This document shows, one piece after another, positions 1 through 64,000 of a stretch of 64,000 bases of DNA. Under the pieces are notes generated by a model. The model ran no database searches, was not told the DNA's origin, and saw only the letters and a program-made list of their open reading frames with translations. How positions within the stretch are numbered: the first letter of the stretch is position 1; every line of letters begins with the position of its first letter. The stretch comes from Dehalogenimonas sp. W (GTDB taxonomy: Bacteria; Chloroflexota; Dehalococcoidia; Dehalococcoidales; Dehalococcoidaceae), in NCBI RefSeq assembly GCF_037094495.1, contig NZ_CP146612.1, positions 1,178,001 to 1,242,000 on the forward strand, read 5' to 3'. The position numbers and the translations under genes were made by a program.

Positions 1-426
1 GGGTTAACCATCGGTACGGTGGAGTCGGCCACCGGCGGTCTGCTGGCCGCCCGGATTATTGGCGTCCCCGGGGCCTCGGATTATTGCCGGGGCGGTATCA
101 TAGCTTACCACAACGAGGTCAAGATGAGTCTGGCCGGGGTTAAGTACGCCACCCTCCTGGCTTTCGGGGCCGTCTCCGCCCGGGTCGCCGAGGAAATGGC
201 CGCCGGCGGCCGTCAGCGCCTGGGGGTGGATATCTGTATTTCCGATACCGGCATCGCCGGTCCGGGCGGCGGCAATGACAACAAACCAGCCGGTCTTTTC
301 TATCTGGGTCTGGCCACTGCCGAAGGCGTTCGCCATCGCAAGTATATTTTCAAGGGTTCCCGTCAGCAGAACCGGACCGCCGCGGTCAATGCCGCGCTGG
401 AATGGCTTCTGGAAGAATTGGCCTGA
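1..426 (+). CDS. cinA: CinA C-terminal domain protein, 5' end cut by window
   Basis: The frame is open from base 1 to TGA 424-426, giving 141 residues with no start in the window. Near the left edge it reads ESATGGLLAARI and then GVPGASDYCRGG, the signature of the CinA C-terminal (nicotinamide-nucleotide amidase, PncC-type) domain; the usual ESCTGG has Ala for Cys here. That enzyme deamidates NMN to NaMN in pyridine nucleotide salvage. Whether an N-terminal molybdopterin-binding domain precedes it cannot be seen. The last 50 bases are duplicated at 1951-2000, where the tail of what looks like the ancestral gene end survives next to rph. Confidence 0.88.
   Translation, partial: GLTIGTVESATGGLLAARIIGVPGASDYCRGGIIAYHNEVKMSLAGVKYATLLAFGAVSARVAEEMAAGGRQRLGVDICISDTGIAGPGGGNDNKPAGLFYLGLATAEGVRHRKYIFKGSRQQNRTAAVNAALEWLLEELA
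371..420 (+). repeat. Direct repeat, left copy (cinA 3' end)
   Basis: These 50 bases encode the last residues of CinA (RTAAVNAALEWLLEEL). They match 1951-2000 at 47 of 50 positions, and all three differences are synonymous in the CinA frame. The two copies bracket the membrane protein gene at 443-1834, as left and right junctions of an insertion would. Confidence 0.9.
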
Positions 427-442
427 CCGCTGTTTTCACTAA

Positions 443-1834
443 TCAAACAGCCGCGGGTTGAAGTCGCCGACCAGTTTTCATGGTAATCAGCAAAGCGGCC
501 AGAATTATCAGGTCAACGTAGAAAAAATAGTTGCCGAGACTGCGCCAGGCAAAGAACATTGGCAGTATTGAGAGCAACAATCCCGTTTCAGCCAGCCCTC
601 GGCCATGCTGGAAATACCATAACAACCCGCCGGCAAATGCGGCGGCCTCCAGAATGGTGAATAAGGTGGAAGACCCGATGTGAAATATTCCGGTTTCTAC
701 CAGGCTGACCAGGCCGACGCCCATGGGGTAAAGTTCGTCAACCATGGGGGCAAATACCGACGACAGCCAGAGTCCCGGACCCGCGAAGATGAACGGCAGG
801 TTGAACGCAATAAAAACACCGGCGGCGATGGCCGCACCTCTGAAAGCTTGTCTCCATCCCCAACGATGATAAACGTAAATCACAGCGAATGGCAACAGGA
901 ACCAGGCGGTTTGATAAGCTGCCGTTGCCACCCCGATCAATGCCATGGCGGTTTTGGGTTTTTCAGGAATTAATATCCAGCCCATCATCATAAAAGGCAG
1001 TATGATGACTCGTTTATCCAATCCGATAATACCGGAGACCCAGATTTCCGTACTGACCACCAGCGCCAGCGCAAAGATTAGCCTGTTTCTGGAAGGAATG
1101 CGCCACAGGGCATATCCGGCTGTAGCGATCAGGAAAATTGCCAAAATCACTTGTAAGGTGTCTATTCCCGCCAGCATGAACGGCGCAGTCAGCAGGAAAG
1201 ACCCGGCCGGATAGTTAAGGCGGGATTCAAGTTCAACCGGTATGGTGTCCGGCGTCAGGGCTGATTCGTTCCAGAGTTCCAGCAATTGTTCCTGGCTTGG
1301 ATAGGGGAATACCTCAACAAAGCGCCCTGCCTGCAGCGGGGTCAGGTGAATATAGGGTCCCTCAAATTCATCCATGGCCGTCAGGACGTTGGATACCGCG
1401 TAGGGATTTTCACCTTCCATGAAGTTTTCGGTCGCCTGATGGGTAAGGGCCGCGCCATCGGAATACCGGGGTTGAGCTTCCAGCGAGGCCAACAATTCGC
1501 TGATTGGTTCGGGGAAATCAGCCGCATGGATGATTTCCGATTTTAAGCCGATGTATGATCCGGCAATGGAAACTCCGATTAATGCCAGCACCAGCACCGC
1601 GACCTGGGCTGTCTGCCGTAACCGACTGGCAAATCGGTGCAGATAGACGTCGGTCTGCGGCAGGGTGACCAGCCATAACACCCCAAACCATAGCAGCCAA
1701 ACCACGATACCCCAGGCTGATTTAGCCTGGGTGACGGAATAGGTGTCCCCGGTCAGTGAGGAATAGCCGAGTTTCAAGATGATGGAAATAAAGAAAAGGC
1801 TGATTCTGGGGCTGGCGGATTTGAGAATATTTAT
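443..1834 (-). CDS. Polytopic membrane protein, GT-C glycosyltransferase-like
   Basis: Hydrophobic protein with about ten predicted membrane segments. A GENPY motif lies in the loop after the early helices, as in GT-C mannosyltransferase-like (GT87/DUF2029-type) proteins; the fold assignment is an inference. No ATG, GTG or CTG occurs between the upstream in-frame stop (1847-1849) and a TTG at 1775-1777. The frame above that TTG encodes a plausible first membrane helix (ISLFFISIILKL). An ATA at 1832-1834 sits 7 nt after a CGGAG ribosome site and about 30 nt after a promoter, so I place the start there (463 residues). The TTG start would give 444 residues. The gene lies between two copies of the cinA tail and looks inserted. 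Confidence 0.62.
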   Translation of the reverse strand: MNILKSASPRISLFFISIILKLGYSSLTGDTYSVTQAKSAWGIVVWLLWFGVLWLVTLPQTDVYLHRFASRLRQTAQVAVLVLALIGVSIAGSYIGLKSEIIHAADFPEPISELLASLEAQPRYSDGAALTHQATENFMEGENPYAVSNVLTAMDEFEGPYIHLTPLQAGRFVEVFPYPSQEQLLELWNESALTPDTIPVELESRLNYPAGSFLLTAPFMLAGIDTLQVILAIFLIATAGYALWRIPSRNRLIFALALVVSTEIWVSGIIGLDKRVIILPFMMMGWILIPEKPKTAMALIGVATAAYQTAWFLLPFAVIYVYHRWGWRQAFRGAAIAAGVFIAFNLPFIFAGPGLWLSSVFAPMVDELYPMGVGLVSLVETGIFHIGSSTLFTILEAAAFAGGLLWYFQHGRGLAETGLLLSILPMFFAWRSLGNYFFYVDLIILAALLITMKTGRRLQPAAV

Positions 1835-1869
1835 TAGAAAACTCCGTTAAGTCTTAACTCTATTTCAAT

Positions 1870-1897
1870 ATTATATTCTAAAAATCGGCATACGCAA
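1870..1897 (-). promoter_or_regulatory. Promoter of the inserted membrane protein gene
   Basis: On the minus strand TTGCGT (1892-1897), a 16-nt spacer and TATAAT (1870-1875). Transcription would start near 1863, about 30 nt before the proposed ATA start and upstream of CGGAG at 1842-1846. The same TTGCGT -35 occurs in the promoters at 4141 and 37103. Confidence 0.6.
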
Positions 1898-1949
1898 TTA
1901 TCGTCCTTAGCGTCACCGCTGCTAATCGACATGAGTTCAGTTATTGTAA

Positions 1950-2012
1950 AACCGGACCGCTGCGGTCAATGCCGCGCTGGAATGGCTGCTGGAAGAACTG
2001 GCTGGGGACTAA
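1950..2012 (+). pseudogene. cinA: Remnant of the cinA 3' end
   Basis: This stretch reads in frame as the CinA tail followed by Ala-Gly-Asp and TAA (2010-2012). It has no upstream coding sequence. Its stop overlaps the complement of the rph stop (2009-2011), which suggests an ancestral convergent cinA/rph junction later separated by the insertion of about 1.5 kb. Bases 1951-2000 are the right-hand direct repeat. Confidence 0.8.
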
Positions 2013-2731
2013 ATTCCGGCCAGTATCGCGTTCTGTATTTCAAAGATTTCCCGGATACCCTTTTCAGCCAGATTAAACACTGAGTCCATGGTGTCGCGGG
2101 AAAACGGTTTCTGTTCCGCGGTCCCCTGGATTTCAATAAACTCACCATTGGAGTTCATCACCAGGTTGAAGTCAACATCGGCACCGCCGTCTTCGGCATA
2201 AGTCGGGTCCAGCAGGATGGCATTATTTCGGATGACCACGCTGACCGCCGCTACCTGAGTCACCAGCGGCATCTTCTTCAGCACCCCCATTCTGACCAGT
2301 TTGTTAAAAGCCAGATACAGGGCGACATAACTGCCGCTGATTGCGGCTGTGCGGGTACCGGCATCGGCCTGGATGACGTCACAATCAACGGTGAAACTGC
2401 GCTCGCCCAGCCCCGCCAGATCGGTAACCGCCCGCAGAGAGCGGCCGACCAGTCGCTGAATCTCCTGACTGCGGCCGGACACTTTGCCCTGGGTTGATTC
2501 GCGCGGTGTCCGGGAAGAGGTGGCCGCCGGCAGCATGGCATATTCGGCGGTGACCCAGCCGGTTCCGGAATTCCTTAAAAAACCCGGCACCTTTTCTTCC
2601 ATGGATACCGAGCAGATTACCCGGGTGCGGCCTTGTTCAATCAGCACCGAGCCATCGGCAAAGGCCTGAAATCCGGGAGTGATGGTAATCGGGCGTAAAA
2701 CCGCTGCTTCGCGGCCGTCAATTCTGGACAT
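2009..2731 (-). CDS. rph: Ribonuclease PH
   Basis: This phosphorolytic 3'-5' exoribonuclease trims tRNA 3' ends. The 240-residue protein begins MSRIDGREAAVLRP and carries the family segments TGWVTAEYAMLP, near the middle GRSLRAV and CDVIQADAGTRTAA, and near the end IEIQGTAEQKPFSRD. Length is normal for the family. The ATG at 2729-2731 has GGAAGG 7 nt upstream; a TTG 15 bases further up extends the frame but has no ribosome site. It is convergent with the cinA remnant, and the stop codons overlap. Confidence 0.95.
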   Translation of the reverse strand: MSRIDGREAAVLRPITITPGFQAFADGSVLIEQGRTRVICSVSMEEKVPGFLRNSGTGWVTAEYAMLPAATSSRTPRESTQGKVSGRSQEIQRLVGRSLRAVTDLAGLGERSFTVDCDVIQADAGTRTAAISGSYVALYLAFNKLVRMGVLKKMPLVTQVAAVSVVIRNNAILLDPTYAEDGGADVDFNLVMNSNGEFIEIQGTAEQKPFSRDTMDSVFNLAEKGIREIFEIQNAILAGI

Positions 2732-2783
2732 AAAACTACCTTCCAATCAAATATTAAAAAATTCTGGTGCGGGAACTTCAGCT

Positions 2784-4055
2784 TCAGGGGCGGACGGTGC
2801 CTGAGCCGTAAACCAGCCATTTGTAGCTGGTGATTTCCTTCAGCCCCAGCGGTCCGCGGGCATGCATCTTCTGGGTGGAGATACCAATCTCCGCCCCCAG
2901 ACCAAATTGAGCGCCGTCAGTGAAACGGGTGGAGGCGTTGACATAAACCGCCGCGGCGTCCACTTCGTTGAGAAAACGCTGGGCGTTGGAATAATCTTCG
3001 GTAACAATGGCCTCGGAGTGGCCGGAGCCATAGGCGGAGATATGCCGGAGTGCCCCGTCCAGGTCATCCACCACCCGGACACCGGCAATCAGCGCCAGGT
3101 ATTCCCGGCTCCAGTCATCGGGCTCCGCCGCTGCCAGCTTCAGGTTCGGTCGGCCGGACAGGATGGCCAGCGCCCGTTCATCACAACGCATTTCCACGCC
3201 CGCCTGCGCCCATTCGGCGGCAATCAGCGGCAGATACTCCTCAGCGACAGCCTGATGGACGATAAGCGTGTCCATGGCATTGCATACCGTCGGGCGCTGC
3301 ACCTTGGCGTTATAAGCAATAGCCACGGCATCCTTAATTTTGGCAGCAGCATCAACATAGGTGTGGCAGACGCCGATGCCCCCGGCCACCACCGGAATGG
3401 TGGAGGTTTCCTTTACCGATTTGATCAGCCCGGCCCCGCCGCGGGGGATTACCAGGTCAATCAGGTCGCTCATATGCAGCAGTACCGGCACCAGGGCCCG
3501 GTCGGTGTCATCAATGAATTGCACGGCCTCCGGGCTGATGCCGCTGCGGGTCAGTGCGTCATGAATGATGTTGACCAGTACGCGGTTGGAGTGAATGGTT
3601 TCCTTACCGCCGCGCAGAATGACGGCATTACCGGCCTTAAGGCACAGCGCCGTGATATCCACGGTGACGTTCGGCCGGCTTTCGTAGATAGCGGCAATAA
3701 CCCCCAGCGGCACCCGTTTCTTGCCGATGACCAAGCCGTTGGCGTGGGTGCGCATGTCAAAAATCTCGCCTACCGGGTCGGGCAGGGCGGCCACGGTGCG
3801 GACGTCGGCGGCAATAGCCTTGATCCGGCCTTCATCCAATATCAGGCGGTCCAGCATGGCGGCGTTCATGCCGCCGGCGGCCGCTTCGGCCTGATCCCAG
3901 GCATTGGCTTCAATAATCGCTCCGGCGTTGTGTTCCAGCGCATCGGCCACGGCCAGCAGGGCGGCGTTTTTAATATCGGTCGGCATACAGGCCAGGCGGG
4001 CGCCGGCCGCTTTGGCCTGGCAGCCCTGGTCCCGCAGTTTTTCTTCAGCAGTCAT
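2784..4055 (-). CDS. proA: Glutamate-5-semialdehyde dehydrogenase (gamma-glutamyl phosphate reductase)
   Basis: ProA makes the second step of proline synthesis, reducing glutamyl-5-phosphate with NADPH. From ATG 4055 the protein has 423 residues (MTAEEKLRDQG), normal for ProA. It shows the NAD(P)-binding aldehyde dehydrogenase fold, ESRPNVTVD, and the catalytic Cys in PTVCNAMDTL. The frame stays open another 19 codons upstream, but GGGGAA lies just before the ATG at 4055. ProB is 4 kb away at 8080-9198 on the same strand, with the fatty acid operon between, so the pair is split. A promoter lies at 4083-4112. Confidence 0.95.
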   Translation of the reverse strand: MTAEEKLRDQGCQAKAAGARLACMPTDIKNAALLAVADALEHNAGAIIEANAWDQAEAAAGGMNAAMLDRLILDEGRIKAIAADVRTVAALPDPVGEIFDMRTHANGLVIGKKRVPLGVIAAIYESRPNVTVDITALCLKAGNAVILRGGKETIHSNRVLVNIIHDALTRSGISPEAVQFIDDTDRALVPVLLHMSDLIDLVIPRGGAGLIKSVKETSTIPVVAGGIGVCHTYVDAAAKIKDAVAIAYNAKVQRPTVCNAMDTLIVHQAVAEEYLPLIAAEWAQAGVEMRCDERALAILSGRPNLKLAAAEPDDWSREYLALIAGVRVVDDLDGALRHISAYGSGHSEAIVTEDYSNAQRFLNEVDAAAVYVNASTRFTDGAQFGLGAEIGISTQKMHARGPLGLKEITSYKWLVYGSGTVRP

Positions 4056-4082
4056 GGCATTTCCCCGTTCATTTATCTGCCA

Positions 4083-4112
4083 AGTATAGTTTATACGGGG
4101 CGGTTCCGGCAA
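4083..4112 (-). promoter_or_regulatory. Promoter for proA
   Basis: On the minus strand TTGCCG (4107-4112), an 18-nt spacer, then TATACT (4083-4088), ending about 27 nt before the proA ATG. It is divergent from the promoter at 4141. A small inverted repeat, CCTGA-5 nt-TCAGG (about 4125-4139), lies between the two and could be a shared operator. Confidence 0.6.
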
Positions 4113-4140
4113 TGCGGCAACGTGCCTGAGAGGGTCAGGT

Positions 4141-4169
4141 TTGCGTAAAGCGGCCCCTTTTTCTATAAT
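4141..4169 (+). promoter_or_regulatory. Promoter of the DUF177-rpmF-fab operon
   Basis: TTGCGT (4141-4146), 17-nt spacer, TATAAT (4164-4169). Predicted start near 4176, just ahead of the GGAGGTGG ribosome site at 4181-4188. Confidence 0.75.
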
Positions 4170-4192
4170 AGACCACTTGTGGAGGTGGCGAC

Positions 4193-4621
4193 GTGCTGGA
4201 ATTCAACGTAGCTCAACTGGAGAAGTCCCCCATCGGCACCACCAGGGAGTATGAACTTGATGACCGGATGGATTACGACGGACAGACGACCCGGGTCACC
4301 GGCCGGGTACTGCTGACCCGGACCAACCGTTCAATTCTGGTCAAGGCTGATCTGGCGGCAACGGTGCCGCAGGAGTGCTGCCGCTGTCTCAGCCCGTTTG
4401 AAGGCAGGGTGAGCTTCACCATCAATGAGGAATTTTTTCCCTTGATGGATGTTACCAGCGGTCTGCCGTTGGCGCCGGATGAAGAAGGCGGAGACTTCAT
4501 AATTGATGGACATCATGTGCTGGATTTAACTGAGGCAGTGCGTCAGTACCTCATTTTGTCCCAACCCATGAAGCCGTTGTGCCGCCCGGATTGCCAGGGG
4601 ATACTGCCTGGTCCTGCATGA
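4193..4621 (+). CDS. DUF177 (YceD family) protein with shortened C-terminus
   Basis: 142-residue protein starting at GTG 4193, with GGAGGTGG 4 nt upstream. It has the DUF177 centre ECCRCLSPF and a late PLCRPDC motif. The gene sits just before rpmF (L32), the usual YceD-rpmF arrangement; in plants and bacteria this family is linked to 23S rRNA/ribosome maturation. Family members normally continue after CxxxC with G-L-C-x-x-C-G. Here the protein ends GILPGPA, so the last Cys pair of the presumed metal knuckle is missing. A single-base shift would restore one Cys but not the second. Confidence 0.85.
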   Translation: MLEFNVAQLEKSPIGTTREYELDDRMDYDGQTTRVTGRVLLTRTNRSILVKADLAATVPQECCRCLSPFEGRVSFTINEEFFPLMDVTSGLPLAPDEEGGDFIIDGHHVLDLTEAVRQYLILSQPMKPLCRPDCQGILPGPA

Positions 4622-4700
4622 GCCGGAAGCCCCGGATTTATGGTATATTAAATACTCGTCAAAATAATATTGAAATAAAAGAAAACGGAGACCTAGCACC

Positions 4701-4928
4701 ATGGCCGTACCTAAGAGAAAAGTTACCCCGGTTCGTCAGGGCAATCGCCGCAGTCACCTGGCGCTGAAAGAAAAACAACTGGTTGAGTGTAAGCAGTGCC
4801 ATCAGCTTACCTTGCCTCATCGCGCCTGCACCGTTTGCGGCAGTTACAACGGCCGCGTTGTTCTGGACATTGAGGGCAAAACCCAGAGAAAAGCTGAAAA
4901 AGCCCAGAAGGCCAAGGAACAGCAATAA
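4701..4928 (+). CDS. rpmF: 50S ribosomal protein L32
   Basis: 75-residue basic protein beginning MAVPKRKVTPVRQGNRRSH, the conserved L32 start, followed by a zinc-binding CKQC...CTVC ribbon. The Lys-rich tail is slightly longer than usual. ATG 4701 follows an ACGGAGA site. It lies between DUF177 and fabD, the rpmF-fatty acid linkage seen in many bacteria. Confidence 0.97.
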   Translation: MAVPKRKVTPVRQGNRRSHLALKEKQLVECKQCHQLTLPHRACTVCGSYNGRVVLDIEGKTQRKAEKAQKAKEQQ

Positions 4929-4964
4929 TCGTTCCGGTCATCAGTAACGCTCAGGGGGATATCG

Positions 4965-5897
4965 GTGGACAAACCTAAACTGGCTTTCGTCTTTCCCGGT
5001 CAGGGCGCTCAGGCGCCCGGTATGGGGCAGGACGTATACGATGAATTTGACGCCGCCCGCGCCGTTTTCAAAGCTGCCGATGACCGGCTGGGTTTCGCCA
5101 TTTCCAAACTGTGTTTTGAAGGCCCGGAAGATAAGTTGAAGGAAACGGCCATCGCCCAACCGGCGATGGTCACCGCCAGCCTGGCTTATCTGGCCGCGGC
5201 CCGGGACATGGAAGTACTGCCGCAGCCGGATTTTGTGGCCGGCCACTCGCTGGGTGAGTACACTGCTCTGGCGGCCGCCGGGGCGCTGGAGTTCGCCGAT
5301 GCCATTCAACTGGCCGCCCTGCGGGGCCGCTTGATGCAGCTGGCGTCTCAGGAATCCCCCGGTACCATGGCCGCAGTCATGGGCATCAGTGAGACTGACC
5401 TGGGGGTCATCGCCGCTAACGGCGGTATTTATATCGCCAATTACAACAGTCCCGGCCAACTGGTGATTTCCGGTGCCCGGGAGAATATGGCCGGAGTCAT
5501 GGAAACCCTCACCGCCAAAGGCGCCCGGGTAATCCCGCTGGCGGTGTCCGGTGCTTTTCACACCCCCCTCATGGCCGGGGCCGCTGATGGCCTGGCCAAA
5601 GTGGTGGAGCGGCTGGAGTTCAAGGACGCAGCAGTGCCCATTATTGCCAATACCAGCGGCCAGCCGATAACCGCCGCCGAAGATATCCGGGCGGAACTGC
5701 TTAAGCAGTTGACCGAAAGCGTCTACTGGCAGAAATCAGTGGAATACATGATTGCTGAAGGCGTGACCACTTTCGTAGAAATCGGTCCGGGTAAAGTCCT
5801 GACCGGTTTGATTCGCCGCATCAGCCGGGACGTCCGCACCATGAATATCGGTGATGCTCAGTCTATCAAGAATATGCAGGCGGGCGCGTGGAATTAG
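4965..5897 (+). CDS. fabD: Malonyl-CoA:ACP transacylase
   Basis: FabD loads malonyl from CoA onto the acyl carrier protein (acpP at 7084). The 310-residue protein has the FPGQGAQ start region, the nucleophile elbow GHSLGE (Ser95) and the catalytic His in GAFHTP (His199). GTG start at 4965, preceded by AGGGGGAT. It overlaps fabG by 10 bases, so the two are probably translationally coupled. Confidence 0.97.
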   Translation: MDKPKLAFVFPGQGAQAPGMGQDVYDEFDAARAVFKAADDRLGFAISKLCFEGPEDKLKETAIAQPAMVTASLAYLAAARDMEVLPQPDFVAGHSLGEYTALAAAGALEFADAIQLAALRGRLMQLASQESPGTMAAVMGISETDLGVIAANGGIYIANYNSPGQLVISGARENMAGVMETLTAKGARVIPLAVSGAFHTPLMAGAADGLAKVVERLEFKDAAVPIIANTSGQPITAAEDIRAELLKQLTESVYWQKSVEYMIAEGVTTFVEIGPGKVLTGLIRRISRDVRTMNIGDAQSIKNMQAGAWN

Positions 5898-6640
5898 CAA
5901 AAAAACTGACCGGTAAGACCGCCGTCGTCACCGGTGCCGGACGCGGTATCGGCCGTGCCGTTGCCCTGCGGCTGGCCGCGGAAGGCGCGTCGATGGTGCT
6001 GAACTCACTCAGTGACAGCGCGGCCAATGTCGCCGCGGAAATTACTGCGGCCGGCGGTCAGGCGGTGGCGGTTCGCGGTGACGTTTCCAAAACTGAAGAG
6101 GTGACTGCTCTGATTGAGTCAGCCGTGACCGCCTTTGGCCGGCTGGATATTCTGGTTAACAACGCCGGCGTCACCCGGGACAATCTGCTGTTGCGCATGA
6201 GTGAAGAAGACTGGGACGCCGTGCTGGACACCAATTTGAAAAGCGTTTATCTCTGTTGTCGCGCCGCTCTGAAACCGTTGCTGAAAAGCCGGGACAGCGG
6301 CCGCATCATCAATATTTCCAGTATCATCGGTCTGAGCGGCAATGCCGGTCAGGTTAATTATGCCGCCTCCAAGGCCGGCATCATCGGGCTGACCAAATCG
6401 CTGGCTAAGGAACTGGCTTCCCGCCGGATTACCGTCAATGCCGTTGCGCCGGGGTTCATCGTTACCGACATGACGGCCGGTATGAATGAGGAAGCCCGGG
6501 AAGCGCTGGTCAAGCGTATCCCGCTGGGCTCGCTGGGGACTCCGGAAGACGTAGCCGCCGCCGTGGCTTTCCTGGCCTCAGAAGAAGCCCGCTACATCAC
6601 CGGCCAGACACTGACCGTTGACGGCGGCATGACCCTTTAA
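5888..6640 (+). CDS. fabG: 3-oxoacyl-ACP reductase
   Basis: NADPH-dependent ketoreductase of type II fatty acid synthesis. 250 residues of the classical SDR fold: TGAGRGIG near residue 16, NNAG, the active Ser in NISS, Tyr158 and Lys162 in YAASK, and a C-terminal GGMTL. GTG start inside the fabD 3' end. It continues to nusB after 14 bases. Confidence 0.97.
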   Translation: MELAKKLTGKTAVVTGAGRGIGRAVALRLAAEGASMVLNSLSDSAANVAAEITAAGGQAVAVRGDVSKTEEVTALIESAVTAFGRLDILVNNAGVTRDNLLLRMSEEDWDAVLDTNLKSVYLCCRAALKPLLKSRDSGRIINISSIIGLSGNAGQVNYAASKAGIIGLTKSLAKELASRRITVNAVAPGFIVTDMTAGMNEEAREALVKRIPLGSLGTPEDVAAAVAFLASEEARYITGQTLTVDGGMTL

Positions 6641-6654
6641 TCGGGGTTTAAGTT

Positions 6655-7065
6655 ATGCCCAAACGCCATCAAGCTCGCATTGTCGCCCTGAAATCCCTCT
6701 TTGAAATTGACCTCACCGGGCATCCCGCCGAAGAGGTTATTGACCGGCAACTGGAGACTGCGGAGCTTACCGCGGAGATTGCCTTACTGGCGCGCGCTAT
6801 GGTGACCGGGACTCTGGAAAATCTGGAAGAAGCCGACGGCATCATTCAGCGGCTGGCGCCAGCCTATCCGGTTACACAGATGGCGCCGGTTGACCGCAAC
6901 ATCCTGAGGCTTGCAATATACGAGGTTTTACACGATAATAATGTCCCGGTACGGGTAGCCATAAACGAAGCGGTGGAGCTGGCCAAGGAGTTTGGCGCTG
7001 ACAGTTCCGCTAAATTTATAAACGGGGTGCTGAGTACCGTATCTACCCTGACTCAGCGGGAGTAA
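6655..7065 (+). CDS. nusB: Transcription antitermination factor NusB
   Basis: 136-residue all-helical RNA-binding factor that acts with NusE in rRNA antitermination. It shows the early ARIVALKSLFEID segment and the late APVDRNILRLAIYE and AINEAVELAKEFG segments of NusB. It sits inside the fatty acid operon between fabG and acpP. Confidence 0.95.
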   Translation: MPKRHQARIVALKSLFEIDLTGHPAEEVIDRQLETAELTAEIALLARAMVTGTLENLEEADGIIQRLAPAYPVTQMAPVDRNILRLAIYEVLHDNNVPVRVAINEAVELAKEFGADSSAKFINGVLSTVSTLTQRE

Positions 7066-7083
7066 TAACACGGAGGAAAATGG

Positions 7084-7341
7084 ATGGCCGCAATTTTTGA
7101 ACGGGTTAAGAAAATCGGTGTGGAACAGTTGGGCGTTGAGGAAAAAGACGTCACCATGGAAGCCAGCTTCACCGATGACCTGGGTGCTGATTCACTGGAT
7201 CTGGTTGAACTGATCATGGCGCTGGAAGAAGAGTTTTCTACCGAAGCCGCCAAGATTGAAATCCCCGATGAGGACGCCGAGACCCTCAAGACCGTCAAGG
7301 ACGTGGTGGAATACCTCAAGGGCAAAGGCGTTACCGACTAA
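7084..7341 (+). CDS. acpP: Acyl carrier protein
   Basis: 85-residue acidic protein with the phosphopantetheine attachment motif DSLDL (Ser37) and EEEF after it. ATG 7084 follows GGAGG. It is the last gene of the rpmF-fabD-fabG-nusB-acpP run. A short GGCG...CGCC stem around its stop codon, followed by seven or more T, may terminate the operon. Confidence 0.97.
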
Positions 7342-7444
7342 ACCGCCCCCTTTTTTTGACCGGTTTCGTTGGTTGTTCGTTCATTCAATAATTTGTGCAG
7401 ATGCGACCGGCCCTGGTCGCGGTACCGCTGTTCTGGAATTAAAA

Positions 7445-7469
7445 GCCCGTCCGGTTAAACCGGACGGGC
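7445..7469 (-). terminator. Intrinsic terminator of the 8063-7471 gene pair
   Basis: Perfect 12-bp arms (7445-7456 and 7458-7469, GCCCGTCCGGTT and its complement) around one base. Read on the minus strand the stem is followed by TTTT (7441-7444). It lies directly after the stop of the minus-strand gene at 7471; no T run follows on the plus strand. Confidence 0.8.
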
Positions 7470-7470
7470 G

Positions 7471-7794
7471 CTAGAACTCTATCTGAGGTTTCTGACGGCC
7501 GCGCAGGCCGGACAGCCGCCCCCGGCCGTTGAAGGAATACTGGTAGCGTCCGGCTTTGCCTTGCGGCAGGCCGGTAGAACTAATAAAAATGTCGCCGCGG
7601 CTGCCGTCTTCAAACTCCATGACGAACTCACCCATGCTCTTCAGTTCCTTGCTGGCCACAAAATCGCCCCACCACTTCATGCGGGTGAATCTGGTGCCCT
7701 GGGTGGACATCATCTGGTAGCGGATATCGGCTACCGGCTTGTCAATATCCTTGGCGTACAACCGGGCGGTGCCGCCGCTGTACTGGACGGTCAT
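7471..7794 (-). CDS. Small protein of unknown function, paralogue 1
   Basis: 107 residues with no family I recognise. It contains KWWGDF, then FVMEFEDGSRGD, then RYQYSFNGRGRL. These align in order with WWGELI, YYIEMADGRRGA and RYYYYFRGVSRL of the upstream gene, so the two look like tandem duplicates of a small, mostly beta-stranded, cytoplasmic domain. It overlaps that gene by 4 bases (coupled translation) and ends at the terminator at 7445-7469. No signal peptide or membrane segment. Confidence 0.75.
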   Translation of the reverse strand: MTVQYSGGTARLYAKDIDKPVADIRYQMMSTQGTRFTRMKWWGDFVASKELKSMGEFVMEFEDGSRGDIFISSTGLPQGKAGRYQYSFNGRGRLSGLRGRQKPQIEF

Positions 7795-8063
7795 GCGGCT
7801 TCCAGACGGCTGACACCCCGGAAGTAGTAATAATAGCGCGGCGGGATACCGTGAACCGCTTTGTTCACCCGTTTCTTGATAGAGCAGGCGCCGCGCCGTC
7901 CGTCGGCCATTTCAATATAATAACCGGCGCCGTCCGGAACGCGGGTGAATTCCATAAATATCAATTCGCCCCACCAGCCGCTCTGATCGTCGCTCTGCAG
8001 CCGGTATTCCACTTCACCCAGCAGTTCGCCGCCGCCGTGATTGTACAGTTTGCCTATTTCCAT
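7791..8063 (-). CDS. Small protein of unknown function, paralogue 2
   Basis: 90 residues starting MEIGKLYNHGG. It shares the WWG...E-x-x-DGRRG...RYYYYF-x-G-x-x-RL pattern with the downstream gene. It lies 16 bases after the proB stop on the same strand, so it may be read from the proB promoter. Two conserved Trp, several Tyr and a DG turn suggest a small beta-barrel, but no function can be assigned. Confidence 0.75.
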   Translation of the reverse strand: MEIGKLYNHGGGELLGEVEYRLQSDDQSGWWGELIFMEFTRVPDGAGYYIEMADGRRGACSIKKRVNKAVHGIPPRYYYYFRGVSRLEAA

Positions 8064-8079
8064 TCTTAAAAAACCCCTT

Positions 8080-9198
8080 CTAACAGATAACCAGATTATT
8101 GTGGTGAATGACCTCAGCGCCGTAACTGCGGCTCAAGGTCTCGGCAATCTTGCCGGAATGCAGGCCTTTGATGCGCTCGGTGTCCGCCGCATCATAATTG
8201 GCGATGCCGTAACCCAGTAAGACCCCTTCGCTGTTCAACACCCGAATGATGTCGCCGCGTTTGAAGGTGCCATCCACACCGGTAATGCCCGCCGGCAACA
8301 GACTGCCGCAGCGCCCCACCGCCTGAGCCGCCCCCTCGTCTATGCTTACCCGGCCCTTGACCGCCAGACCGGACAACAGCCATCGCCGGCGGGCGTCAGG
8401 TTCTCCCTGAGGCAGGAAGTGCGTTCCCGCTGCCTCACCGCCGACAATTCGGCCGATGATGTCCGGTTCCCGGCCGGAGGCGATAACCACCCGTACTCCG
8501 GAGGCGGTCGCCAGTCGGGCGGCCTCAATCTTAGTCACCATGCCGCCGGTGGCGGCGTCGCTCCAGGTGCCATCGGCCAGTGCTTCAATATCCGGAGTAA
8601 TGCGTTCCACCAATGGAATCAGCCGGGCATTTTTATCGCTTCGCGGGTTGCCGGTATATAATCCGTCAATATCGCTGAGCATCAACAGCAGGTCGGCATC
8701 AATCAGGTTGGCCACCATGGCCGACAGATTGTCGTTGTCGCCGAACTTGGCTTCTTGAATTTCATCCACGGCCACTACATCGTTTTCGTTGATGATGCTG
8801 ATGACGCCGAGTTCCATCAGAGCCAGCAGGGTATTGCGGGCATTGAGATAACCGGAACGGTCGTTAAGATCGGTCCGGGTCAACAGCGCCTGGGCTACTG
8901 TCAGGCCGTGGGCGTTAAATAAGCCGTCGTAGACATTCATCAGGCGGCTCTGGCCGACCGAGGCCAGCACCTGCCGGTAGGGCATGTCGCGCAGCTTTTT
9001 GTATAACCCCAGTTTCTCCTTGCCGGCGGCGATAGCTCCGGACGTCACCACCGCAATTTCGGCCCCGCCGGCCGCCAGCCGGGCAATCTGCGCTACCAGT
9101 TCGCCCATGACCAGTTGGTCAAGCCGGCCGCTGCCTCCGGTCAGGAGGTTAGTGCCCAGCTTGATGACGATGCGGCGGTAACAGAGTTTTACGTTCAT
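8080..9198 (-). CDS. proB: Glutamate 5-kinase
   Basis: First step of proline synthesis, ATP-dependent phosphorylation of glutamate. 372 residues from ATG 9198 (MNVKLCYRRIVIKLGTN). It shows the amino acid kinase motifs VVTSGAIAAG, NENDVV and FGDNDNLSAMVA, then a C-terminal PUA domain (about residues 275-360). An in-frame extension to 9261 runs past a TATAAT -10 element (complement of 9221-9226), which supports the shorter start. No clear ribosome site precedes the ATG; the leader would be about 16 nt. Confidence 0.95.
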   Translation of the reverse strand: MNVKLCYRRIVIKLGTNLLTGGSGRLDQLVMGELVAQIARLAAGGAEIAVVTSGAIAAGKEKLGLYKKLRDMPYRQVLASVGQSRLMNVYDGLFNAHGLTVAQALLTRTDLNDRSGYLNARNTLLALMELGVISIINENDVVAVDEIQEAKFGDNDNLSAMVANLIDADLLLMLSDIDGLYTGNPRSDKNARLIPLVERITPDIEALADGTWSDAATGGMVTKIEAARLATASGVRVVIASGREPDIIGRIVGGEAAGTHFLPQGEPDARRRWLLSGLAVKGRVSIDEGAAQAVGRCGSLLPAGITGVDGTFKRGDIIRVLNSEGVLLGYGIANYDAADTERIKGLHSGKIAETLSRSYGAEVIHHNNLVIC

Positions 9199-9740
9199 TT
9201 GAATAGCTGATTTGTCCGCTATTATAACAGGATTCCAAATATCATTGCGAGGCTCCGCCAAAGCAGTCCCAATACCAAAGGCTCAAAACACCTGAGTTTC
9301 GTTCGTGGTGAGCTTGTCGAACCATGAACGGGCTCCTGAATACTGCCGTCTACTGAAAACTGCATGCTGACCGCTGATAGCTGAAAGCTGATAGCTACCA
9401 TGGATTTTAGTATTTGATATTGTTTGGGATTTAGAGCTTGGAGCTTGGGATTTCCCGCGCAGCGGGCTATGCCTCGCCCGCCTGGTAAAAAGCTGAAAGC
9501 TGACCGCTATTAGGCACTCCGTTCCGTTCGTGGTGAGCTTGCCGAACCATGAACGGGATCCCGAATACTGTTTACTGTCTACTGAAAACTATCCGATCGT
9601 CTTTGCGAAAGCGCGCAGCGCTTGTGGCAATCTTGCAAGAACAGTCTGCCAACACCAGTACCCCTTTGGCTTTTGTAATTTTAGTATTTAGAGCTTTGAT
9701 ATTATGATTTTAGGTTATATTCCTTTACAATATTCCTGTT
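9199..9740. repeat. Intergenic repeat field 1
   Basis: No gene in 542 bases. It holds several dispersed repeat types: an ATTGCGAGG-type element near 9244; a 32-base hairpin element at 9301-9332 repeated at 9526-9557 with one mismatch (arms GTTCGTGGT and ACCATGAAC); a TACTGAAAACTG/GCTGATAGCTGAAAGCTG degenerate array at 9341-9397 and again at about 9563-9590; a longer block at about 9434-9504 that recurs at 10678-10749; and a CTTGTGGCAATCT element near 9620. The same families recur at 10472-10827 and 26265-26350. Confidence 0.85.
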
Positions 9741-9899
9741 ATGGGTAATTCCGAAGAAAAATCATACCAAACCCGCCAGGAACGCCGGGACAAAAAACGC
9801 GCCGCCCGGCACTCCCGGATGACCCACCACGGCAAATCCATTGCCCTTATCTACCGTCACAGCGTTGAAAAGCGCACCGGCGGGAAGGAGGCCATATGA
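9741..9899 (+). CDS. Small basic protein (52 residues), unknown function
   Basis: ATG 9741 to TGA 9899, starting MGNSEEKSYQ and rich in Arg, Lys and His (RRDKKRAARHSRM). Its 3' end contains the GGAAGGAGG ribosome site of the methyltransferase, and the stop overlaps that gene's ATG (ATGA). The coupling and the dense basic composition make it likely to be real. It may bind nucleic acid, which is an inference. No recognisable family. Confidence 0.6.
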   Translation: MGNSEEKSYQTRQERRDKKRAARHSRMTHHGKSIALIYRHSVEKRTGGKEAI

Positions 9900-10471
9900 A
9901 TCAGGACAACCACTTTAGCGTGAAAATGTCCGGCCGTCTGGATAACCCCGACCGGATCGCCGAACTGCGAATACCGGAATTACTGGCCGAGGTTGGCTGC
10001 GTTGAAGCCGGTATGGTGTGTGTGGACCTCGGCGCCGGTACCGGCACTTTTACCCTGCCGCTGGCCGAACTGGCCGGTCCAACCGGACAAGTCTATGCGG
10101 TGGATGATTCCGGGGAATTACTGGATGTCATCAAAGGTAAACACCCGCCGCCGAACGTAACTCTGATTCAGGCTGACTTCACCGCCTCCGGCCTGGCATC
10201 CGGAATGGCTGATTTCTGTCTGGCCGCCTTCGTCCTGCATGAAACCAAGTCCCCTGACAAACTGCTGACGGAAGCCTACCGGCTGTTAAAATCCGGCGGC
10301 CGGCTGCTGGTGATGGAATGGCGAGCGGAATTTGATTCTCCCGGTCCCCCGCAACACATCCGGGTCTCGGCTTGCCGTTCGGCCCGGCTGTTTCGGGAGG
10401 CCGGCTTTACTGAATTCAACTTTCTCAACTGGACATCAAAGCATTACTACAGTACCGCTGAAAAACCCTGA
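9896..10471 (+). CDS. Class I SAM-dependent methyltransferase
   Basis: 191 residues with a Rossmann methyltransferase core: motif I VCVDLGAGTGTF (about 41-52), the acidic end of strand 2 in YAVDDS, and a later GGRLLVMEW. Substrate unknown. ATG 9896 follows GGAAGGAGG. The gene and the 52-residue ORF before it form an isolated two-gene unit with repeat fields on both sides. Confidence 0.88.
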   Translation: MNQDNHFSVKMSGRLDNPDRIAELRIPELLAEVGCVEAGMVCVDLGAGTGTFTLPLAELAGPTGQVYAVDDSGELLDVIKGKHPPPNVTLIQADFTASGLASGMADFCLAAFVLHETKSPDKLLTEAYRLLKSGGRLLVMEWRAEFDSPGPPQHIRVSACRSARLFREAGFTEFNFLNWTSKHYYSTAEKP

Positions 10472-10827
10472 TGGCTGATGGTTGACCGCTGCTAGCTGAT
10501 AGCCCCCCCACCGACGTCATTGCTTGTGGCAATCCGGAGGGTATTAGCCTGCCATCCCCGACACTGAAAACTGTTGACTGTTGACTGTCTACTAAATGCT
10601 GACGGCTGAAAGCTGATAGCTACCAGCCCCCGTTTCGGTCATTCGGATTTGGGTATTTGATTTTGGCTGTTATTTGGTGCTTGGAGCTTGAGATTTCCGC
10701 AGGGGCGAGGCATGCCTCGCCCGCCTGGTAAACAAGCTGAAAGCTGACAGCTCGTCAGTTTAGATCATTGTAATTTTGGTATTAGATATTGTTTTGGATT
10801 TAGAAATTAGGTTTTAGATATTCTTCG
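10472..10827. repeat. Intergenic repeat field 2
   Basis: No gene in 356 bases. It repeats the families of field 1: a GCTTGTGGCAATC element near 10523, an ACTGAAAACTGTTGACTG / GCTGAAAGCTGATAGC array at about 10560-10622, and the longer block at 10678-10749. That block contains a perfect 20-bp palindrome at 10703-10722 (arms GGGCGAGGCA and TGCCTCGCCC). Confidence 0.85.
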
Positions 10828-11688
10828 CTAGGCTCCCGGCCTCACCACCAGCACCGGCAGGGTGCCGTATTGCACAATCTTTTCGGTAACACTGCCGAAT
10901 ACCCAGCGCGACAGGCCGGACAGCCCGTGAGTGGACATGGCAATCAAGTCAACCCCATTCTCAGCGGCGTAATCGTTAATCAGTTCTGTCGCCGCGCCGG
11001 TCTTGACTACGGTGCTGACGCTGATGCCCTTCTCCCGCAGTTCCGCAGCTCGGCGGTTGAGAAAGCCGGTGGCTTCCTCTTCAATCTCGGCATCATTAAT
11101 CGGCAGGGTATAAGCCCCCAGACCGTCAATACTGGGCATGTAGCGTACCGGTTCCACCACCTGAATCAGCACCACCTCCGCGCCCAGAGCCGGTGCCAGG
11201 TAGGCCACCATGTCCAGCGCAGCCTGACCGATGCCGGAGCCGTCCAGCGGCACCAGTATCTTTTTAATCAGCGGTTTTTGATCCGGTGCCGGTGATTTCA
11301 CCAGCAGCAGCGGTTTTTCCACCGTGGTCAGCATTTTACCGGCGGTCTTGCCGATCTGAGAGGCCCCCTTGCCTGAAACGCCGTGGGCGGAAAGGATAAG
11401 CAGGTCGGCATTCTGCTCCTGCATAAAGCGGGGAATCTCGTCCACCGCTTTGCCGCTGATCAGGTGGGTCTGCCATTTGTTCTGCTGTCCGGGGAACCGT
11501 TCGGCCAGCCGTTGCGCTAGTAATTCCAGGTAGCTTTGGAACAAATTGGCGGTATCTCCGCCTTCATCAACCGATACCAGGTCCACTTTGGCGTCCAGCG
11601 CCTCAATCAACGCTAGCCCGTAGGGCAGGGTGATTTCGGCATCTTCCGAGCCGTCCAGCGGGATGACTACCTGCTTGATCTGTGTCAT
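10828..11688 (-). CDS. Universal stress protein, two UspA domains
   Basis: 286 residues made of two tandem Usp domains (about 1-140 and 146-286), each starting with VIPLDGSE / LVPLDGSG. The second keeps the ATP-binding signature G-x2-G-x9-G-S (STHGLSGLSRWVFGSV). In the first it is altered (SAHGVSGKGASQIGKT). Cytoplasmic, probably nucleotide-binding. ATG 11688 follows GGAGGT. A second, more degenerate paralogue lies at 38312. Confidence 0.92.
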   Translation of the reverse strand: MTQIKQVVIPLDGSEDAEITLPYGLALIEALDAKVDLVSVDEGGDTANLFQSYLELLAQRLAERFPGQQNKWQTHLISGKAVDEIPRFMQEQNADLLILSAHGVSGKGASQIGKTAGKMLTTVEKPLLLVKSPAPDQKPLIKKILVPLDGSGIGQAALDMVAYLAPALGAEVVLIQVVEPVRYMPSIDGLGAYTLPINDAEIEEEATGFLNRRAAELREKGISVSTVVKTGAATELINDYAAENGVDLIAMSTHGLSGLSRWVFGSVTEKIVQYGTLPVLVVRPGA

Positions 11689-11762
11689 GGCGGACCTCCA
11701 AAGAGTCTTTAATGCTGCTTTAGTATAGCATTATCCAATTAGCCGGCATATCCAGTTTAACG

Positions 11763-11768
11763 TATAAT
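11763..11768 (+). promoter_or_regulatory. -10 element upstream of the YkgJ-type gene
   Basis: TATAAT at 11763-11768. No convincing -35 was found. The implied leader to ATG 11810 is about 35 nt and lacks a Shine-Dalgarno sequence. Confidence 0.4.
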
Positions 11769-11809
11769 AGCCTTAATCACCCCGTTTGATAGAAAGTACA
11801 TGACATAAA

Positions 11810-12256
11810 ATGACGGTTCAATCCTCCGAAATTACCTGTTTCTGTTGCGGCGTCTGCTGTGCCAAATACCAGGTCCAGATGCCGCTGGCGGAAGCTCAGG
11901 CTATCGCAACCCGGCTGGGCCTTACCTGGGAGGAGTTTGAGCGTGATTATCTGGACCCTGCCTGGCCCGGCGTCCGCACGGTGATCGCCCGGCATACCGG
12001 CGGGCGGTGCGTCTTTCTGGAACCGCAACCGGGCGGGCGGGTCTTTTTTTGCCGCATTCAACCTTTTAAGCCGGCGGCCTGCATTGACTGGCAGGCGGAC
12101 CTGGCTAAAGGTGACTGTCAGGCCGGCCTGGAGCGTTACTGGCAACTGGGCGTTGACGCCGAAAGCCGCCTTACCGGCACGGCGAAGGACCTGGCGGAGT
12201 TTAAGAATCTCCTGAAAAATTTAGCCGGCGGCGCTACTCAAGCTGGTCGTGATTGA
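11810..12256 (+). CDS. YkgJ family cysteine cluster protein
   Basis: 148 residues. The N-terminal CFCCGVCC cluster, together with later Cys in GGRCVF, FFCRIQPFKPAAC and KGDC, matches the YkgJ-type putative zinc/iron-binding family (CxxCxxCC). Function unknown; some family members are thought to handle metal centres. The 3' end overlaps the convergent pilT-like gene by 23 bases. Confidence 0.85.
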   Translation: MTVQSSEITCFCCGVCCAKYQVQMPLAEAQAIATRLGLTWEEFERDYLDPAWPGVRTVIARHTGGRCVFLEPQPGGRVFFCRIQPFKPAACIDWQADLAKGDCQAGLERYWQLGVDAESRLTGTAKDLAEFKNLLKNLAGGATQAGRD

Positions 12257-13325
12257 CCCGGCCGGCCTGGGAACTCAGGTATTTTTTGACCTCATTGGAA
12301 TCATTGCAGTAGGCGAACAGCGATTTTAATGTTATCTGTCCGGCCTTATATAGGTCAGCCAGTGCTTCGTCCAGGGTAATCATGCCCAGTTCCCGGTGGG
12401 TGGTGATGATGTTATGCAGGTGGTGTACTTTGCCTTCGCGCACCAGGTTCTTCACTGCCGGATTGGCCAAGAGTATTTCCACCGCGGCCACCCGGCCCGG
12501 CCCGTCGGCCCGCGGCACCAGTGACTGGCAGGCCACCGCGATTAAGAGTGAGGCCAGCCGGGCCTCGGCCAAATGGCGCTCATGCGGTGCAAACAGGTCA
12601 ATAATCCGTTCCAGCGCCTGAGGCGCGGAAGGTGCGTGGCTGGTGGACAGCACCAGGTGCCCGGTTTCCGCCACCGACAGGGCTGCCGCCGCCGTATCGG
12701 CGTCACGGATCTCACCCAGCATGATTACATCGGGGTTCTGCCTCAGCACATGCCGGAGCGCCGCCGTATAAGATTCTGTATCATCGCCCAACTGGCGCTG
12801 GGTAATGGCTGACTTGATGCGGTGATGCACGTATTCCACCGGGTCTTCAATAGTGATGATATGCCGGCCGCCGTTCTGGTTCATATGGTGAATCATGGCC
12901 GCCAGCGTCGTGCTCTTGCCGCTGCCGGTCGGTCCGGTCACCAGAATCAGTCCCCGGGGCTGGGTGACCAGTTCTTTGAATATCTGAGGTAGTTCCAGTT
13001 CGTCAATGGTCATGATTCGGGGCGGTAAAATCCGGATGGCCAGACTGATGCCGTTCATCTGCCGGGCGACATTACAGCGGAGCCGCCCGAAGTCATCCAG
13101 GGAATAGGCGAAGTCCAACTCTTTGGTCAGCAGGAATTTCTGACGCTGATCCTCGTCGGTTAACTGAGTCAGGGCGACATCAATGTCGTGCGGCTCCAGT
13201 TCCTTTTCGTCGCCAAGCGGTTCCAGCTCACCGTCAATCCGCACCAGAGGCGGACTGTCAATGACCAGTTGCAGGTCGGAGGCGTGAAGCCCACCGGCCT
13301 TCCGGATGAGCGCTACAACGTCCAT
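12234..13325 (-). CDS. PilT-like twitching motility ATPase
   Basis: 363 residues of the PilT/GspE ATPase family: an N-terminal PAS-like domain (1-100), Walker A GPTGSGKST (131-139), an Asp box (IIDEPVEY-like IEDPVEY), Walker B MLGEIRD, a His box TSHAPSA (TLHTSSA in classical PilT), and VREGKVHHL near the end. It would power retraction of a type IV pilus or a related secretion machine, but no other pilus gene is in this window. The start is ATG 13325, 6 nt after a promoter -10; a TTG at 13346 is an in-frame alternative inside that promoter. Confidence 0.88.
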   Translation of the reverse strand: MDVVALIRKAGGLHASDLQLVIDSPPLVRIDGELEPLGDEKELEPHDIDVALTQLTDEDQRQKFLLTKELDFAYSLDDFGRLRCNVARQMNGISLAIRILPPRIMTIDELELPQIFKELVTQPRGLILVTGPTGSGKSTTLAAMIHHMNQNGGRHIITIEDPVEYVHHRIKSAITQRQLGDDTESYTAALRHVLRQNPDVIMLGEIRDADTAAAALSVAETGHLVLSTSHAPSAPQALERIIDLFAPHERHLAEARLASLLIAVACQSLVPRADGPGRVAAVEILLANPAVKNLVREGKVHHLHNIITTHRELGMITLDEALADLYKAGQITLKSLFAYCNDSNEVKKYLSSQAGRVNHDQLE

Positions 13326-13666
13326 ATTTCCAGTGTAGTCCGCCAATGGCCGGAATACAAGGGGTTTTGTAAAAAAATATGATAAAAATATTTGTCCCGG
13401 ACAGATACAGGTAAAATGACAACATATATCGCCGGTTGCGGCTCATATCTCGTCAGCGATCAGCCGATTTTCCGCTCTGTCAAACTAAAGTAAAATACGT
13501 TAGGTGCCAATAAGGTGTGTCGGTAAAAATGAAAATACCGTTGAAATTCGGGCAAGACGTTATAGCGGGGACCCGCGGTTATTCAGAAGGAGGAAACTAC
13601 CGGGTTTGGAGAGGTGTCAGCTTTCACAGGCCACGATGCCTGAAAGTTGTCAGCCGGAATAACTTG
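13326..13666. other. Gene-free stretch with one hairpin
   Basis: Apart from the pilT promoter at its left edge, 340 bases carry no gene I can support. An imperfect hairpin (CTTTC-AC-AGGC, loop CACGAT, GCCT-GAAAG, 13621-13646) is flanked by GTCAGC direct repeats. No T run follows on either strand, and no known riboswitch class fits. Confidence 0.5.
13332..13360 (-). promoter_or_regulatory. Promoter of the pilT-like gene, apparently leaderless
   Basis: On the minus strand TTGTAT (13355-13360), 17-nt spacer, TACACT (13332-13337), then only 6 nt to the ATG. Transcription would start at or next to the start codon. Confidence 0.6.
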
Positions 13667-13990
13667 TTAATTATCGGAAGACGTGTCGGTGACTACCCGC
13701 CCCCGTCGCCGCCGTTCTTTGATCGGGTCGGATGATATCGGCATAGCCTCAATGGCGTTAATCGTTTTCCCCCGGAAGATTTTACCGTTCAATCCGGCGA
13801 TGGCGGAATTCCCCTCGTTGATTGACGGCATCTCCACATAGCCGTATCCGGCGGCATGACCGTTGCCCAGGTGCTGATCATTTTTAAGCATTACCCGGGT
13901 TACCGCACCGAAACGGGTAAATATGGTGCGCAATTCGCTTTCGGTTACACTGGGGGCCAGGTTGCCCACATAGATATTTATTGTACTCAT
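13667..13990 (-). CDS. RNA-recognition-motif (RRM) protein
   Basis: 107 residues: one RRM with RNP2 IYVGNL (residues 5-10) and RNP1-like GYGYVEMP, then a short charged tail (KERRRRGR). Bacterial single-RRM proteins of this type bind RNA and are often cold-induced. ATG 13990 has AGGAGA 10 nt upstream; an in-frame start at 14011 lacks one. Confidence 0.93.
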   Translation of the reverse strand: MSTINIYVGNLAPSVTESELRTIFTRFGAVTRVMLKNDQHLGNGHAAGYGYVEMPSINEGNSAIAGLNGKIFRGKTINAIEAMPISSDPIKERRRRGRVVTDTSSDN

Positions 13991-14040
13991 GATGGTTCTC
14001 CTACATCTCAACTGATAAACTGTCAGTTGAGAATTAAAGT

Positions 14041-14070
14041 AAAACAGGCCGGATTTCTCCGGCCTGTTTT
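14041..14070 (-). terminator. Terminator after the zinc-ribbon gene
   Basis: Arms AAAACAGGCCGG (14041-14052) and CCGGCCTGTTTT (14059-14070) around a 6-base loop. It is symmetrical enough to work in both directions. It lies between the zinc-ribbon gene stop and the RRM gene, both on the minus strand. Confidence 0.8.
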
Positions 14071-14087
14071 GTTTAACACCTGATTAA

Positions 14088-14423
14088 TTATCGGGCGTTG
14101 ACTTTGCGGTAGCAGTCGCTGCAATAAACCGGCTTGCCGTTACGGGGTTCAAAAGGAACCTCGGTTGACTTGCCGCAGTCGGAACAGGTGGCCGGGAACA
14201 TCTGCCGGGCACCGCCGCCAAAGCTGTTGCGTCCGCCGCCGAAGCCGCCGCCGAAACCACCGCCGCTGTTGCCGCGTTCAGCCTTGCGGGCTGTACGACA
14301 GCTGGGGCAACGTTTGGGTTCATTGGTGAAGCCTTTTTGCGCGAAAAATTCCTGATCTTCAACACTGAAGGTGAAGGTGGAGCCGCAGTCGCTGCAGGTT
14401 AAGGATTTGGGTTGAAAAGCCAT
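14088..14423 (-). CDS. Zinc-ribbon protein with Gly-rich linker
   Basis: 111 residues. An N-terminal CSDCG...RCPSC ribbon and a C-terminal CSDCG...YCSDCY ribbon are joined by a linker rich in Gly, Phe and Arg (GGGFGGGFGGG). The two-ribbon layout matches the CxxC zinc-binding proteins often found beside RRM or cold-shock genes. It probably binds nucleic acid. AGGAGG lies 12 nt before ATG 14423. Confidence 0.85.
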   Translation of the reverse strand: MAFQPKSLTCSDCGSTFTFSVEDQEFFAQKGFTNEPKRCPSCRTARKAERGNSGGGFGGGFGGGRNSFGGGARQMFPATCSDCGKSTEVPFEPRNGKPVYCSDCYRKVNAR

Positions 14424-14870
14424 AGTATGGATGACCTCCTCTCTTTAATACTCGTTAGGGCTGGTCATCCAATGCTTTTTGAATCTAAGGGCGATTCAGA
14501 ATTTCGTGTAATAACCTAAACTAACTGTATTCACTATACAGCATCCTGACGGGGATTGCAAATGCTGGTGACTGGCCCGTGCAAAGAGGCCGCTACCGCT
14601 TTCGGCGGTCCCTCATATGAGTCATTATGAGACTACGGTGAAGCAATCTCGGTAATTATTTCCCTGCATCATACTCAGCGAAAGACGAGGATCTCTCCAT
14701 CTAATAACACATCTGTTATTGTAAAACTTGTATGCGAAAGTGCAAATCCTGAAATTGATAACTAATCTTGATATATGTTTGAGTTCATGTAAACGATTCA
14801 ATCAAGATTGAACTCAGCACCTCTGAGTGGTAAACTCAGCCCAATTTATATCTGGTGATACTAAACTCCA
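14424..14870. other. Gene-free left edge of the defence island
   Basis: 447 bases between divergent genes, becoming AT-richer to the right. No ORF, tRNA or att-like duplication was found. It contains the leader of the zinc-ribbon gene on the minus strand and the interleaved inverted repeats at 14764-14816 ahead of the helicase gene. Confidence 0.5.
14764..14816 (+). promoter_or_regulatory. Interleaved inverted repeats upstream of the defence operon
   Basis: AATCTTGAT (14764-14772) pairs with ATCAAGATT (14801-14809), and TGAGTTCA (14780-14787) pairs with TGAACTCA (14809-14816). The arms alternate A-B-A'-B'. A further CTGAG...CTCAG pair follows at about 14823-14839. They could be operators or a pseudoknot-like leader for the operon that starts at 14871. 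Confidence 0.5.
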
Positions 14871-17768
14871 GTGACGGCTGAAATGAATCTTACTGACTAC
14901 CACGCAAAACTCTATGCCTATGAACTGACTAGGCGCTGCTCCTCCGACAGTGTTGAAAAACTGACTTCAGTCCTCGCCGATGCTCAAGTTGATCTAAACC
15001 CACATCAAGTCGAAGCGGCTCTTTTTGCCTTCAGAAACCCCTTTTCGCGTGGCGCCATCCTGGCTGATGAAGTTGGCCTCGGGAAAACGATCGAAGCCGG
15101 CCTTCTTCTTTCACAAAAGTGGGCTGAACGTAAACGTCGTCTTTTAGTTATTGTCCCAGCCAACCTTCGCAAACAATGGAGCCAGGAACTTTCAGACAAA
15201 TTCAATCTACCCTCAGTGATTCTGGAGAACCGCAGTTTTAACGATGTGATCCGCTCCGGCAATCTGAATCCTTTCAAGCAAGAAGCCATTATTTTATGCT
15301 CATATCAGTTTGCCAAAAAGATGGAGCCTTACATCCGTCAAATACAATGGGCATTGGTAGTCATAGATGAAGCTCACCGGCTGCGCAACGTATATAAAAC
15401 CTCCAGCAAAATAGCATCAGTTATCAAACAGGCCGTTGCCCCATTCCCCAAAGTGCTATTGACTGCGACGCCATTGCAAAATTCCTTGCTGGAGCTATAT
15501 GGGCTTGTCAGTATTATCGACGATTATGCTTTTGGCGATTTGCGCAGCTTCCGAGCCAGGTTTACTCGGCTCAACAATGAAACAGACTTTACCGACCTCA
15601 AAGAGCGACTCAAGCCAATCTGCAAACGTACCCTGCGCCGTCAGGTGCTGGAATATATCAAATACACTAACCGCCATGCCATCGTTCAAGAGTTCGTACC
15701 GAGCGACCAGGAGCAAAGACTCTACGATTTGGTTACGGAGTATCTTCAGTGCCCGACCTTATACGCACTCCCCGCAAGTCAGCGGCAACTAATGACGTTG
15801 ATATTACGCAAGCTTCTCGCGTCATCGACATATGCCATCTCTGCAACCCTCGAGGGATTGGCCAACAAACTGGAAGCGGCGGCAACCGTTGCTGAAGCTG
15901 TTGATACTTTGCCGGATGATCTGCCAGCTAATCTTGAAGAACTAGACGAGCTGGCGGACGAATGGGACGAGGATGACAATGGCTCGACATCCGGTCAAAA
16001 AAGCAAATTAACTCCGGAACAACTCGCAGAGTTACGCCTTGAGATGGCCCAACTGCGTGAATTCCATGCCCTGGCTAAATCAATCGTCAGAAATTCTAAA
16101 GGTGAAGTACTCCTTACCGCCCTGAGGAAAGGCTTTGCGGCTGCGTCTCATGCCCAGGAAAAGCAAGGGGCTGCCACCTTACAACAAAAAGCAGTTATAT
16201 TCACAGAGTCACGGCGCACCCAGGAGTATTTGTTTAACGTTCTGCAACAAACCGAATTCGCCGGAAAGGTTATGCTTTTTAACGGCACCAACACCGATTC
16301 CCTCTCAAAGGGAATTCTTCAGCGATGGCTGGAAAAACATGCCGGCACCGATCGTATCAGCGGTTCACCAAGCGCCAATATGCGCGCCGCTCTAGTTGAG
16401 CATTTTCGTGATGATGCTTCCATTCTCATTGCTACGGAAGCGGCTGCCGAGGGCATCAACCTGCAGTTTTGCAACCTGGTCGTAAATTATGACCTGCCAT
16501 GGAATCCGCAACGCATTGAGCAACGGATTGGCCGCTGCCACCGCTACGGGCAAAAATACGACGTCGTGGTAGTCAACTTCTTGAACAAGAGTAACGCCGC
16601 TGATCAACGCGTTTATGAACTGCTTGACGAAAAATTCCGTCTTTTCAACGGGGTGTTCGGCGCCAGTGATGAAGTCCTTGGGATTGTTGAATCCGGCGTC
16701 GATTTTGAAAAACGCATAGCATCCATTTACCAACAATGCCGGACCCAGGAGCAGATTCAGTTCGAATTCGACCAGCTTCAAAAAGAACTTGAGGTTCAAA
16801 TAGTTGAGGGCCAGCGGGATGCCAGGGAAAAGCTGTTGGATAACTTCGATCAGGAGGTGGTCGAAAAAGTTCGAATCCAGAGTCACGACTATCTGGATCG
16901 TTTCAACGGCCTCCTGTGGATGATTACCCAACACCTTCTTGGGGATTATGCCAATTTTGACGAAACGGCTCATACTTTTACGCTGTTAAAAAATCCTTTC
17001 CCTAAGGAAACCATTCACCCGGGCCCCTATTGCATGGGAAAGGCAGTTGATGATGTCAATACTTACCGCGTTGGCCACCCTCTGGCTCAGCGCCTGCTTA
17101 GTCGTGCATCCTCGCTACAAACTCCATCTGCGCAAGTAGTTTTCGATTATGCCGGGAGCGGGAAGAATATTACTTGTCTGCAATCGTTTCTCGGAAAGTC
17201 TGGTTGGCTTCAATGCTGCCTATGTACCGTAACCGCATTGGAGACTGAAGACCAGCTGGTTTTTGCAGGATTAACCGATGACGGACATCTTCTTGACGAT
17301 ACACAATGCCGCCGCTTGTTTGATTTAGCGGGGCGAACTGAAAACACCTTAGCCTTGCCGGGGGAGATTTCACAACGGCTTGACCAGCAAGTTTCAGCCT
17401 GCTCCCAGGAAATACTTACAAGTATGGACACTCGAAACGGGCGGTGGTTTGAAGTGGAGATGGACAAACTGGAAAAATGGGCTGAGGACCGTCGCGTTTC
17501 TCTCCGTACTGAGTTAGAAGACCTTGATGATGCGCTTAAAGAAGCTCGCAAGGCAGCCAGGATGGCGCCCAATCTTCCGGACAAATTAGAACGGCAACGA
17601 GAAATACGTAAGTTTGAAACCAAGAGAGATGAAGCTTGGCGCAACTACGATCAGGCCAGCCGGGATGTTGATAGACAGAAAGACACGTTGCTGGACGAGA
17701 TCTGCCAGCGATTACGGCAAGCAACCGAAAAGACGACACTCTTTTCTTTGCATTGGGTACTGACATAG
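14871..17768 (+). CDS. SNF2-type DNA helicase/translocase of the defence operon
   Basis: 965 residues of helicase superfamily 2. Motifs in order: Walker A in ADEVGLGKTIEAG (about residue 64), DEAH (about 165), LLTATPLQNS (about 198), a C-terminal helicase domain with ATEAAAEGINLQFC and QRIGRCHRYGQ (about 551), then a long coiled-coil-rich tail (about 870-950). It resembles RapA/DrmD-like SNF2 helicases linked to defence. No nuclease motif is visible. The start is GTG 14871; ATG 14883 is in frame and neither has a clear ribosome site. It is followed after 7 bases by the DUF262-HNH gene. The drmA/B/C partners of DISARM are absent. Confidence 0.88.
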   Translation: MTAEMNLTDYHAKLYAYELTRRCSSDSVEKLTSVLADAQVDLNPHQVEAALFAFRNPFSRGAILADEVGLGKTIEAGLLLSQKWAERKRRLLVIVPANLRKQWSQELSDKFNLPSVILENRSFNDVIRSGNLNPFKQEAIILCSYQFAKKMEPYIRQIQWALVVIDEAHRLRNVYKTSSKIASVIKQAVAPFPKVLLTATPLQNSLLELYGLVSIIDDYAFGDLRSFRARFTRLNNETDFTDLKERLKPICKRTLRRQVLEYIKYTNRHAIVQEFVPSDQEQRLYDLVTEYLQCPTLYALPASQRQLMTLILRKLLASSTYAISATLEGLANKLEAAATVAEAVDTLPDDLPANLEELDELADEWDEDDNGSTSGQKSKLTPEQLAELRLEMAQLREFHALAKSIVRNSKGEVLLTALRKGFAAASHAQEKQGAATLQQKAVIFTESRRTQEYLFNVLQQTEFAGKVMLFNGTNTDSLSKGILQRWLEKHAGTDRISGSPSANMRAALVEHFRDDASILIATEAAAEGINLQFCNLVVNYDLPWNPQRIEQRIGRCHRYGQKYDVVVVNFLNKSNAADQRVYELLDEKFRLFNGVFGASDEVLGIVESGVDFEKRIASIYQQCRTQEQIQFEFDQLQKELEVQIVEGQRDAREKLLDNFDQEVVEKVRIQSHDYLDRFNGLLWMITQHLLGDYANFDETAHTFTLLKNPFPKETIHPGPYCMGKAVDDVNTYRVGHPLAQRLLSRASSLQTPSAQVVFDYAGSGKNITCLQSFLGKSGWLQCCLCTVTALETEDQLVFAGLTDDGHLLDDTQCRRLFDLAGRTENTLALPGEISQRLDQQVSACSQEILTSMDTRNGRWFEVEMDKLEKWAEDRRVSLRTELEDLDDALKEARKAARMAPNLPDKLERQREIRKFETKRDEAWRNYDQASRDVDRQKDTLLDEICQRLRQATEKTTLFSLHWVLT

Positions 17769-17775
17769 GAGGCAA

Positions 17776-19626
17776 ATGATGGAAGGAATGACGACCTTCA
17801 CCAGTGACAAGGAGTCTCTGCAGGATGTCCTGAAAGCAATTTCAATCGGGACATACCAGTTGCCAGAATTTCAACGTGGTTGGGTTTGGGATGATGCCCA
17901 TATCATGAGTCTTTTAGCCAGCGTCTCTTTGTCGTACCCGATTGGCGCCGTCATGATGCTAGAGAATGGGAATAAAGACGTTAGATTCAAACCACGACCT
18001 GTCGAAGGTGTTGAACTAGCTTTACCGGTTGAACCTGAACGTTTCATCCTGGACGGACAGCAGCGGCTCACCTCACTCTATCAGGCAATCATACTCAATC
18101 GGGCTGTAAAAACAAAGGATATCAGAAAGAAGGAAATCCTCCGTTGGTACTATATTGATATGGTCAAGGCTCTGAACTCAAATGGGGACAGGGAAGACGC
18201 TATCAAGAGCCTGCCGGAAGACAGGAAGATAAAGAACTTTAGGAATGAGATAGTCGAAGACTACTCGACTCCTGAAGCCGAATTCGAGCATATGTTATTC
18301 CCGCTCTCGTTGGTCCTCGATTGCGCAAAATGGCGTGCTAATTACAACAAGCATTGGAGTTATGACCCGCAGAAAACTGAATTCTTCGACACTTTTGAAA
18401 GGGCGGTCGTTGATCGGTTCAAACAATACCAAATCCCGGTTATCAAGTTGTTGAAAGAGACCCCGAAAGTTGCCGTTTGCCAAGTCTTCGAAAAGGTCAA
18501 CACTGGTGGCGTATCGCTAACGGTTTTTGAACTGGTTACTGCTACTTTTGCCGCCGATGGCTATAACCTTCGAGAAGACTGGGAAGGTAAACACAACGAG
18601 CGAGGACACAAGATCGCTAGCGGTCGAAAGGATAGAATACATAGCCAGATTGTATTGCGCTCCATAGGTGCCGATGAATTATTGCAGGTCATTTCTCTTT
18701 TATCTGCCTATAGCCGGAAGAAGGAGGACTCAAGTGCAGCTGTTGGTTGCAAACGGACAGATATTTTAAAACTAAAACTGGATGATTACAAAAAGTGGGT
18801 AGAATTAGCCACTTCTGGATTTGAAAAAGCCGGACGTTTCATTTTCCAACAAAAAATATTTTCCAATAAAGATGTTCCTTATGGAACGCAACTGGTCCCT
18901 TTGGCCGCCATTCTAGCGATTATTGGGGACAAAGCAGATACTGATTTGGTCCGTGAGAAACTAGGCAGATGGTACTGGTGTGGTGTTTTCGGTGAATTAT
19001 ATGGCAGTGCCGTCGAAACACGTTTTGCCCGCGATGTTGTCGAAGTTATGAATTGGGTAAGCGGCGGTCAAGAGCCATCAACAGTCTCAGAAAGTAACTT
19101 TTCCCCCGGGCGTTTCGACACTCTGCGCACTCGTAACAGTGCGGCGTATAAAGGATTATACGCATTGCTTATGCAAGACGGTTGCCTGGACTTTCGCACA
19201 GGGGAACCCATTCAGGTCCAAACGTATTTTGCAGATATTATCGACATACATCATATCTTCCCTCATGATTGGTGCGTGAAAAAACATATTGAGTCCAAAT
19301 ACTCAGAATCCATTGTTAATAAAACCGCGCTTTCGTACCGCACCAATAGAATCATTGGTGGCAACGCTCCAAGCCAGTACTTGAAAGCCCTACGCGATAA
19401 ATGTAGTATCGCTGAAAAACGACAGGATCAGATACTTGTCACGCACCTAATTGATCCAGAAACCCTTAAAAAAGATGATTTTAAGAGTTTCTATGATAAG
19501 CGCAAAGAAGCTCTGTTGAAGAGAATAGAGCAGGCAACTGGTAAAGCAATCGGCCGACAGGCTCCGTCCCAAATTGAAAATGCGGACGCGGAAGGCGAAC
19601 TCACCGAAGAAGAGGAACAGGAATGA
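17776..19626 (+). CDS. GmrSD-like DUF262 / HNH nuclease
   Basis: 616 residues. The N-terminal DUF262 domain has FQRGWVW (about 33) and DGQQRLTS (about 93), the ParB/Srx-type nucleotide-handling motifs of GmrS. The C-terminal HNH-type domain has DIHHIFPHDW (about 490) and later Asn residues (NKTAL, NRIIGG), as in the DUF1524 nuclease part of GmrD. Fused GmrSD enzymes are type IV restriction enzymes that cut DNA with modified cytosines. AGGAGG lies just before ATG 17776. The stop overlaps the mod start by 4 bases. Confidence 0.88.
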   Translation: MMEGMTTFTSDKESLQDVLKAISIGTYQLPEFQRGWVWDDAHIMSLLASVSLSYPIGAVMMLENGNKDVRFKPRPVEGVELALPVEPERFILDGQQRLTSLYQAIILNRAVKTKDIRKKEILRWYYIDMVKALNSNGDREDAIKSLPEDRKIKNFRNEIVEDYSTPEAEFEHMLFPLSLVLDCAKWRANYNKHWSYDPQKTEFFDTFERAVVDRFKQYQIPVIKLLKETPKVAVCQVFEKVNTGGVSLTVFELVTATFAADGYNLREDWEGKHNERGHKIASGRKDRIHSQIVLRSIGADELLQVISLLSAYSRKKEDSSAAVGCKRTDILKLKLDDYKKWVELATSGFEKAGRFIFQQKIFSNKDVPYGTQLVPLAAILAIIGDKADTDLVREKLGRWYWCGVFGELYGSAVETRFARDVVEVMNWVSGGQEPSTVSESNFSPGRFDTLRTRNSAAYKGLYALLMQDGCLDFRTGEPIQVQTYFADIIDIHHIFPHDWCVKKHIESKYSESIVNKTALSYRTNRIIGGNAPSQYLKALRDKCSIAEKRQDQILVTHLIDPETLKKDDFKSFYDKRKEALLKRIEQATGKAIGRQAPSQIENADAEGELTEEEEQE

Positions 19627-21500
19627 CCGAACAACCAGAACACTTTGACCTGAACTCCCAACATTTATCCGAAGATAAGCAACAGGAACTTCTACGCCTT
19701 TTCCCAGAGGTCCGAACCGAAGGCGGTAAAATTGACTTTGAACGCCTCAAGTTGGCATTGGGTGAGACGGTAGACGTAGGTAAAGAACGCTATGGTATGA
19801 CCTGGCCGGGCAAAGCCGAATGTTTCAAAACCATCCAACAACCAAGTATGGCAACTCTGCGTCCAGCCCCCGAAGAGAGCGTCAACTTTGATACTACTGA
19901 AAACTTGATTATTGAAGGCGACAACCTGGAAGTGCTCAAACTGCTCCAGAAGTCATATTTGGGCAAGGTTAAGATGATCTATATTGACCCGCCCTATAAT
20001 ACCGGCAATGACTTCATATACCCGGACAATTACACGGAGTCGCTTCAGACTTACCTTGAATACACCGGGCAAGTGGACTCTGAAGGCAGGAAGTTCGGGA
20101 ATAATACGGATGCTGATGGCCGTTTTCATTCCAAGTGGATGAATATGATGTATCCGAGATTGTATCTTGCACGGAACCTGCTAACGACAAGTGGCATTGC
20201 CTTTATTAGTATTGATGACAATGAAATTGATAACCTTAGAAAGCTCTGTAATGAAGTATTTGGTGAATCAAATTTTCTTGCCCAAATAATTTGGCAGAAA
20301 ATACATAGCACGAAAAATGATGCCAAGTATTTTTCTGATACTCATGAATATATTTTATGTTATGCAAAAAATATAAATGATGTTGAAATACAATTACTAC
20401 CAAGAACTGAGAAAATGGATAATAGGTTCTTAAATCCCGATGATGATTCGAGGGGCCCGTGGGCTTCGGGAGATTTGGTTGCCAATGAGATTAGAAAAGA
20501 TGGAAATTATGATGTGATGGGGCCAACTGGAAAAACCTTTAATGTACCGAGTGGAAAGCACTGGGTATATTCACAAGAAAATATGAAAACGTTAATTAAA
20601 GAGAATCGAATCTGGTTTGGTAAAAATGGTGACGCATTTCCAAGGTTAAAGAGGTATTTATCTGAAGTTCAACAAGGAAGAAAAAGTGATACGTTATGGC
20701 TGGCAAATGAAGTGGGACATAATCAGGAATCTACCCGCGAAGTCAAATCGATTTTGGGTTATGGGTATTTCGAGACGCCAAAACCAGTTAGATTAATTAA
20801 TAGATGCGCATTATTAGCCCTTAAACCCACTGATATCTGCATTGATTTTTTTGCTGGCTCTGGAACTACTGCTCATGCTATTCTTGAATTAAACCAAACA
20901 GATTTTGGAAATCGCAAATTTATACTTGTTCAACTTCCCGAAAAATGCCCTGATGACTCTGAAGCCCGAAAGGCTGGCTACGAGGATATCAGTAAGATTA
21001 CTGAAGAGCGTGTTCGACGTGTCATCAAAAAGCTAAACGACCAGGACACAGGAAAATTGGACCTCGATGGTGGAATTAAGCAGGACCGCGGTTTCCGTGT
21101 CTTCAAACTTGCGGACTCCAACTTCAAAACATGGGACGCCCACGGTGCCCAGGACACGGTATCGCTGGAAAAACAGCTTGAATTACATATTGACCATATT
21201 AAAGACAGCCGCAATGAAGATGACCTATTGTATGAACTGCTGCTTAAGAGTGGATTCCCGTTGACTACGCCTGTTAAAAAACTGACTGTAGCCGGGAAGG
21301 ATATTTATTCCGTGGCTGAAGGGTTGATGTTCATCTGTCTGGAAAAGGAAATCAGCCTGGAACTCATCAAAGCCATGGCAGACAAGAAACCGGAGCGGGT
21401 GGTGTGCCTGGATGCCGGTTTCGCCGGCAATGACCAGTTGAAAGCCAACGCAGTACAGATATTCAAGACAAAAGAGATCAAGAAGTTCGAGACGGTATAA
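19623..21500 (+). CDS. mod: Type III-like adenine-specific DNA methyltransferase (Mod)
   Basis: 625 residues. Catalytic motif IV DPPYNTGNDF (about 122) precedes the SAM-binding motif I FFAGSGTTAH (about 409), the beta-class order of type III Mod enzymes, which make N6-methyladenine. The interval between them includes the target-recognition region. There, at about 20130-20850, the DNA drops to roughly 20-32% GC in sampled lines, against about 43-55% on either side, so this segment looks separately acquired. It is coupled to the DUF262 gene (ATGA) and followed by rhuM after 2 bases. Confidence 0.92.
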   Translation: MTEQPEHFDLNSQHLSEDKQQELLRLFPEVRTEGGKIDFERLKLALGETVDVGKERYGMTWPGKAECFKTIQQPSMATLRPAPEESVNFDTTENLIIEGDNLEVLKLLQKSYLGKVKMIYIDPPYNTGNDFIYPDNYTESLQTYLEYTGQVDSEGRKFGNNTDADGRFHSKWMNMMYPRLYLARNLLTTSGIAFISIDDNEIDNLRKLCNEVFGESNFLAQIIWQKIHSTKNDAKYFSDTHEYILCYAKNINDVEIQLLPRTEKMDNRFLNPDDDSRGPWASGDLVANEIRKDGNYDVMGPTGKTFNVPSGKHWVYSQENMKTLIKENRIWFGKNGDAFPRLKRYLSEVQQGRKSDTLWLANEVGHNQESTREVKSILGYGYFETPKPVRLINRCALLALKPTDICIDFFAGSGTTAHAILELNQTDFGNRKFILVQLPEKCPDDSEARKAGYEDISKITEERVRRVIKKLNDQDTGKLDLDGGIKQDRGFRVFKLADSNFKTWDAHGAQDTVSLEKQLELHIDHIKDSRNEDDLLYELLLKSGFPLTTPVKKLTVAGKDIYSVAEGLMFICLEKEISLELIKAMADKKPERVVCLDAGFAGNDQLKANAVQIFKTKEIKKFETV

Positions 21501-21502
21501 GA

Positions 21503-22552
21503 ATGACAGACAGAAAAAACGACATCATTCCAGCCACAAGCTCGATCCTTCTTTACACCACCCCGGACGGGAACGAAAAAATTGAAGTCCGGCTTGAAAA
21601 CGAGACGGTATGGTTGACACAGGCGGGTATGGCTGAATTGTTCCAGACCACACCTCAAAACATAACCCTGCATTTGAAGGAAATATTTGCTACCGGCGAA
21701 TTGGCTGAAGACTCAACTTGTAAGGATAACTTACAAGTTCAAACCGAAGGACAAAGGCAAGTCAGCCGAATCCGCAAATTCTACAATCTGGAAGCTATCA
21801 TCGCAGTCGGTTACCGTGTACGATCGCACCGGGGTACACAATTCCGCAGATGGGCGACAGAGCGTCTGAATGAATACTTGGTAAAAGGGTTTACCATGGA
21901 CGATGAACGCCTAAAAAGCGGCATCAACGTGGGTTCTGATTACTTCGATGAAATGCTGGAACGGATTAAAGATATCCGTTCCAGCGAGAAAAGATTCTAT
22001 CAAAAAATCAGGGATATTTATAAACTCGCAGTTGATTACGATCCTAAAGCGGAAGAAACAATCGAATTTTTCAAGATCGTCCAGAATAAGCTGCATTTTG
22101 CAGTATCAGGCAAAACTGCGGCTGAGCTTATTACCGAAAGAGCGGATGCCTCCAAACCGAATATGGGGCTGACATCATGGAAAGGTACAACGGTGCGCAA
22201 ATATGATGTAGTGATAGCGAAAAATTATCTTAATGAAGCGGAGATGCAGAACCTGAATCGTATTGTCAGCATGTATCTGGATTACGCCGAGGATCAAGCA
22301 CGGATGCATCGCCAGGTGTTCATGCGTGATTGGCGTGAAAAACTGGACGCTTTTTTAAAGTTCAACGAACGCGATATCTTGAATAATCCGGGCAGAATCG
22401 CCAAGGAAATTGCGGATAAGCTGGCGGTTGAACAATACGAAATATTCAATAATCATCGTTTGACGATGGAAGCCACAGCGGAAACGATGGCCGATGATGC
22501 TGAGTTGAAGTCCATTGAAAAACAAATTGATGATAAGCGAGACGGCAAATAA
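21503..22552 (+). CDS. rhuM: RhuM family protein
   Basis: 349 residues matching the virulence RhuM family: an N-terminal VWLTQAGMAELFQTTPQNI segment that looks like a DNA-binding helix-turn-helix, then FYNLEAIIAVGYRVRS and FRRWATERLNEYL, and a C-terminal DYAEDQA...WREKLDAFL region. The family was named in Salmonella; its biochemical role is not established, and it is often found within restriction-modification loci. It sits between mod and res, which is unusual for a type III system, where the two are normally adjacent. The TAA stop overlaps the proposed ATA start of res. Confidence 0.85.
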   Translation: MTDRKNDIIPATSSILLYTTPDGNEKIEVRLENETVWLTQAGMAELFQTTPQNITLHLKEIFATGELAEDSTCKDNLQVQTEGQRQVSRIRKFYNLEAIIAVGYRVRSHRGTQFRRWATERLNEYLVKGFTMDDERLKSGINVGSDYFDEMLERIKDIRSSEKRFYQKIRDIYKLAVDYDPKAEETIEFFKIVQNKLHFAVSGKTAAELITERADASKPNMGLTSWKGTTVRKYDVVIAKNYLNEAEMQNLNRIVSMYLDYAEDQARMHRQVFMRDWREKLDAFLKFNERDILNNPGRIAKEIADKLAVEQYEIFNNHRLTMEATAETMADDAELKSIEKQIDDKRDGK

Positions 22553-25527
22553 AACTCCAATTTGATGCCAACCAGCAATTCCAGCTTGATGCCGTGGCGG
22601 CGATCGTCGATCTGTTCGAAGGTCAACCCCAGGGCGCGCCGGAATATGCCGTAATCAACCTGGGTGCCATGGGCGGCTTGTTCAGCGGCCAGGAACAGAC
22701 GGAACTTGGAACCGGTAACCGCTTGCTGGTGGCAGAGGACAAACTGCGGGAGAATACCCGGAATGTCCAGATACGCAACGACATTGAAGCGCCGGAGCAT
22801 GAAGCACCGCTTGAATGCTCGGAACTGTTCGACGCGCCAGCCAATATGACCCGCCTCTGCCCCCACTTCTCGGTGGAAATGGAAACAGGCACCGGTAAAA
22901 CCTATGTCTATCTCCGGACAATTTTCGAACTATCGCAAAAATACGGTTTTCAGAAATTCATTATTGTAGTGCCTTCCGTAGCTATTCGTGAGGGCGTGCT
23001 GAAGAATATCGAAATAACCAAGGATCATTTCCGCGCTCTCTACAACAATATACCATTCGAACACTTCGTCTATGACGGTAAAAAGGTCAACCAACTGCGC
23101 CAGTTTGCCGTCAGCAATACCCTCCAGATCATGATCATCAACATTGATGCTTTTCGCAAAAACTTTGCCGGCACAGAAGCGGAACAGAAGAGCAACGTTA
23201 TCTATAAGGAAAGTGACAAGCTATCCGGTCGGCAGCCTATCGAGTTCGTTCAGGCAGCCAGGCCGATTGTCATTATCGATGAGCCCCAGAGCGTGGATTC
23301 CACAGAGAAGTCCCAGGAGGCCATCCGGGCTTTGAATCCACTTTGCACTCTTCGCTATTCCGCCACTCACCGGAATCCTTACAACCTTGTTTATCGTCTT
23401 GATCCGGTTCGGGCATTCGAATTGAAGCTGGTAAAACAAATCGTGGTAGCCAGTGCCGCGGCGGAAAACAGTGCCAACGATGCTTTCGTAAGAGTGGAAA
23501 GCATTGAGTACAAAAAAGGTGTCAAAGCTAAGTTGCGGATTCACGTTCAAACCAAGGATGGACCGAAAGAAAAAACGGTCACCGTAACCAACGGCGCCGA
23601 CCTGTTCACTCTGTCCGAAGAGCGCCCTTGTTATCAGCATGGTTTTTCTGTGGCTGAAATTTGGGCTGAACCAGGTAACGAATTCATCAGATTTAATAAC
23701 GGAAAACTGTTGCGCCTGGGTGAAGAAATGGGCGGCTTGCGAGATGATGTTTGGCGGGCGCAGATAAAACACACGGTGAAAAAACATCTGGATAAAGAAC
23801 TGCAATTACGTGGTCGCGGTATTAAGGTGCTTAGCCTTTTCTTCATTGACCGTGTAGCCAATTATCGTGACTACGAAGAATCCGGCCAGCCGGTAGCCGG
23901 GAAATTCGCCAGGGCATTTGAAGAGGAGTTTCATTCCTTGTCCGCATTGGAACAATATAAAGATCTGGATTGTGTTAAACACGCTATTGGAAAACTCCAC
24001 AACGGTTACTTTGCCCAGGACAGAAAGGGCATCTTAAAAGACACCCGCGGTGACACTCAGGCGGATGATGAAGTCTATAACCTCATCATGAAGGAGAAGG
24101 AACGCCTCCTTACGATTGACGAGCCGTTACGATTCATTTTCAGCCATTCAGCATTGCGTGAAGGCTGGGATAACCCGAACGTTTTTCAGATATGCACCCT
24201 CAATGAGACCCAAAGCGGTATTAAGAAACGCCAGGAAATCGGCCGCGGACTACGGTTGCCAGTAGACCAAAACGGCTTGCGGGTCTTTGATGACTCTATC
24301 AATAAGCTCTACGTGATGGCCAACGAAAGTTACGAAAATTTTGCCCGCAAGCTACAGACTGAATATGAAGAGGAGTGCGGAGTGACCTTCGGCAAGGTCC
24401 CGATAACAGCGTTTGCTAAATTGTGCCAGGTAGTTGACGGGCAAGAACAACCAATCGGCCGGACAGCCGCCGATGTTATCAAGGCGGCTTTAGTTGATCA
24501 AAAGATGCTTGATACCGAGGGGCGTATCCAAGCGGCTTTTGATCCTAAACGGCTCGATTTCGAGCTGAAATTACCCGAAGCGCATAGAGATCTGGCTTCG
24601 GCTGTAATTGATTTACTCTCCGCGTATCAGATTGAACGGCATATCCGCAGAGACAAAGATGAACGGGTAAACCATCTTAAGGGTTTTCTGTTAGAAGAAT
24701 CAGAGTTTAAAGCGTTATGGGAACAGATCAAACCTAAAACCACCTATCGGGTGGAATTTGAGACCGACGAATTGGTTAGTCGTGCAGTCGCGGCGATCAA
24801 GCGAATGGAGCGTATCGAAAAGCCCGTGATCCACGTCCGGACCGGTCAAGTAAAGGTCACCAAAGGCGGTGTTGATACCACCGATATCGGGGTTGCAGAA
24901 GAACAGGTTTCCTTTGGCACCAGGCCGGTGCCAGACCTATTAGCGTACCTTCAGAATCAGACTGAACTCACACGCTCCACCCTTGTTCGTATATTGAAAA
25001 GTTCAGGCCGTTTGGAAGATTTCTTTAATAATCCTCAACTGTTCATGGACACCGTCGCGGCAATATTGAAGAATGAACTCCATAGGCTCCTGGTAGACGG
25101 TATCAAATACGAGAAGGTCCATGGTGACGGACCGGAAGCAGAATGGGAGCAGCTCCTTTTCAAAAACGAAGAGATGATCAACTACCTGACGGCTTTGCAG
25201 GTTCAACATTCAATTTACGAATACGTTGAATATGACTCCGAAATAGAGCGGGAATTTGCGCGGCGATTGGACCAGCGCGAGGATATTAAGTTGTTCGTGA
25301 AATTGCCAAGATGGTTCGTCATCGACACGCCAGTTGGCAAATACAACCCGGATTGGGCCATCTTAAAGCATGATGACAAGTCTCTTTACCTGGTCCGTGA
25401 GACCAAAGGCACCAGGGATTTCCTGAAATTGCGTAACAGCGAAGTGGACAAAGTGAGGTGCGGCGCCAGGCATTTTGAGTCAATTGGTGTACCGTTTGCG
25501 GTGGTCACGTCTGCTGATCAAGTATAA
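22549..25527 (+). CDS. res: Type III-like restriction helicase-nuclease (Res), start codon ATA
   Basis: About 992 residues. Walker A TGTGKT (about 112), DEPQ (about 243), helicase motif VI QEIGRGLRLP, and a C-terminal PD-(D/E)xK nuclease (NPDWA at about 933, then ETKG at about 951). The frame is open from 22537 and encodes KLQFDANQQFQLDA, the usual N-terminus of this family, directly after ATA 22549-22551. No ATG, GTG or TTG precedes GTG 22594, which would lose 15 conserved residues and has no ribosome site. The ATA overlaps the rhuM TAA (ATAA); an ancestral ATGA overlap would need one G-to-A change that keeps the rhuM stop. Confidence 0.85.
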   Translation: MKLQFDANQQFQLDAVAAIVDLFEGQPQGAPEYAVINLGAMGGLFSGQEQTELGTGNRLLVAEDKLRENTRNVQIRNDIEAPEHEAPLECSELFDAPANMTRLCPHFSVEMETGTGKTYVYLRTIFELSQKYGFQKFIIVVPSVAIREGVLKNIEITKDHFRALYNNIPFEHFVYDGKKVNQLRQFAVSNTLQIMIINIDAFRKNFAGTEAEQKSNVIYKESDKLSGRQPIEFVQAARPIVIIDEPQSVDSTEKSQEAIRALNPLCTLRYSATHRNPYNLVYRLDPVRAFELKLVKQIVVASAAAENSANDAFVRVESIEYKKGVKAKLRIHVQTKDGPKEKTVTVTNGADLFTLSEERPCYQHGFSVAEIWAEPGNEFIRFNNGKLLRLGEEMGGLRDDVWRAQIKHTVKKHLDKELQLRGRGIKVLSLFFIDRVANYRDYEESGQPVAGKFARAFEEEFHSLSALEQYKDLDCVKHAIGKLHNGYFAQDRKGILKDTRGDTQADDEVYNLIMKEKERLLTIDEPLRFIFSHSALREGWDNPNVFQICTLNETQSGIKKRQEIGRGLRLPVDQNGLRVFDDSINKLYVMANESYENFARKLQTEYEEECGVTFGKVPITAFAKLCQVVDGQEQPIGRTAADVIKAALVDQKMLDTEGRIQAAFDPKRLDFELKLPEAHRDLASAVIDLLSAYQIERHIRRDKDERVNHLKGFLLEESEFKALWEQIKPKTTYRVEFETDELVSRAVAAIKRMERIEKPVIHVRTGQVKVTKGGVDTTDIGVAEEQVSFGTRPVPDLLAYLQNQTELTRSTLVRILKSSGRLEDFFNNPQLFMDTVAAILKNELHRLLVDGIKYEKVHGDGPEAEWEQLLFKNEEMINYLTALQVQHSIYEYVEYDSEIEREFARRLDQREDIKLFVKLPRWFVIDTPVGKYNPDWAILKHDDKSLYLVRETKGTRDFLKLRNSEVDKVRCGARHFESIGVPFAVVTSADQV

Positions 25528-25621
25528 GACTGTTTGGAAAATCGGTAATTACTTTCTATCTTCCAATCCATACTTCCCGGTGGTAATATTGAATTAACAG
25601 CCTGTCTGGTAAGGAGGCAAC

Positions 25622-25729
25622 ATGAAGTGTCCAAAATGCGGCAGTGAGGAAGTGGAGATACTGACCATATCCAACACGTTGTACTGCACCTGTAAAAAGT
25701 GCGGTCACAAGTGGAAGAGTGATCTTTAG
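25622..25729 (+). CDS. Tiny zinc-ribbon protein (35 residues)
   Basis: Starts MKCPKCGSEEVEI and has a second pair CTCKKCG near the end, so four Cys form a complete zinc ribbon. AAGGAGG lies 5-6 nt before ATG 25622, a near-perfect ribosome site. It is followed after 11 bases by the DUF2769-like gene. It probably binds zinc and perhaps nucleic acid; the role is unknown. Confidence 0.78.
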   Translation: MKCPKCGSEEVEILTISNTLYCTCKKCGHKWKSDL

Positions 25730-25740
25730 GGCATACGGCC

Positions 25741-25965
25741 ATGCCTGTTGAACTTAACCGGGACAGTATTGAAATAGATTGCCTGTGCCGTATCTGTCCT
25801 TCGTTTGTGGAGTGCGGTGAGCGCATCGGGTTCTGTGTGGCGGGTTCGGCCAGTGTTTGTATTGATATTGAGGCCGGTTGTCTGTGCCTGGGCTGTCCCG
25901 TCTGGGTGAAGCAGTGTTTCCGGCACGTTTATTATTGTGTCCGTGGCGCGGAGCCTGCCCAGTGA
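25741..25965 (+). CDS. Cysteine-rich DUF2769-like protein
   Basis: 74 residues with ten Cys in the pattern CLCRICPSF...C...FCVAGSASVC...GCLCLGCPVW...C...YYC, which fits the DUF2769 family (CxCxxCPS, then GCLCxxCPV, then YYCxRG). These small proteins occur in anaerobes and may bind metal. ATG 25741 has no strong ribosome site, but the gene lies 11 bases after the zinc-ribbon gene. It has no restriction-related motif and may not belong to the defence operon. Confidence 0.75.
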   Translation: MPVELNRDSIEIDCLCRICPSFVECGERIGFCVAGSASVCIDIEAGCLCLGCPVWVKQCFRHVYYCVRGAEPAQ

Positions 25966-26096
25966 ATATGGCAATGATCATTGATGTGCTAACTACATCA
26001 CATAGATGTACGATAACAAACAAGGTGCAGATTGGAAATTTCTCCGGACCTCCGTGTAGGTTCAAACCGAAAGCTGGAGATTAAGCATTTTTAACA

Positions 26097-26276
26097 ATGG
26101 AAAATAGCGAAATAAAAGTAATAAGCGTGCGTCAGGCAGTCTCTCAGTCCCAGGCCTTGCTGAGGGGCTGTATCCCCGCGGGGCGCTGTCTTTCCGAAGA
26201 ACTAATCAAGGAGCGGCGGGAAGAAGCGAGCCGTGGCAGAAATCGTTGGTACCCTGGTGGGCCTGTCCAGCCATGA
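26097..26276 (+). CDS. Antitoxin-like small ORF, probably degenerate
   Basis: 59 residues: MENSEIKVISVRQ at the start and LSEELIKERREEASRG towards the end. The start recalls Phd-type antitoxins (VISVREA) and the later part recalls the C-terminal arm of AbrB/Phd-type antitoxins (SLxDELIAERREEA). The protein is short and its last residues run into a dispersed repeat. No toxin gene is adjacent and no ribosome site is visible. Most likely a decayed or internally deleted antitoxin gene. Confidence 0.3.
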   Translation: MENSEIKVISVRQAVSQSQALLRGCIPAGRCLSEELIKERREEASRGRNRWYPGGPVQP

Positions 26277-26350
26277 ACGGTTCTATGGAAGACTGAATAC
26301 TGCCTACCGTTTACTGTCTACTGAAAACTGATAGCTGACCGCTGATAGCT
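26265..26350. repeat. Intergenic repeat field 3, right edge of the island
   Basis: This stretch contains CCATGAACGG (the end of the 32-base hairpin element), GAATACTG...TTTACTGTCTACTGAAAACTG and GCTGATAGCTGACCGCTGATAGCT-type units (in pieces under 20 bases), the same families as at 9301-9590 and 10560-10750. Together with 25966-26096, which holds nothing I can identify, it separates the defence island from the chromosomal genes. Confidence 0.75.
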
Positions 26351-26382
26351 AAAATATTCTCCCGAAATGAGACATTTACCCA

Positions 26383-26411
26383 TTGACTATAACTAACATA
26401 CGTGCTAAAAT
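26383..26411 (+). promoter_or_regulatory. Promoter of the leaderless gene at 26419
   Basis: TTGACT (26383-26388), 17-nt spacer, TAAAAT (26406-26411), then 7 nt to ATG 26419. The TTG of the -35 box is in frame with the gene and makes a false upstream start. Confidence 0.75.
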
Positions 26412-26418
26412 ACATGCT

Positions 26419-26853
26419 ATGATAAACAATGAACAATGTGCCCCAGACAAGCCTGACTCTCCCGGCTCTCATCCACCTGATTCCGAAGCTTCGCCCCGCC
26501 GCGGCCCAGGTGCCCCGTTTGGAAATCAGAACGCCCGTAAGCGTGATTTCTACGCCCGGCATGCTGCCGGCAGCCGTCAACCAAGCCTGGAGGAGGCCAT
26601 GCAAGTTCAGGGGCTTGAGCAGGAGATTGGGCTGTTACGCCACAAACTCCAGTTGATGGAAATACGCAGCCCTGACGACCTCATGTTGTTTTTCAAGGGG
26701 GTTAATATCCTGTCTAACGTGATGGCCCGTTGCCGGCATCTTCCAAAAAAGAAGGATGAAAATGAGATATTGCGGGGACTGCAAAGCCTGTTCAGCGGCA
26801 TAATCATACCGGAAGAAGCGAAAAACGAGATTCTGGCAAAGGAGCTTGATTGA
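26419..26853 (+). CDS. Unknown protein with PGAPFGNQNARK motif
   Basis: 144 residues. An N-terminal Pro-rich part leads to GPGAPFGNQNARKRDFYARH, a motif seen in small mobile-element proteins such as phage terminase small-subunit-like and element-borne hypothetical proteins. Helices rich in Glu and Leu follow. I cannot assign a function. ATG 26419 lies 7 nt after a good -10 and has no ribosome site, so the mRNA is probably leaderless. Its position next to repeat field 3 suggests it belongs to a mobile region. Confidence 0.6.
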   Translation: MINNEQCAPDKPDSPGSHPPDSEASPRRGPGAPFGNQNARKRDFYARHAAGSRQPSLEEAMQVQGLEQEIGLLRHKLQLMEIRSPDDLMLFFKGVNILSNVMARCRHLPKKKDENEILRGLQSLFSGIIIPEEAKNEILAKELD

Positions 26854-26990
26854 ATTTGCTAAAAACAATAATTGAAAAGGCCTATCAATTACCTAAAAAG
26901 GCCGTTTTTAAACGTAAAATTCGGATTCGTTTCTGTAAAAAATACTTTTCTGTAACAAATCAAATCCCCTTCGGTGATTGCTTGATTATT

Positions 26991-27019
26991 TTGACATAAG
27001 CCCTTTTACCTTCTATTCT
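26991..27019 (+). promoter_or_regulatory. Promoter of rubredoxin-korAB
   Basis: TTGACA (26991-26996), 17-nt spacer, TATTCT (27014-27019). Predicted start near 27026, just before the GAGAGG ribosome site. Confidence 0.7.
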
Positions 27020-27035
27020 GGAATGAGAGAGGTGA

Positions 27036-27206
27036 ATGGAAAAAATGACCAAATACCGTTGTCTGATCTGTAACTACATCTATGACCCGGCGCAGGGGGA
27101 TCCCGGAGCCGGGGTTAAGCCGGGTACCGCTTTTGAAGACCTGCCCGGTGACTGGGTTTGTCCCATCTGCGGCGCGGGCAAAGACCAGTTCGTAAAAGCG
27201 GAATAA
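27036..27206 (+). CDS. Rubredoxin
   Basis: 56 residues with the iron-binding pairs CLIC (about 9-12) and [20 protein letters not shown] between them, and [10 protein letters not shown] small cytoplasmic one-electron carrier. GAGAGG precedes ATG 27036; ATG 27045 is an in-frame alternative. It lies 19 bases ahead of korA and behind a TTGACA promoter, so it is probably co-expressed with the ferredoxin oxidoreductase and may share its electron traffic. Confidence 0.95.
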
Positions 27207-27225
27207 AAGTTTCCGGAGGTTTTCT

Positions 27226-28959
27226 ATGCCGGTAGACCTGAACATTTTAATCGGCGGTGAGGCCGGGCAGGGGGTTGTGTCGGTCGGGGCGGTGCTGGGC
27301 CGGGTGATGCTGCGCGGCGGTTACGAAGTCTTTACCGACCAGGATTTTGAGTCCCGCATTCGCGGCGGCCATTCCTTTGCCCGGGTAAGAGTTGCCGACC
27401 GGCCAGTGCAGTCGCCGCGGGAAGATACCGATATGGTGCTGGCGCTGAACGCCGAAAGTGTATTACTGCACCAGGCGGAGCTGACCCCCGGCGGCGTTCT
27501 CATCTATGATGGGCACCAAACTGAAGTCAAACCGGCCGGCGAGCTGAATTGTCTGGATATCCCCATCGCCGACATCGCGGTTGCAGCCGCCGGCAGTCTG
27601 AAGATGGCCAACACCGTGGCTACAGCCGCGGCGCTGGGACTGCTGGAGTATGACTTTTCGCTGCTCTCCGAGGTGTTGGAGCATGAGTATGGCCGGCACG
27701 GTCAACAGGTGGTTGAGGCCAATATCAAGGCCGCCCGCGCTGGTTACGATTATGCGGCCGCCCACCGGCCGAAGGGTTACGCCTTCCCGCTGAAGGCCGG
27801 CAAGCCGTCCGGGAAGCTGTTGCTTACCGGTAATGAAGCCGTGGCGCTGGGTGCGCTGGCGGCCGGTTGCCGCTTCGTGGCTGGTTATCCCATGACGCCG
27901 TCCACGCCGATCCTGGAATACCTGGCGGATAAGGGTCGGGAGTTCGGGGTGCCGGTGATTCAGTCTGAGGATGAGATTGCCGCCATTAATATGGCGGTCG
28001 GGGCTGGTTACGCCGGGGCGCGGGCGATGACTGCGACGTCCGGCGGCGGCTTCAGCCTGATGACGGAGGGGCTGGCGCTGGCCGGCATGACCGAAACACC
28101 GGTGGTTATCGTTCTGGGGCAGCGGGCCGGTCCGGCCACCGGACTGCCGACGCGCACCGAACAGGCCGAACTGAATTATGCGATACATGCCGGTCACGGC
28201 GAATTCCCCCGCGCGGTGCTGGCCCCGGCTAACGCTGAAGAGGCTTTTTGGCTGACGGTCAAGGCCTTCAATCTGGCGGAGAAATATCAGACGCCGGTCA
28301 TTGTCCTAACTGACCATCAGATGGCCGACTCCTATTATACTGTGGCCCCGTTTGACCTTGAAGCGGTAACAATAGAAAGGGGCGAATGGCTGTCTCAGAC
28401 CGAGGCTGACCGCCAGGGCAGGGAACATAAGCGTTATGCTTACACCGAATCCGGCGTCTCCCCGCGGGCTTTACCCGGTATTCACCAGGCGCTGGTGGCG
28501 GCGGATTCCGATGAACACTCTGAAGCCGGTCATATCATTGAAGACGCCGCAACCCGGCGGCTGATGGTCGGCAAACGGCTGAAGAAACTGACCGGACTGG
28601 CCGCCGAGATTAACAAACCCGTCCTCAGCCGGCAGCCGCAGGCGGATTATACCTTCATCAGTTGGGGCTCGGGCTTCGGCCCGGTTGCCGAGGCGGTTGA
28701 AATCCTGAATGGTGCCGGCGGCAAGATAAGTCATCTGCATCTGGCGGAATTGTGGCCGTTCCCGGCCTCGGAAGTCGCTGCCATGCTGGACGGCGGCGGC
28801 AAACCGGTGGTCATTGAAAGCAATGCCACCGGCCAATTGGTGCGGCTGATTCAGGCGGAGACCGGCATCAATGCTGATATCCGCATCAACCGTTTTGACG
28901 GGCGGCCGCTGTCGGCTGCATATATTCTGAACCAATTTCAGCCGGAGGGTGCGTCATGA
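27226..28959 (+). CDS. korA: 2-oxoacid:ferredoxin oxidoreductase, gamma-alpha fusion subunit (KorA type)
   Basis: 577 residues. The N-terminal gamma domain (about 1-185) has GGEAGQGVVSVGAVLGR and SRIRGGHSFARV; the alpha domain follows (from about 200) with FVAGYPMTPSTPI and ATSGGGFSLM. This layout is typical of two-subunit 2-oxoglutarate:ferredoxin oxidoreductases, which interconvert 2-oxoglutarate and succinyl-CoA + CO2. Substrate is inferred from the layout; other 2-oxoacids are possible. GGAGG precedes ATG 27226. It overlaps korB by 4 bases. Confidence 0.9.
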   Translation: MPVDLNILIGGEAGQGVVSVGAVLGRVMLRGGYEVFTDQDFESRIRGGHSFARVRVADRPVQSPREDTDMVLALNAESVLLHQAELTPGGVLIYDGHQTEVKPAGELNCLDIPIADIAVAAAGSLKMANTVATAAALGLLEYDFSLLSEVLEHEYGRHGQQVVEANIKAARAGYDYAAAHRPKGYAFPLKAGKPSGKLLLTGNEAVALGALAAGCRFVAGYPMTPSTPILEYLADKGREFGVPVIQSEDEIAAINMAVGAGYAGARAMTATSGGGFSLMTEGLALAGMTETPVVIVLGQRAGPATGLPTRTEQAELNYAIHAGHGEFPRAVLAPANAEEAFWLTVKAFNLAEKYQTPVIVLTDHQMADSYYTVAPFDLEAVTIERGEWLSQTEADRQGREHKRYAYTESGVSPRALPGIHQALVAADSDEHSEAGHIIEDAATRRLMVGKRLKKLTGLAAEINKPVLSRQPQADYTFISWGSGFGPVAEAVEILNGAGGKISHLHLAELWPFPASEVAAMLDGGGKPVVIESNATGQLVRLIQAETGINADIRINRFDGRPLSAAYILNQFQPEGAS

Positions 28960-29828
28960 GCGATAAACTTAAAATTACCCTTGATGACTACACCCCGGCC
29001 TCGGACAACGCCTGGTGTCCGGGGTGCGGCAACTTCGGTATCCTGCGGGCGGTCAATCAGGCGCTGGTAGAACTGCAACTGGAGCCCTGGCAGGTGCTGA
29101 TGGTTTCCGGCATTGGTCAGGCAGCCAAGCTGCCGCATTACACCCGGACCAATATTTTTAACGGACTGCACGGCCGGCCGCTGCCGGCGGCCATCGGTGC
29201 CAAAACCGTTAATGCCGGGCTGACGGTCATCGCCGAAAGCGGCGACGGCGACGCCTACGGCGAAGGCGGCAATCACTTCATTCATACCATGAACCGCAAT
29301 CCGGACATCACTTACCTGGTACACAACAATCAGGTGTATGGGCTGACCAAGGGCCAGGCCTCACCGACCACTGACCTGGGCTTTACCACTAAAATGAACC
29401 CGGATGGGGCTTGGACGGCGCTGCATCCGCTGGCGCTGGCGGTGGCCGCTGATTGCAGCTTCATCGCCCGCGGCTTTGCCGGTGATCTGGAACAACTGGC
29501 GGCTCTGATCGCCGCCGGAGTCCGGCACCCGGGTTTTGCCCTGGTGGAGATATTACAGCCGTGCGTCAGCTTTAATAAGAAAAACACTTTTCAATGGTAT
29601 CAGGAACGGGTATATAAACTGGAGGATGAGTCTGGTTATGATACGGCTGACCGGACGGCAGCTTTTGGCAAGGCACTGGAGTGGGGAGATAAGATTCCCA
29701 CCGGCGTCATCTACCGTCATCCCAGAGAGACCTTTGATGAATATCTCGGCACTGCCGGCAAAGAGCCGCTGGTGTTGCGCCGGCCGGACATCAGGTCGGT
29801 GGCAGACCTCTTTGAAGAGTTCCGCTAG
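28956..29828 (+). CDS. korB: 2-oxoacid:ferredoxin oxidoreductase, beta subunit (KorB type)
   Basis: 290 residues with WCPGCGN (residues 21-27), the thiamine diphosphate motif GDGDAYGEGGNHF and NNQVYGLTKGQASPT, and a later Cys in QPCVSFN that with the others can hold a 4Fe-4S cluster. It completes KorAB. Together with IDH (51461) and the aconitase-like pair it would link 2-oxoglutarate to succinyl-CoA. Start by ATGA overlap with korA. Confidence 0.92.
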   Translation: MSDKLKITLDDYTPASDNAWCPGCGNFGILRAVNQALVELQLEPWQVLMVSGIGQAAKLPHYTRTNIFNGLHGRPLPAAIGAKTVNAGLTVIAESGDGDAYGEGGNHFIHTMNRNPDITYLVHNNQVYGLTKGQASPTTDLGFTTKMNPDGAWTALHPLALAVAADCSFIARGFAGDLEQLAALIAAGVRHPGFALVEILQPCVSFNKKNTFQWYQERVYKLEDESGYDTADRTAAFGKALEWGDKIPTGVIYRHPRETFDEYLGTAGKEPLVLRRPDIRSVADLFEEFR

Positions 29829-29888
29829 CCGCCTGAACTACTGCCGCCGGGTGATGCTATAATAATTTCCGAAGGTGGATGACAGTAG

Positions 29889-30293
29889 ATGAGAAAAGAA
29901 CAAAAGATACTTAAAAAAGCCGGAACCATTGCCGTAGTCGGCGCCTCGCCGGATATTTCCCGGCATTCCAACGCCGTTACCGCTTACCTGATAGCGTCCG
30001 GTTTTCGGGTGATACCGGTCAATCCCAATGCCGCCGAGGTTTTGGGGTTGAAAAGCTACCCGGACCTTAAATCCGTGCCGGAACCGGTGGACATCGTTAA
30101 TGTCTTTCGGGCTTCAGAGCATACGCCGGAAATTGCCGAAGATGCCGTGGCTATCGGCGCCAGAGTGTTGTGGCTGCAGCAGGGCGTGGTCAATGAAACA
30201 GCGGCGGATATTGCCATGCGGGGCGGGCTGGAGGTCATTATGGACCGGTGTATCGCCCGGGCTCACGCCGCCATGACCGGTCTCAGTCACTAG
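29889..30293 (+). CDS. CoA-binding domain protein (YccU type)
   Basis: 134 residues forming a single Rossmann CoA-binding domain: VVGASPDISRHSNAV, FRVIPVNPNAAEVLG, SVPEPVDIVNVFRA and VIMDRCIARAH. Stand-alone proteins of this family bind CoA or a derivative; the function is unsettled. AAGGTGG lies 13 nt before the ATG, and a TATAAT at 29858-29863 marks a promoter. It is followed by the acetyltransferase-glycosyltransferase-deacetylase genes. Confidence 0.9.
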   Translation: MRKEQKILKKAGTIAVVGASPDISRHSNAVTAYLIASGFRVIPVNPNAAEVLGLKSYPDLKSVPEPVDIVNVFRASEHTPEIAEDAVAIGARVLWLQQGVVNETAADIAMRGGLEVIMDRCIARAHAAMTGLSH

Positions 30294-30299
30294 CCGGCG

Positions 30300-30328
30300 G
30301 TGACAATCAGCGCTTTCCGTGATATTCT
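30300..30328 (+). promoter_or_regulatory. Promoter of the leaderless acetyltransferase gene
   Basis: GTGACA (30300-30305), 17-nt spacer, TATTCT (30323-30328), then 7 nt to ATG 30336. The GTG of the -35 box is an in-frame false start. Confidence 0.55.
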
Positions 30329-30335
30329 TAAATAT

Positions 30336-31316
30336 ATGCCTTGTACATTTTCACCGCTGAGTCCGGCGGAGCTTTCGGCGCGATGGGGCGGTGATATTAA
30401 CCTCAGCGCGCCTTTTCCGTTTGTCACTCCCGGGTGGCTAAACGTCTGGTGGCGCAATTTCGGAGCCGACGATGAACTCCTGCTGCTCCTGGCCGAAAAA
30501 GACGGCCAGGCCGTGGGCCTGGCGCCGCTCCGGCTGGCGGGCGGCACGGTGCGTTTTATCGGCAGTGCCGATGTTTGTGATTACCTGGATTTTGTAGTCC
30601 GTGAAGGCGGGGAAGACGATTTCTTTGCCGCCCTTTTGGATAATTTGGCTGCGGCCGGTGTAAAACAGCTGGAACTGGAAGCCCTGCGCCCGGATTCGGT
30701 TACCCTGAAGCATCTGCTGCCGCTGGCGCGGCAACGCGGCCTGCCGCTGGAACTGACCGATACCGATGTCACCCTGGAAATGGATCTTCCGGCAGACTGG
30801 GAAACCTATCTGCAAAGCCTGAGTTCGCATCAGCGTCACGAGATAAAGCGCAAAGGGCGGCGGCTGACCGAAGCCGTCGATGTCACATTTGACATAAAAG
30901 AACCTGACGATGTTCCGGCCGAGCTGGCGGCGCTGCTCCGGCTGCTCCGCATCAGCCGGAAAGACAAGGCCGAGTTCATGACCCTGGAGATGGAAGTTTT
31001 TTTCCGGGAACTGGCGGCGGCCATGGCTGATGGGGGCTGGCTGAGATTCGGGCACCTGCGGCTGAACGGGGACATTGTCGCCGCCGTCATGTGCTTTGAT
31101 TATAATAACACCCGCTACCTGTATAACAGCGGCTATGAGCCGGAACACTCCGGTCTCAGCGTCGGCTTGCTGTCCAAGGTTTATTCCATTCAGGATGCCG
31201 TGGAGCGCCGGATGCGGGTTTATGATTATCTTAAAGGTGCTGAAATATACAAGTACCATCTGGGCGGACAGGAGAAACCGATCAGTAATCTCAGGATTGA
31301 GTTAAATGGCGGATAA
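30336..31316 (+). CDS. GNAT/FemAB-like acetyltransferase (BioF2/CelD domain)
   Basis: 326 residues. The C-terminal half has the FemAB/BioF2-like acyltransferase fold seen in CelD-type proteins: SSHQRHEIKRKGRRL, GWLRFGHLRLNGDIVAAVMCF and YNSGYEPEHSGLSVG. The substrate is unknown. I prefer ATG 30336, which lies 7 nt after a -10; the upstream GTG 30300 is part of the -35. It overlaps the glycosyltransferase by 11 bases, so the acetyltransferase, glycosyltransferase and deacetylase form an operon. Confidence 0.82.
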   Translation: MPCTFSPLSPAELSARWGGDINLSAPFPFVTPGWLNVWWRNFGADDELLLLLAEKDGQAVGLAPLRLAGGTVRFIGSADVCDYLDFVVREGGEDDFFAALLDNLAAAGVKQLELEALRPDSVTLKHLLPLARQRGLPLELTDTDVTLEMDLPADWETYLQSLSSHQRHEIKRKGRRLTEAVDVTFDIKEPDDVPAELAALLRLLRISRKDKAEFMTLEMEVFFRELAAAMADGGWLRFGHLRLNGDIVAAVMCFDYNNTRYLYNSGYEPEHSGLSVGLLSKVYSIQDAVERRMRVYDYLKGAEIYKYHLGGQEKPISNLRIELNGG

Positions 31317-32541
31317 CAGCAAACTGAGTATCGCCATGTTGTCGGTACACAGTTGTCCGGTGGGGCAGCCCGGCGGGCGCGATACCGGCGGCATGAACGT
31401 CTATATCCGGGAAATGGCCGCCGCCCTGGGACGGCGGGGGCATCGTGTGGATATCTTTACCCGTGCCCATGACCCGCGGGACGCGGAGTCGGAGGCATTA
31501 GCCCCTGGTGTCCGCCTGGTCCATATCCGGGCGGGAGCCGTGGCAGAAATGGGCAAACTGACCCAGTTTAATAATCTGCCGGAATTTGAACGCAATCTCC
31601 ATGATTTTTGCCGCCGCGACTGCGCCGTCTATGACCTGATTCACTCCCACTACTGGCTGTCCGGTGAAGTCGGGCGCAAGCTGGCGGCTGAACTGGGCGT
31701 ACCGCATGTTTTCGCCTTCCACACCGTGGGGGCGGCCAAGGACGCCCTCGGCCTGGGTGCACCGGAACCGGGCTTGAGGCTGATAACCGAGGCTGAAATA
31801 GTCAACGACTGCCGCCGCATCATGTGCGGCACCTTGGGGGAGGCGGACTCGGTTATCCGTTATCATCAGGGGGCCGCGGACAAGGTCAGCGTGGTGCCGT
31901 GCGGGGTTGACTTGGGCTTGTTCCGGCCGCTGGATAAAACGGCGGCCCGGCACATATTGGGCCAACCCGAAGCCCCGACGGTGCTGTACGTCGGCCGGCT
32001 GGATAAACTCAAAGGCATTGACCGTTTGGTTGAGGCCGCGGCTTTGTTAAAAAATAAAAACTGTCGTCTGCTGGTGGTCGGCGGCGATGAACACAGCCGG
32101 GAGACTCTGGCCCGGCTGCGCCTTCAGGCTGAAGTTCTGGGCCTCGCTGACCGGGTGAGTTTTACCGGCGCGACGCCGCAGTCCCAGATGCCTTGGTATT
32201 ATGCCGCCGCCGATGTGGTCGCCGTGCCGTCTTACTCCGAGACCTTTGGTATGGTGGCTCTGGAAGCGGTCGCCTGCGGGACGCCGGTGGTTTCTGCTGA
32301 TGTCGGCGCCGCCCGGGATATTATTAAAGAAGGGATTTCCGGCTCCGTCACGCCGGATAACCTGCCGTCGTCATTAGCCCCGGCGCTGGATGACTGGTTA
32401 AATCGCCCGACAGTTGACCCGGAAATACTGCATTGCTCCATCAGTGATTTCAGCTGGGACGCGGTGGCTGTGCGGGTGGAGGCGGTTTTTGAATCACTGA
32501 TGGTTGCCAAAGAAGATACCGAGGTGTGTTTGAATGGATAG
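31306..32541 (+). CDS. MshA-like GT4 glycosyltransferase
   Basis: 411 residues of GT4 (GT-B fold). The N-terminus SVHSCPVGQPG...GGMNVYIREM closely recalls MshA, which joins GlcNAc to inositol phosphate in mycothiol synthesis. The C-terminal domain has VLYVGRLDKLKGIDRL and the sugar-nucleotide E-x7-E motif (ETFGMVALEA). Sucrose-phosphate-synthase-like or glycolipid roles are alternatives. It overlaps its neighbours on both sides (11 and 8 bases). The next gene encodes a PIG-L deacetylase, the MshB fold. Confidence 0.88.
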   Translation: MADNSKLSIAMLSVHSCPVGQPGGRDTGGMNVYIREMAAALGRRGHRVDIFTRAHDPRDAESEALAPGVRLVHIRAGAVAEMGKLTQFNNLPEFERNLHDFCRRDCAVYDLIHSHYWLSGEVGRKLAAELGVPHVFAFHTVGAAKDALGLGAPEPGLRLITEAEIVNDCRRIMCGTLGEADSVIRYHQGAADKVSVVPCGVDLGLFRPLDKTAARHILGQPEAPTVLYVGRLDKLKGIDRLVEAAALLKNKNCRLLVVGGDEHSRETLARLRLQAEVLGLADRVSFTGATPQSQMPWYYAAADVVAVPSYSETFGMVALEAVACGTPVVSADVGAARDIIKEGISGSVTPDNLPSSLAPALDDWLNRPTVDPEILHCSISDFSWDAVAVRVEAVFESLMVAKEDTEVCLNG

Positions 32542-33235
32542 TGTAAAACAAGCCGATGTACTGGTGGTGATGGCGCATCCGGATGACCCGGAGTTTTCCT
32601 CCGGCGGCACCATTGCCCGGCTGGCTGGCGAGGGCAAGCGGGTGGTCTATGTCATCTGTACCGCCGGAGACAAGGGCACGGATGACCGGCAGATGCCGCC
32701 GGCCCGGTTGGTGGCCATCCGCATGGAAGAACAGCGGGCAGCCGCCCGAACCCTCGGTGTTGAAGACGTTGTGTTTCTGGGAAATCCGGATCAGGGACTG
32801 GAAGCCACGCCGGAGTTGCGCAAAGAGCTGGTGCGGTTGATTCGCCTTTACCGGCCGGAACTGGTCATTACCCACTCGCCTTACCAGCGCTATATCTGGT
32901 GGCACCGGGATCACCGGCAGTGCGGTGAGGCAACTATGGACGCGGTCTTTCCCTATTCGCGGGATCATCTGGCGTATCCGGACCTGCTGGCCGCCGGTTA
33001 TGAGCCGCATAAGGTTGGAGAGGTCTGGCTGGCCGGGGCCGAGGATTCGGACTACCGCTCCGACATTGAAGGCTTTTTTGACCGCAAGGTTGAGGCCATC
33101 AAGTGCCACCGCAGTCAGGTGGGCGATGATTTTGCCGCCCGGCTGGATCGGATTAAAGCCCGGGCTTCCGCAGCCGCCGAAGGCGAAGAGTTTCTGCTGG
33201 CGGAATCGTTCAAGAAGATTGAGATACCGTGGTGA
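32534..33235 (+). CDS. PIG-L family deacetylase (MshB/BshB-like)
   Basis: 233 residues of the LmbE/PIG-L zinc-dependent N-acetylglucosamine deacetylase family. It shows MAHPDDPEFSSGGT (metal-binding H-P-D-D) and later THSPYQRYIWWHRDH. It would de-N-acetylate a GlcNAc conjugate made by the adjacent MshA-like enzyme; that pairing is an inference from position. Its start is inside the glycosyltransferase gene (8-base overlap). No cysteine ligase gene (MshC or BshC) is in the window. Confidence 0.88.
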   Translation: MDSVKQADVLVVMAHPDDPEFSSGGTIARLAGEGKRVVYVICTAGDKGTDDRQMPPARLVAIRMEEQRAAARTLGVEDVVFLGNPDQGLEATPELRKELVRLIRLYRPELVITHSPYQRYIWWHRDHRQCGEATMDAVFPYSRDHLAYPDLLAAGYEPHKVGEVWLAGAEDSDYRSDIEGFFDRKVEAIKCHRSQVGDDFAARLDRIKARASAAAEGEEFLLAESFKKIEIPW

Positions 33236-33311
33236 CCGCCTGAATTCCAAATCCAGATATCTTAATAACCAACAAATATTCCGGGAAAAGGCGACGCCGG
33301 TGCAGTAATCC

Positions 33312-33341
33312 TTGACTCATCCTTGTCATATTTCATATAAT
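33312..33341 (+). promoter_or_regulatory. Promoter of the tRNA cluster
   Basis: TTGACT (33312-33317), 18-nt spacer, TATAAT (33336-33341), about 54 bases before the first tRNA. Confidence 0.75.
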
Positions 33342-33394
33342 ATCTTTCTGTTTGTAAGCAGACCCGGTATTTCGTGCCGAAAAAACCGGATTCT

Positions 33395-33467
33395 GCCCGA
33401 GTGGCGCAATGGTAGCGCAACCGACTTGTAATCGGTAGGTTAGTGGGTTCGAATCCCCTCTCGGGCT
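33395..33467 (+). tRNA. tRNA-Thr (TGT)
   Basis: 73-base cloverleaf. Acceptor arms 33395-33401 and 33460-33466 pair fully, the T-loop is GGTTCGAATCC, and the anticodon loop CTTGTAA has TGT. CCA is not encoded. Confidence 0.95.
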
Positions 33468-33481
33468 CGGCTGTTGTACGT

Positions 33482-33566
33482 GGAGAGGTGCCGGAGTGGT
33501 TAATCGGAGCAGTCTGTAAAACTGCCGCTCGAAAGGGCTTCACTGGTTCGAATCCAGTCCTCTCCA
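33482..33566 (+). tRNA. tRNA-Tyr (GTA)
   Basis: 85-base class II tRNA with a long variable arm. Acceptor arms 33482-33488 and 33559-33565 (GGAGAGG/CCTCTCC), anticodon stem GCAGT/ACTGC with GTA. A run of seven T follows the discriminator base. CCA is not encoded. Confidence 0.95.
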
Positions 33567-33586
33567 GTTTTTTTATATTCGGCAGC

Positions 33587-33615
33587 TAGACAACGTAGCT
33601 GGTAATAACTATAAT
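33587..33615 (+). promoter_or_regulatory. Promoter of tRNA-Thr(GGT)-tuf
   Basis: TAGACA (33587-33592), 17-nt spacer, TATAAT (33610-33615), starting near 33622, just before the tRNA at 33625. Confidence 0.75.
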
Positions 33616-33624
33616 ACTAGGGTT

Positions 33625-33700
33625 GCCCACATAGCTCAGTCGGTAGAGCACGTTCTTGGTAAGAACGGGGTCATCGGTTCGAATCCGATTGTGGGCTCCA
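33625..33700 (+). tRNA. tRNA-Thr (GGT)
   Basis: 76 bases with CCA encoded at 33698-33700. Acceptor GCCCACA/TGTGGGC, anticodon stem CGTTC/GAACG with GGT. It lies 30 bases ahead of tuf and is probably co-transcribed with it. The Thr-Tyr-Thr-tuf order parallels thrU-tyrU-(glyT)-thrT-tufB of E. coli, without the Gly tRNA. Confidence 0.95.
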
Positions 33701-33730
33701 GACGAGAAATTAATAAGGGGGAAAATATAA

Positions 33731-34933
33731 ATGGCTAAACAGAAATTTGATCGCTCTAAACCGCATGCCAACGTTGGCACCATCGGTCACGTTGACCATG
33801 GCAAGACCACGCTGACCGCCGCCATCACCACCGTGCTGGCCGCCGCCGGCCTGGCTCAGAAGCGCAGCTTTGATTCCATTGACAATGCGCCGGAAGAAAA
33901 AGCCCGCGGTATGACCATCGCCATCTCTCATGTTGAGTACGAGACGGCCAACCGTCACTATGCTCACATTGACTGCCCCGGCCATGCCGACTTTGTCAAG
34001 AACATGATCACCGGTGCCGCCCAGATGGACGGTGCCATCCTGGTGGTCAGCGCTCCCGACGGTCCCATGCCGCAGACCCGCGAGCATGTACTGCTGGCGC
34101 GTCAGGTCCAGGTGCCGGCCATTGTGGTCGCCCTGAACAAAGTGGACATCATGGAAGATGAAGAACTGCTGGAGCTGGTGGAGCTTGAAGTTCGCGAACT
34201 GCTGAACAAATACAAGTTCCCCGGTGATGACACTCCGGTCATGCGCGTGGCCGCCGTCAAGGCGCTGGAATGTGCCTGCGGCAAGCAGGAGTGTGAATGG
34301 TGCGGCCGCATCCTGAAACTGATGGATGCTGTTGATACCTTTATTCCCATGCCGGAACGCCCCAAGGACAAGCCGTTCCTGATGCAGGTAGAAGATGTCT
34401 TTTCCATCAAAGGCCGCGGCACCGTGGCCACCGGTCGGGTTGACCGCGGTGTAGTCAAGGTCGGCGATGAAGTTGAAATCGTTGGTCTGCACCATGACAC
34501 CCGCAAGGTTGTTGTCACCGGTGTGGAAATGTTCCACAAACTGCTGGACAGCGCCGAGCCCGGCGATGCCGTCGGTCTGTTGCTCCGCGGTGTTGAACGC
34601 ACCGATATTGAGCGCGGCCAGGTGATGGCCAAGCCCGGCTCCATCAAGCCGCACACTAAAGCCGAAGCCGAGGTCTATGTTCTGTCCAAGGACGAAGGTG
34701 GTCGCCACACTCCGTTCTTCAACGGTTACAAGCCCCAGTTCTACATCGGCACCACCGATGTCACCGGCAACATTGAGCTGCCGGCCGGCGTGGAGATGGT
34801 GATGCCTGGCGATAACGTCAAGATGAAGGTCAACTTAATCTACCCGGTTGCAATGGAAAAGGGTCTTCGGTTCGCCATCCGCGAAGGTGGCCGCACCGTA
34901 GGCGCCGGCGCCATCACCGAAATTCTGGAGTAA
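33731..34933 (+). CDS. tuf: Elongation factor Tu
   Basis: 400 residues. GTP-binding motifs GHVDHGKT (residues 19-26), DCPGH and NKVD, followed by two beta-barrel domains ending [11 protein letters not shown]. It carries aminoacyl-tRNA to the ribosome. GGGGGAAA lies before ATG 33731. It heads a run of translation and secretion genes (rpmG, secE, nusG, rplK, rplA). Confidence 0.99.
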
Positions 34934-34934
34934 T

Positions 34935-35099
34935 ATGGCTAAGACAGAAAACCGGATCGTAATTACTTTTGCCTGCACCGAGTGCAGCGAGAGAGTATAT
35001 ACGTCGTCCAAAAACAAGCGCAATGACGCTCGGCGTCTGGAGATTAATAAGTATTGTCCCCGCTGCCGGACTCATCATTTGTTTCGGGAGACTAAGTGA
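34935..35099 (+). CDS. rpmG: 50S ribosomal protein L33
   Basis: 54 residues, zinc-binding (C+) form: [19 protein letters not shown], then [18 protein letters not shown] one base after the tuf stop, with GGAG in the end of tuf. Its TGA overlaps the secE GTG. Confidence 0.97.
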
Positions 35100-35350
35100 C
35101 GGGACAATTGCGAAAGCAAGCCATGTCAAAAACAAATGCCAAGCCGCCGGCTAACAAGCCGGCGGCTGCGGCCAGGCCTGGTTTTTTCGGCAATATCATT
35201 GCTGAACTGAAAAAGGTTACCTGGCCGACTCGGGATGAAATAAGAAAGCTGACCGTAATGGTATTGGTCGTGGCCTTTTCCGTCGGGCTGGTGCTCGGCG
35301 TACTGGACTATGGCCTGTCCTACCTGGTGGATAACTTCCTGCTGAAATAG
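35096..35350 (+). CDS. secE: Preprotein translocase subunit SecE
   Basis: 84 residues. A basic N-terminal tail, then the SecE signature [13 protein letters not shown] and one C-terminal membrane helix (about residues 55-77). GTG 35096 overlaps the rpmG stop and follows GGGAG. ATG 35123 is an in-frame alternative with a weaker site. Confidence 0.95.
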
Positions 35351-35383
35351 CGGGATGCGGTTGGTAACAGGCGCAAGCCGAAG

Positions 35384-35926
35384 GTGCTGGTATTGACGGA
35401 AAACGATAGAAAATGGTACGTGGTTCATACTTATTCCGGTCATGAAGAACGGGTGAGAAAGAACCTGGGCGAAAGAATTCAGACGCTGGATCTGGGCGAG
35501 GAAATCTGCCGCGTGGAAGTCCCCACCGAAGAAGAGGTGGAGGTCAAAAACGGTCTGCGGCGGACCATCCGGCGTAAGATTTTGCCTGGCTACGTCATTG
35601 TTCAAATGTTGATGACTGACCAGAACTGGAATATCGTTCGCAATACACCCGGTGTGACCGGGTTTGTCGGCACGGCCGGCAAACCGACGCCGCTTAAGCC
35701 CCATGAAGTTGACCGCATCATTACCCAGATGGAGGCGGAAGCCCCGCGGGTGAAGGTCGGCTTTAAGAAAGGCCAGAGCGTCCGGGTGGTTGACGGGCCG
35801 TTCGTTGACTTCATCGGTATGGTGGACGAGGTCCACGCCGACAAGGGCAAGGTTAAGGTATTGCTTTCACTGTTCGGTCGGGAAACCCCGGTGGAACTGG
35901 ACTTTTTACAGGTGGAGAAGCTCTAA
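35384..35926 (+). CDS. nusG: Transcription termination/antitermination protein NusG
   Basis: 180 residues: the NGN domain begins KWYVVHTYSGHEERVRKNL and contains KILPGYVIVQM and NTPGVTGFVG; the C-terminal KOW domain has GQSVRVVDGPFVDFIGMVDEV. It binds RNA polymerase and links it to Rho or the ribosome. The start is GTG 35384 or the TTG at 35393, which has AAGGTG 7-8 nt upstream; the difference is three residues. Confidence 0.97.
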   Translation: MLVLTENDRKWYVVHTYSGHEERVRKNLGERIQTLDLGEEICRVEVPTEEEVEVKNGLRRTIRRKILPGYVIVQMLMTDQNWNIVRNTPGVTGFVGTAGKPTPLKPHEVDRIITQMEAEAPRVKVGFKKGQSVRVVDGPFVDFIGMVDEVHADKGKVKVLLSLFGRETPVELDFLQVEKL

Positions 35927-35958
35927 GAGAGTTACTCCCGGATTCAAGGAGATAGGCT

Positions 35959-36381
35959 TTGGCTAAGAAAATTAAAGCAATTATTAAATTGCAGATTCCC
36001 GCCGGTAAGGCTAATCCGGCACCGCCCATCGGTCCGGCGCTTGGTCAGCATGGCGTCAACATCATGGGTTTCTGTAAGGAATACAATGAGCGCACCGCTT
36101 CTATGGAAGGCACCGTGGTGCCGGTGGAGATTACCGTCTTTGATGACCGGTCTTTCACCTTCATCACCAAGACCCCGCCGGCCGCCGACCTGCTGAAGAA
36201 AGCCGCAGGCGTCCCCAAGGGTGCCACCAGTCCCGGTCAGGGTGCCCCCATTGTGATATCCCGCGCCAAGGTGCGCGAAATCGCTGAATTGAAAATGAAA
36301 GATCTCAACGCCGTTGATGTGGAAGGCGCCGTGCGTATTATCGCCGGTTCCGCCCGCAGCATGGGGATAAAGGTAGAATAA
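35959..36381 (+). CDS. rplK: 50S ribosomal protein L11
   Basis: 140 residues with [25 protein letters not shown] at the start (written here in two parts in the family signature) and SARSMGIKV at the end. TTG start at 35959, preceded by AAGGAGATAGG. Confidence 0.98.
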
Positions 36382-36382
36382 T

Positions 36383-37096
36383 ATGGCAGACCATGGAAAA
36401 AGATTTGAAGCAGTAGAAAAGCTGGTGGAATCCGGCAAAGATTACACGGCCGCTGAGGCCGTTGCACTGGCCAAACAGGCCGCCACCTGTAAATTTGATG
36501 AGACCGTAGAGATGCACCTCAAGATGGGACTTGACCCGCGTAACTCTGCTCAGGTAGTCCGGGGCGTGGCGCTGATGCCGCACGGGTTGGGCAAGCAGGT
36601 GCGGGTGTTGGTTTTCGCTCAGGGCGATGCCGAAAAAATTGCCCGGGACGCCGGTGCCGATATTGTCGGCGGCGACGACCTGGTGGAAAAGATCGCCGGC
36701 GGCTGGCTGGAGTTTGATGTCGCCATCGCCACGCCGGAAATGATGGGTAAAGTCGGTAAACTGGGTAAGTCGCTCGGCCGCAAGGGGTTGATGCCTAATC
36801 CCAAGGCCGGCACCGTGGTACCCGCTTCCGATCTGCCGCAAACCATCAAGGAAGCCCGCATGGGCCGGGTGGAATTCAAGCTGGATCGGACTGCCATCAT
36901 TCACGTTATCCTGGGTAAAGCCAGTTTTGAAGAAGAAAAACTGGTGGGCAATATGACGTCACTGATGGAAGCGATAGTGCGTGCCAAGCCCGCCGCAGCC
37001 AAAGGGCAGTACATTAAGAGTGCTTTCCTGACCACTACCATGGGCCCCGGCATTAAGCTGGATATGCGCTCCATCATGTCTCTTGCTGGGGTCTAG
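36383..37096 (+). CDS. rplA: 50S ribosomal protein L1
   Basis: 237 residues with GKSLGRKGLMPNPKAGTV and KRFEAVEKLVE-type helices near the start. ATG 36383 lies one base after the rplK stop. Followed by the L10 promoter and leader. Confidence 0.98.
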   Translation: MADHGKRFEAVEKLVESGKDYTAAEAVALAKQAATCKFDETVEMHLKMGLDPRNSAQVVRGVALMPHGLGKQVRVLVFAQGDAEKIARDAGADIVGGDDLVEKIAGGWLEFDVAIATPEMMGKVGKLGKSLGRKGLMPNPKAGTVVPASDLPQTIKEARMGRVEFKLDRTAIIHVILGKASFEEEKLVGNMTSLMEAIVRAKPAAAKGQYIKSAFLTTTMGPGIKLDMRSIMSLAGV

Positions 37097-37102
37097 TGTC
37101 GC

Positions 37103-37131
37103 TTGCGTCTCACACCGCAGGATGCTAAGAT
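37103..37131 (+). promoter_or_regulatory. Promoter of rplJL
   Basis: TTGCGT (37103-37108), 17-nt spacer, TAAGAT (37126-37131), starting near 37138 at the beginning of the L10 leader. Confidence 0.65.
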
Positions 37132-37137
37132 AACCTG

Positions 37138-37262
37138 AATTAACAATTTAATATCCGGAGACAGCCGGCGTCCCTTTGAGGACTTAATTAATGCCCGCCG
37201 AGGAAACAGAGAGCCGATAACGGTTTTTTAAGAGTCCTTGCGCGTGCGAGGACTTTTTTTAT
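37138..37262 (+). ncRNA. Ribosomal protein L10 leader with attenuator
   Basis: The segment has the L10-leader features GGAGACAGCCGGCG and GCCGAGGAAACAG, followed by a terminator (stem 37233-37241 with 37246-37254, GCGT loop, then T run to 37261). Bound by L10(L12)4, it would terminate transcription of rplJL when the protein is in excess. It fits the established autoregulatory element by sequence and position. Confidence 0.88.
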
Positions 37263-37283
37263 TTCTGAAGAGAGGTTAGAAGT

Positions 37284-37826
37284 ATGGTAAATGCCAAAGT
37301 TAAGCTGAAAAAACAGCAAACAATTGATGAGCTGCAAAAGATCATCGCTGAATCCAGCGTAGCCATCATCACCAATTACCGTGGTGTCAGCACCGCTGAA
37401 CTCACCGGTTTACGCGGCAAACTGCGCCAGTCCAGCGTCGGTTACAAAGTGGTCAAAAACACGCTGGTTAAAAGCGCCGCTGCCGGTGCCGGTAAGGACA
37501 ACCTGACGGCGCTGTTAGACGGGCCGATTGCCTTGTCCTGGGGCTACGGTGAGGATGTTACCGGGCCGGCCAAACTGCTACTGGAACACATCACCAAATC
37601 CAAGTCCGTAATGACTGTGGAGGGCGGTTTTCTCGGCTCTCGCGCCTTGTCCGCTGAGGATGTGACCACCCTGTCCAAACTGCCGTCAAAAGAGATTCTG
37701 GTGGCTAAGGTGCTGGGCGGTATTCAAGCCCCGCTCTACAAACTGGTCGGTACCCTTAACGCGCCCATTCAGGGTTTGGTGACTGTGTTGAACGGCCACC
37801 TGAAGCAATTAGAAGAAGCCAAATAA
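37284..37826 (+). CDS. rplJ: 50S ribosomal protein L10
   Basis: 180 residues: [19 protein letters not shown], then [13 protein letters not shown], and a C-terminal helix region that binds L12. AGAGAGG precedes ATG 37284. Regulated by the leader just upstream. Confidence 0.98.
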
Positions 37827-37858
37827 ATTTAGAAAATATTAACGGAGGAATTACAGAA

Positions 37859-38236
37859 ATGGCTGTTAAAGAAATCATCGCTCAAATCAAGGAACTCAAC
37901 GTCATGGACCTGGCCGATCTGGTCAAGGCTCTGGAAGAAGAATTCGGCGTCAGTGCCGCGGTTCCCATGGCTGCTGCGGCGGCCCCGGCTGGCGGCGGCG
38001 AGGCTGCTGCCCCTGCTGAAGAGCAGACCGAATTTGATGTCATTCTGAAAGACATCGGCGCCAATAAGATCAACGTCATCCGGGTTGTTCGCGAACTGAC
38101 CGGCCTGGGACTCAAAGAGTCCAAGGAAATGGTTGAAGCCGCTCCCAAAGCAGTCAAGGAAGCTGTCAGCAAGGAAGAAGCTGCCAGCGTTAAAGAGAAG
38201 CTGGAAGCTGCCGGCGCCACCGTCGAAGTTAAATAG
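37859..38236 (+). CDS. rplL: 50S ribosomal protein L7/L12
   Basis: 125 residues: N-terminal dimer domain ([12 protein letters not shown]), an Ala/Gly-rich hinge, and the C-terminal domain ([21 protein letters not shown]). GGAGG precedes the ATG. rpoB, which usually follows, is absent; a strong terminator follows instead. Confidence 0.98.
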
Positions 38237-38255
38237 TCTTAAATCACGTAGAAAA

Positions 38256-38287
38256 AAAGGGAACCCGCCGGAAGGCGGGTTCCCTTT
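38256..38287 (+). terminator. Terminator after rplL
   Basis: Perfect 14-bp arms (38256-38269 and 38274-38287, AAAGGGAACCCGCC and its complement) with a GGAA loop and a T-rich tail. Confidence 0.9.
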
Positions 38288-38311
38288 GTGTGTTTAAACA
38301 GGGAGGCGGAA

Positions 38312-39181
38312 TTACTGCTGTCGGACGATGAGCAACGGCAGTTCGCTCTCTGCCAGAAGTTTGTGGGTGATTGATTTTGCCCGCCAGGTGGACACCACCG
38401 AGGCCGTCGCCATGACCACCATATCGGCCCCAAGCACCCTGGCCGCAGCGGCAATCAGGCGGGATGAATCGTCGCCGATGTCTACCCGTGTGTCGGCATC
38501 AAGCCCCTCCAACCGGAGTTTGCGGGCTAGTTGTTCCAGGTAATCCCCGGTTTTTTCCTGTTCTTTGACTGATACTTCCCGGTCATACAGACCACGGTCG
38601 CCGACCAGGTCTGATTCCGGTTCGGCATCGTAAACTTCCCTGACCATGCTGAATAGGGTGATTTCTCCGTCATCAACCCGGGCCAGTGCCACCGCCGGCG
38701 CCAGAGCTTGTTCCGAGCCGGCGCTGCCGTCCAGCGGGACCAGAATTTGGTTAAACAGCGGTCGGCCGCCATCCGGCGTATGGGGCGGCACCAGCATGGC
38801 CGGGCAGCCCACCAACCGGAAAACGTCGTCAAAGAGTGACGTTGTCTGACGCTGAGTGGTACTGGAACCTTCCCGCACCATGACAACCAGGTCAATCCCG
38901 TTGTTGGCCACATAGTTTTGGATAACCTCGGTCGGCTGACCGAATTGAGTTACAGCGGTCACCGCCGGCAGTGCGCCGTCGCCGGTGAGGTCGGCAGCGA
39001 TTATTTCCGCCCGTTTCTCCAGGTACAGCCGATGCATGGTATGGTGCAGGTGATGGCTTTCATCACAGGCATGTAGCAGTACCAACTCGGCCCCGGTCCG
39101 GCGGGCCAGGGCTTCTCCGTAAGGAATCACGGCTTCAGCCAGGTCTGAACCATCCAACGGCAGCAGAATTTTCTTAAACAT
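38312..39181 (-). CDS. Universal stress protein, two domains, ATP motif lost
   Basis: 289 residues with two UspA-fold domains beginning LLPLDGSDLAEA and LVPLDGSAGSEQ. Unlike the paralogue at 10828, neither domain keeps the G-x2-G-x9-G-S/T nucleotide motif: the second reads VVMATASVVSTWRAKSITHK and the first MVREGSSTTQRQ. It may therefore bind no ATP. It is convergent with rplL, with the terminator between. Confidence 0.88.
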   Translation of the reverse strand: MFKKILLPLDGSDLAEAVIPYGEALARRTGAELVLLHACDESHHLHHTMHRLYLEKRAEIIAADLTGDGALPAVTAVTQFGQPTEVIQNYVANNGIDLVVMVREGSSTTQRQTTSLFDDVFRLVGCPAMLVPPHTPDGGRPLFNQILVPLDGSAGSEQALAPAVALARVDDGEITLFSMVREVYDAEPESDLVGDRGLYDREVSVKEQEKTGDYLEQLARKLRLEGLDADTRVDIGDDSSRLIAAAARVLGADMVVMATASVVSTWRAKSITHKLLAESELPLLIVRQQ

Positions 39182-39279
39182 TCAGTCTCCTTTTTAAGAG
39201 GTTGTTTCAGGATACCTTTTTGGCGCCAATGCGTCAATTTGTCCGGAACCGATATCCATATTACCGCCTCTTCGGCTGT

Positions 39280-39308
39280 TTGAAACTGGCGTTATGAGGT
39301 GTTACACT
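39280..39308 (+). promoter_or_regulatory. Promoter of coaE
   Basis: TTGAAA (39280-39285), 17-nt spacer, TACACT (39303-39308), 9 nt before ATG 39318. Leader is at most a few bases. Confidence 0.6.
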
Positions 39309-39317
39309 CAAGCCCTT

Positions 39318-39905
39318 ATGATTACTATCGGACTAACCGGCGGTATCGGCAGCGGTAAGAGTACGGTCGGCGCTATGTTGAAAGACTTGGGCGCCGCGTT
39401 TATTGACGCGGATAAGGTCGGCCACCGGTTGTTGCGGGAAGATGAAGCGTTAAAGGCCGAGATTGTCCGTCTCTTCGGCGAGGATATAGTTAACGGCAAC
39501 GGTCAGATTGACCGGCGGCGGCTGGCGGGTATTGTTTTCAGCGACCCGGCGGCGCTGAATCGTCTTAACGCGGTTACACATCCGTTAATCAACCGGGCGG
39601 TAGCCGCGGAAGTGGCGCAACTCAGACAAGATGGTTATCAGGTGATTGTTGTGGAGGCGCCTTTGCTGGTAGAGGCCGGATGGGCGGCCGAGTCCGACAC
39701 TATCTGGCTGACGGTGGCCCCGGCGAAGGTGGTGCTCAAACGGCTGGTGGAAAAAATGGGTTACACCGAAGCCGAAGCCGGGGCGCGGATCGCCTCCCAA
39801 ACATCCAACGATGAGCGGCGGCGTTACGCCGCTGAGGTAATAGACACCGATACCAGCCTGGAAGAGCTTAAAATCCGGGTAGAGCGGCTCTGGCGGGGAT
39901 TGTAA
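39318..39905 (+). CDS. coaE: Dephospho-CoA kinase
   Basis: Last step of coenzyme A synthesis. 195 residues: P-loop GLTGGIGSGKST (residues 5-16), DADKVGH, VTHPLI and VVEAPLLVEAGW. ATG 39318 is chosen because it fits the CoaE N-terminus (MITIGLTGG) and lies 9 nt after the promoter; ATG 39294 is in frame but inside the promoter. Confidence 0.95.
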   Translation: MITIGLTGGIGSGKSTVGAMLKDLGAAFIDADKVGHRLLREDEALKAEIVRLFGEDIVNGNGQIDRRRLAGIVFSDPAALNRLNAVTHPLINRAVAAEVAQLRQDGYQVIVVEAPLLVEAGWAAESDTIWLTVAPAKVVLKRLVEKMGYTEAEAGARIASQTSNDERRRYAAEVIDTDTSLEELKIRVERLWRGL

Positions 39906-39914
39906 CCTTTAACC

Positions 39915-40802
39915 TCAGGCCTTTTTAAGATAGCCCAGCCCGTCCCGCAGCGGCATGGGTTTGAAACCGAATTGATTCTCCACGGCATCCGGTTCGGTGG
40001 TGTTTTCAATCTCCATGGATTTGAACTCCCCCATGCTGATCGGCGGATTGGCGAAAAGCTTATCCATGACGGCTACCACCGGCAGCATCAGCGGCCGGGG
40101 TATTTTGACCTTCAGTTTTTTCTTGCCCATAGCTCTTAAGAGTTCGTCCAGCATGGTCTCATAGGTCACAATTTCCGGGCCGCCGACCGGGCAACTCTCA
40201 CCGCTTTTTTCGCCGGCGACCATTTTGAGAACGCAGCTGACCACATCACCGATCCAGATGGGCTGCAGTCGGCTTTTACCGTCACCGGCAATGGGGACGA
40301 TGAACGGCACCATATTAACCGAGCGTATCAGCGAAGCGACAAAACCGGCGCCCTGACCGAACATCACCGAAGGCTGGAGAATGGAGTAGTCCAGGCCGGA
40401 GTTTTTGACCGCTTCCATGCCCAGCCACTTGGAATGGAGATAAGTGTAGCGGGGGTCGGGGGAAGCTCCCAGAATGCCCATGTGGATGAAACGCTTTACT
40501 CCGGCATCCCGGGCGGCATTGACCACGTTCTGTGTGCCGACCACGTTAATTTTGTGATAGGTGTTTGGCCCGAATTCCCGGATGATGGCCACCAGGTGAA
40601 TGACGGTGTCTACACCTGCCATGGCCGCCCGCAGACCTTCTGTATCGGTGACGTTGCCCACGGCCAGTTCGGCACCTGGGGCCTGGATGCGGGCACCTTC
40701 AGCTTCATTGGTGACCAGACAGCGCAGCTGGTGACCGTCCTTGTGCAGCCGGGGGATAAGGTGGCTGGCGACAAAACCGCTGGCACCGGTGATGAGTATC
40801 AT
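39915..40802 (-). CDS. NAD(P)-binding SDR-family epimerase-like protein
   Basis: 295 residues of the atypical/extended SDR group (complex I NDUFA9-like). N-terminal ITGASGFVASHLIPRL, then VIHLVAI, RFIHMGILGASPDP and a YLHSKWLGMEAV segment in place of classical YxxxK. Substrate unknown; relatives act on nucleotide sugars or serve as assembly factors. GGGAGG lies 5-6 nt before the ATG at 40802. Convergent with coaE. Confidence 0.88.
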   Translation of the reverse strand: MILITGASGFVASHLIPRLHKDGHQLRCLVTNEAEGARIQAPGAELAVGNVTDTEGLRAAMAGVDTVIHLVAIIREFGPNTYHKINVVGTQNVVNAARDAGVKRFIHMGILGASPDPRYTYLHSKWLGMEAVKNSGLDYSILQPSVMFGQGAGFVASLIRSVNMVPFIVPIAGDGKSRLQPIWIGDVVSCVLKMVAGEKSGESCPVGGPEIVTYETMLDELLRAMGKKKLKVKIPRPLMLPVVAVMDKLFANPPISMGEFKSMEIENTTEPDAVENQFGFKPMPLRDGLGYLKKA

Positions 40803-40934
40803 GGCATCCTCCCGAAATGAAGTTCATATCAGTATAGCGCGAAAAGATTGAAAGCGGTAGAGTCCGATTGATTTTTTTTCTAAAAGGCAAATACATCACC
40901 GGCGAGTGTTATAATACCAACGGGAGGACGTAGA

Positions 40935-41951
40935 ATGTATCCCGCACTGCTTTGGGAAAAATTGCCGGACAACCGGGTCAGATGCGGCACCTGCCAGTGG
41001 TTTTGCCGCATCAATGAAGGACAGACCGGTGTCTGCCGTATGTATCGGAACGACGCCGGGGCGTTGTTCAACCTGAATTATGCCAAAATTTCCTCACTGG
41101 CGGTTGATCCCATTGAGAAGAAGCCGTTGTATCATTTCCATCCCGGTTCCAAAGTATTCTCTTTGGGCAGCTGGGGCTGTAATTTCCATTGCCGCGGTTG
41201 CCAGAATTGGGAGATTGCCTGTCCTGAGGACGAGAACGGTTTGCGGTATTCCCGGGAAATATTGCCGGAGCGGGCGGTGGAGATGGCCTGTCAGTCCGGC
41301 AGTGCCGGTATCGCCTGGACTTATAATGAGCCGTCTGTCTGGCTGGAATATACTCTGGAGACCGCCAGACTGGCCAAAGCACAGGGGCTCTATACGGTCT
41401 ATGTTACCAACGGTTATGCCTCGGAGGCCCAGCTTGATGCCATCGGGCCGTTTCTGGATGCCTGGCGGGTGGACGTCAAGGGATTCAATAACCAGAGTTA
41501 TCGTAAAATAGGGCGGGTTCAGAATTATGAAGGGATTTTGCGGGTTACGGAACGGGCCAGTCACAAGTGGGGCATGCACGTTGAGGTGGTGACCAATATT
41601 ATGCCCTGTATCAATGACGATGACAACCAGCTCCGCGGCATCGCTGAGTGGATTGCCGGCAGTTTAAGCCCGTTGACGCCGTGGCACATTACCCGGTTTC
41701 ATCCCCGCCGGCAGATGCAAGACTATCCGGTGACGCCGCTGGAAACTATGGAGCGGGCCCTCGCACTGGGGGTGGCAGCTGGCCTGGAGTTTGTCTATCT
41801 GGGGAACGTTGGCGGTAATGATTCCGGTGACACCGTCTGTTACAATTGTGGGCAAAAAGCGGTTAAGCGGTCCGGTTATTCAGCCCGAATAATGGGTTTA
41901 GTTGGAACCCATTGCCGCTTTTGCGGCACGGAATTGAATTTCAGAGTGTAG
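40935..41951 (+). CDS. amrS: AmmeMemoRadiSam system radical SAM enzyme
   Basis: 338 residues of the radical SAM family with the cluster motif CNFHCRGC (about 83-90), an earlier CGTCQWFC...GVC Cys set and a late CYNCGQ...CRFCG ribbon. This matches AmrS of the AmmeMemoRadiSam system, a conserved trio whose product is not settled. GGGAGGACG lies before ATG 40935. The Memo-AMMECR1 fusion gene follows. Confidence 0.92.
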
Positions 41952-41980
41952 CTACTATTGAACGAAAAGAGACGACAGCC

Positions 41981-43303
41981 ATGGTAATGACACGGCATCC
42001 GATCGCATCAGGAAAATTTTATCCGGGTACCGCTGAACAACTGCGGGCCTTTATTGAGTCATTTGTGGAGCGGCATGATGACAAGATTCAGGCGGTCGGC
42101 ATTATCTCGCCGCATGCCGGCTATATTTATTCCGGGGCGGTGGCCGCCTCAGTCATAACCCGTATTGCTCCGGCTGATACCTACATCATCATCGGCCCTA
42201 ACCATACCGGGATGGGCAAACCATTCAGCATTATGACCGTCGGTAACTGGCAAACACCGTTGGGCGACGTACCCATTGATTCGGCTTTGGCCCAGAATAT
42301 TCTGGCCAATTCCAAATACCTCCAGGAAGACCGAACGGCCCACCAGAGCGAACACGCGATAGAGGTGCAGTTGCCGCTGCTCCAGTATTTCAAACCGGAT
42401 CTCAAAATCGTTCCGATTACCCTGGCCGTCGCTACGCTGGAGATTTATCGGGAAATCGGGGCCAGTATTGCTCAGGCGGTTCAGGAATCACCGGACAAAA
42501 AGATAGTGATTGTGGCCTCCTCTGACATGACTCACTATGAGCCGCAGGAATCCGCCGTTGCTAAGGACAAGAGAGCCATTGAAGCTATTTTGGAATTAGA
42601 TGAAGAGGCTTTGCTGGAGCGGGTTATCAAGGAAAGAATTTCCATGTGTGGTTATGCACCCGCCGTCACCATGTTGACGGCGGCCCGGGCACTGGGCGCC
42701 AAAAGCGCTGAATTGGTGCGGTACCAGACTTCCGGCGACGCTTCGGGGGATTATTCCGCCGTGGTCGGCTACGCCGGTATCATCGTGCATTGTCGCCAGA
42801 CTTCACCGCTGGTAAGTCTGGCCAGAGAGGCGGTGGAAACCTTTGTGAAAGAGCACCGGACGGTCAGTCCGCCGAAAGAACTGCCCCCGGAGATGACCGG
42901 CCGGGCCGGGGTTTTTGTTTCCCTGAAAAAGGAAGGTCAGTTGCGGGGGTGTATCGGCACGTTTGAACCATCACAAGAGACCATTGGGGCGGAGATAATC
43001 GCCAATGCCATTGCTGCGGCCAGCCGCGACCCGCGGTTTCTGCCAGTATCTCAGGAAGAGCTTGGCCATCTCTCATACAGTGTGGATGTCCTGACCGAAC
43101 CGGAGCCGGCAGAGCTTGATGAACTGGACCCCAAAAATTACGGTATCATCGTAGAACGGGGCTGGAAGCGAGGGCTGTTGCTACCTGACCTGGAGGGGGT
43201 GGATACCGTGGAAGCACAGATAAGTATCTGCCGCCAGAAAGCCGGGATAGGCACGTTGGAACCGGTCACACTATACAAGTTTCAAGTGAAGCGATACAGG
43301 TAA
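41981..43303 (+). CDS. AmmeMemoRadiSam B-A fusion (Memo + AMMECR1)
   Basis: 440 residues. The N-terminal Memo domain (about 1-265) begins [11 protein letters not shown] and has [38 protein letters not shown] and SSDMTHYEP; the C-terminal AMMECR1 domain (about 280-440) has [18 protein letters not shown] and FLPVSQEEL. The A and B proteins are separate in many organisms and fused here. The start is ATG 41981 (ATG 41987 also possible); the frame extends to 41912 inside amrS but without a reason to start there. Confidence 0.93.
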
Positions 43304-43352
43304 TCAGGGTTACAGCCGTTTTTGTTTATATTGGACAGGGAAAGGATTGGAG

Positions 43353-43874
43353 ATGCCCGCTGTTATTCCGTTGGGTGATGAACTATATCGGGAAGAAATA
43401 AATCTGCCGTTGATGCGCTGGCTGATGACGTTCATGCTGGTAATCGGCCTGGCATTTTCCTTGGTTCTGTTTGGCGGCAGTGAGTCAAATGAGCCCCCGA
43501 AGGTGGTATCGGTGATTCTGTCGGCGGTATTTTTGTCGGTCGCCTGGCTGATGTCCAATTTTCTGAAATTTACAGTCATTGTCACCCCTGAGTTAATTAA
43601 TCTGCAGTCCGGACGGTTTCATACCTCCATCAGAATTGCCGATGTTCAGGACTGCCTGATTAACAATCGGCCTCCCCTGGTTTTCGGTGGCTGGGGCTTG
43701 CGGGTCACTCGCTTTAGAGATGGATGGGTCAAAGCCTACAGCTTTGGACGGAAAGGGATTGATCTGGTTATGAAGAACGGGCCTTATCGCCACATCATAT
43801 TTTCTACCGAAAATCCGGAACAACTCCGGGAAATCATTGAGGGAAGACAGAGTAATGTCCCAGGATATGTTTGA
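43353..43874 (+). CDS. Membrane protein with PH-like domain
   Basis: 173 residues. Two hydrophobic helices (about 30-52 and 60-80) are followed by a soluble part (TPELINLQSGRF, VQDCLINNRPP, KGIDLVMKNG, FSTENPEQL) that resembles the bacterial PH domain of small two-helix membrane proteins. Function unknown. ATG 43353 follows AAAGGA. Its 3' end overlaps rarA. Confidence 0.75.
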   Translation: MPAVIPLGDELYREEINLPLMRWLMTFMLVIGLAFSLVLFGGSESNEPPKVVSVILSAVFLSVAWLMSNFLKFTVIVTPELINLQSGRFHTSIRIADVQDCLINNRPPLVFGGWGLRVTRFRDGWVKAYSFGRKGIDLVMKNGPYRHIIFSTENPEQLREIIEGRQSNVPGYV

Positions 43875-45195
43875 AAACCAATTTGAAAAGTTGCGGAATG
43901 AGACGGCGCCGCTGGCGGCCCGGATGCGCCCGCAAAACCTGAATGAATACATCGGGCAGGAACATCTGGTCGGCGAGGGGCGGGCGTTGCGCCGGGCTAT
44001 TGATGCCGGTGAATTACCTTCAATCATCCTGTGGGGGCCTCCTGGTTCCGGCAAGACTACATTGGCACACCTGATGGCTAAGGCCAGTGACGCTCAATTT
44101 GCGGTGGTGAGTGCTGTCAGCGCCGGGGTCGCCGACCTTCGCAAGGTGATAGAAGAAGCCAAACAACAGCGGTTGTCACAGCACCGGAAGACAATCCTTT
44201 TCATTGATGAAATACACCGGTTCAACAAAGGCCAGCAGGACACCATTCTGCCGTATGTGGAGGATGGTACCGTAACGCTGATTGGGGCGACCACAGAAAA
44301 CCCGTCCTTTGAGGTTATCTCACCCCTGCTATCCCGGTCGCGCACCTATGTATTACAAGCCCTCAGTGCTGAACAGATTAAATTGCTGTTGGTCCGTGCC
44401 GCCGGTGATAAGGAACGGGGATTGGGCGAATCACATGTCGTTTTGTCTGAAGAAGGAGCTGAACATATCGTCAATCTGGCCGGAGGGGACGCCAGGATCG
44501 CCCTGAATATTCTGGAATTGGCGGCCCGTACCACGCCGCCGGATGAAGCCGGCAAACGCCATATCACCCTGGAGTCCATTGAAGATGCTGCTCAGACCAA
44601 AACGCTGCTTTATGACCGCGCCGGCGAACAGCATTACGATATTATTTCAGCCTTGCATAAGTCCATGAGGGGTTCTGACCCGGATGCTTCATTATACTGG
44701 TTGGGGCGCATGCTGGAAGCGGGTGAAGACCCATTGTATATCGCCCGGCGGCTGGTGCGTTTTGCTTCCGAAGATGTGGGCATGGCTGATCCGCAGGCTT
44801 TGGTCATCGCCATGGCTGCGCAACAGGCAGTACATTTTATTGGTATGCCGGAGGCCAATACGGCTCTGGCCCAGGCGGCGGTCTATCTGGCGACGGCCCC
44901 AAAAAGCAATTCGCTGTACGCTGCCTATAAAAAGGTGCAGTCTTCCATTGCCAAGAACCCCGTTGAACCGGTGCCTTTACACCTGCGCAATGCCCCCACC
45001 GGGTTGATGAAAGACCTGGGTTTTGGCAAGGGTTATAAATACGCTCATGATTATCCGGAGCATTTTGTGCGGCAGCAAAATTTGCCGGGATCTCTTAAAG
45101 GGCAAAAATTCTATACCCCTTCAAAGCAGGGGTTTGAGAAAGAAATTGCCGACCGCCTAAATCATTGGTTCGGCCCCCGCCGGGAAGAAGAATAG
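43855..45195 (+). CDS. rarA: Replication-associated recombination protein A (AAA+ ATPase)
   Basis: 446 residues of the RarA/MgsA/WRNIP1 family, which acts at stalled replication forks. Motifs: [17 protein letters not shown], Walker [11 protein letters not shown], Walker [16 protein letters not shown], sensor [10 protein letters not shown], and a C-terminal MgsA domain ([20 protein letters not shown]). Of the in-frame starts (43837, 43855, 43867), ATG 43855 best fits family length. It overlaps the previous gene by 20 bases. Confidence 0.95.
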
Positions 45196-45314
45196 AGTCT
45201 GACCTCCGGTATCCTTTCGCCCAAATGCTAACTGAGCATGGTTGCCTGCTCTCTGTTCTCGTATATGCTCATATATGTGACGATGGAAAAAGAAAATATT
45301 ACCCCAAATTTTGG

Positions 45315-45360
45315 GGGTATTAATACCCTCTTGACATTGTCCAACAAAGTCATTTATAAT
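45315..45360 (+). promoter_or_regulatory. Consensus promoter with upstream palindromes
   Basis: TTGACA (45331-45336), 18-nt spacer, TATAAT (45355-45360): both boxes match sigma-70 consensus fully. A perfect 14-bp palindrome GGGTATTAATACCC (45315-45328) ends 2 nt before the -35, and an overlapping imperfect one (ACCCCAAA / TTTGGGGGT) spans about 45301-45318. The palindromes are probable operators. Confidence 0.8.
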
Positions 45361-45453
45361 AGGGTACTCTTAATCAGGCCGGTAAAGGCCCGTATGAGCC
45401 ACCGGTCTCCATAAAGGGAAACGAAGCACACATAGATAGAGAGGACAAAGCAC

Positions 45454-45624
45454 ATGAAACAGTCAAGTTTCCAGGTTGCTACTTCACATTGCGGTCTATG
45501 TCACTACTCCGGCTATTCAAATCGCTGCACTTTCTTTGAAGATGGCGTTTGCCCCTACATTCAGAGCGTGCGCGATATCAAAAAGGGTGTCCGCAGCAAC
45601 AAAGAGGCCGAAGTCAAGGCCTAA
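45454..45624 (+). CDS. Small cysteine-rich protein (56 residues)
   Basis: Starts MKQSSFQVATSHCGLC and has four Cys (HCGLC, NRCTF, GVCPY), enough for one zinc or iron site, then a charged helix. No family recognised. GAGG precedes ATG 45454. The leader of about 87 nt contains a GCCGGT...ACCGGT hairpin. The strong promoter, operator-like palindrome and terminator make it a single-gene unit under control. Confidence 0.75.
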   Translation: MKQSSFQVATSHCGLCHYSGYSNRCTFFEDGVCPYIQSVRDIKKGVRSNKEAEVKA

Positions 45625-45655
45625 TTAACTCGGAATAGAAGAATATCGTCTAATC

Positions 45656-45688
45656 AATCGGCGGGGAAGCAAAACCCCGCCGATTTTC
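45656..45688 (+). terminator. Terminator after the small Cys-rich gene
   Basis: Arms AATCGGCGGGG (45656-45666) and CCCCGCCGATT (45675-45685) around an 8-base loop, followed by TTTTC. Confidence 0.88.
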
Positions 45689-45751
45689 TATTGCCCGACA
45701 ATTCATCGTGTGCTAAGATAGCGTTAATCTAAATAGGTGAATGAGCGTTCA

Positions 45752-47299
45752 ATGAAAAATAAAATCAGTATCCTGTCTGAGAAAAAGCAACAGATCGCCC
45801 TGGGTGGCGGTGAAGCACGGGTCAAGGCCCAGCATGCCCGGGGTAAGCTGACCGCCCGGGAACGTATTGAAAAATTACTGGATCACGGGTCTTTTGTAGA
45901 ACTGTCTGCATTCTGCACCCACCGGTCAGGCGATTTCGGCTTGGGCAACCAGCAGCATCCCGGTGATGCTGTGGTCACCGGGTGCGGTACCATTGATGGC
46001 CGTAAGGTGTTTGTGTATGCACAGGATTTTACGGTGCTGGGTGGTTCCATTTCTGAGGTTGTCGGTCAGAAAGTCCGCCAGGTAATGGAAATGGCCATTG
46101 ATTCCGGCGCGCCGCTGGTCGCCGTTAATGATTCCGGCGGCGCTCGCATCCAGGAAGGCGTTGCCAGTTTGTGCGGCGTGGGGGACATACTGCTGTTAAA
46201 TGCGCTGGCCTCAGGCGCTATTCCCCAAATATCTATTATTGTCGGTCCGTCGGCCGGTGGTGCGGTTTACGGCCCGGCCTTGACCGATTTTGTATTCATG
46301 GTTCGGGGTATGGGGCAGATGTATATTACCGGTCCGGATGTAGTTAAGGCGGTCACCGGTGAAGAAGTGACACATGAAGCCTTGGGTGGTGCCGATACCC
46401 ATGCCAAAAAAAGCGGCGTGGCGCATTTTACCACTAACACCGAAGTGGAATGCTTTGAACAGGTACGCAGACTATTATCATTTTTACCCTCCTCTTTTGA
46501 TAAAGAGGTCCCCAGGTTGCCTTCAAAAAAGGGTGCTGAAACCCATCATGATGATGCGCTGAATAGTATCGTGCCGGATGACCCGCGCAAAGCCTATGAC
46601 ATGAAAAAGGTGATTACCACCGTGGTGGATAATGGCGATTTCATGGAAGTTCAAGCGGCTTTTGCCCCAAATATGATAGTCGGCTTCGGTCGGCTGGATG
46701 GGCAGAGTGTGGGTTTCATTGCTCAGCAGCCCAATTATCTGGCGGGCGTCATTGATATCAATGCAGCCGTCAAAGCTGCCCGGTTTGTCCGTTTTTGCGA
46801 TGCCTTTAATATTCCGCTGGTCAGCTTTGTGGACGTTCCCGGCTTTCTTCCCGGCGTAGATCAGGAGCACGGGGGGATTATCCGGCACGGGGCCAAGCTT
46901 ATATACGCGTACGCCGAAGCTACCGTACCCAAAATCACGGTGATTACCCGCAAGGCTTACGGCGGAGCCTATATTGTGATGAGTTCCCGTCACCTTCGGG
47001 GGGATATTAATTTGGCCTGGCCGTGTGCTGAGATCGCGGTCATGGGTGCCGAAGGCGCTGTGGCAGTGATTCACCGCAAGCGTATCGCCGAGGCGGTTGA
47101 TCAAAAAGCTGAACGTGATCTGTGCGTTGCTGAATATCGTGATAAATTTGATAATCCTTACCAGGCGGCGGCCATGGGATACGTGGACGATGTGATTATT
47201 CCCGCCGAAACCCGCGCTCATCTGATTAAGTCATTACGAGTTTTAGCTGGGAAAAAGGCCCGGAATCCAGCAAAAAAACACGGTAATATCCCGCTCTAG
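45752..47299 (+). CDS. Acyl-CoA carboxylase/transcarboxylase carboxyltransferase subunit
   Basis: 515 residues of the biotin-dependent carboxyltransferase family (PccB/MmdA/12S type): LTARERIEKLLDHGSF, NDSGGARIQEGVASL and GPSAGGAVYGPALTDF in the first half; FVDVPGFLPGVDQEHGGIIRHGAK and AYGGAYIVMSS in the second. Substrate is probably propionyl-CoA, methylmalonyl-CoA or acetyl-CoA. ATG 45752 fits the family start; GTG 45737 is in frame. No biotin carboxylase is in the window, and the biotin carrier is on the PycB-like protein downstream. Confidence 0.9.
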   Translation: MKNKISILSEKKQQIALGGGEARVKAQHARGKLTARERIEKLLDHGSFVELSAFCTHRSGDFGLGNQQHPGDAVVTGCGTIDGRKVFVYAQDFTVLGGSISEVVGQKVRQVMEMAIDSGAPLVAVNDSGGARIQEGVASLCGVGDILLLNALASGAIPQISIIVGPSAGGAVYGPALTDFVFMVRGMGQMYITGPDVVKAVTGEEVTHEALGGADTHAKKSGVAHFTTNTEVECFEQVRRLLSFLPSSFDKEVPRLPSKKGAETHHDDALNSIVPDDPRKAYDMKKVITTVVDNGDFMEVQAAFAPNMIVGFGRLDGQSVGFIAQQPNYLAGVIDINAAVKAARFVRFCDAFNIPLVSFVDVPGFLPGVDQEHGGIIRHGAKLIYAYAEATVPKITVITRKAYGGAYIVMSSRHLRGDINLAWPCAEIAVMGAEGAVAVIHRKRIAEAVDQKAERDLCVAEYRDKFDNPYQAAAMGYVDDVIIPAETRAHLIKSLRVLAGKKARNPAKKHGNIPL

Positions 47300-47401
47300 G
47301 GCTATCTTCCCCCAATGTTTATTTGCTGAAAGTTTTTGTAAATTGGCTTAACTGCTGATTTACAGTAAAATAGCGGCGCAGTATGTTTTATTCCGTAAAA
47401 G

Positions 47402-47560
47402 ATGATGAATGACCGAAAAATCGCTATAATAAGTGCGGCCATTGGGGCTTGGGAGGAATCTCAGGGTCTTGAGGCACCTCCAGTTGACAACGGGCGATTG
47501 CTGGCGGTTATTACCGCCGCAATGAACGTCTATTTAGATACCGATAAAGCCACCGTTTAA
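47402..47560 (+). CDS. Small carboxylase-associated protein (52 residues)
   Basis: The sequence has two similar amphipathic helices, IAIISAAIGAWEE and LLAVITAAMNVYLD, split by a short Pro-containing loop. The first recalls small subunits found between carboxyltransferase and biotin-carrier genes (pattern AAISAAIxAYxEEE). It lies 9 bases before the PycB-like gene and may be an assembly or linker subunit; that role is an inference. ATG 47405 is an alternative start. Confidence 0.55.
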   Translation: MMNDRKIAIISAAIGAWEESQGLEAPPVDNGRLLAVITAAMNVYLDTDKATV

Positions 47561-47569
47561 GGGGGAAGT

Positions 47570-49519
47570 ATGCCGGCTAATCCAGTAAAAATCACCGATC
47601 TGACATTACGCGACGGGCACCAGTCGCTCATGGCAACCCGAATGAGTACCGAAGATATTCTGGGTATTGTCGGGGAAATGGACAAGGCGGGTTTTTACTC
47701 GCTGGAGGTCTGGGGTGGAGCTACCTTTGATGTGCCGATCCGTTTTCTCAATGAGGACCCCTGGGAGCGGTTGCGGCAGATAAAGAAAGCCGCCCCCAAT
47801 ACCCCGCTCCAGATGTTGCTCCGCGGCCAGAATCTGGTTGGTTATCGCAATTATGCTGATGATGTGGTGACGGCTTTTGTGGAACATGCCGCTGACTGTG
47901 GGGTGGACATCTTCAGAGTCTTTGATGCGGTTAACGATGAACGTAATTTTGAGACGGCCATTAAAGCCATCAAGTCTAAGGGCAAGCATGCCCAACTGGC
48001 ACTCAGTTATTCGCTGACGGAACGCTGTATGGGCGGCCCGGTATACAATCTGGATTATTACATCGCCAAAGCCCAAACGTTTGAGGCCATGGGAGCCGAC
48101 AGTATCTGTATTAAGGATATGGCGGGTCTGATTTCTCCGACTGATGCCTACAATTTGGTCAAGGCACTAAAGAAAGCAGTTAAGGTCCCGATCCAATTCC
48201 ACAGCCATTACACCTCCGGTATGGCCTCAATGAGCATGTATAAAGCAATAGAAGCCGGAGTGGATATTATTGATACCTGTCTGGCGCCTTTGGCTTTGAG
48301 AACCTCGCATCCGGCTGTGGAACCAATGGTTGCCGCGCTTTCCGGACAGGCGAGAGACACTAAATTGAACCTTAGCGACCTGCTCAAGCTGGGTGAATAT
48401 TTTGAAACTATTGCGCCCAAGTATCGGGATTTCATGGATAATACCAAAACCGCGGTCATTGATACCGCCGTACTTGAACATCAGGTACCGGGTGGCATGA
48501 TTTCCAATCTGGTCAGTCAGCTTCGTGAGGCTGGGGCACTGGATCGGATCAATGAAGTTTATGAAGAAATCCCACGAGTCCGCAAGGATATGGGTGTGCC
48601 ACCTTTAGTGACTCCGACCAGCCAGATCGTGGGTATTCAGGCGGTACAGAATGTCCTGTTCGGTCGCTATAAAGTCATTACCGCGCAGGTGAAAGACTAT
48701 TTTTACGGCCTTTATGGCTGCCCGCCGTTACCTGTTGACCCGGAAGTTCAGAAACTGGCGCTTAAAGGATACGAACGTGGAGAAACGCCGGTTACTGTCC
48801 GGCCGGCTGATGTTCTTGAACCCGAACTGGCTGCCGCCAAAGAAGCCACTAAGGGTATTGCCAGGGATATCGGTGATGTTTTAACCTACGCTTTGTATCC
48901 TCAGGTTGGTCTGCGTTTCCTTAAGTGGAAATACGGGCTGGAGACACCCCCGGCGGACATCAAAGCCAAAACTCTTGATGATATTAAGCACGAGGATGAC
49001 CTGATTGCCATGGCTAAAGCGGGCAAGCTGGTGGAGAAGGGTTCTGCACCGGCGCTGACACCAGTCGGCGGCTTGCGTTATTTCTATGTCCACCTGGACA
49101 ATCAGGTCTATCATGTCGGTGTTGAGCCGTCGGCTGCCGGCAGTCAGACTCCTGTGGTCCAGCAGATTCAATCCGCCCCGGCAACGGTCAGTGTGCCTGC
49201 CGCTACGCCGCCGCCGGTGTCCCAACCGAAGCCCGCTACGCCAGTAGTATCAGCCAAACCTCAGGAAACGGCGACACCCAAAGCCGCCGGCTCTGATCCG
49301 GTCGGTGAAGGGGTTGTTGCCCCCATGCCCGGCGTGGTGGTGCGCTATGAGGTGGAAGTGGGCGCCCAGGTAAAATCCGGGGATACGGTTGTGGTTTTGG
49401 AAGCGATGAAGATGGCGATTGATTTGCCGTCACCGATTGACGGCACCGTGGCGGCACTTAAGTTCGCTTCCGGTGACCGGGTTTCAAGGGATGATGTTTT
49501 GGCGGTAATCGCTCCGTAA
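47570..49519 (+). CDS. pycB: Pyruvate carboxylase subunit B / oxaloacetate decarboxylase alpha type
   Basis: 649 residues. The N-terminal TIM-barrel carboxyltransferase has LTLRDGHQSLMATRM and HSHYTSG for metal binding. A PYC-type domain, an Ala/Pro-rich linker (about 525-570) and a C-terminal biotin carrier domain with EAMKM (the biotinylated Lys) follow. It carries CO2 to or from pyruvate/oxaloacetate. With the 12S-like gene upstream this gives the parts of a transcarboxylase (5S-like fused to 1.3S-like). The alternative is a pyruvate carboxylase with AccC encoded elsewhere. GGGGGAAG precedes the ATG. Confidence 0.9.
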   Translation: MPANPVKITDLTLRDGHQSLMATRMSTEDILGIVGEMDKAGFYSLEVWGGATFDVPIRFLNEDPWERLRQIKKAAPNTPLQMLLRGQNLVGYRNYADDVVTAFVEHAADCGVDIFRVFDAVNDERNFETAIKAIKSKGKHAQLALSYSLTERCMGGPVYNLDYYIAKAQTFEAMGADSICIKDMAGLISPTDAYNLVKALKKAVKVPIQFHSHYTSGMASMSMYKAIEAGVDIIDTCLAPLALRTSHPAVEPMVAALSGQARDTKLNLSDLLKLGEYFETIAPKYRDFMDNTKTAVIDTAVLEHQVPGGMISNLVSQLREAGALDRINEVYEEIPRVRKDMGVPPLVTPTSQIVGIQAVQNVLFGRYKVITAQVKDYFYGLYGCPPLPVDPEVQKLALKGYERGETPVTVRPADVLEPELAAAKEATKGIARDIGDVLTYALYPQVGLRFLKWKYGLETPPADIKAKTLDDIKHEDDLIAMAKAGKLVEKGSAPALTPVGGLRYFYVHLDNQVYHVGVEPSAAGSQTPVVQQIQSAPATVSVPAATPPPVSQPKPATPVVSAKPQETATPKAAGSDPVGEGVVAPMPGVVVRYEVEVGAQVKSGDTVVVLEAMKMAIDLPSPIDGTVAALKFASGDRVSRDDVLAVIAP

Positions 49520-49653
49520 GTTTCAAACAGCCTGGACTGAGTTTTATTCAGTATAAATTGCTGAAATACCATAATCCTTGACGGTCTTCGTACCGGGAAA
49601 TTTCAGTTTTGGTATATCCGGGATTTAATGATGGGTTATTAGGGATTAAAGTT

Positions 49654-50907
49654 ATGGGAAAAAATCTAGCAGAAAAAATTCTTTCAGAGAAGACCGGCAG
49701 TGACGTTAAATCGGGAGATATCGTGGTATCCCCGGTTGATTGGGCTCTGGTGCAGGACACAACCGGGCCGCTGACGGTCCGGGAGTTTCTGGCGCTCGAG
49801 TTGCCAAAACTGGCCAATCCGGCTCATACGATTCTTTTTATTGATCATGCCGCTCCGTCACCTCAGAAACAACTGTCTTGTGACCATACCTTCCTGCGTA
49901 AGTTCGCCAATGATTACGGGGCAGTTTTATCAGACGTCGGGGAGGGCGTTTGCCACCAAATTATGGCTGAAAAGTATGCGCGGCCCGGTGATGTTATCGT
50001 CGGGGCTGACTCTCATACGGTCACTGCCGGAGGTTTGGGTGCTTTTGCCACCGGAATGGGTTCTTCAGATGTGGCCGCGGCCTTTGGTCTTGGGAAAACC
50101 TGGTTTCGGGTGCCAGAGACTTTTTTCATCAGGATGACCGGCAAGTTTCAGAATCATGTCACCGCCAAGGATGTGATTTTACATCTTATCGGTTTAATCG
50201 GTGCTGACGGTGCTACGTACAAGGCGTTGGAGTTCGGCGGCGACGGCGTGGCTGACATGTCGGTGACTGACCGTCTGACCATCGCCAACATGGCGGTGGA
50301 AGCGGGGGCTAAAGTCGGGCTATTCCCTTCGGACATTCTGACGCAGGAATATCTGACGCAGCAGGGGCGCGCTGGTGATTACCGGTCGTTGACCGCTGAT
50401 GCCGGCGCTGTTTATGAACGGATAATTGATATTGACCTTTCTAATTTAGAGCCGACCATAGCCAAACCTCATACCGTTGATAACACGGCTACTGTTACTG
50501 AACTCAAGGGTACCAAAGTAGACCAGGTTTTCATCGGCACCTGCACCAACGGCCGGTTGTCAGATTTGAAACAGGCCGCCGAAATTCTTAGAGGCAAGCG
50601 TCGGAATCCTGGTACCCGGCTGTTAGTGGGCCCGGCTTCACCTCAGGTGCTGTTGGCTGGGATGAAATTGGGTTATATTCAGACTCTGGTTGAGGCCGGG
50701 GCGGTGATTCTGCCGCCCGGATGCGCCGGATGTCTGGGTGTTCATCAAGGCGTGCTGGGCGACGGCGAGGTCTGCCTTTCCACTGCCAACCGCAATTTCC
50801 TGGGACGGATGGGTAATCCGGAAGGATATATTTACCTTTCCAGCACACCGACGGCGGCCGCTTCGGCCATCACTGGCGTCATCACTGATCCGCGGGAGGT
50901 AGCGTAA
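49654..50907 (+). CDS. Aconitase / 3-isopropylmalate dehydratase large subunit family
   Basis: 417 residues of the LeuC/AcnA-type hydrolyase family: DHAAPSPQKQ, GADSHTVTAGGLGAFATGMGSSD in two parts, GTCTNGRLSDL, and the cluster Cys in PPGCAGCLG plus TCTNG. These hold the 4Fe-4S cluster. The neighbours (IDH, MDH, fumarase) favour aconitase in the TCA sequence over leucine synthesis; sequence alone does not decide. The start is ATG 49654 with AGGGA upstream rather than 49609. It abuts the small subunit (TAATG). Confidence 0.88.
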   Translation: MGKNLAEKILSEKTGSDVKSGDIVVSPVDWALVQDTTGPLTVREFLALELPKLANPAHTILFIDHAAPSPQKQLSCDHTFLRKFANDYGAVLSDVGEGVCHQIMAEKYARPGDVIVGADSHTVTAGGLGAFATGMGSSDVAAAFGLGKTWFRVPETFFIRMTGKFQNHVTAKDVILHLIGLIGADGATYKALEFGGDGVADMSVTDRLTIANMAVEAGAKVGLFPSDILTQEYLTQQGRAGDYRSLTADAGAVYERIIDIDLSNLEPTIAKPHTVDNTATVTELKGTKVDQVFIGTCTNGRLSDLKQAAEILRGKRRNPGTRLLVGPASPQVLLAGMKLGYIQTLVEAGAVILPPGCAGCLGVHQGVLGDGEVCLSTANRNFLGRMGNPEGYIYLSSTPTAAASAITGVITDPREVA

Positions 50908-51401
50908 TGCTTAAAGGCAGAGCTTTTAAATTTGGGGATAATATTTCCACCGATCTGATCGCGCCCGGCCGGCTGGTGCACCTCCGGAGTAATCTGCCGG
51001 AACTGGCCAAACATGTGCTGGAAGATGCGGACCCGACCTTTGCCGCCCGTGTTAAGCCCGGAGATTTTGTAGTCGGCGGCAGTAATTTCGGCTTGGGGTC
51101 CAGTCGTGAACACGCTCCGGTTATTATCAAGATGGCCGGGGTGTCGGCGGTGCTGGCCAAATCTGTCGCCCGCATATTCTTCCGCAATGCCATTAATGTC
51201 GGCCTGCCAGTGCTGGTGTGCGATACCGATAAGATCAACGAAGGCGATGAGCTGGAAATTGACCTGGCTTCAGGCATTATTCAAAACAAGACCAACGGCG
51301 AGACTCTAACTTCCGGCAAGCTTCCTGAAGCCATGCTGGCAATCTTGAATGAAGGCGGTCTCAAGCCATATATCAGGAAATATGGTGATTTTCAAATATA
51401 A
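50907..51401 (+). CDS. Aconitase / 3-isopropylmalate dehydratase small subunit family
   Basis: 164 residues of the swivel domain: GRAFKFGDNISTDLIAPGR, FVVGGSNFGLGSSREHAPV and NAINVGLPVLVC. It pairs with the large subunit just upstream (start and stop overlap by one base) to form the two-subunit hydrolyase. Confidence 0.9.
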   Translation: MLKGRAFKFGDNISTDLIAPGRLVHLRSNLPELAKHVLEDADPTFAARVKPGDFVVGGSNFGLGSSREHAPVIIKMAGVSAVLAKSVARIFFRNAINVGLPVLVCDTDKINEGDELEIDLASGIIQNKTNGETLTSGKLPEAMLAILNEGGLKPYIRKYGDFQI

Positions 51402-51460
51402 TATGGTGAGAGAGCGTGATTTAGACGTGTCCAACACCGAAGGTTAACTAAGGAGCAACA

Positions 51461-52531
51461 ATGATTCATAATGTAACTTTAATTCCCGGCGACGGGATCG
51501 GCCCGGAAATATCCGATGCCACTCGTCGAGTACTGGAAGCCACGGGAGTAAAATTTAACTGGGAAGTGGTTCATGCCGGTACGGACGTAATTGTCGAATT
51601 CGGTACCCCTTTACCGGAGCAAGTCCTGGATTCCATCCGGAAAAATCGCACGGCCATCAAAGGCCCTATTACCACACCGGTGGGTTCCGGCTTTCGCAGC
51701 GTCAACGTGGCTATTCGTAAAGCGCTTGATTTATATACCTGCCTGCGGCCATGCAAGAGTTATCCGGGGGTACCATCGCGTTACAGCGACGTAGACCTGG
51801 TTATTGTTCGGGAAAACATGGAAGACCTTTATGCCGGCATTGAGTTTGAGCGGGGCACTGACTGGGCGGAAAAACTTAAGCAGATGCTTAAGGATAAGGG
51901 AGAGAAACAAATCCGTGAGGATGCCGGTTTCTCTATCAAGATGATCTCTGAAACCGGAACCCGTCGCATTGTGAAATATGCCTTTGAATATGCCCGCCGC
52001 TACGGCCGTAAAAAGGTTACCGCCGTGCATAAGGCTAATATTCTGAAATTCTCCGACGGGCTGTTTCTGGCGGTTGCCCGCGACGTGGCAACAGAGTATC
52101 CGGACATTGAGTTTGATGACCGTATCGTGGATAACATGACCATGCAGCTGGTGAGGAATCCGGGCCAGTTTGATGTGATCGTCTGCCCCAATCTTTATGG
52201 TGATATTCTTTCTGATCTATGTGCCGGGCTTATCGGCGGTCTGGGTGTGGCCCCGGGCGGAAATATCGGTGACGACTATGCTGTTTTTGAGCCGACTCAC
52301 GGCAGCGCCCCCAAATATAAAGGACTGAACAAAGTTAATCCAATGGCAATGATGCTTTCCGGTGTATTGATGCTGCGTCATCTGGAAGAAAACGCGGCTG
52401 CTGACAAACTGGAGCGGGCGATTGCTTCTGTCATCGCCGAAGGCACCAATGTGACGTATGATCTGACCCCCGAAGGGGGTACTCCGGCGGGTACGGCTCA
52501 GGTGGCAAACGCCATCATCGCGAAACTATAG
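51461..52531 (+). CDS. Isocitrate dehydrogenase (NAD-type, short family)
   Basis: 356 residues of the isocitrate/isopropylmalate dehydrogenase family: [33 protein letters not shown] (Arg-Ser-x-Asn as in IDH), [16 protein letters not shown], and [20 protein letters not shown]. The Ser and Asn in SVN fit isocitrate rather than isopropylmalate, and the TCA context supports this. AAGGAG precedes the ATG. Confidence 0.88.
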
Positions 52532-52537
52532 TAACGA

Positions 52538-52568
52538 TGCTCCTTCTTAAGGAGGAGCAATGCTTTAA
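52538..52568 (+). promoter_or_regulatory. Hairpin with Shine-Dalgarno and a two-codon ORF before mdh
   Basis: TGCTCCTTCT (52538-52547) pairs with AGGAGGAGCA (52550-52559), hiding AGGAGG. An ATG at 52560 follows at good spacing but encodes only Met-Leu before TAA (52566-52568). It lies 18 nt before mdh and may tune mdh translation. Confidence 0.4.
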
Positions 52569-52585
52569 AACGGGTGGTAAGTGAT

Positions 52586-53506
52586 ATGAAGATAACAGTT
52601 GTTGGGGCCGGAAATGTCGGTGCCACATTAGCCCAGCGCTTGATTGAAAAAGACTTTGCTGATGTCGCTCTGGTTGACGTGGTTGACGGTATCCCTCAGG
52701 GTAAGACACTGGATATGCGACAGTCGGCTAATGTAATCGGTTTCACTCATGAACTGACCGGTTCTGATTCCTATGAAGTAACTGCGGGTTCCGATATTAT
52801 TGTGATTACCGCCGGCATTGCCCGCAAACCGGGTATGACTCGGGATGAGCTTATCGGCATCAACGCTAAAATCGTCCGCGAAGTTGTTGAAAAATCGCTG
52901 GCGCTGTCGCCTGATGCGATATTCATTATTGTGACCAATCCGGTGGACGCCATGACTTATCTTGCGTTGAAGACCAGCGGTCTGCCGAGGGAACGTGTTT
53001 TCGGTTTGTCCGGTGTACTGGACGGTGGGCGTCTTGCGGCTTTCCTGGCTGAGGAATACGGTGTCAGCGCCGCCGAAGTTTTCCCCTGTGTCATGGGGGA
53101 ACATGGTAGTAACATGGTCGTCTACCCCCGTTTTACCACCGTCCAGGGCAAACCGATGTCGGATCTGATGGATAAGGCTAAGCAACAGGCGTTTATTGAC
53201 CGCTGTGTGAACGGCGGCGCTGAAATAGTAGGTTATCTTAAGACCGGTTCGGCATTCTACGCGCCTTCAGCCTCTGTTGCCTATATGATTGATGCGGTAG
53301 TCAATGATTCCGGCATTCAGATGAATTGTGCCACCTATCTCAGCGGGGAATACGGACTATCCGATGTTGTCATCGGTGTACCGGTCAGGTTGGGGAGCGG
53401 GGGCATTCAGAAAGTCATTGAACTGGCGCTGAATGCGGATGAAAAGGCAGCACTGGAAGCGTCCGCTGACGCAGTTCGCAAGACTATCGCCGCTCTGAAT
53501 ATTTAA
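52586..53506 (+). CDS. mdh: Malate dehydrogenase
   Basis: 306 residues of the LDH-like NAD-dependent malate dehydrogenase family: ITVVGAGNVGATLAQRL, the NAD-binding Asp in LVDVVDG, IVITAGIARKPGMTRDEL with the substrate Arg, VTNPVDAMTYL, the catalytic His in VMGEHGSNMVV, and GSGGIQKVIEL at the end. ATG 52586 (GGTGG upstream) gives the family N-terminus MKITVVGAG; the GTG at 52574 adds four residues. Confidence 0.95.
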   Translation: MKITVVGAGNVGATLAQRLIEKDFADVALVDVVDGIPQGKTLDMRQSANVIGFTHELTGSDSYEVTAGSDIIVITAGIARKPGMTRDELIGINAKIVREVVEKSLALSPDAIFIIVTNPVDAMTYLALKTSGLPRERVFGLSGVLDGGRLAAFLAEEYGVSAAEVFPCVMGEHGSNMVVYPRFTTVQGKPMSDLMDKAKQQAFIDRCVNGGAEIVGYLKTGSAFYAPSASVAYMIDAVVNDSGIQMNCATYLSGEYGLSDVVIGVPVRLGSGGIQKVIELALNADEKAALEASADAVRKTIAALNI

Positions 53507-53570
53507 GCTATTTCTGATTAGTGGTGTGTTGCGGTAATATCTTTCGGTCGGTGCTGTCGCAGACAGTTCA

Positions 53571-53600
53571 ATGACAGCCGGCCCTCAAACAGCCTATAAT
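53571..53600 (+). promoter_or_regulatory. Promoter of the leaderless fumarase genes
   Basis: ATGACA (53571-53576), 18-nt spacer, TATAAT (53595-53600), then 6 nt to ATG 53607. The ATG of the -35 box is in frame with the gene and is a false start. Confidence 0.7.
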
Positions 53601-53606
53601 AATCAC

Positions 53607-54452
53607 ATGCGTGAAATTCAAACCTCAGTTATTGCTCAAACCGTTGCCCGACTGGCCGAAGAGGCCAATTATGAATTGGGTTCCGATATTCAGGTCGCTC
53701 TAGGCAGAGCCAAAGACGCCGAGAAATCACCGCTGGGACGGGAAATTCTGGACAGCTTCGCCGAAAATGCCCATCGGGCTCCTGAACTGCGCCGTCCTTT
53801 ATGCCAGGATACCGGCGTGGCAGTGGTCTTTCTGGATATCGGTCAGGACGTACATTTTACCGGTGGTGATTTGGAAGCAGCCGTTGTTGAAGGCGTCAGA
53901 TCCGGCTACCAAAAAGGTTTTTTACGAAAATCTATGGTGGCTGAACCTTTTACCGGGCGTAAGAATACCGGCGACAACACCCCCCCGGTAATTCACTATC
54001 GGTTAGTGCCTGGCCATCAGGTTAAAATCAGTTTGATGGCTAAAGGCTCCGGCGCGGAGAACATGAGCCGTCTCTTTATGCTTAAACCCGCTGATAGTCG
54101 TGACGGCGTCATTGATGCCGCGGTCACGACAGTGGAGGAAGCCGGCGGTAAAGCTTGTCCACCGGTCATCGTGGGCATCGGTATCGGTGGTACCGCAGAA
54201 GCTTCCATGTTGCAAGCAAAGCGGTCGCTGTTGCGTAAGGTTGGCCAGCCGTCCGCTGAGGCGGAAACGGCCGCGCTTGAACAGGAGATATTATCCCGGG
54301 TAAATAGGTTGGGTATCGGCCCCCTGGGACTGGGAGGGACGGTTACTGCCATGGCGGTTCATATCGAAAGCCTGCCCTGCCATATCGCCAGCTTGCCGGT
54401 GGCGGTTAATCTGCAATGTCACAGTGCCCGTCATCGGGAGGTACTGTTATGA
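53607..54452 (+). CDS. Fumarate hydratase, class I alpha (N-terminal) subunit
   Basis: 281 residues of the 4Fe-4S fumarase/tartrate dehydratase alpha family: RPLCQDTGVAVVFLDIGQ, NTGDNTPPVIHY, GSGAENMSRLFMLKP and GIGIGGTAEAS. It hydrates fumarate to malate with its beta partner. ATG 53607 begins MREIQTSV, the usual start, and follows a TATAAT by 6 nt, so the mRNA is probably leaderless. ATGA overlap with the beta gene. Confidence 0.92.
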   Translation: MREIQTSVIAQTVARLAEEANYELGSDIQVALGRAKDAEKSPLGREILDSFAENAHRAPELRRPLCQDTGVAVVFLDIGQDVHFTGGDLEAAVVEGVRSGYQKGFLRKSMVAEPFTGRKNTGDNTPPVIHYRLVPGHQVKISLMAKGSGAENMSRLFMLKPADSRDGVIDAAVTTVEEAGGKACPPVIVGIGIGGTAEASMLQAKRSLLRKVGQPSAEAETAALEQEILSRVNRLGIGPLGLGGTVTAMAVHIESLPCHIASLPVAVNLQCHSARHREVLL

Positions 54453-55009
54453 AACAACCATGGCGCGAACTCGTCCTGCCGTTGTCGGCAGACACAATTG
54501 CCGGACTGAAGGCAGGAGATAAACTGATGCTGTCTGGTACCATCTATGCCGCCCGGGATGCGGCGCATAAGCGTTTTATTGAAGCGCTTGACCGGGGTGA
54601 ACGATTACCGGTTGACTTGGGCGATTCACTGATCTATTACATGGGGCCGACTCCGACCCGCCCGGGTGACGTTATCGGTTCCTGCGGCCCGACCACCAGT
54701 GCCCGAATGGATAAATATACTCCGCGGCTTATTGTTGAAGGCTTGCGTTTAATGATGGGCAAAGGCAACCGTTCCCCGGAAGTCGTAGCGGCTATCAGAG
54801 AATATGGAGCTGTTTATCTGGTAACCCTCGGTGGGGCCGGGGCACTGTTGTCGGCCAGGGTAAAGTCGGCTGAAATACTTGCCTATCCGGAACTTGAGGC
54901 TGAGGCGGTACTCAAGATGGAAATAGAACGTTTCCCGGTTATTGTAGCCATAGACGGTCAGGGCAATGATTTGTTTAAAACCGGGCCGGAACAGTATCGC
55001 AAGGCATAA
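54449..55009 (+). CDS. Fumarate hydratase, class I beta (C-terminal) subunit
   Basis: 186 residues of the fumarase beta family: LPLSADTIAGLKAGDKLMLSG, YYMGPTPTRPGDVIGSCGPTTS and GKGNRSPEVV. It completes the heteromeric fumarase. ATG 54449 with GGGAGG 7 nt upstream; the frame opens earlier at 54416 without a ribosome site. Confidence 0.93.
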   Translation: MKQPWRELVLPLSADTIAGLKAGDKLMLSGTIYAARDAAHKRFIEALDRGERLPVDLGDSLIYYMGPTPTRPGDVIGSCGPTTSARMDKYTPRLIVEGLRLMMGKGNRSPEVVAAIREYGAVYLVTLGGAGALLSARVKSAEILAYPELEAEAVLKMEIERFPVIVAIDGQGNDLFKTGPEQYRKA

Positions 55010-55066
55010 TTTTAAAATATACAGCCATCATCAATAACCTGGCAAGGTAATTCTAGGGGGATTAAA

Positions 55067-55408
55067 ATGGATTGTATCTTCTGCCGCATCGCCGGGGGCG
55101 ATATTCCTGCGGAAATATTACACAAAGATGATTTAGTTGTGGCTTTTCGCGATATTGCGCCTCAGGCTCCGGTGCACATTCTGATTGTGCCGGTAAAGCA
55201 CTTCAGCAACCTGACTGAGGTCAATGGAGATGATTATGAAATCATCGCTCATATTTTCAAGGTGGCTATTGAATTGGCTGACCGGGAGGGTATCGCCGAA
55301 AGCGGTTACCGAATTGCCGTCAATTCCGGAAAAGAGGGCGGGCAGGTAGTGGGTCACCTGCACTTTCACCTGTTGGGCGGGCGGCAGCTTTCGGGAGATT
55401 TAGGCTGA
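55067..55408 (+). CDS. HIT family protein (HinT type)
   Basis: 113 residues: CIFCRIAGGDIPAEILH at the start, then DIAPQAPVHILIVPVKH, and the histidine triad GHLHFHLLGGR at the end. It is a nucleoside phosphoramidate hydrolase by family; physiological substrate unknown. AGGGGGA precedes the ATG. Confidence 0.95.
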   Translation: MDCIFCRIAGGDIPAEILHKDDLVVAFRDIAPQAPVHILIVPVKHFSNLTEVNGDDYEIIAHIFKVAIELADREGIAESGYRIAVNSGKEGGQVVGHLHFHLLGGRQLSGDLG

Positions 55409-55445
55409 GTGAATGAATTCTGGAATATAATCAAGGACGTTTCTG

Positions 55446-56156
55446 TTGTCTAAGGATATTCGGGAGGGCAGCAAAGCGGCTCTCCCTATTGTATTAGGTT
55501 ACTTGCCGGTCGGCATGGCTTATGGCGTGCTGGCGCGGGCGGCTGGATTATCAACACTGGAAGCAACTGGAATGAGCGTTTTTGTCTTTGCCGGGGCTTC
55601 TCAATTTATTGCTGTCAGCATGCTGGGTGCCGGTGCCGCCGCTTTTCCCGTCATTCTAACTACATTTATTGTGAATTCCCGCCATGTACTGATGACATCG
55701 GCTTTGGCGAGGTATTTCAAGGGACTGCCGGTTGGGAAAATCATTCCGCTGTCGGGTCAGGTTACCGACGAGTCTTTTGCCGTAGCCATGGCCGATGTAT
55801 CCCTTGTTACCGGGCGTCCCAATTATCTGATGGCGTTGCAGATGACTGCCTATGGCTCCTGGGTCAGCGGTTCCATTATCGGGGCGTTGTTTGGGTCAAT
55901 TATTGACAGCTCCTCGTACGGCATACCATTCGCCATGACGGCATTATTCATCTGCTTGCTGGTGATGCAAATACGAAACCGGGTGCATGTTATTGTCGCT
56001 GTGACGGCCGGTGTCCTGGCGCTGGGTTTGCAGGGCATTCTGCCCAACAATCTTCACCTCATCATCGCTGCCACAGGGGCGGCGGGCACCGGCTTGTGGC
56101 TGACCCTGCGCCGGGAAACTATGAACGGTGTCTGGTCTGAAAGCAATAAAGAATAA
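55446..56156 (+). CDS. azlC: AzlC family branched-chain amino acid exporter subunit
   Basis: 236 residues with about six or more membrane helices; PIVLGYLPVGMAYGVLA, VFAGASQFIAVSML and TFIVNSRHVLMTSAL are AzlC hallmarks. With AzlD it exports branched-chain amino acids or analogues. TTG start at 55446 after AAGGA, with a TATAAT at 55426-55431. The stop overlaps the azlD ATG by one base. Confidence 0.92.
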   Translation: MSKDIREGSKAALPIVLGYLPVGMAYGVLARAAGLSTLEATGMSVFVFAGASQFIAVSMLGAGAAAFPVILTTFIVNSRHVLMTSALARYFKGLPVGKIIPLSGQVTDESFAVAMADVSLVTGRPNYLMALQMTAYGSWVSGSIIGALFGSIIDSSSYGIPFAMTALFICLLVMQIRNRVHVIVAVTAGVLALGLQGILPNNLHLIIAATGAAGTGLWLTLRRETMNGVWSESNKE

Positions 56157-56470
56157 TGCGCCTGGAGATTCTATTGATTATCCTGGGGATGACCGCGGTG
56201 ACTTTTATTCCCCGCTTTCTGCCGATGGCTTTCATGAGCCGTCTGAAGGTGCCCAAAAGGTTGAGCGTTTTCCTGGAATATGTCCCGGTGGCGGTACTGG
56301 CGGCGCTGGTTTTCCCCGCGGTCTTTGCCGCAGATGAGGGTGGTTTTGGTATTGACCCGACGTTATTGCTGTCGGCCGGCATCGTGCTGCTGTTTTCGTA
56401 TAAGTTACGCAATCTGTGGGGGGCGGTGGTGCTGGGGATGGCGGTGTATTGGGGCCTGAGCTCTTTTTAA
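56156..56470 (+). CDS. azlD: AzlD family branched-chain amino acid exporter subunit
   Basis: 104 residues with four hydrophobic segments: ILGMTAVTFIPRFLPMAFM, LEYVPVAVLAALVFPA and a late TM run. Small partner of AzlC, translationally coupled to it. Confidence 0.9.
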   Translation: MRLEILLIILGMTAVTFIPRFLPMAFMSRLKVPKRLSVFLEYVPVAVLAALVFPAVFAADEGGFGIDPTLLLSAGIVLLFSYKLRNLWGAVVLGMAVYWGLSSF

Positions 56471-56545
56471 CCCTTACATAAATAACAAACGACACCTCAA
56501 GAAGCGCTTACATTATTGATAGGATTATCGGTTAAAAGATTGATG

Positions 56546-57073
56546 CTATTTCAAGTTGAGGTAAAATAGCAGCCCGGCGATGCTTTTACTATCTTGGATT
56601 TGCCCGTTCTGTATCATCTGCCGGATTTCAGTTGCCGATGTGCGTAAAAGGGTAATCTCATCGGTGTCCTCCGCCACCAGTCGGGCTGGGGTGAGTTCAG
56701 TGGCCAGAAAAAGGTGAAGCACCTCAGTGGAGTAACCCGGCGCTGAATAAAAGCCGGTCAGACGCTCTATCCGCTCTGGATAAAAACCGGTTTCTTCCTG
56801 CATTTCGCGGCGAACCGCCTCTTCCGGAGTTTCACCCGGGTCAATGCCGCCGGCTGGTATTTCCAACAGTTCCGTTTCAACGGCGTGGCGATATTGCCGG
56901 ACCAAGAGTAAATCCCCGTTCTCATCCACGGCAACTACGGCTACGGCAGGGGGATATTCCACCACGTCCCAGATCTTTTCAGCTCCGTCGACCTGCGTTA
57001 CGGCGTCCTGGCGCACGGTGATGAGCTTACCGGTAAATACGGTGCGGCGCTCTACATCATTATATTCAGACAT
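56546..57073 (-). CDS. NUDIX hydrolase (ADP-ribose pyrophosphatase type)
   Basis: 175 residues with a full Nudix box: G-x5-E-x7-REMQEETG in the stretch GGIDPGETPEEAVRREMQEE and TGF. Earlier RQDAVTQVDG and VRQYRHAVETELLEIPAG fit the ADP-sugar pyrophosphatase group. It overlaps the GNAT gene by 8 bases on the same strand. Confidence 0.92.
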   Translation of the reverse strand: MSEYNDVERRTVFTGKLITVRQDAVTQVDGAEKIWDVVEYPPAVAVVAVDENGDLLLVRQYRHAVETELLEIPAGGIDPGETPEEAVRREMQEETGFYPERIERLTGFYSAPGYSTEVLHLFLATELTPARLVAEDTDEITLLRTSATEIRQMIQNGQIQDSKSIAGLLFYLNLK

Positions 57074-57536
57074 GGGCTGGCACTGTAGCGTTGAAGGTCA
57101 TGGCTGACTCATCGCAGTCCGGGAACTTGGGGCAGCGGTAGCACTCACCCCAGACCTTGTGCGGCAGTTCCTTTTTTTCCACCAGCTTGAAACCGCAGGT
57201 GCCGAAGAACACCGGTTGATAGGTCAGGCAAAAAATGGTGGGGATGCCCAGTGAGGCCGCTTCATCCAGACAAGCCTGGACCAGGGCTGTCCCCAGTTTC
57301 TGGCGGCGACGTTCGGTTTCAACCGCCAGTGATTTGACCTCGGCCAGATCTGACCAGCTGATATGTAAGGCGGCGCAGGCCAATACCTTATCGCCGTCAC
57401 GGATGACAAAGAAATCACGGATATTTTCATATATTTCCGAGAGCGGTCGGGCCAGCATCTGACCTTGCTCAGCGTGGGAATTCACCAGCTTATGAATCTG
57501 CTTGGCGTCATTGATAATGGCTTTTACAACTTTCAT
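57066..57536 (-). CDS. GNAT N-acetyltransferase (short ArgA-like)
   Basis: 156 residues of the GNAT fold: an acetyl-CoA loop RRRQKLGTALVQACLDEA, then LTYQPVFFGTCGFKLVEKKEL, and a C-terminal YRCPKFPDCDE tail. It resembles short N-acetylglutamate synthases (ArgA-type GNATs). That would fit arginine synthesis, though no arg gene is nearby. It overlaps nadK by 4 bases and the Nudix gene by 8, an operon nadK-GNAT-Nudix. Confidence 0.85.
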   Translation of the reverse strand: MKVVKAIINDAKQIHKLVNSHAEQGQMLARPLSEIYENIRDFFVIRDGDKVLACAALHISWSDLAEVKSLAVETERRRQKLGTALVQACLDEAASLGIPTIFCLTYQPVFFGTCGFKLVEKKELPHKVWGECYRCPKFPDCDESAMTFNATVPAHV

Positions 57537-58384
57537 GATATGCGGTTGCCTTTCAGTTTGTGGTCGGTGTTTACATAAAAAGAGTCCGGTTCGCTCAGAC
57601 GCAGGAAATGCAATTGGTGTCGGCTGGTACGCACCTTGATAATATCTCCGGTCACCAGTTCAGTATTGATGTGCCCGTCAATACACAAAGTTGCCTGGTG
57701 ATTGGTACTGACCTTGAGCGTAACTGTTTTATCTGCGGGTATTACCAATGAATAACTGCGGCCCAGGTGCGGCAGAATAGGGGTCAACAGGATTTCCGGT
57801 GATTGCGGATGCATGACCGGGCCGCCGGCGGCAAAATTATAGCCGGTGGAACCAGTGGCTGAGGCTACTATGACTCCGTCGCCTTTGTAGGTAGCGTAAT
57901 GAGTATGGTCAATGTGACAGTCAACACTGATAATACGGGCAATGCCGCCTCGCGCAGCTACGACGTCATTAACGGTAAAAAAATTCCGGACCGCGCCGTT
58001 TTTGGTATCAACGGGCGTCACTTCCGCCTCTAAAACGGTGCGGTAATCATCCCAGCCTTCACCCGCCAGGATGCGGGGCAACAGTTCCAGGGCTTTGTCG
58101 GCAGGCATTTCGGTCATGAAGCCCAGTTTGCCCAGGTTGACGGAAGTGATGGGGATATCCAGCGGTAACGCTGCCTGTGCGGCCCGCAGGATGGTGCCGT
58201 CACCGCCGGTGGTGACAATCAGATCGGTACCCGCCATGTGATTTTTCAGCTTTTGGCTGTCCCAGGCGGAGCACATCCAGTAATCACTGCCGTGCTTCTC
58301 CAGAGAAACAGCAATTTCCTTGCCCAGGCCAAGAGCCGCTTTATTAAGCGGGTGATATATTATGCCGATATGTTTAAAATTCAT
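57533..58384 (-). CDS. nadK: NAD kinase
   Basis: 283 residues. The kinase motif TTGGDGTILRAA and the downstream NDVVAARG and GDGVIVASATGSTGYN motifs define NadK, which makes NADP from NAD. It heads the nadK-GNAT-Nudix operon on the minus strand. Confidence 0.96.
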   Translation of the reverse strand: MNFKHIGIIYHPLNKAALGLGKEIAVSLEKHGSDYWMCSAWDSQKLKNHMAGTDLIVTTGGDGTILRAAQAALPLDIPITSVNLGKLGFMTEMPADKALELLPRILAGEGWDDYRTVLEAEVTPVDTKNGAVRNFFTVNDVVAARGGIARIISVDCHIDHTHYATYKGDGVIVASATGSTGYNFAAGGPVMHPQSPEILLTPILPHLGRSYSLVIPADKTVTLKVSTNHQATLCIDGHINTELVTGDIIKVRTSRHQLHFLRLSEPDSFYVNTDHKLKGNRIS

Positions 58385-58443
58385 GAGTGAGTCTTCCCAG
58401 TAAAAATGAGTGTAACACCGGTTCCGGAGGGTGTCAAAGAAGA

Positions 58444-58782
58444 TTAGCGGCGACGGGCGAGGATGATAAACGCAATACCGAGCGCCACCACGCCAATGCC
58501 AACCAATGACAGGAAGGTGACGTCCGGTTGGCTCATCAGGTAACCGATGATCATGGTTGCGGCGCCGCCCAGCATAACCAGAACGCCTAGCAACTGTAAC
58601 TGGGGGTATTTAAGACCTGACCGTGTGGTAGAAGTACTGCCGGATGGTGAAGCTGAGCGCACTGGTTTGGCGGCATCTCTCTGCCTTTTAACTTCCTGAG
58701 ATACAGCCTTCATGCGGCTGGCGCCGACCAGTATCAGGATAATGGCTACAACAAGAAGGAGTTCACCCGGTCCGATTTTCAT
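58444..58782 (-). CDS. Small membrane protein with TatA-like N-terminus
   Basis: 112 residues. Helix 1 (GPGELLLVVAIILILVGASRM) followed by a charged helix VSQEVKRQRD looks like TatA, but a Ser/Thr-rich linker and two further membrane helices follow (about 62-82 and 89-108), which TatA lacks. It may not work in Tat export. No tatC lies nearby. Confidence 0.65.
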   Translation of the reverse strand: MKIGPGELLLVVAIILILVGASRMKAVSQEVKRQRDAAKPVRSASPSGSTSTTRSGLKYPQLQLLGVLVMLGGAATMIIGYLMSQPDVTFLSLVGIGVVALGIAFIILARRR

Positions 58783-58870
58783 AATTGTTTCTGATCAACC
58801 TCAATATTGAGAGTCATAATAACATAAAAGGCGTTAAAAAGGTAATAATTTCAGCCTCCAGGGACGGATT

Positions 58871-58900
58871 TTGACACTGATATAACTCATCGGCTAATCT
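58871..58900 (+). promoter_or_regulatory. Promoter of the leaderless MaoC pair
   Basis: TTGACA (58871-58876), 18-nt spacer, TAATCT (58895-58900), then 7 nt to ATG 58908. Confidence 0.65.
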
Positions 58901-58907
58901 TAAGATT

Positions 58908-59330
58908 ATGGAACCTATTCCGATTACCGAATTGAAGGGCAAGGCCGGATATGAATTGCCGCCGCTGATGTTTTATATTGAGCGGGGCCTGGTCAACAAA
59001 TTCGCCGCGGCCGTCGGTGATTTAAATTCCCGCTGGGAGACCGAAGCACCGCCGTCGTTGATTCCGGCACTGGGATTTGATCAAGTTTACGAGATACTGG
59101 CGTCAGCGGAAACAGTGGCGGTGCTGCACGGTGCCACCGACGTGGAGTTTATCAAACCAGTGAATATCGGAGATACCATCGTGATGAAGGCGGTTATCTC
59201 CTCCGCCCGGGAAAGGCGGACAGAGAACGGTATCACCGTGTTTGTTAATTTCAATATTTCTTATATCAATCAGGAAGCGGGCGTTGTGGCGAACTGTCGC
59301 CAGACGGCACTGGTGACCCGGCATGACTGA
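58908..59330 (+). CDS. MaoC/FAS1-like dehydratase, HadA-like half
   Basis: 140 residues of the hot-dog fold, N-terminal MaoC-like type: FYIERGLVNKFAAAVGDLNSRW and PPSLIPALGF, then HGATDVEFIKPVNIGDTI. The catalytic His is expected in the partner. It overlaps the next gene by 8 bases. Together they resemble mycobacterial HadA-HadB, the dehydratase of type II fatty acid elongation. ATG 58908 lies 7 nt after a -10 (leaderless). Confidence 0.8.
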   Translation: MEPIPITELKGKAGYELPPLMFYIERGLVNKFAAAVGDLNSRWETEAPPSLIPALGFDQVYEILASAETVAVLHGATDVEFIKPVNIGDTIVMKAVISSARERRTENGITVFVNFNISYINQEAGVVANCRQTALVTRHD

Positions 59331-59745
59331 TACACTTGAATTTGATTACATTCCTCTTGAGACTGAGATTCCGGCTCTCGTTAAGCATCCTAATTCCCGG
59401 CAACTGGTAATGTATGCCGGGGCCTCCGGTGATTATAATCCCATTCACTACGACCGTGATGTTGCCGCGGCGCGGGGATTGCCCGGCATCGTGGTGCACG
59501 GGCAACTGGTCAGCGCCTGTCTGATCCAGCTCCTGACTGATTGGTTGGGAGACCGGGGGGTTATAATGAAGTTTGCCGTTAGTTACAAAGCTATGACGTT
59601 TCCCGGTGAACCATTCACCTGCCGCGGCATAGTTGCCAGAAAATCGGACGCCGGTGACCGCCAATTGACGCTGACGGTCTGGGCTGAGAATCCACGGGGC
59701 GACAAGACTGTTACAGGGACAGCGGTCGTCCGGTTATTTGGGTAA
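59323..59745 (+). CDS. MaoC-like dehydratase, HadB-like half
   Basis: 140 residues with the hydratase-2 motif ASGDYNPIHYDRDVAAARG and GLPGIVVHGQLVSACL, holding the catalytic Asp and His. It forms the active partner of the gene upstream. It could be the 3-hydroxyacyl-ACP dehydratase of the FabD/FabG/AcpP system, or an enoyl-CoA hydratase; the substrate is not decided by sequence. Confidence 0.85.
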   Translation: MTDTLEFDYIPLETEIPALVKHPNSRQLVMYAGASGDYNPIHYDRDVAAARGLPGIVVHGQLVSACLIQLLTDWLGDRGVIMKFAVSYKAMTFPGEPFTCRGIVARKSDAGDRQLTLTVWAENPRGDKTVTGTAVVRLFG

Positions 59746-59929
59746 CCCAATTTCGGACGACCTTCAAACTCTAACCTTGCCCTTTCCAGTAAATAACCCG
59801 GATTTATCAAGATCAGTTACCTCCGCTGCGCTGTGTTTATCTCTATTCCGCAGTTGTAATTCATCGGTTCAATTGACACCTAAGGGTACCACCGTTAAAC
59901 TTAATTTATTACCTGTTGAAGGAATGTAT

Positions 59930-61306
59930 ATGTTTGATATCAACGAGGCTGCCCAATATCTGAGTGGCAAGTTCGGACATTATCGCGCCGACCACATTGA
60001 AGTTCATCTGGAAGAAACTGAGGCCAGTGCCGTTGCCTATCGGGGCCGGGATCTGGAAACCGCCACTCGTACCCGTGACGCCGGGGGCAACATCCGCGCT
60101 TTGGTCAATGGCGGCTGGGGGTTTGTCAGTTTCAATTCTTTGGATAATATTGAAAAGCGTATTGAACAGGCCGTGGAGCAAGCCCGTCTGGCGGGTAAAG
60201 GCGGTGGTGAATTTGCCGGCGTGCCAGCGGTTACCACCGAGGTAACCATTGACGAAAATCATGACCCGCGCCTCATTAGCCTGGCCGACAAAAAGGCATT
60301 GCTTGATGAATATAATGAAGCCTTGTGGTCGGTCGGCGGGTTACAGACCAGCAATATCGGTTACGGTGACAGTCGCCGGAAATCTGTGCTACTGACCTCG
60401 GGAGGCAGTTTTATCAGTCAGGAACGGGCCGATGTTACCCTCAGGGTGAACGCCGTGGCGGCGGGTGACGGTGAGGTGCAGCAGTCCGGCATCTCCATGG
60501 GCAGCCGCGGCACCTTCAGTGACATCAAGGGGCTTCACAGCCGGGTTAAAGAAACCGCAGAACGCGCCGTGTCTCTCCTCAAGGCACCCCAGGCCAGGGG
60601 CGGTGAATACACCGTGGTGCTGGACCCGGTGCTGGCCGGAGTCTTCGTTCATGAAGCCTTCGGCCATTTATCCGAGGCTGATCATATTTATGAAAATCCA
60701 CAACTTAAGGCAGTCATGGTGCTGGGTCGGGAGTTTGGCGGCGAACATCTTAACATTATTGATGATGCCACGATGCTTAATCTTCGCGGCGGCTACGCCT
60801 ATGACGATGAAGGCACTCCGGGCCAGCGGGTGCATCTGATCCGGGAAGGCAAACTCACCGGACGGCTGCATTCACGGGAGACAGCGGCAAAGATGAAAGA
60901 GGCGCCATCCGGCAACGCCCGCGCCATATCTTTCCGGCATCCGCCGATTGTGCGCATGGGCAATACCTTTATCGAGCCCCGGGACGTTACTTTTGACCAG
61001 ATGATCGGTGATATTAAAGAAGGTATTTACGCCCGGAACTGGTATGGCGGCACTACTTCCATGGAGATGTTTACCTTTTCCGCCGGTGAGGCTTTCATGA
61101 TTCGCAACGGCAAGGTTGAGGAGCTGATTCGTCCGGTTGTATTGTCGGGCAACGTGTTTGAAACCTTGAAGCGGATTGACGCCATTGGCAATGATCTGGA
61201 TATGAATCAGGGCGGCGGTTGCGGCAAGGGCGGACAATCCCCATTGGCGGTGTCTAATGGCTCGCCGCACATCCGGATTCAGCAATGCCTGATAGGAGGC
61301 CGTTAA
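59930..61306 (+). CDS. tldD: TldD-type metalloprotease
   Basis: 458 residues with the zinc motif HEAFGHLSEAD (H-E-x3-H) in the centre and GGYAYDDEGTPGQR after it. It is the catalytic half of TldD/TldE, which matures peptides such as modified antibiotics and degrades unfolded peptides. The frame opens at 59738 but the upstream 64 codons are not family-like; GAAGGA lies 8 nt before ATG 59930 (MFDINEA). It overlaps the TldE frame only outside its start. Confidence 0.92.
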   Translation: MFDINEAAQYLSGKFGHYRADHIEVHLEETEASAVAYRGRDLETATRTRDAGGNIRALVNGGWGFVSFNSLDNIEKRIEQAVEQARLAGKGGGEFAGVPAVTTEVTIDENHDPRLISLADKKALLDEYNEALWSVGGLQTSNIGYGDSRRKSVLLTSGGSFISQERADVTLRVNAVAAGDGEVQQSGISMGSRGTFSDIKGLHSRVKETAERAVSLLKAPQARGGEYTVVLDPVLAGVFVHEAFGHLSEADHIYENPQLKAVMVLGREFGGEHLNIIDDATMLNLRGGYAYDDEGTPGQRVHLIREGKLTGRLHSRETAAKMKEAPSGNARAISFRHPPIVRMGNTFIEPRDVTFDQMIGDIKEGIYARNWYGGTTSMEMFTFSAGEAFMIRNGKVEELIRPVVLSGNVFETLKRIDAIGNDLDMNQGGGCGKGGQSPLAVSNGSPHIRIQQCLIGGR

Positions 61307-61308
61307 AT

Positions 61309-62616
61309 ATGGAAGCCAGATTTGTAAAACTGCTGGAAAAGGCGGCAGCGGCTGCGGAACAGGCAGACCTTTTCATTGTTGACAGTGAGGAAACCCCGGT
61401 TAACTTTGAGGCCAACCGGTTGAAAAGCCTGGAGTCAAAACAGAGTTCCAGTATTACCCTCCGCCTCATTAAAGACGGACGGCTGGGCCTGGGGGTGAGC
61501 AGCCGCCCTGACGACGACGATAAAATTTTAGAAATGGCATTAGAGACAGCGCGGTTCGGTCAGCTGGTGGACTTTGACCTGCCGGGTCCGCAGGACTATC
61601 CGGAGGTTGAGACCTGGGATGATGCAGTGCTTAAGGTAAGGACTGCCGAGATGGTGGATATGGGTCAGCGGATGATTACTGCGGTTACTGACCGCTACCC
61701 TGACGTTCTGTGTGATGCCGGTGCGGAAACCGCCCATATGTCAGTCAGGGTCTACAATTCCCGCGGCGGTGGCGCCTCGTACCGCAAGACGGTCATGGGC
61801 GTTGGTCTGCAGGGCTCCAGAGTCCGAGGCACCGACATGCTGTTCGTCGGTGACGGACAGGATGATTGTTGCGTGATTGCCGACCCGGGTGAAGTGATTA
61901 ATAATGTACTGACCCAGCTTGAACGGGCTGACAAAAATGTTGCAATCAAATCCGGTGAACTTCCGGTGATTTTTACCCCTTCCGGGGTAGCCAGTGCCTT
62001 TATTCCGGCCTTGGTTTCCGCTTTGAACGGCAAACTGGTGCTTGAAGGGGCGTCGCCGCTGGCTCAGAAGCTGGGTGAGACGGTATTTGACCCCAAACTT
62101 TCGCTATTTGATGACCCCACAATCAGGTTGCGTCCGACCTCCCGACTCTGTGATGATGAGGCCGTTGCCAGCCGACGTATACCGTTGGTAGAACAAGGCA
62201 AAGTGGCCAACTTTTACTACGATTTGAAAACCGCCGCCCGCGCCGGTAAAGTCAGCACCGGCAGCGGTTCCCGCGGCCGCGGCGGAGCGCCATCTCCTTC
62301 GGTCAGTGCCCTGGTGGTTGCGCCAGGAGAAACCAGCTTTGAGTCAATGCTGGCGGAGATCAAAGATGGCCTGATTGTGGAATACCTGATGGGGGCGGAA
62401 CAGGGGAATGTGCTGGGCGGAGATTTTTCCGGTAATGTTCTTTTGGGTTATCGGGTGGAAAACGGCCGGATAATCGGACGGGTTAAGGATACGGTGGTTG
62501 CCGGAAACATCTATCAACTTTTAAAAGGCATCACCATTGGTTCCGATAGACGCTGGCAGGGCGGCTTGTACAGTCCTTCCATTTATTGCCCGGCGGTATC
62601 GGTATCCACAAAATAG
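61309..62616 (+). CDS. pmbA: TldE/PmbA family protease partner
   Basis: 435 residues of the TldE/PmbA family, the non-catalytic partner lacking HExxH: VNFEANRLKSLESKQ, SRGGGASYRK and GSGSRGRGGAPSPS. ATG 61309 follows AGGAGG directly after the tldD stop. The pair forms the TldDE complex. Confidence 0.92.
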   Translation: MEARFVKLLEKAAAAAEQADLFIVDSEETPVNFEANRLKSLESKQSSSITLRLIKDGRLGLGVSSRPDDDDKILEMALETARFGQLVDFDLPGPQDYPEVETWDDAVLKVRTAEMVDMGQRMITAVTDRYPDVLCDAGAETAHMSVRVYNSRGGGASYRKTVMGVGLQGSRVRGTDMLFVGDGQDDCCVIADPGEVINNVLTQLERADKNVAIKSGELPVIFTPSGVASAFIPALVSALNGKLVLEGASPLAQKLGETVFDPKLSLFDDPTIRLRPTSRLCDDEAVASRRIPLVEQGKVANFYYDLKTAARAGKVSTGSGSRGRGGAPSPSVSALVVAPGETSFESMLAEIKDGLIVEYLMGAEQGNVLGGDFSGNVLLGYRVENGRIIGRVKDTVVAGNIYQLLKGITIGSDRRWQGGLYSPSIYCPAVSVSTK

Positions 62617-62639
62617 ACGGCCCCATTGGAGGAATCAAG

Positions 62640-63458
62640 GTGAAAGGTTCAGTTAAAATTCTGGCTCGTCCCAAGCTGAAAGATCCATATATGCTGGCGG
62701 CCTGGCCGGGTATTGCCAATGTGGCCTTGATTGTCGGGACGTTTCTGGCCCATAAACTTAATCCTAAACCCTTGGCGGAAGTGATTGCCCCGTACTTTTT
62801 TGATCCCATCGGGGTGCTGGTTCAGAATAATCTGGTAGAGTCACCGCAATTTCCGGAAAGCCGGTTTTTCTATTGGAAAAATAAACCGGGTAAACGGGAC
62901 TTGATTCTCTTTATCGGGGATGATCAGCCGCAAAACAAGACCTATGAGCTGGCCCACAGTGTTATTGATGTTGCCGAGCGATTCGGGGTGAAGCGGCTGT
63001 ACACCTGTGCTGCCGCTTTGACTCGCATCCATCATTCGGAGCAACCGAAAGTTTGGGGGGCGGCGACACAACCGGCGCTGCTTGAAGAGATTAAGCAATA
63101 CGATCTGGTTCTGGGCGGCGATCTGCAGATTTCCGGCCTTAACGGGTTGCTCCTGGGAGTGGCCAAGGACCGGAGGTTGGATGCCATGTGTCTCCTGGGT
63201 GAGGTGCCGCATTATGCCTCCCGGTTTCCCAATCCCACGGCCGCTCTGGCGATTACCGAAGTGCTGCTCAAGATGCTGGATGTGGATGTTGAACTGGATG
63301 AACTTAAGGAGCAGGCGGTTGAGGCCAGCAGCCGCTTAAAAGAAATGGCCGCTGAGGCCATGGGTGACTACATTGACTATTTTACCGAGCCGATTTGGGA
63401 GAGCGGCGGAGAATACGGAGACGAAGAAGAAGATGACGAAGCCGGATCACAGAACTGA
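62640..63458 (+). CDS. PAC2 family protein
   Basis: 272 residues of the PAC2 (proteasome assembly chaperone 2-like) fold: MLAAWPGIANVALIVG, LILFIGDDQPQ and the late GEVPHYASRFPNPTAALAI, with a very acidic C-terminus. Bacterial and archaeal members have no settled role. GTG 62640 with GGAGG upstream is preferred to 62586. The 3' end overlaps the next gene by 26 bases. Confidence 0.85.
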   Translation: MKGSVKILARPKLKDPYMLAAWPGIANVALIVGTFLAHKLNPKPLAEVIAPYFFDPIGVLVQNNLVESPQFPESRFFYWKNKPGKRDLILFIGDDQPQNKTYELAHSVIDVAERFGVKRLYTCAAALTRIHHSEQPKVWGAATQPALLEEIKQYDLVLGGDLQISGLNGLLLGVAKDRRLDAMCLLGEVPHYASRFPNPTAALAITEVLLKMLDVDVELDELKEQAVEASSRLKEMAAEAMGDYIDYFTEPIWESGGEYGDEEEDDEAGSQN

Positions 63459-64000
63459 GCCCGGAGAACCAACTTTTGAGGGCGTTTTAGTCAAGCTGGC
63501 GAAAACGGGTACAGATTTCTCCAATTCCGAAATTGCCGCCCTCAGCCTGGCTTCACCCGAAGATAAACAGCTTTTTGCGCGTTATTGGGCAGAAATGGCT
63601 GAACCCCGCAAAGCGCAGGTTCTTGGTCGGATGCTGGAACTGGCGGAAGAGGACGCCAATCTGGACTTCAGTCCCTTATACCATATCCTTTTAGAGGATC
63701 CGCTGGCCCCGGTGCGGGCTGGTGCCGTCCAGGGGCTGTGGGAAAATGAAGACCCGTCGTTAATCCGCAGGTTTATTCCGTTGATGGAGAATGATCCTGA
63801 TGCCGGAGTTCGGGCAGCGGCGGCTCAAGGTCTGGGCCAGTTCGTTTTGATGGCCGAGCACGGCAAACTGCGGCGGGAAATACGGGATCAGTTGCTGGAA
63901 AAATTACTGGCCGTGTTCGGTAATTCTGAGGAGAAAGATGAAGTCAGGCGGCGAGCCCTGGAATCGGTGTCTTTTCTGTCCTGCCCTGAGGTTCGCCAGG
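63433..64000 (+). CDS. HEAT-repeat protein, 3' end beyond the window
   Basis: The frame is open from ATG 63433 to the window edge (189 residues seen). Helical repeats are visible: DPLAPVRAGAVQGLWEN, then DPDAGVRAAAAQGLGQF, then DEVRRRALESVSFL. These are HEAT/PBS-lyase-type repeats, usually protein-binding scaffolds. It overlaps the PAC2 gene by 26 bases, so the two are probably made together. Confidence 0.78.
   Translation, partial: MTKPDHRTEPGEPTFEGVLVKLAKTGTDFSNSEIAALSLASPEDKQLFARYWAEMAEPRKAQVLGRMLELAEEDANLDFSPLYHILLEDPLAPVRAGAVQGLWENEDPSLIRRFIPLMENDPDAGVRAAAAQGLGQFVLMAEHGKLRREIRDQLLEKLLAVFGNSEEKDEVRRRALESVSFLSCPEVRQ

What the first reader, a model, noticed from the sequence alone, without database searches (positions are those of the whole stretch)
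45301..45624. Fully consensus promoter with palindromic operator driving a 56-residue Cys-rich protein
Seen: TTGACA-18-TATAAT, a perfect 14-bp palindrome (45315-45328) ending 2 nt before the -35, an overlapping second palindrome, a leader of about 87 nt with a GCCGGT/ACCGGT hairpin, a small four-Cys protein and a strong terminator. Inferred: a strongly expressed, switchable single-gene unit, possibly metal- or redox-responsive. No regulator gene is adjacent.
Basis: partly seen in the sequence, partly recalled or inferred. Interest (0 to 1): 0.6.

Follow-up and report, generated by a model that had tools for sequence, protein, structure and literature searches.

The report
Cys-rich protein under shared respiratory operator
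A small four-cysteine protein of Dehalogenimonas, a bacterium that respires chlorinated solvents, sits behind a perfect promoter and a DNA switch (GGTACTAGTACC) that also sits on genes for tungsten and molybdenum uptake, molybdenum cofactor and respiratory enzymes, which points to an undescribed common regulator in these bacteria.

Summary
The palindrome alone is weak evidence (nine perfect 14-mers in 64 kb). Comparison makes the case. The gene is in all 8 Dehalogenimonas genomes, each with TTGACA-18-TATAAT, and in 7 of 8 a GGTAYTARTACC-like site abuts the -35 at a fixed position; six have another copy after the -10. The same 12-mer, searched genus-wide, lies almost only in promoters: Moco-riboswitch tupA and moaA (between -35 and -10; 12 of 19 riboswitch promoters), rdhA genes, SDR, Usp/flavodiiron and GAPDH, with variants upstream of fdnG/omeA. 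In Dehalococcoides the single exact site sits at a molybdopterin-oxidoreductase operon. So the 'switchable' reading is supported. The likeliest mechanism is repression by an unidentified regulator shared with Mo/W and respiratory genes. A TOBE-type ModE was not found and Crp/Fnr is unlikely. The protein has no known family; its function (small metal- or thiol-binding accessory) is inference. The leader hairpin is not conserved.

The parts
45300..45319 (.). Second, overlapping inverted repeat TACCCCAAATTTTGGGGGTA; a CCCC...GGG element is seen only here and in the close relative G001
   Evidence: role unknown
45315..45328 (.). Operator palindrome GGGTATTAATACCC; 12-bp core GGTATTAATACC at 45316-45327
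   Evidence: fixed place next to the -35 in 7 of 8 genomes; same 12-mer class in other promoters
45331..45336 (+). -35 hexamer TTGACA
   Evidence: invariant in 8 of 8 genomes
45355..45360 (+). -10 hexamer TATAAT, spacer 18
   Evidence: invariant in 8 of 8 genomes with the same spacer
45367..45453 (+). Predicted leader, about 87 nt, with a hairpin near 45377-45407 that is not conserved; ribosome-binding site AGAGGA 45440-45445
   Evidence: start site inferred from the -10, ribosome-binding region conserved
45454..45624 (+). 56-aa protein with C-x2-C-x8-C-x7-C and CHY-x-G-x-SN
   Evidence: no family match
45656..45685 (+). Intrinsic terminator, 11-bp stem followed by TTCT

Best explanation
The unit is an autonomous gene for a small Cys-motif protein, made from an intrinsically very strong sigma-70-type promoter that is held in check by a dimeric repressor. 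The repressor binds GGTAYTARTACC next to the -35; in most relatives it can also bind copies in the spacer or just after the -10. When its signal is present the repressor lets go and the small protein is made at a high level. Shown here: the conserved promoter and operator geometry, the promoter location of the operator genus-wide, and its sharing with tupA, moaA, fdnG/omeA, rdhA, SDR, Usp and GAPDH genes, and with a molybdopterin-oxidoreductase operon in Dehalococcoides. Inferred: that one protein binds all these sites, that it represses, that it senses respiratory or Mo/W status, and that the small protein binds a metal or an Fe-S cluster through its cysteines to serve these enzymes or handle redox stress. 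The regulator gene has not been identified.
For: TTGACA-18-TATAAT in 8 of 8 orthologues, a site 14-15 nt before the -35 in 7 of 8, six with another copy downstream of the -10, 15 sites against 0.43 in shuffles. The 12-mer class, defined on these promoters, recurs 1-7 times per genus genome, above its reversed control in 7 of 8 genomes; 30 of 34 sites are outside ORFs while 86% of bases are inside. Targets recur between species: tupA, moaA, SDR, Usp/flavodiiron, rdhA, GAPDH. 12 of 19 Moco-riboswitch promoters have it within one mismatch between -35 and -10. Variants lie just before a putative -10 of fdnG/omeA in ten genomes of two genera. The only exact site in each of three Dehalococcoides genomes is at the start region of a molybdopterin-oxidoreductase operon. 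Overlap with the core promoter fits repression.
Against: No binding or expression data. The palindrome has decayed in G001 although the gene and promoter are kept. At this gene the site abuts rather than overlaps the -35, where activators can also bind. G005 gave no match for the fdnG query, the Moco riboswitch or TOBE yet keeps operators on this gene, so a purely Mo/W sensor does not fit. G005 has just one exact site against 3 control matches. The binder is unidentified, and more than one regulator could use similar sites.
Confidence: 0.62

Rival explanations
1. Same operator and regulon, but the binding protein activates at this gene: the site just upstream of the -35 helps RNA polymerase rather than blocking it.
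For: The one site in this genome ends 2 nt before the -35 and leaves both hexamers free; the upstream position is the one best kept across species.
Against: The promoter already matches consensus in all 12 bases, and activators usually serve weak promoters (general knowledge). Relatives add copies in the spacer and after the -10; tupA and moaA have it between -35 and -10.
Confidence: 0.13
2. A local regulator of this gene alone, for example a MarR-type protein encoded elsewhere, binds here; the other GGTACTAGTACC sites belong to other paralogous MarR regulators with similar sites.
For: A marR gene lies divergent from rdhA with the site between them in G004. MarR control of rdhA is reported for the family (PMC13390414).
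Against: The same exact palindrome recurs at unrelated genes and even across genera; no marR lies beside this gene or beside tupA/moaA sites in the regions read.
Confidence: 0.15
3. The control is by RNA: the leader hairpin is a riboswitch or attenuator for the small gene.
For: Leader fold z -2.7; several other genes with the operator also carry Moco riboswitches.
Against: No Rfam match at E 1, hairpin not conserved in relatives, no terminator-like site in the leader.
Confidence: 0.04
4. The palindrome is chance; the gene is constitutively and strongly expressed.
For: Perfect 14-bp palindromes are common (9 in the window); it is lost in G001 while the promoter is intact.
Against: Fixed-position conservation in 7 of 8 genomes and the shuffle test; the same 12-mer recurs in other promoters.
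Confidence: 0.06

Closest known systems
MarR-type repression of rdhA promoters in Dehalococcoides and proposed in Dehalogenimonas (PMC13390414)
   Same: Palindromic operator overlapping or next to core promoter elements in the same family of bacteria; one site found here lies between rdhA and a divergent marR.
   Different: Here the palindrome serves genes far from any marR, including Mo/W uptake, Moco synthesis and formate dehydrogenase; binding protein unknown.
ModE/TunR control of molybdate and tungstate genes (general knowledge)
   Same: Operator on tungstate uptake and Moco synthesis genes.
   Different: No HTH-TOBE protein found; TOBE matches fit only Mop-sized and transporter-ATPase-sized frames, and there are none in Dehalococcoides or G005. 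Targets go beyond Mo/W.
Moco riboswitch RF01055
   Same: tupA and moaA in the same operator set carry it.
   Different: Absent from the leader studied here.
Small Cys-motif metal or Fe-S proteins (zinc ribbons, rubredoxins; general knowledge)
   Same: Short, with two pairs of cysteines.
   Different: C-x2-C-x8-C-x7-C with CHY-x-G-x-SN matches no Pfam family above its cut-off, no NCBIfam family and no convincing PDB sequence.

Membership tests
GGTAYTARTACC operator set of Dehalogenimonas (defined here) | Site within or next to the core promoter | tested here: met
   Exact site 45316-45327, 3 nt before the -35
GGTAYTARTACC operator set of Dehalogenimonas (defined here) | Site conserved at the orthologous promoter | tested here: met
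   7 of 8 genomes; lost in G001
GGTAYTARTACC operator set of Dehalogenimonas (defined here) | All sites bound by one regulator | not testable with these tools
   Needs pull-down, EMSA or DAP-seq
ModE-type regulon | HTH-TOBE regulator in the genome | tested here: not met
   PF03459 matches sit in frames of Mop (about 77 aa) and transporter ATPase (about 366 aa) size only; none in G005 or Dehalococcoides
Crp/Fnr regulon | HTH_Crp_2 regulator in every genome that has the operator | tested here: not met
   G008 has the exact site but no PF13545 match; present in all Dehalogenimonas
MarR-type rdh regulon | MarR gene associated with the operator | tested here: inconclusive
   One marR beside a site (L055); none beside this gene; MarR genes were not surveyed genome-wide
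Moco riboswitch RF01055 | Aptamer in the leader | tested here: not met
Known metal or Fe-S small-protein families | Profile match | tested here: not met
Metal or Fe-S binding protein (by function) | Four conserved Cys ligands | tested here: inconclusive
   All four Cys invariant in 8 aligned proteins, third Cys lost in the distant G016 copy; model pLDDT 51

The most novel reading that the evidence does not exclude
A single undescribed repressor of the Dehalococcoidaceae coordinates tungstate/molybdate uptake, Moco synthesis (stacked on Moco riboswitches), formate dehydrogenase/OmeA, some reductive dehalogenases and a Cys-motif protein that is a new metal or Fe-S handling factor for this respiratory machinery.
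Probability: 0.33. Interest if true: 0.72.

Novelty: new member of a known kind. Interest (0 to 1): 0.5.

Why it matters
Regulation in organohalide-respiring Chloroflexota is known mainly at single rdhA loci. A family-wide operator gives a concrete bait for finding a global regulator that may connect cofactor supply with the respiratory complex, and it places an orphan, probably strongly expressed small protein in that context. The operator sequence was not found in the searched open literature.

Tried and rejected
A relaxed pattern (3 mismatches) gave fewer hits than its control and was used only as a lead list. ModE-type regulator rejected by the TOBE search. Crp/Fnr judged unlikely. A winged-HTH gene lies beside the distant homologues in G016 and G050, but it has no match in this genome and those loci show a different palindrome, so it is not the binder here. 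Riboswitch in the leader rejected. Leader hairpin not conserved. Structure prediction uninformative, so no fold search was made. The likeness of the G001 upstream DNA to a mop promoter is an 87-bp duplicated block, not independent operator evidence. A first DNA alignment mixed strands and was discarded (redone). Resemblances of the palindromes to trp-repressor or CsoR sites are recalled only and were not tested.

Full report
Setting. The window lies in a closed 1.77-Mb genome. The strain name is an inference. The sister genus in the searches is taken to be Dehalococcoides.

Observation. The promoter matches consensus in 12 of 12 bases with an 18-nt spacer. The 14-bp palindrome GGGTATTAATACCC is perfect, but nine perfect 14-bp palindromes occur in this window, so on its own it would prove little.

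The gene. Orthologues exist in all eight genus genomes at 72-87% identity for the other seven, between rarA and the mmdA/pyruvate-carboxylase/aconitase cluster in each; in G005 an extra ORF lies between (gene names). Changes are mostly synonymous and fall at third codon positions, so it is a real protein. Invariant residues include the four cysteines and CHY-x-G-x-SN. A search of 400 genomes of the phylum found it only in this genus; a search of the order added a few divergent homologues, one of which lacks the third Cys. No known family matches, the best PDB sequence hit is weak (E 0.024, a thioredoxin), and AlphaFold gave pLDDT 51. Its biochemical function is unknown; four conserved cysteines in a 56-mer suggest metal, Fe-S or thiol chemistry (inference).

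Promoter and operator across the genus. With the loci put in the same orientation, all eight have TTGACA-18-TATAAT. In seven, a GGTAYTARTACC-like site begins 14 or 15 nt before the -35: AGGTACTAGTACCTATTGACA in G003 and G004, TTAGTACTAATACCTATTGACA in G005, GGGTATTAATACCCTCTTGACA here. G003 and G004 add a copy in the spacer. Six genomes have another just downstream of the -10, followed 14 nt on by a further RGTAC. Fifteen sites with at most two mismatches were found, against a shuffle mean of 0.43. In G001 the palindrome has decayed; the DNA directly upstream there includes an 87-bp block, 91% identical to DNA upstream of the mop promoter.

The operator elsewhere. The 12-mer class was defined from these promoters and then searched in whole genomes. 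There are 1-7 exact sites per genus genome, above the reversed control in seven of eight (G005 has 1 against 3). Of 34 distinct sites, 30 are outside ORFs although 86% of the bases are inside; the other four lie at the 5' ends of ORFs called from the first possible start. In this genome the four exact sites are upstream of tupA, an SDR, this gene and moaA. Recurrent targets in the genus are tupA and moaA with Moco riboswitches, SDR, a Usp gene divergent from a flavodiiron protein, two types of GAPDH, several rdhA genes and a radical-SAM gene (the last named from its sequence only). An independent test started from the riboswitch: 12 of 19 Moco-riboswitch promoters carry the site within one mismatch, including every tupA and moaA among them, placed between the -35 and -10. 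Promoters of fdnG/omeA in seven Dehalogenimonas and three Dehalococcoides genomes carry variants of the same element just before a putative -10. In the three Dehalococcoides genomes the only exact site lies just after the TTGACA-18-TATACT-like promoter of an FeS/NrfD/molybdopterin-oxidoreductase operon, with a second copy at the same 14-bp step.

Mechanism. Sites that overlap the spacer, the start region or the -35 edge of otherwise perfect promoters are the geometry of repression. The tandem occurs in both orientations relative to transcription and in genes with unrelated leaders, so it most likely acts as DNA rather than RNA. I therefore favour a dimeric repressor that holds a very strong promoter off until a signal arrives, shared with Mo/W and respiratory genes. 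Binding, sign of control, signal and regulator identity are inferred. A TOBE-domain ModE was not found. Crp/Fnr is unlikely because one Dehalococcoides genome with the site has no HTH_Crp_2 match. The winged-HTH gene beside the distant homologues has no match here. A MarR protein remains possible: one site lies between rdhA and a divergent marR in G004, and MarR control of rdhA is reported in the family (PMC13390414).

Limits. G005 gave no match for the fdnG query, the Moco riboswitch or TOBE, yet keeps the operators on this gene, so the regulator is probably not only a Mo/W device, unless the searches missed those genes; PMC13390414 says that fdn is conserved in all strains it studied. No transcriptome could be consulted. 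A key paper on rdhA regulation in Dehalococcoides was not held, so a related operator may already be published.

Verdict. The protein's own role remains open.

Noticed in passing
L048 2037, L050 2072 and the other Moco-riboswitch loci: tupA and moaA promoters in Dehalogenimonas combine the GGTACTAGTACC site between -35 and -10 with a Moco riboswitch in the leader: two layers of control on the same genes.
   Followed up: partly
L115 7765, L116 6490, L117 6094 (Dehalococcoides): The only exact site per genome lies at the start region of an FeS/NrfD/molybdopterin-oxidoreductase operon, as a tandem with a 14-bp step.
   Followed up: partly
L147-L156, upstream of fdnG/omeA: Variants such as GGGACTAGTACT lie just before a putative -10 in ten genomes of two genera.
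   Followed up: partly
L057 2004, L071 2071, L082 2030: Two distant types of GAPDH in different species both have the palindrome in the promoter.
   Followed up: no
L055 2030 (G004): Exact site between an rdhA and a divergent marR; from gene order this may be the rdhA for which PMC13390414 mentions only a 6-bp palindrome.
   Followed up: no
L140, ORF 306-716 after the aptamer start (G003): A Fur-like regulator gene follows a Moco riboswitch whose promoter carries the operator with one mismatch.
   Followed up: no
L100 4641-5203 and L101 107-990: Distant homologues of the small protein lie divergent from a winged-HTH gene, again with TTGACA-18-TATAAT but with a different palindrome near TTCGTAT.
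   Followed up: partly
L093 about 5780-5870 and L132 1363-1448 (G001): An 87-bp block, 91% identical, lies upstream of both the small-gene promoter and the mop riboswitch promoter, as if a promoter-upstream segment had been copied.
   Followed up: partly
L102 1-1886 (own genome, near 910,000): The fdnG/omeA frame is 191 aa long and then goes on in a second ORF, as expected for a selenocysteine TGA; Dehalococcoides has one open frame of 1014 aa.
   Followed up: no
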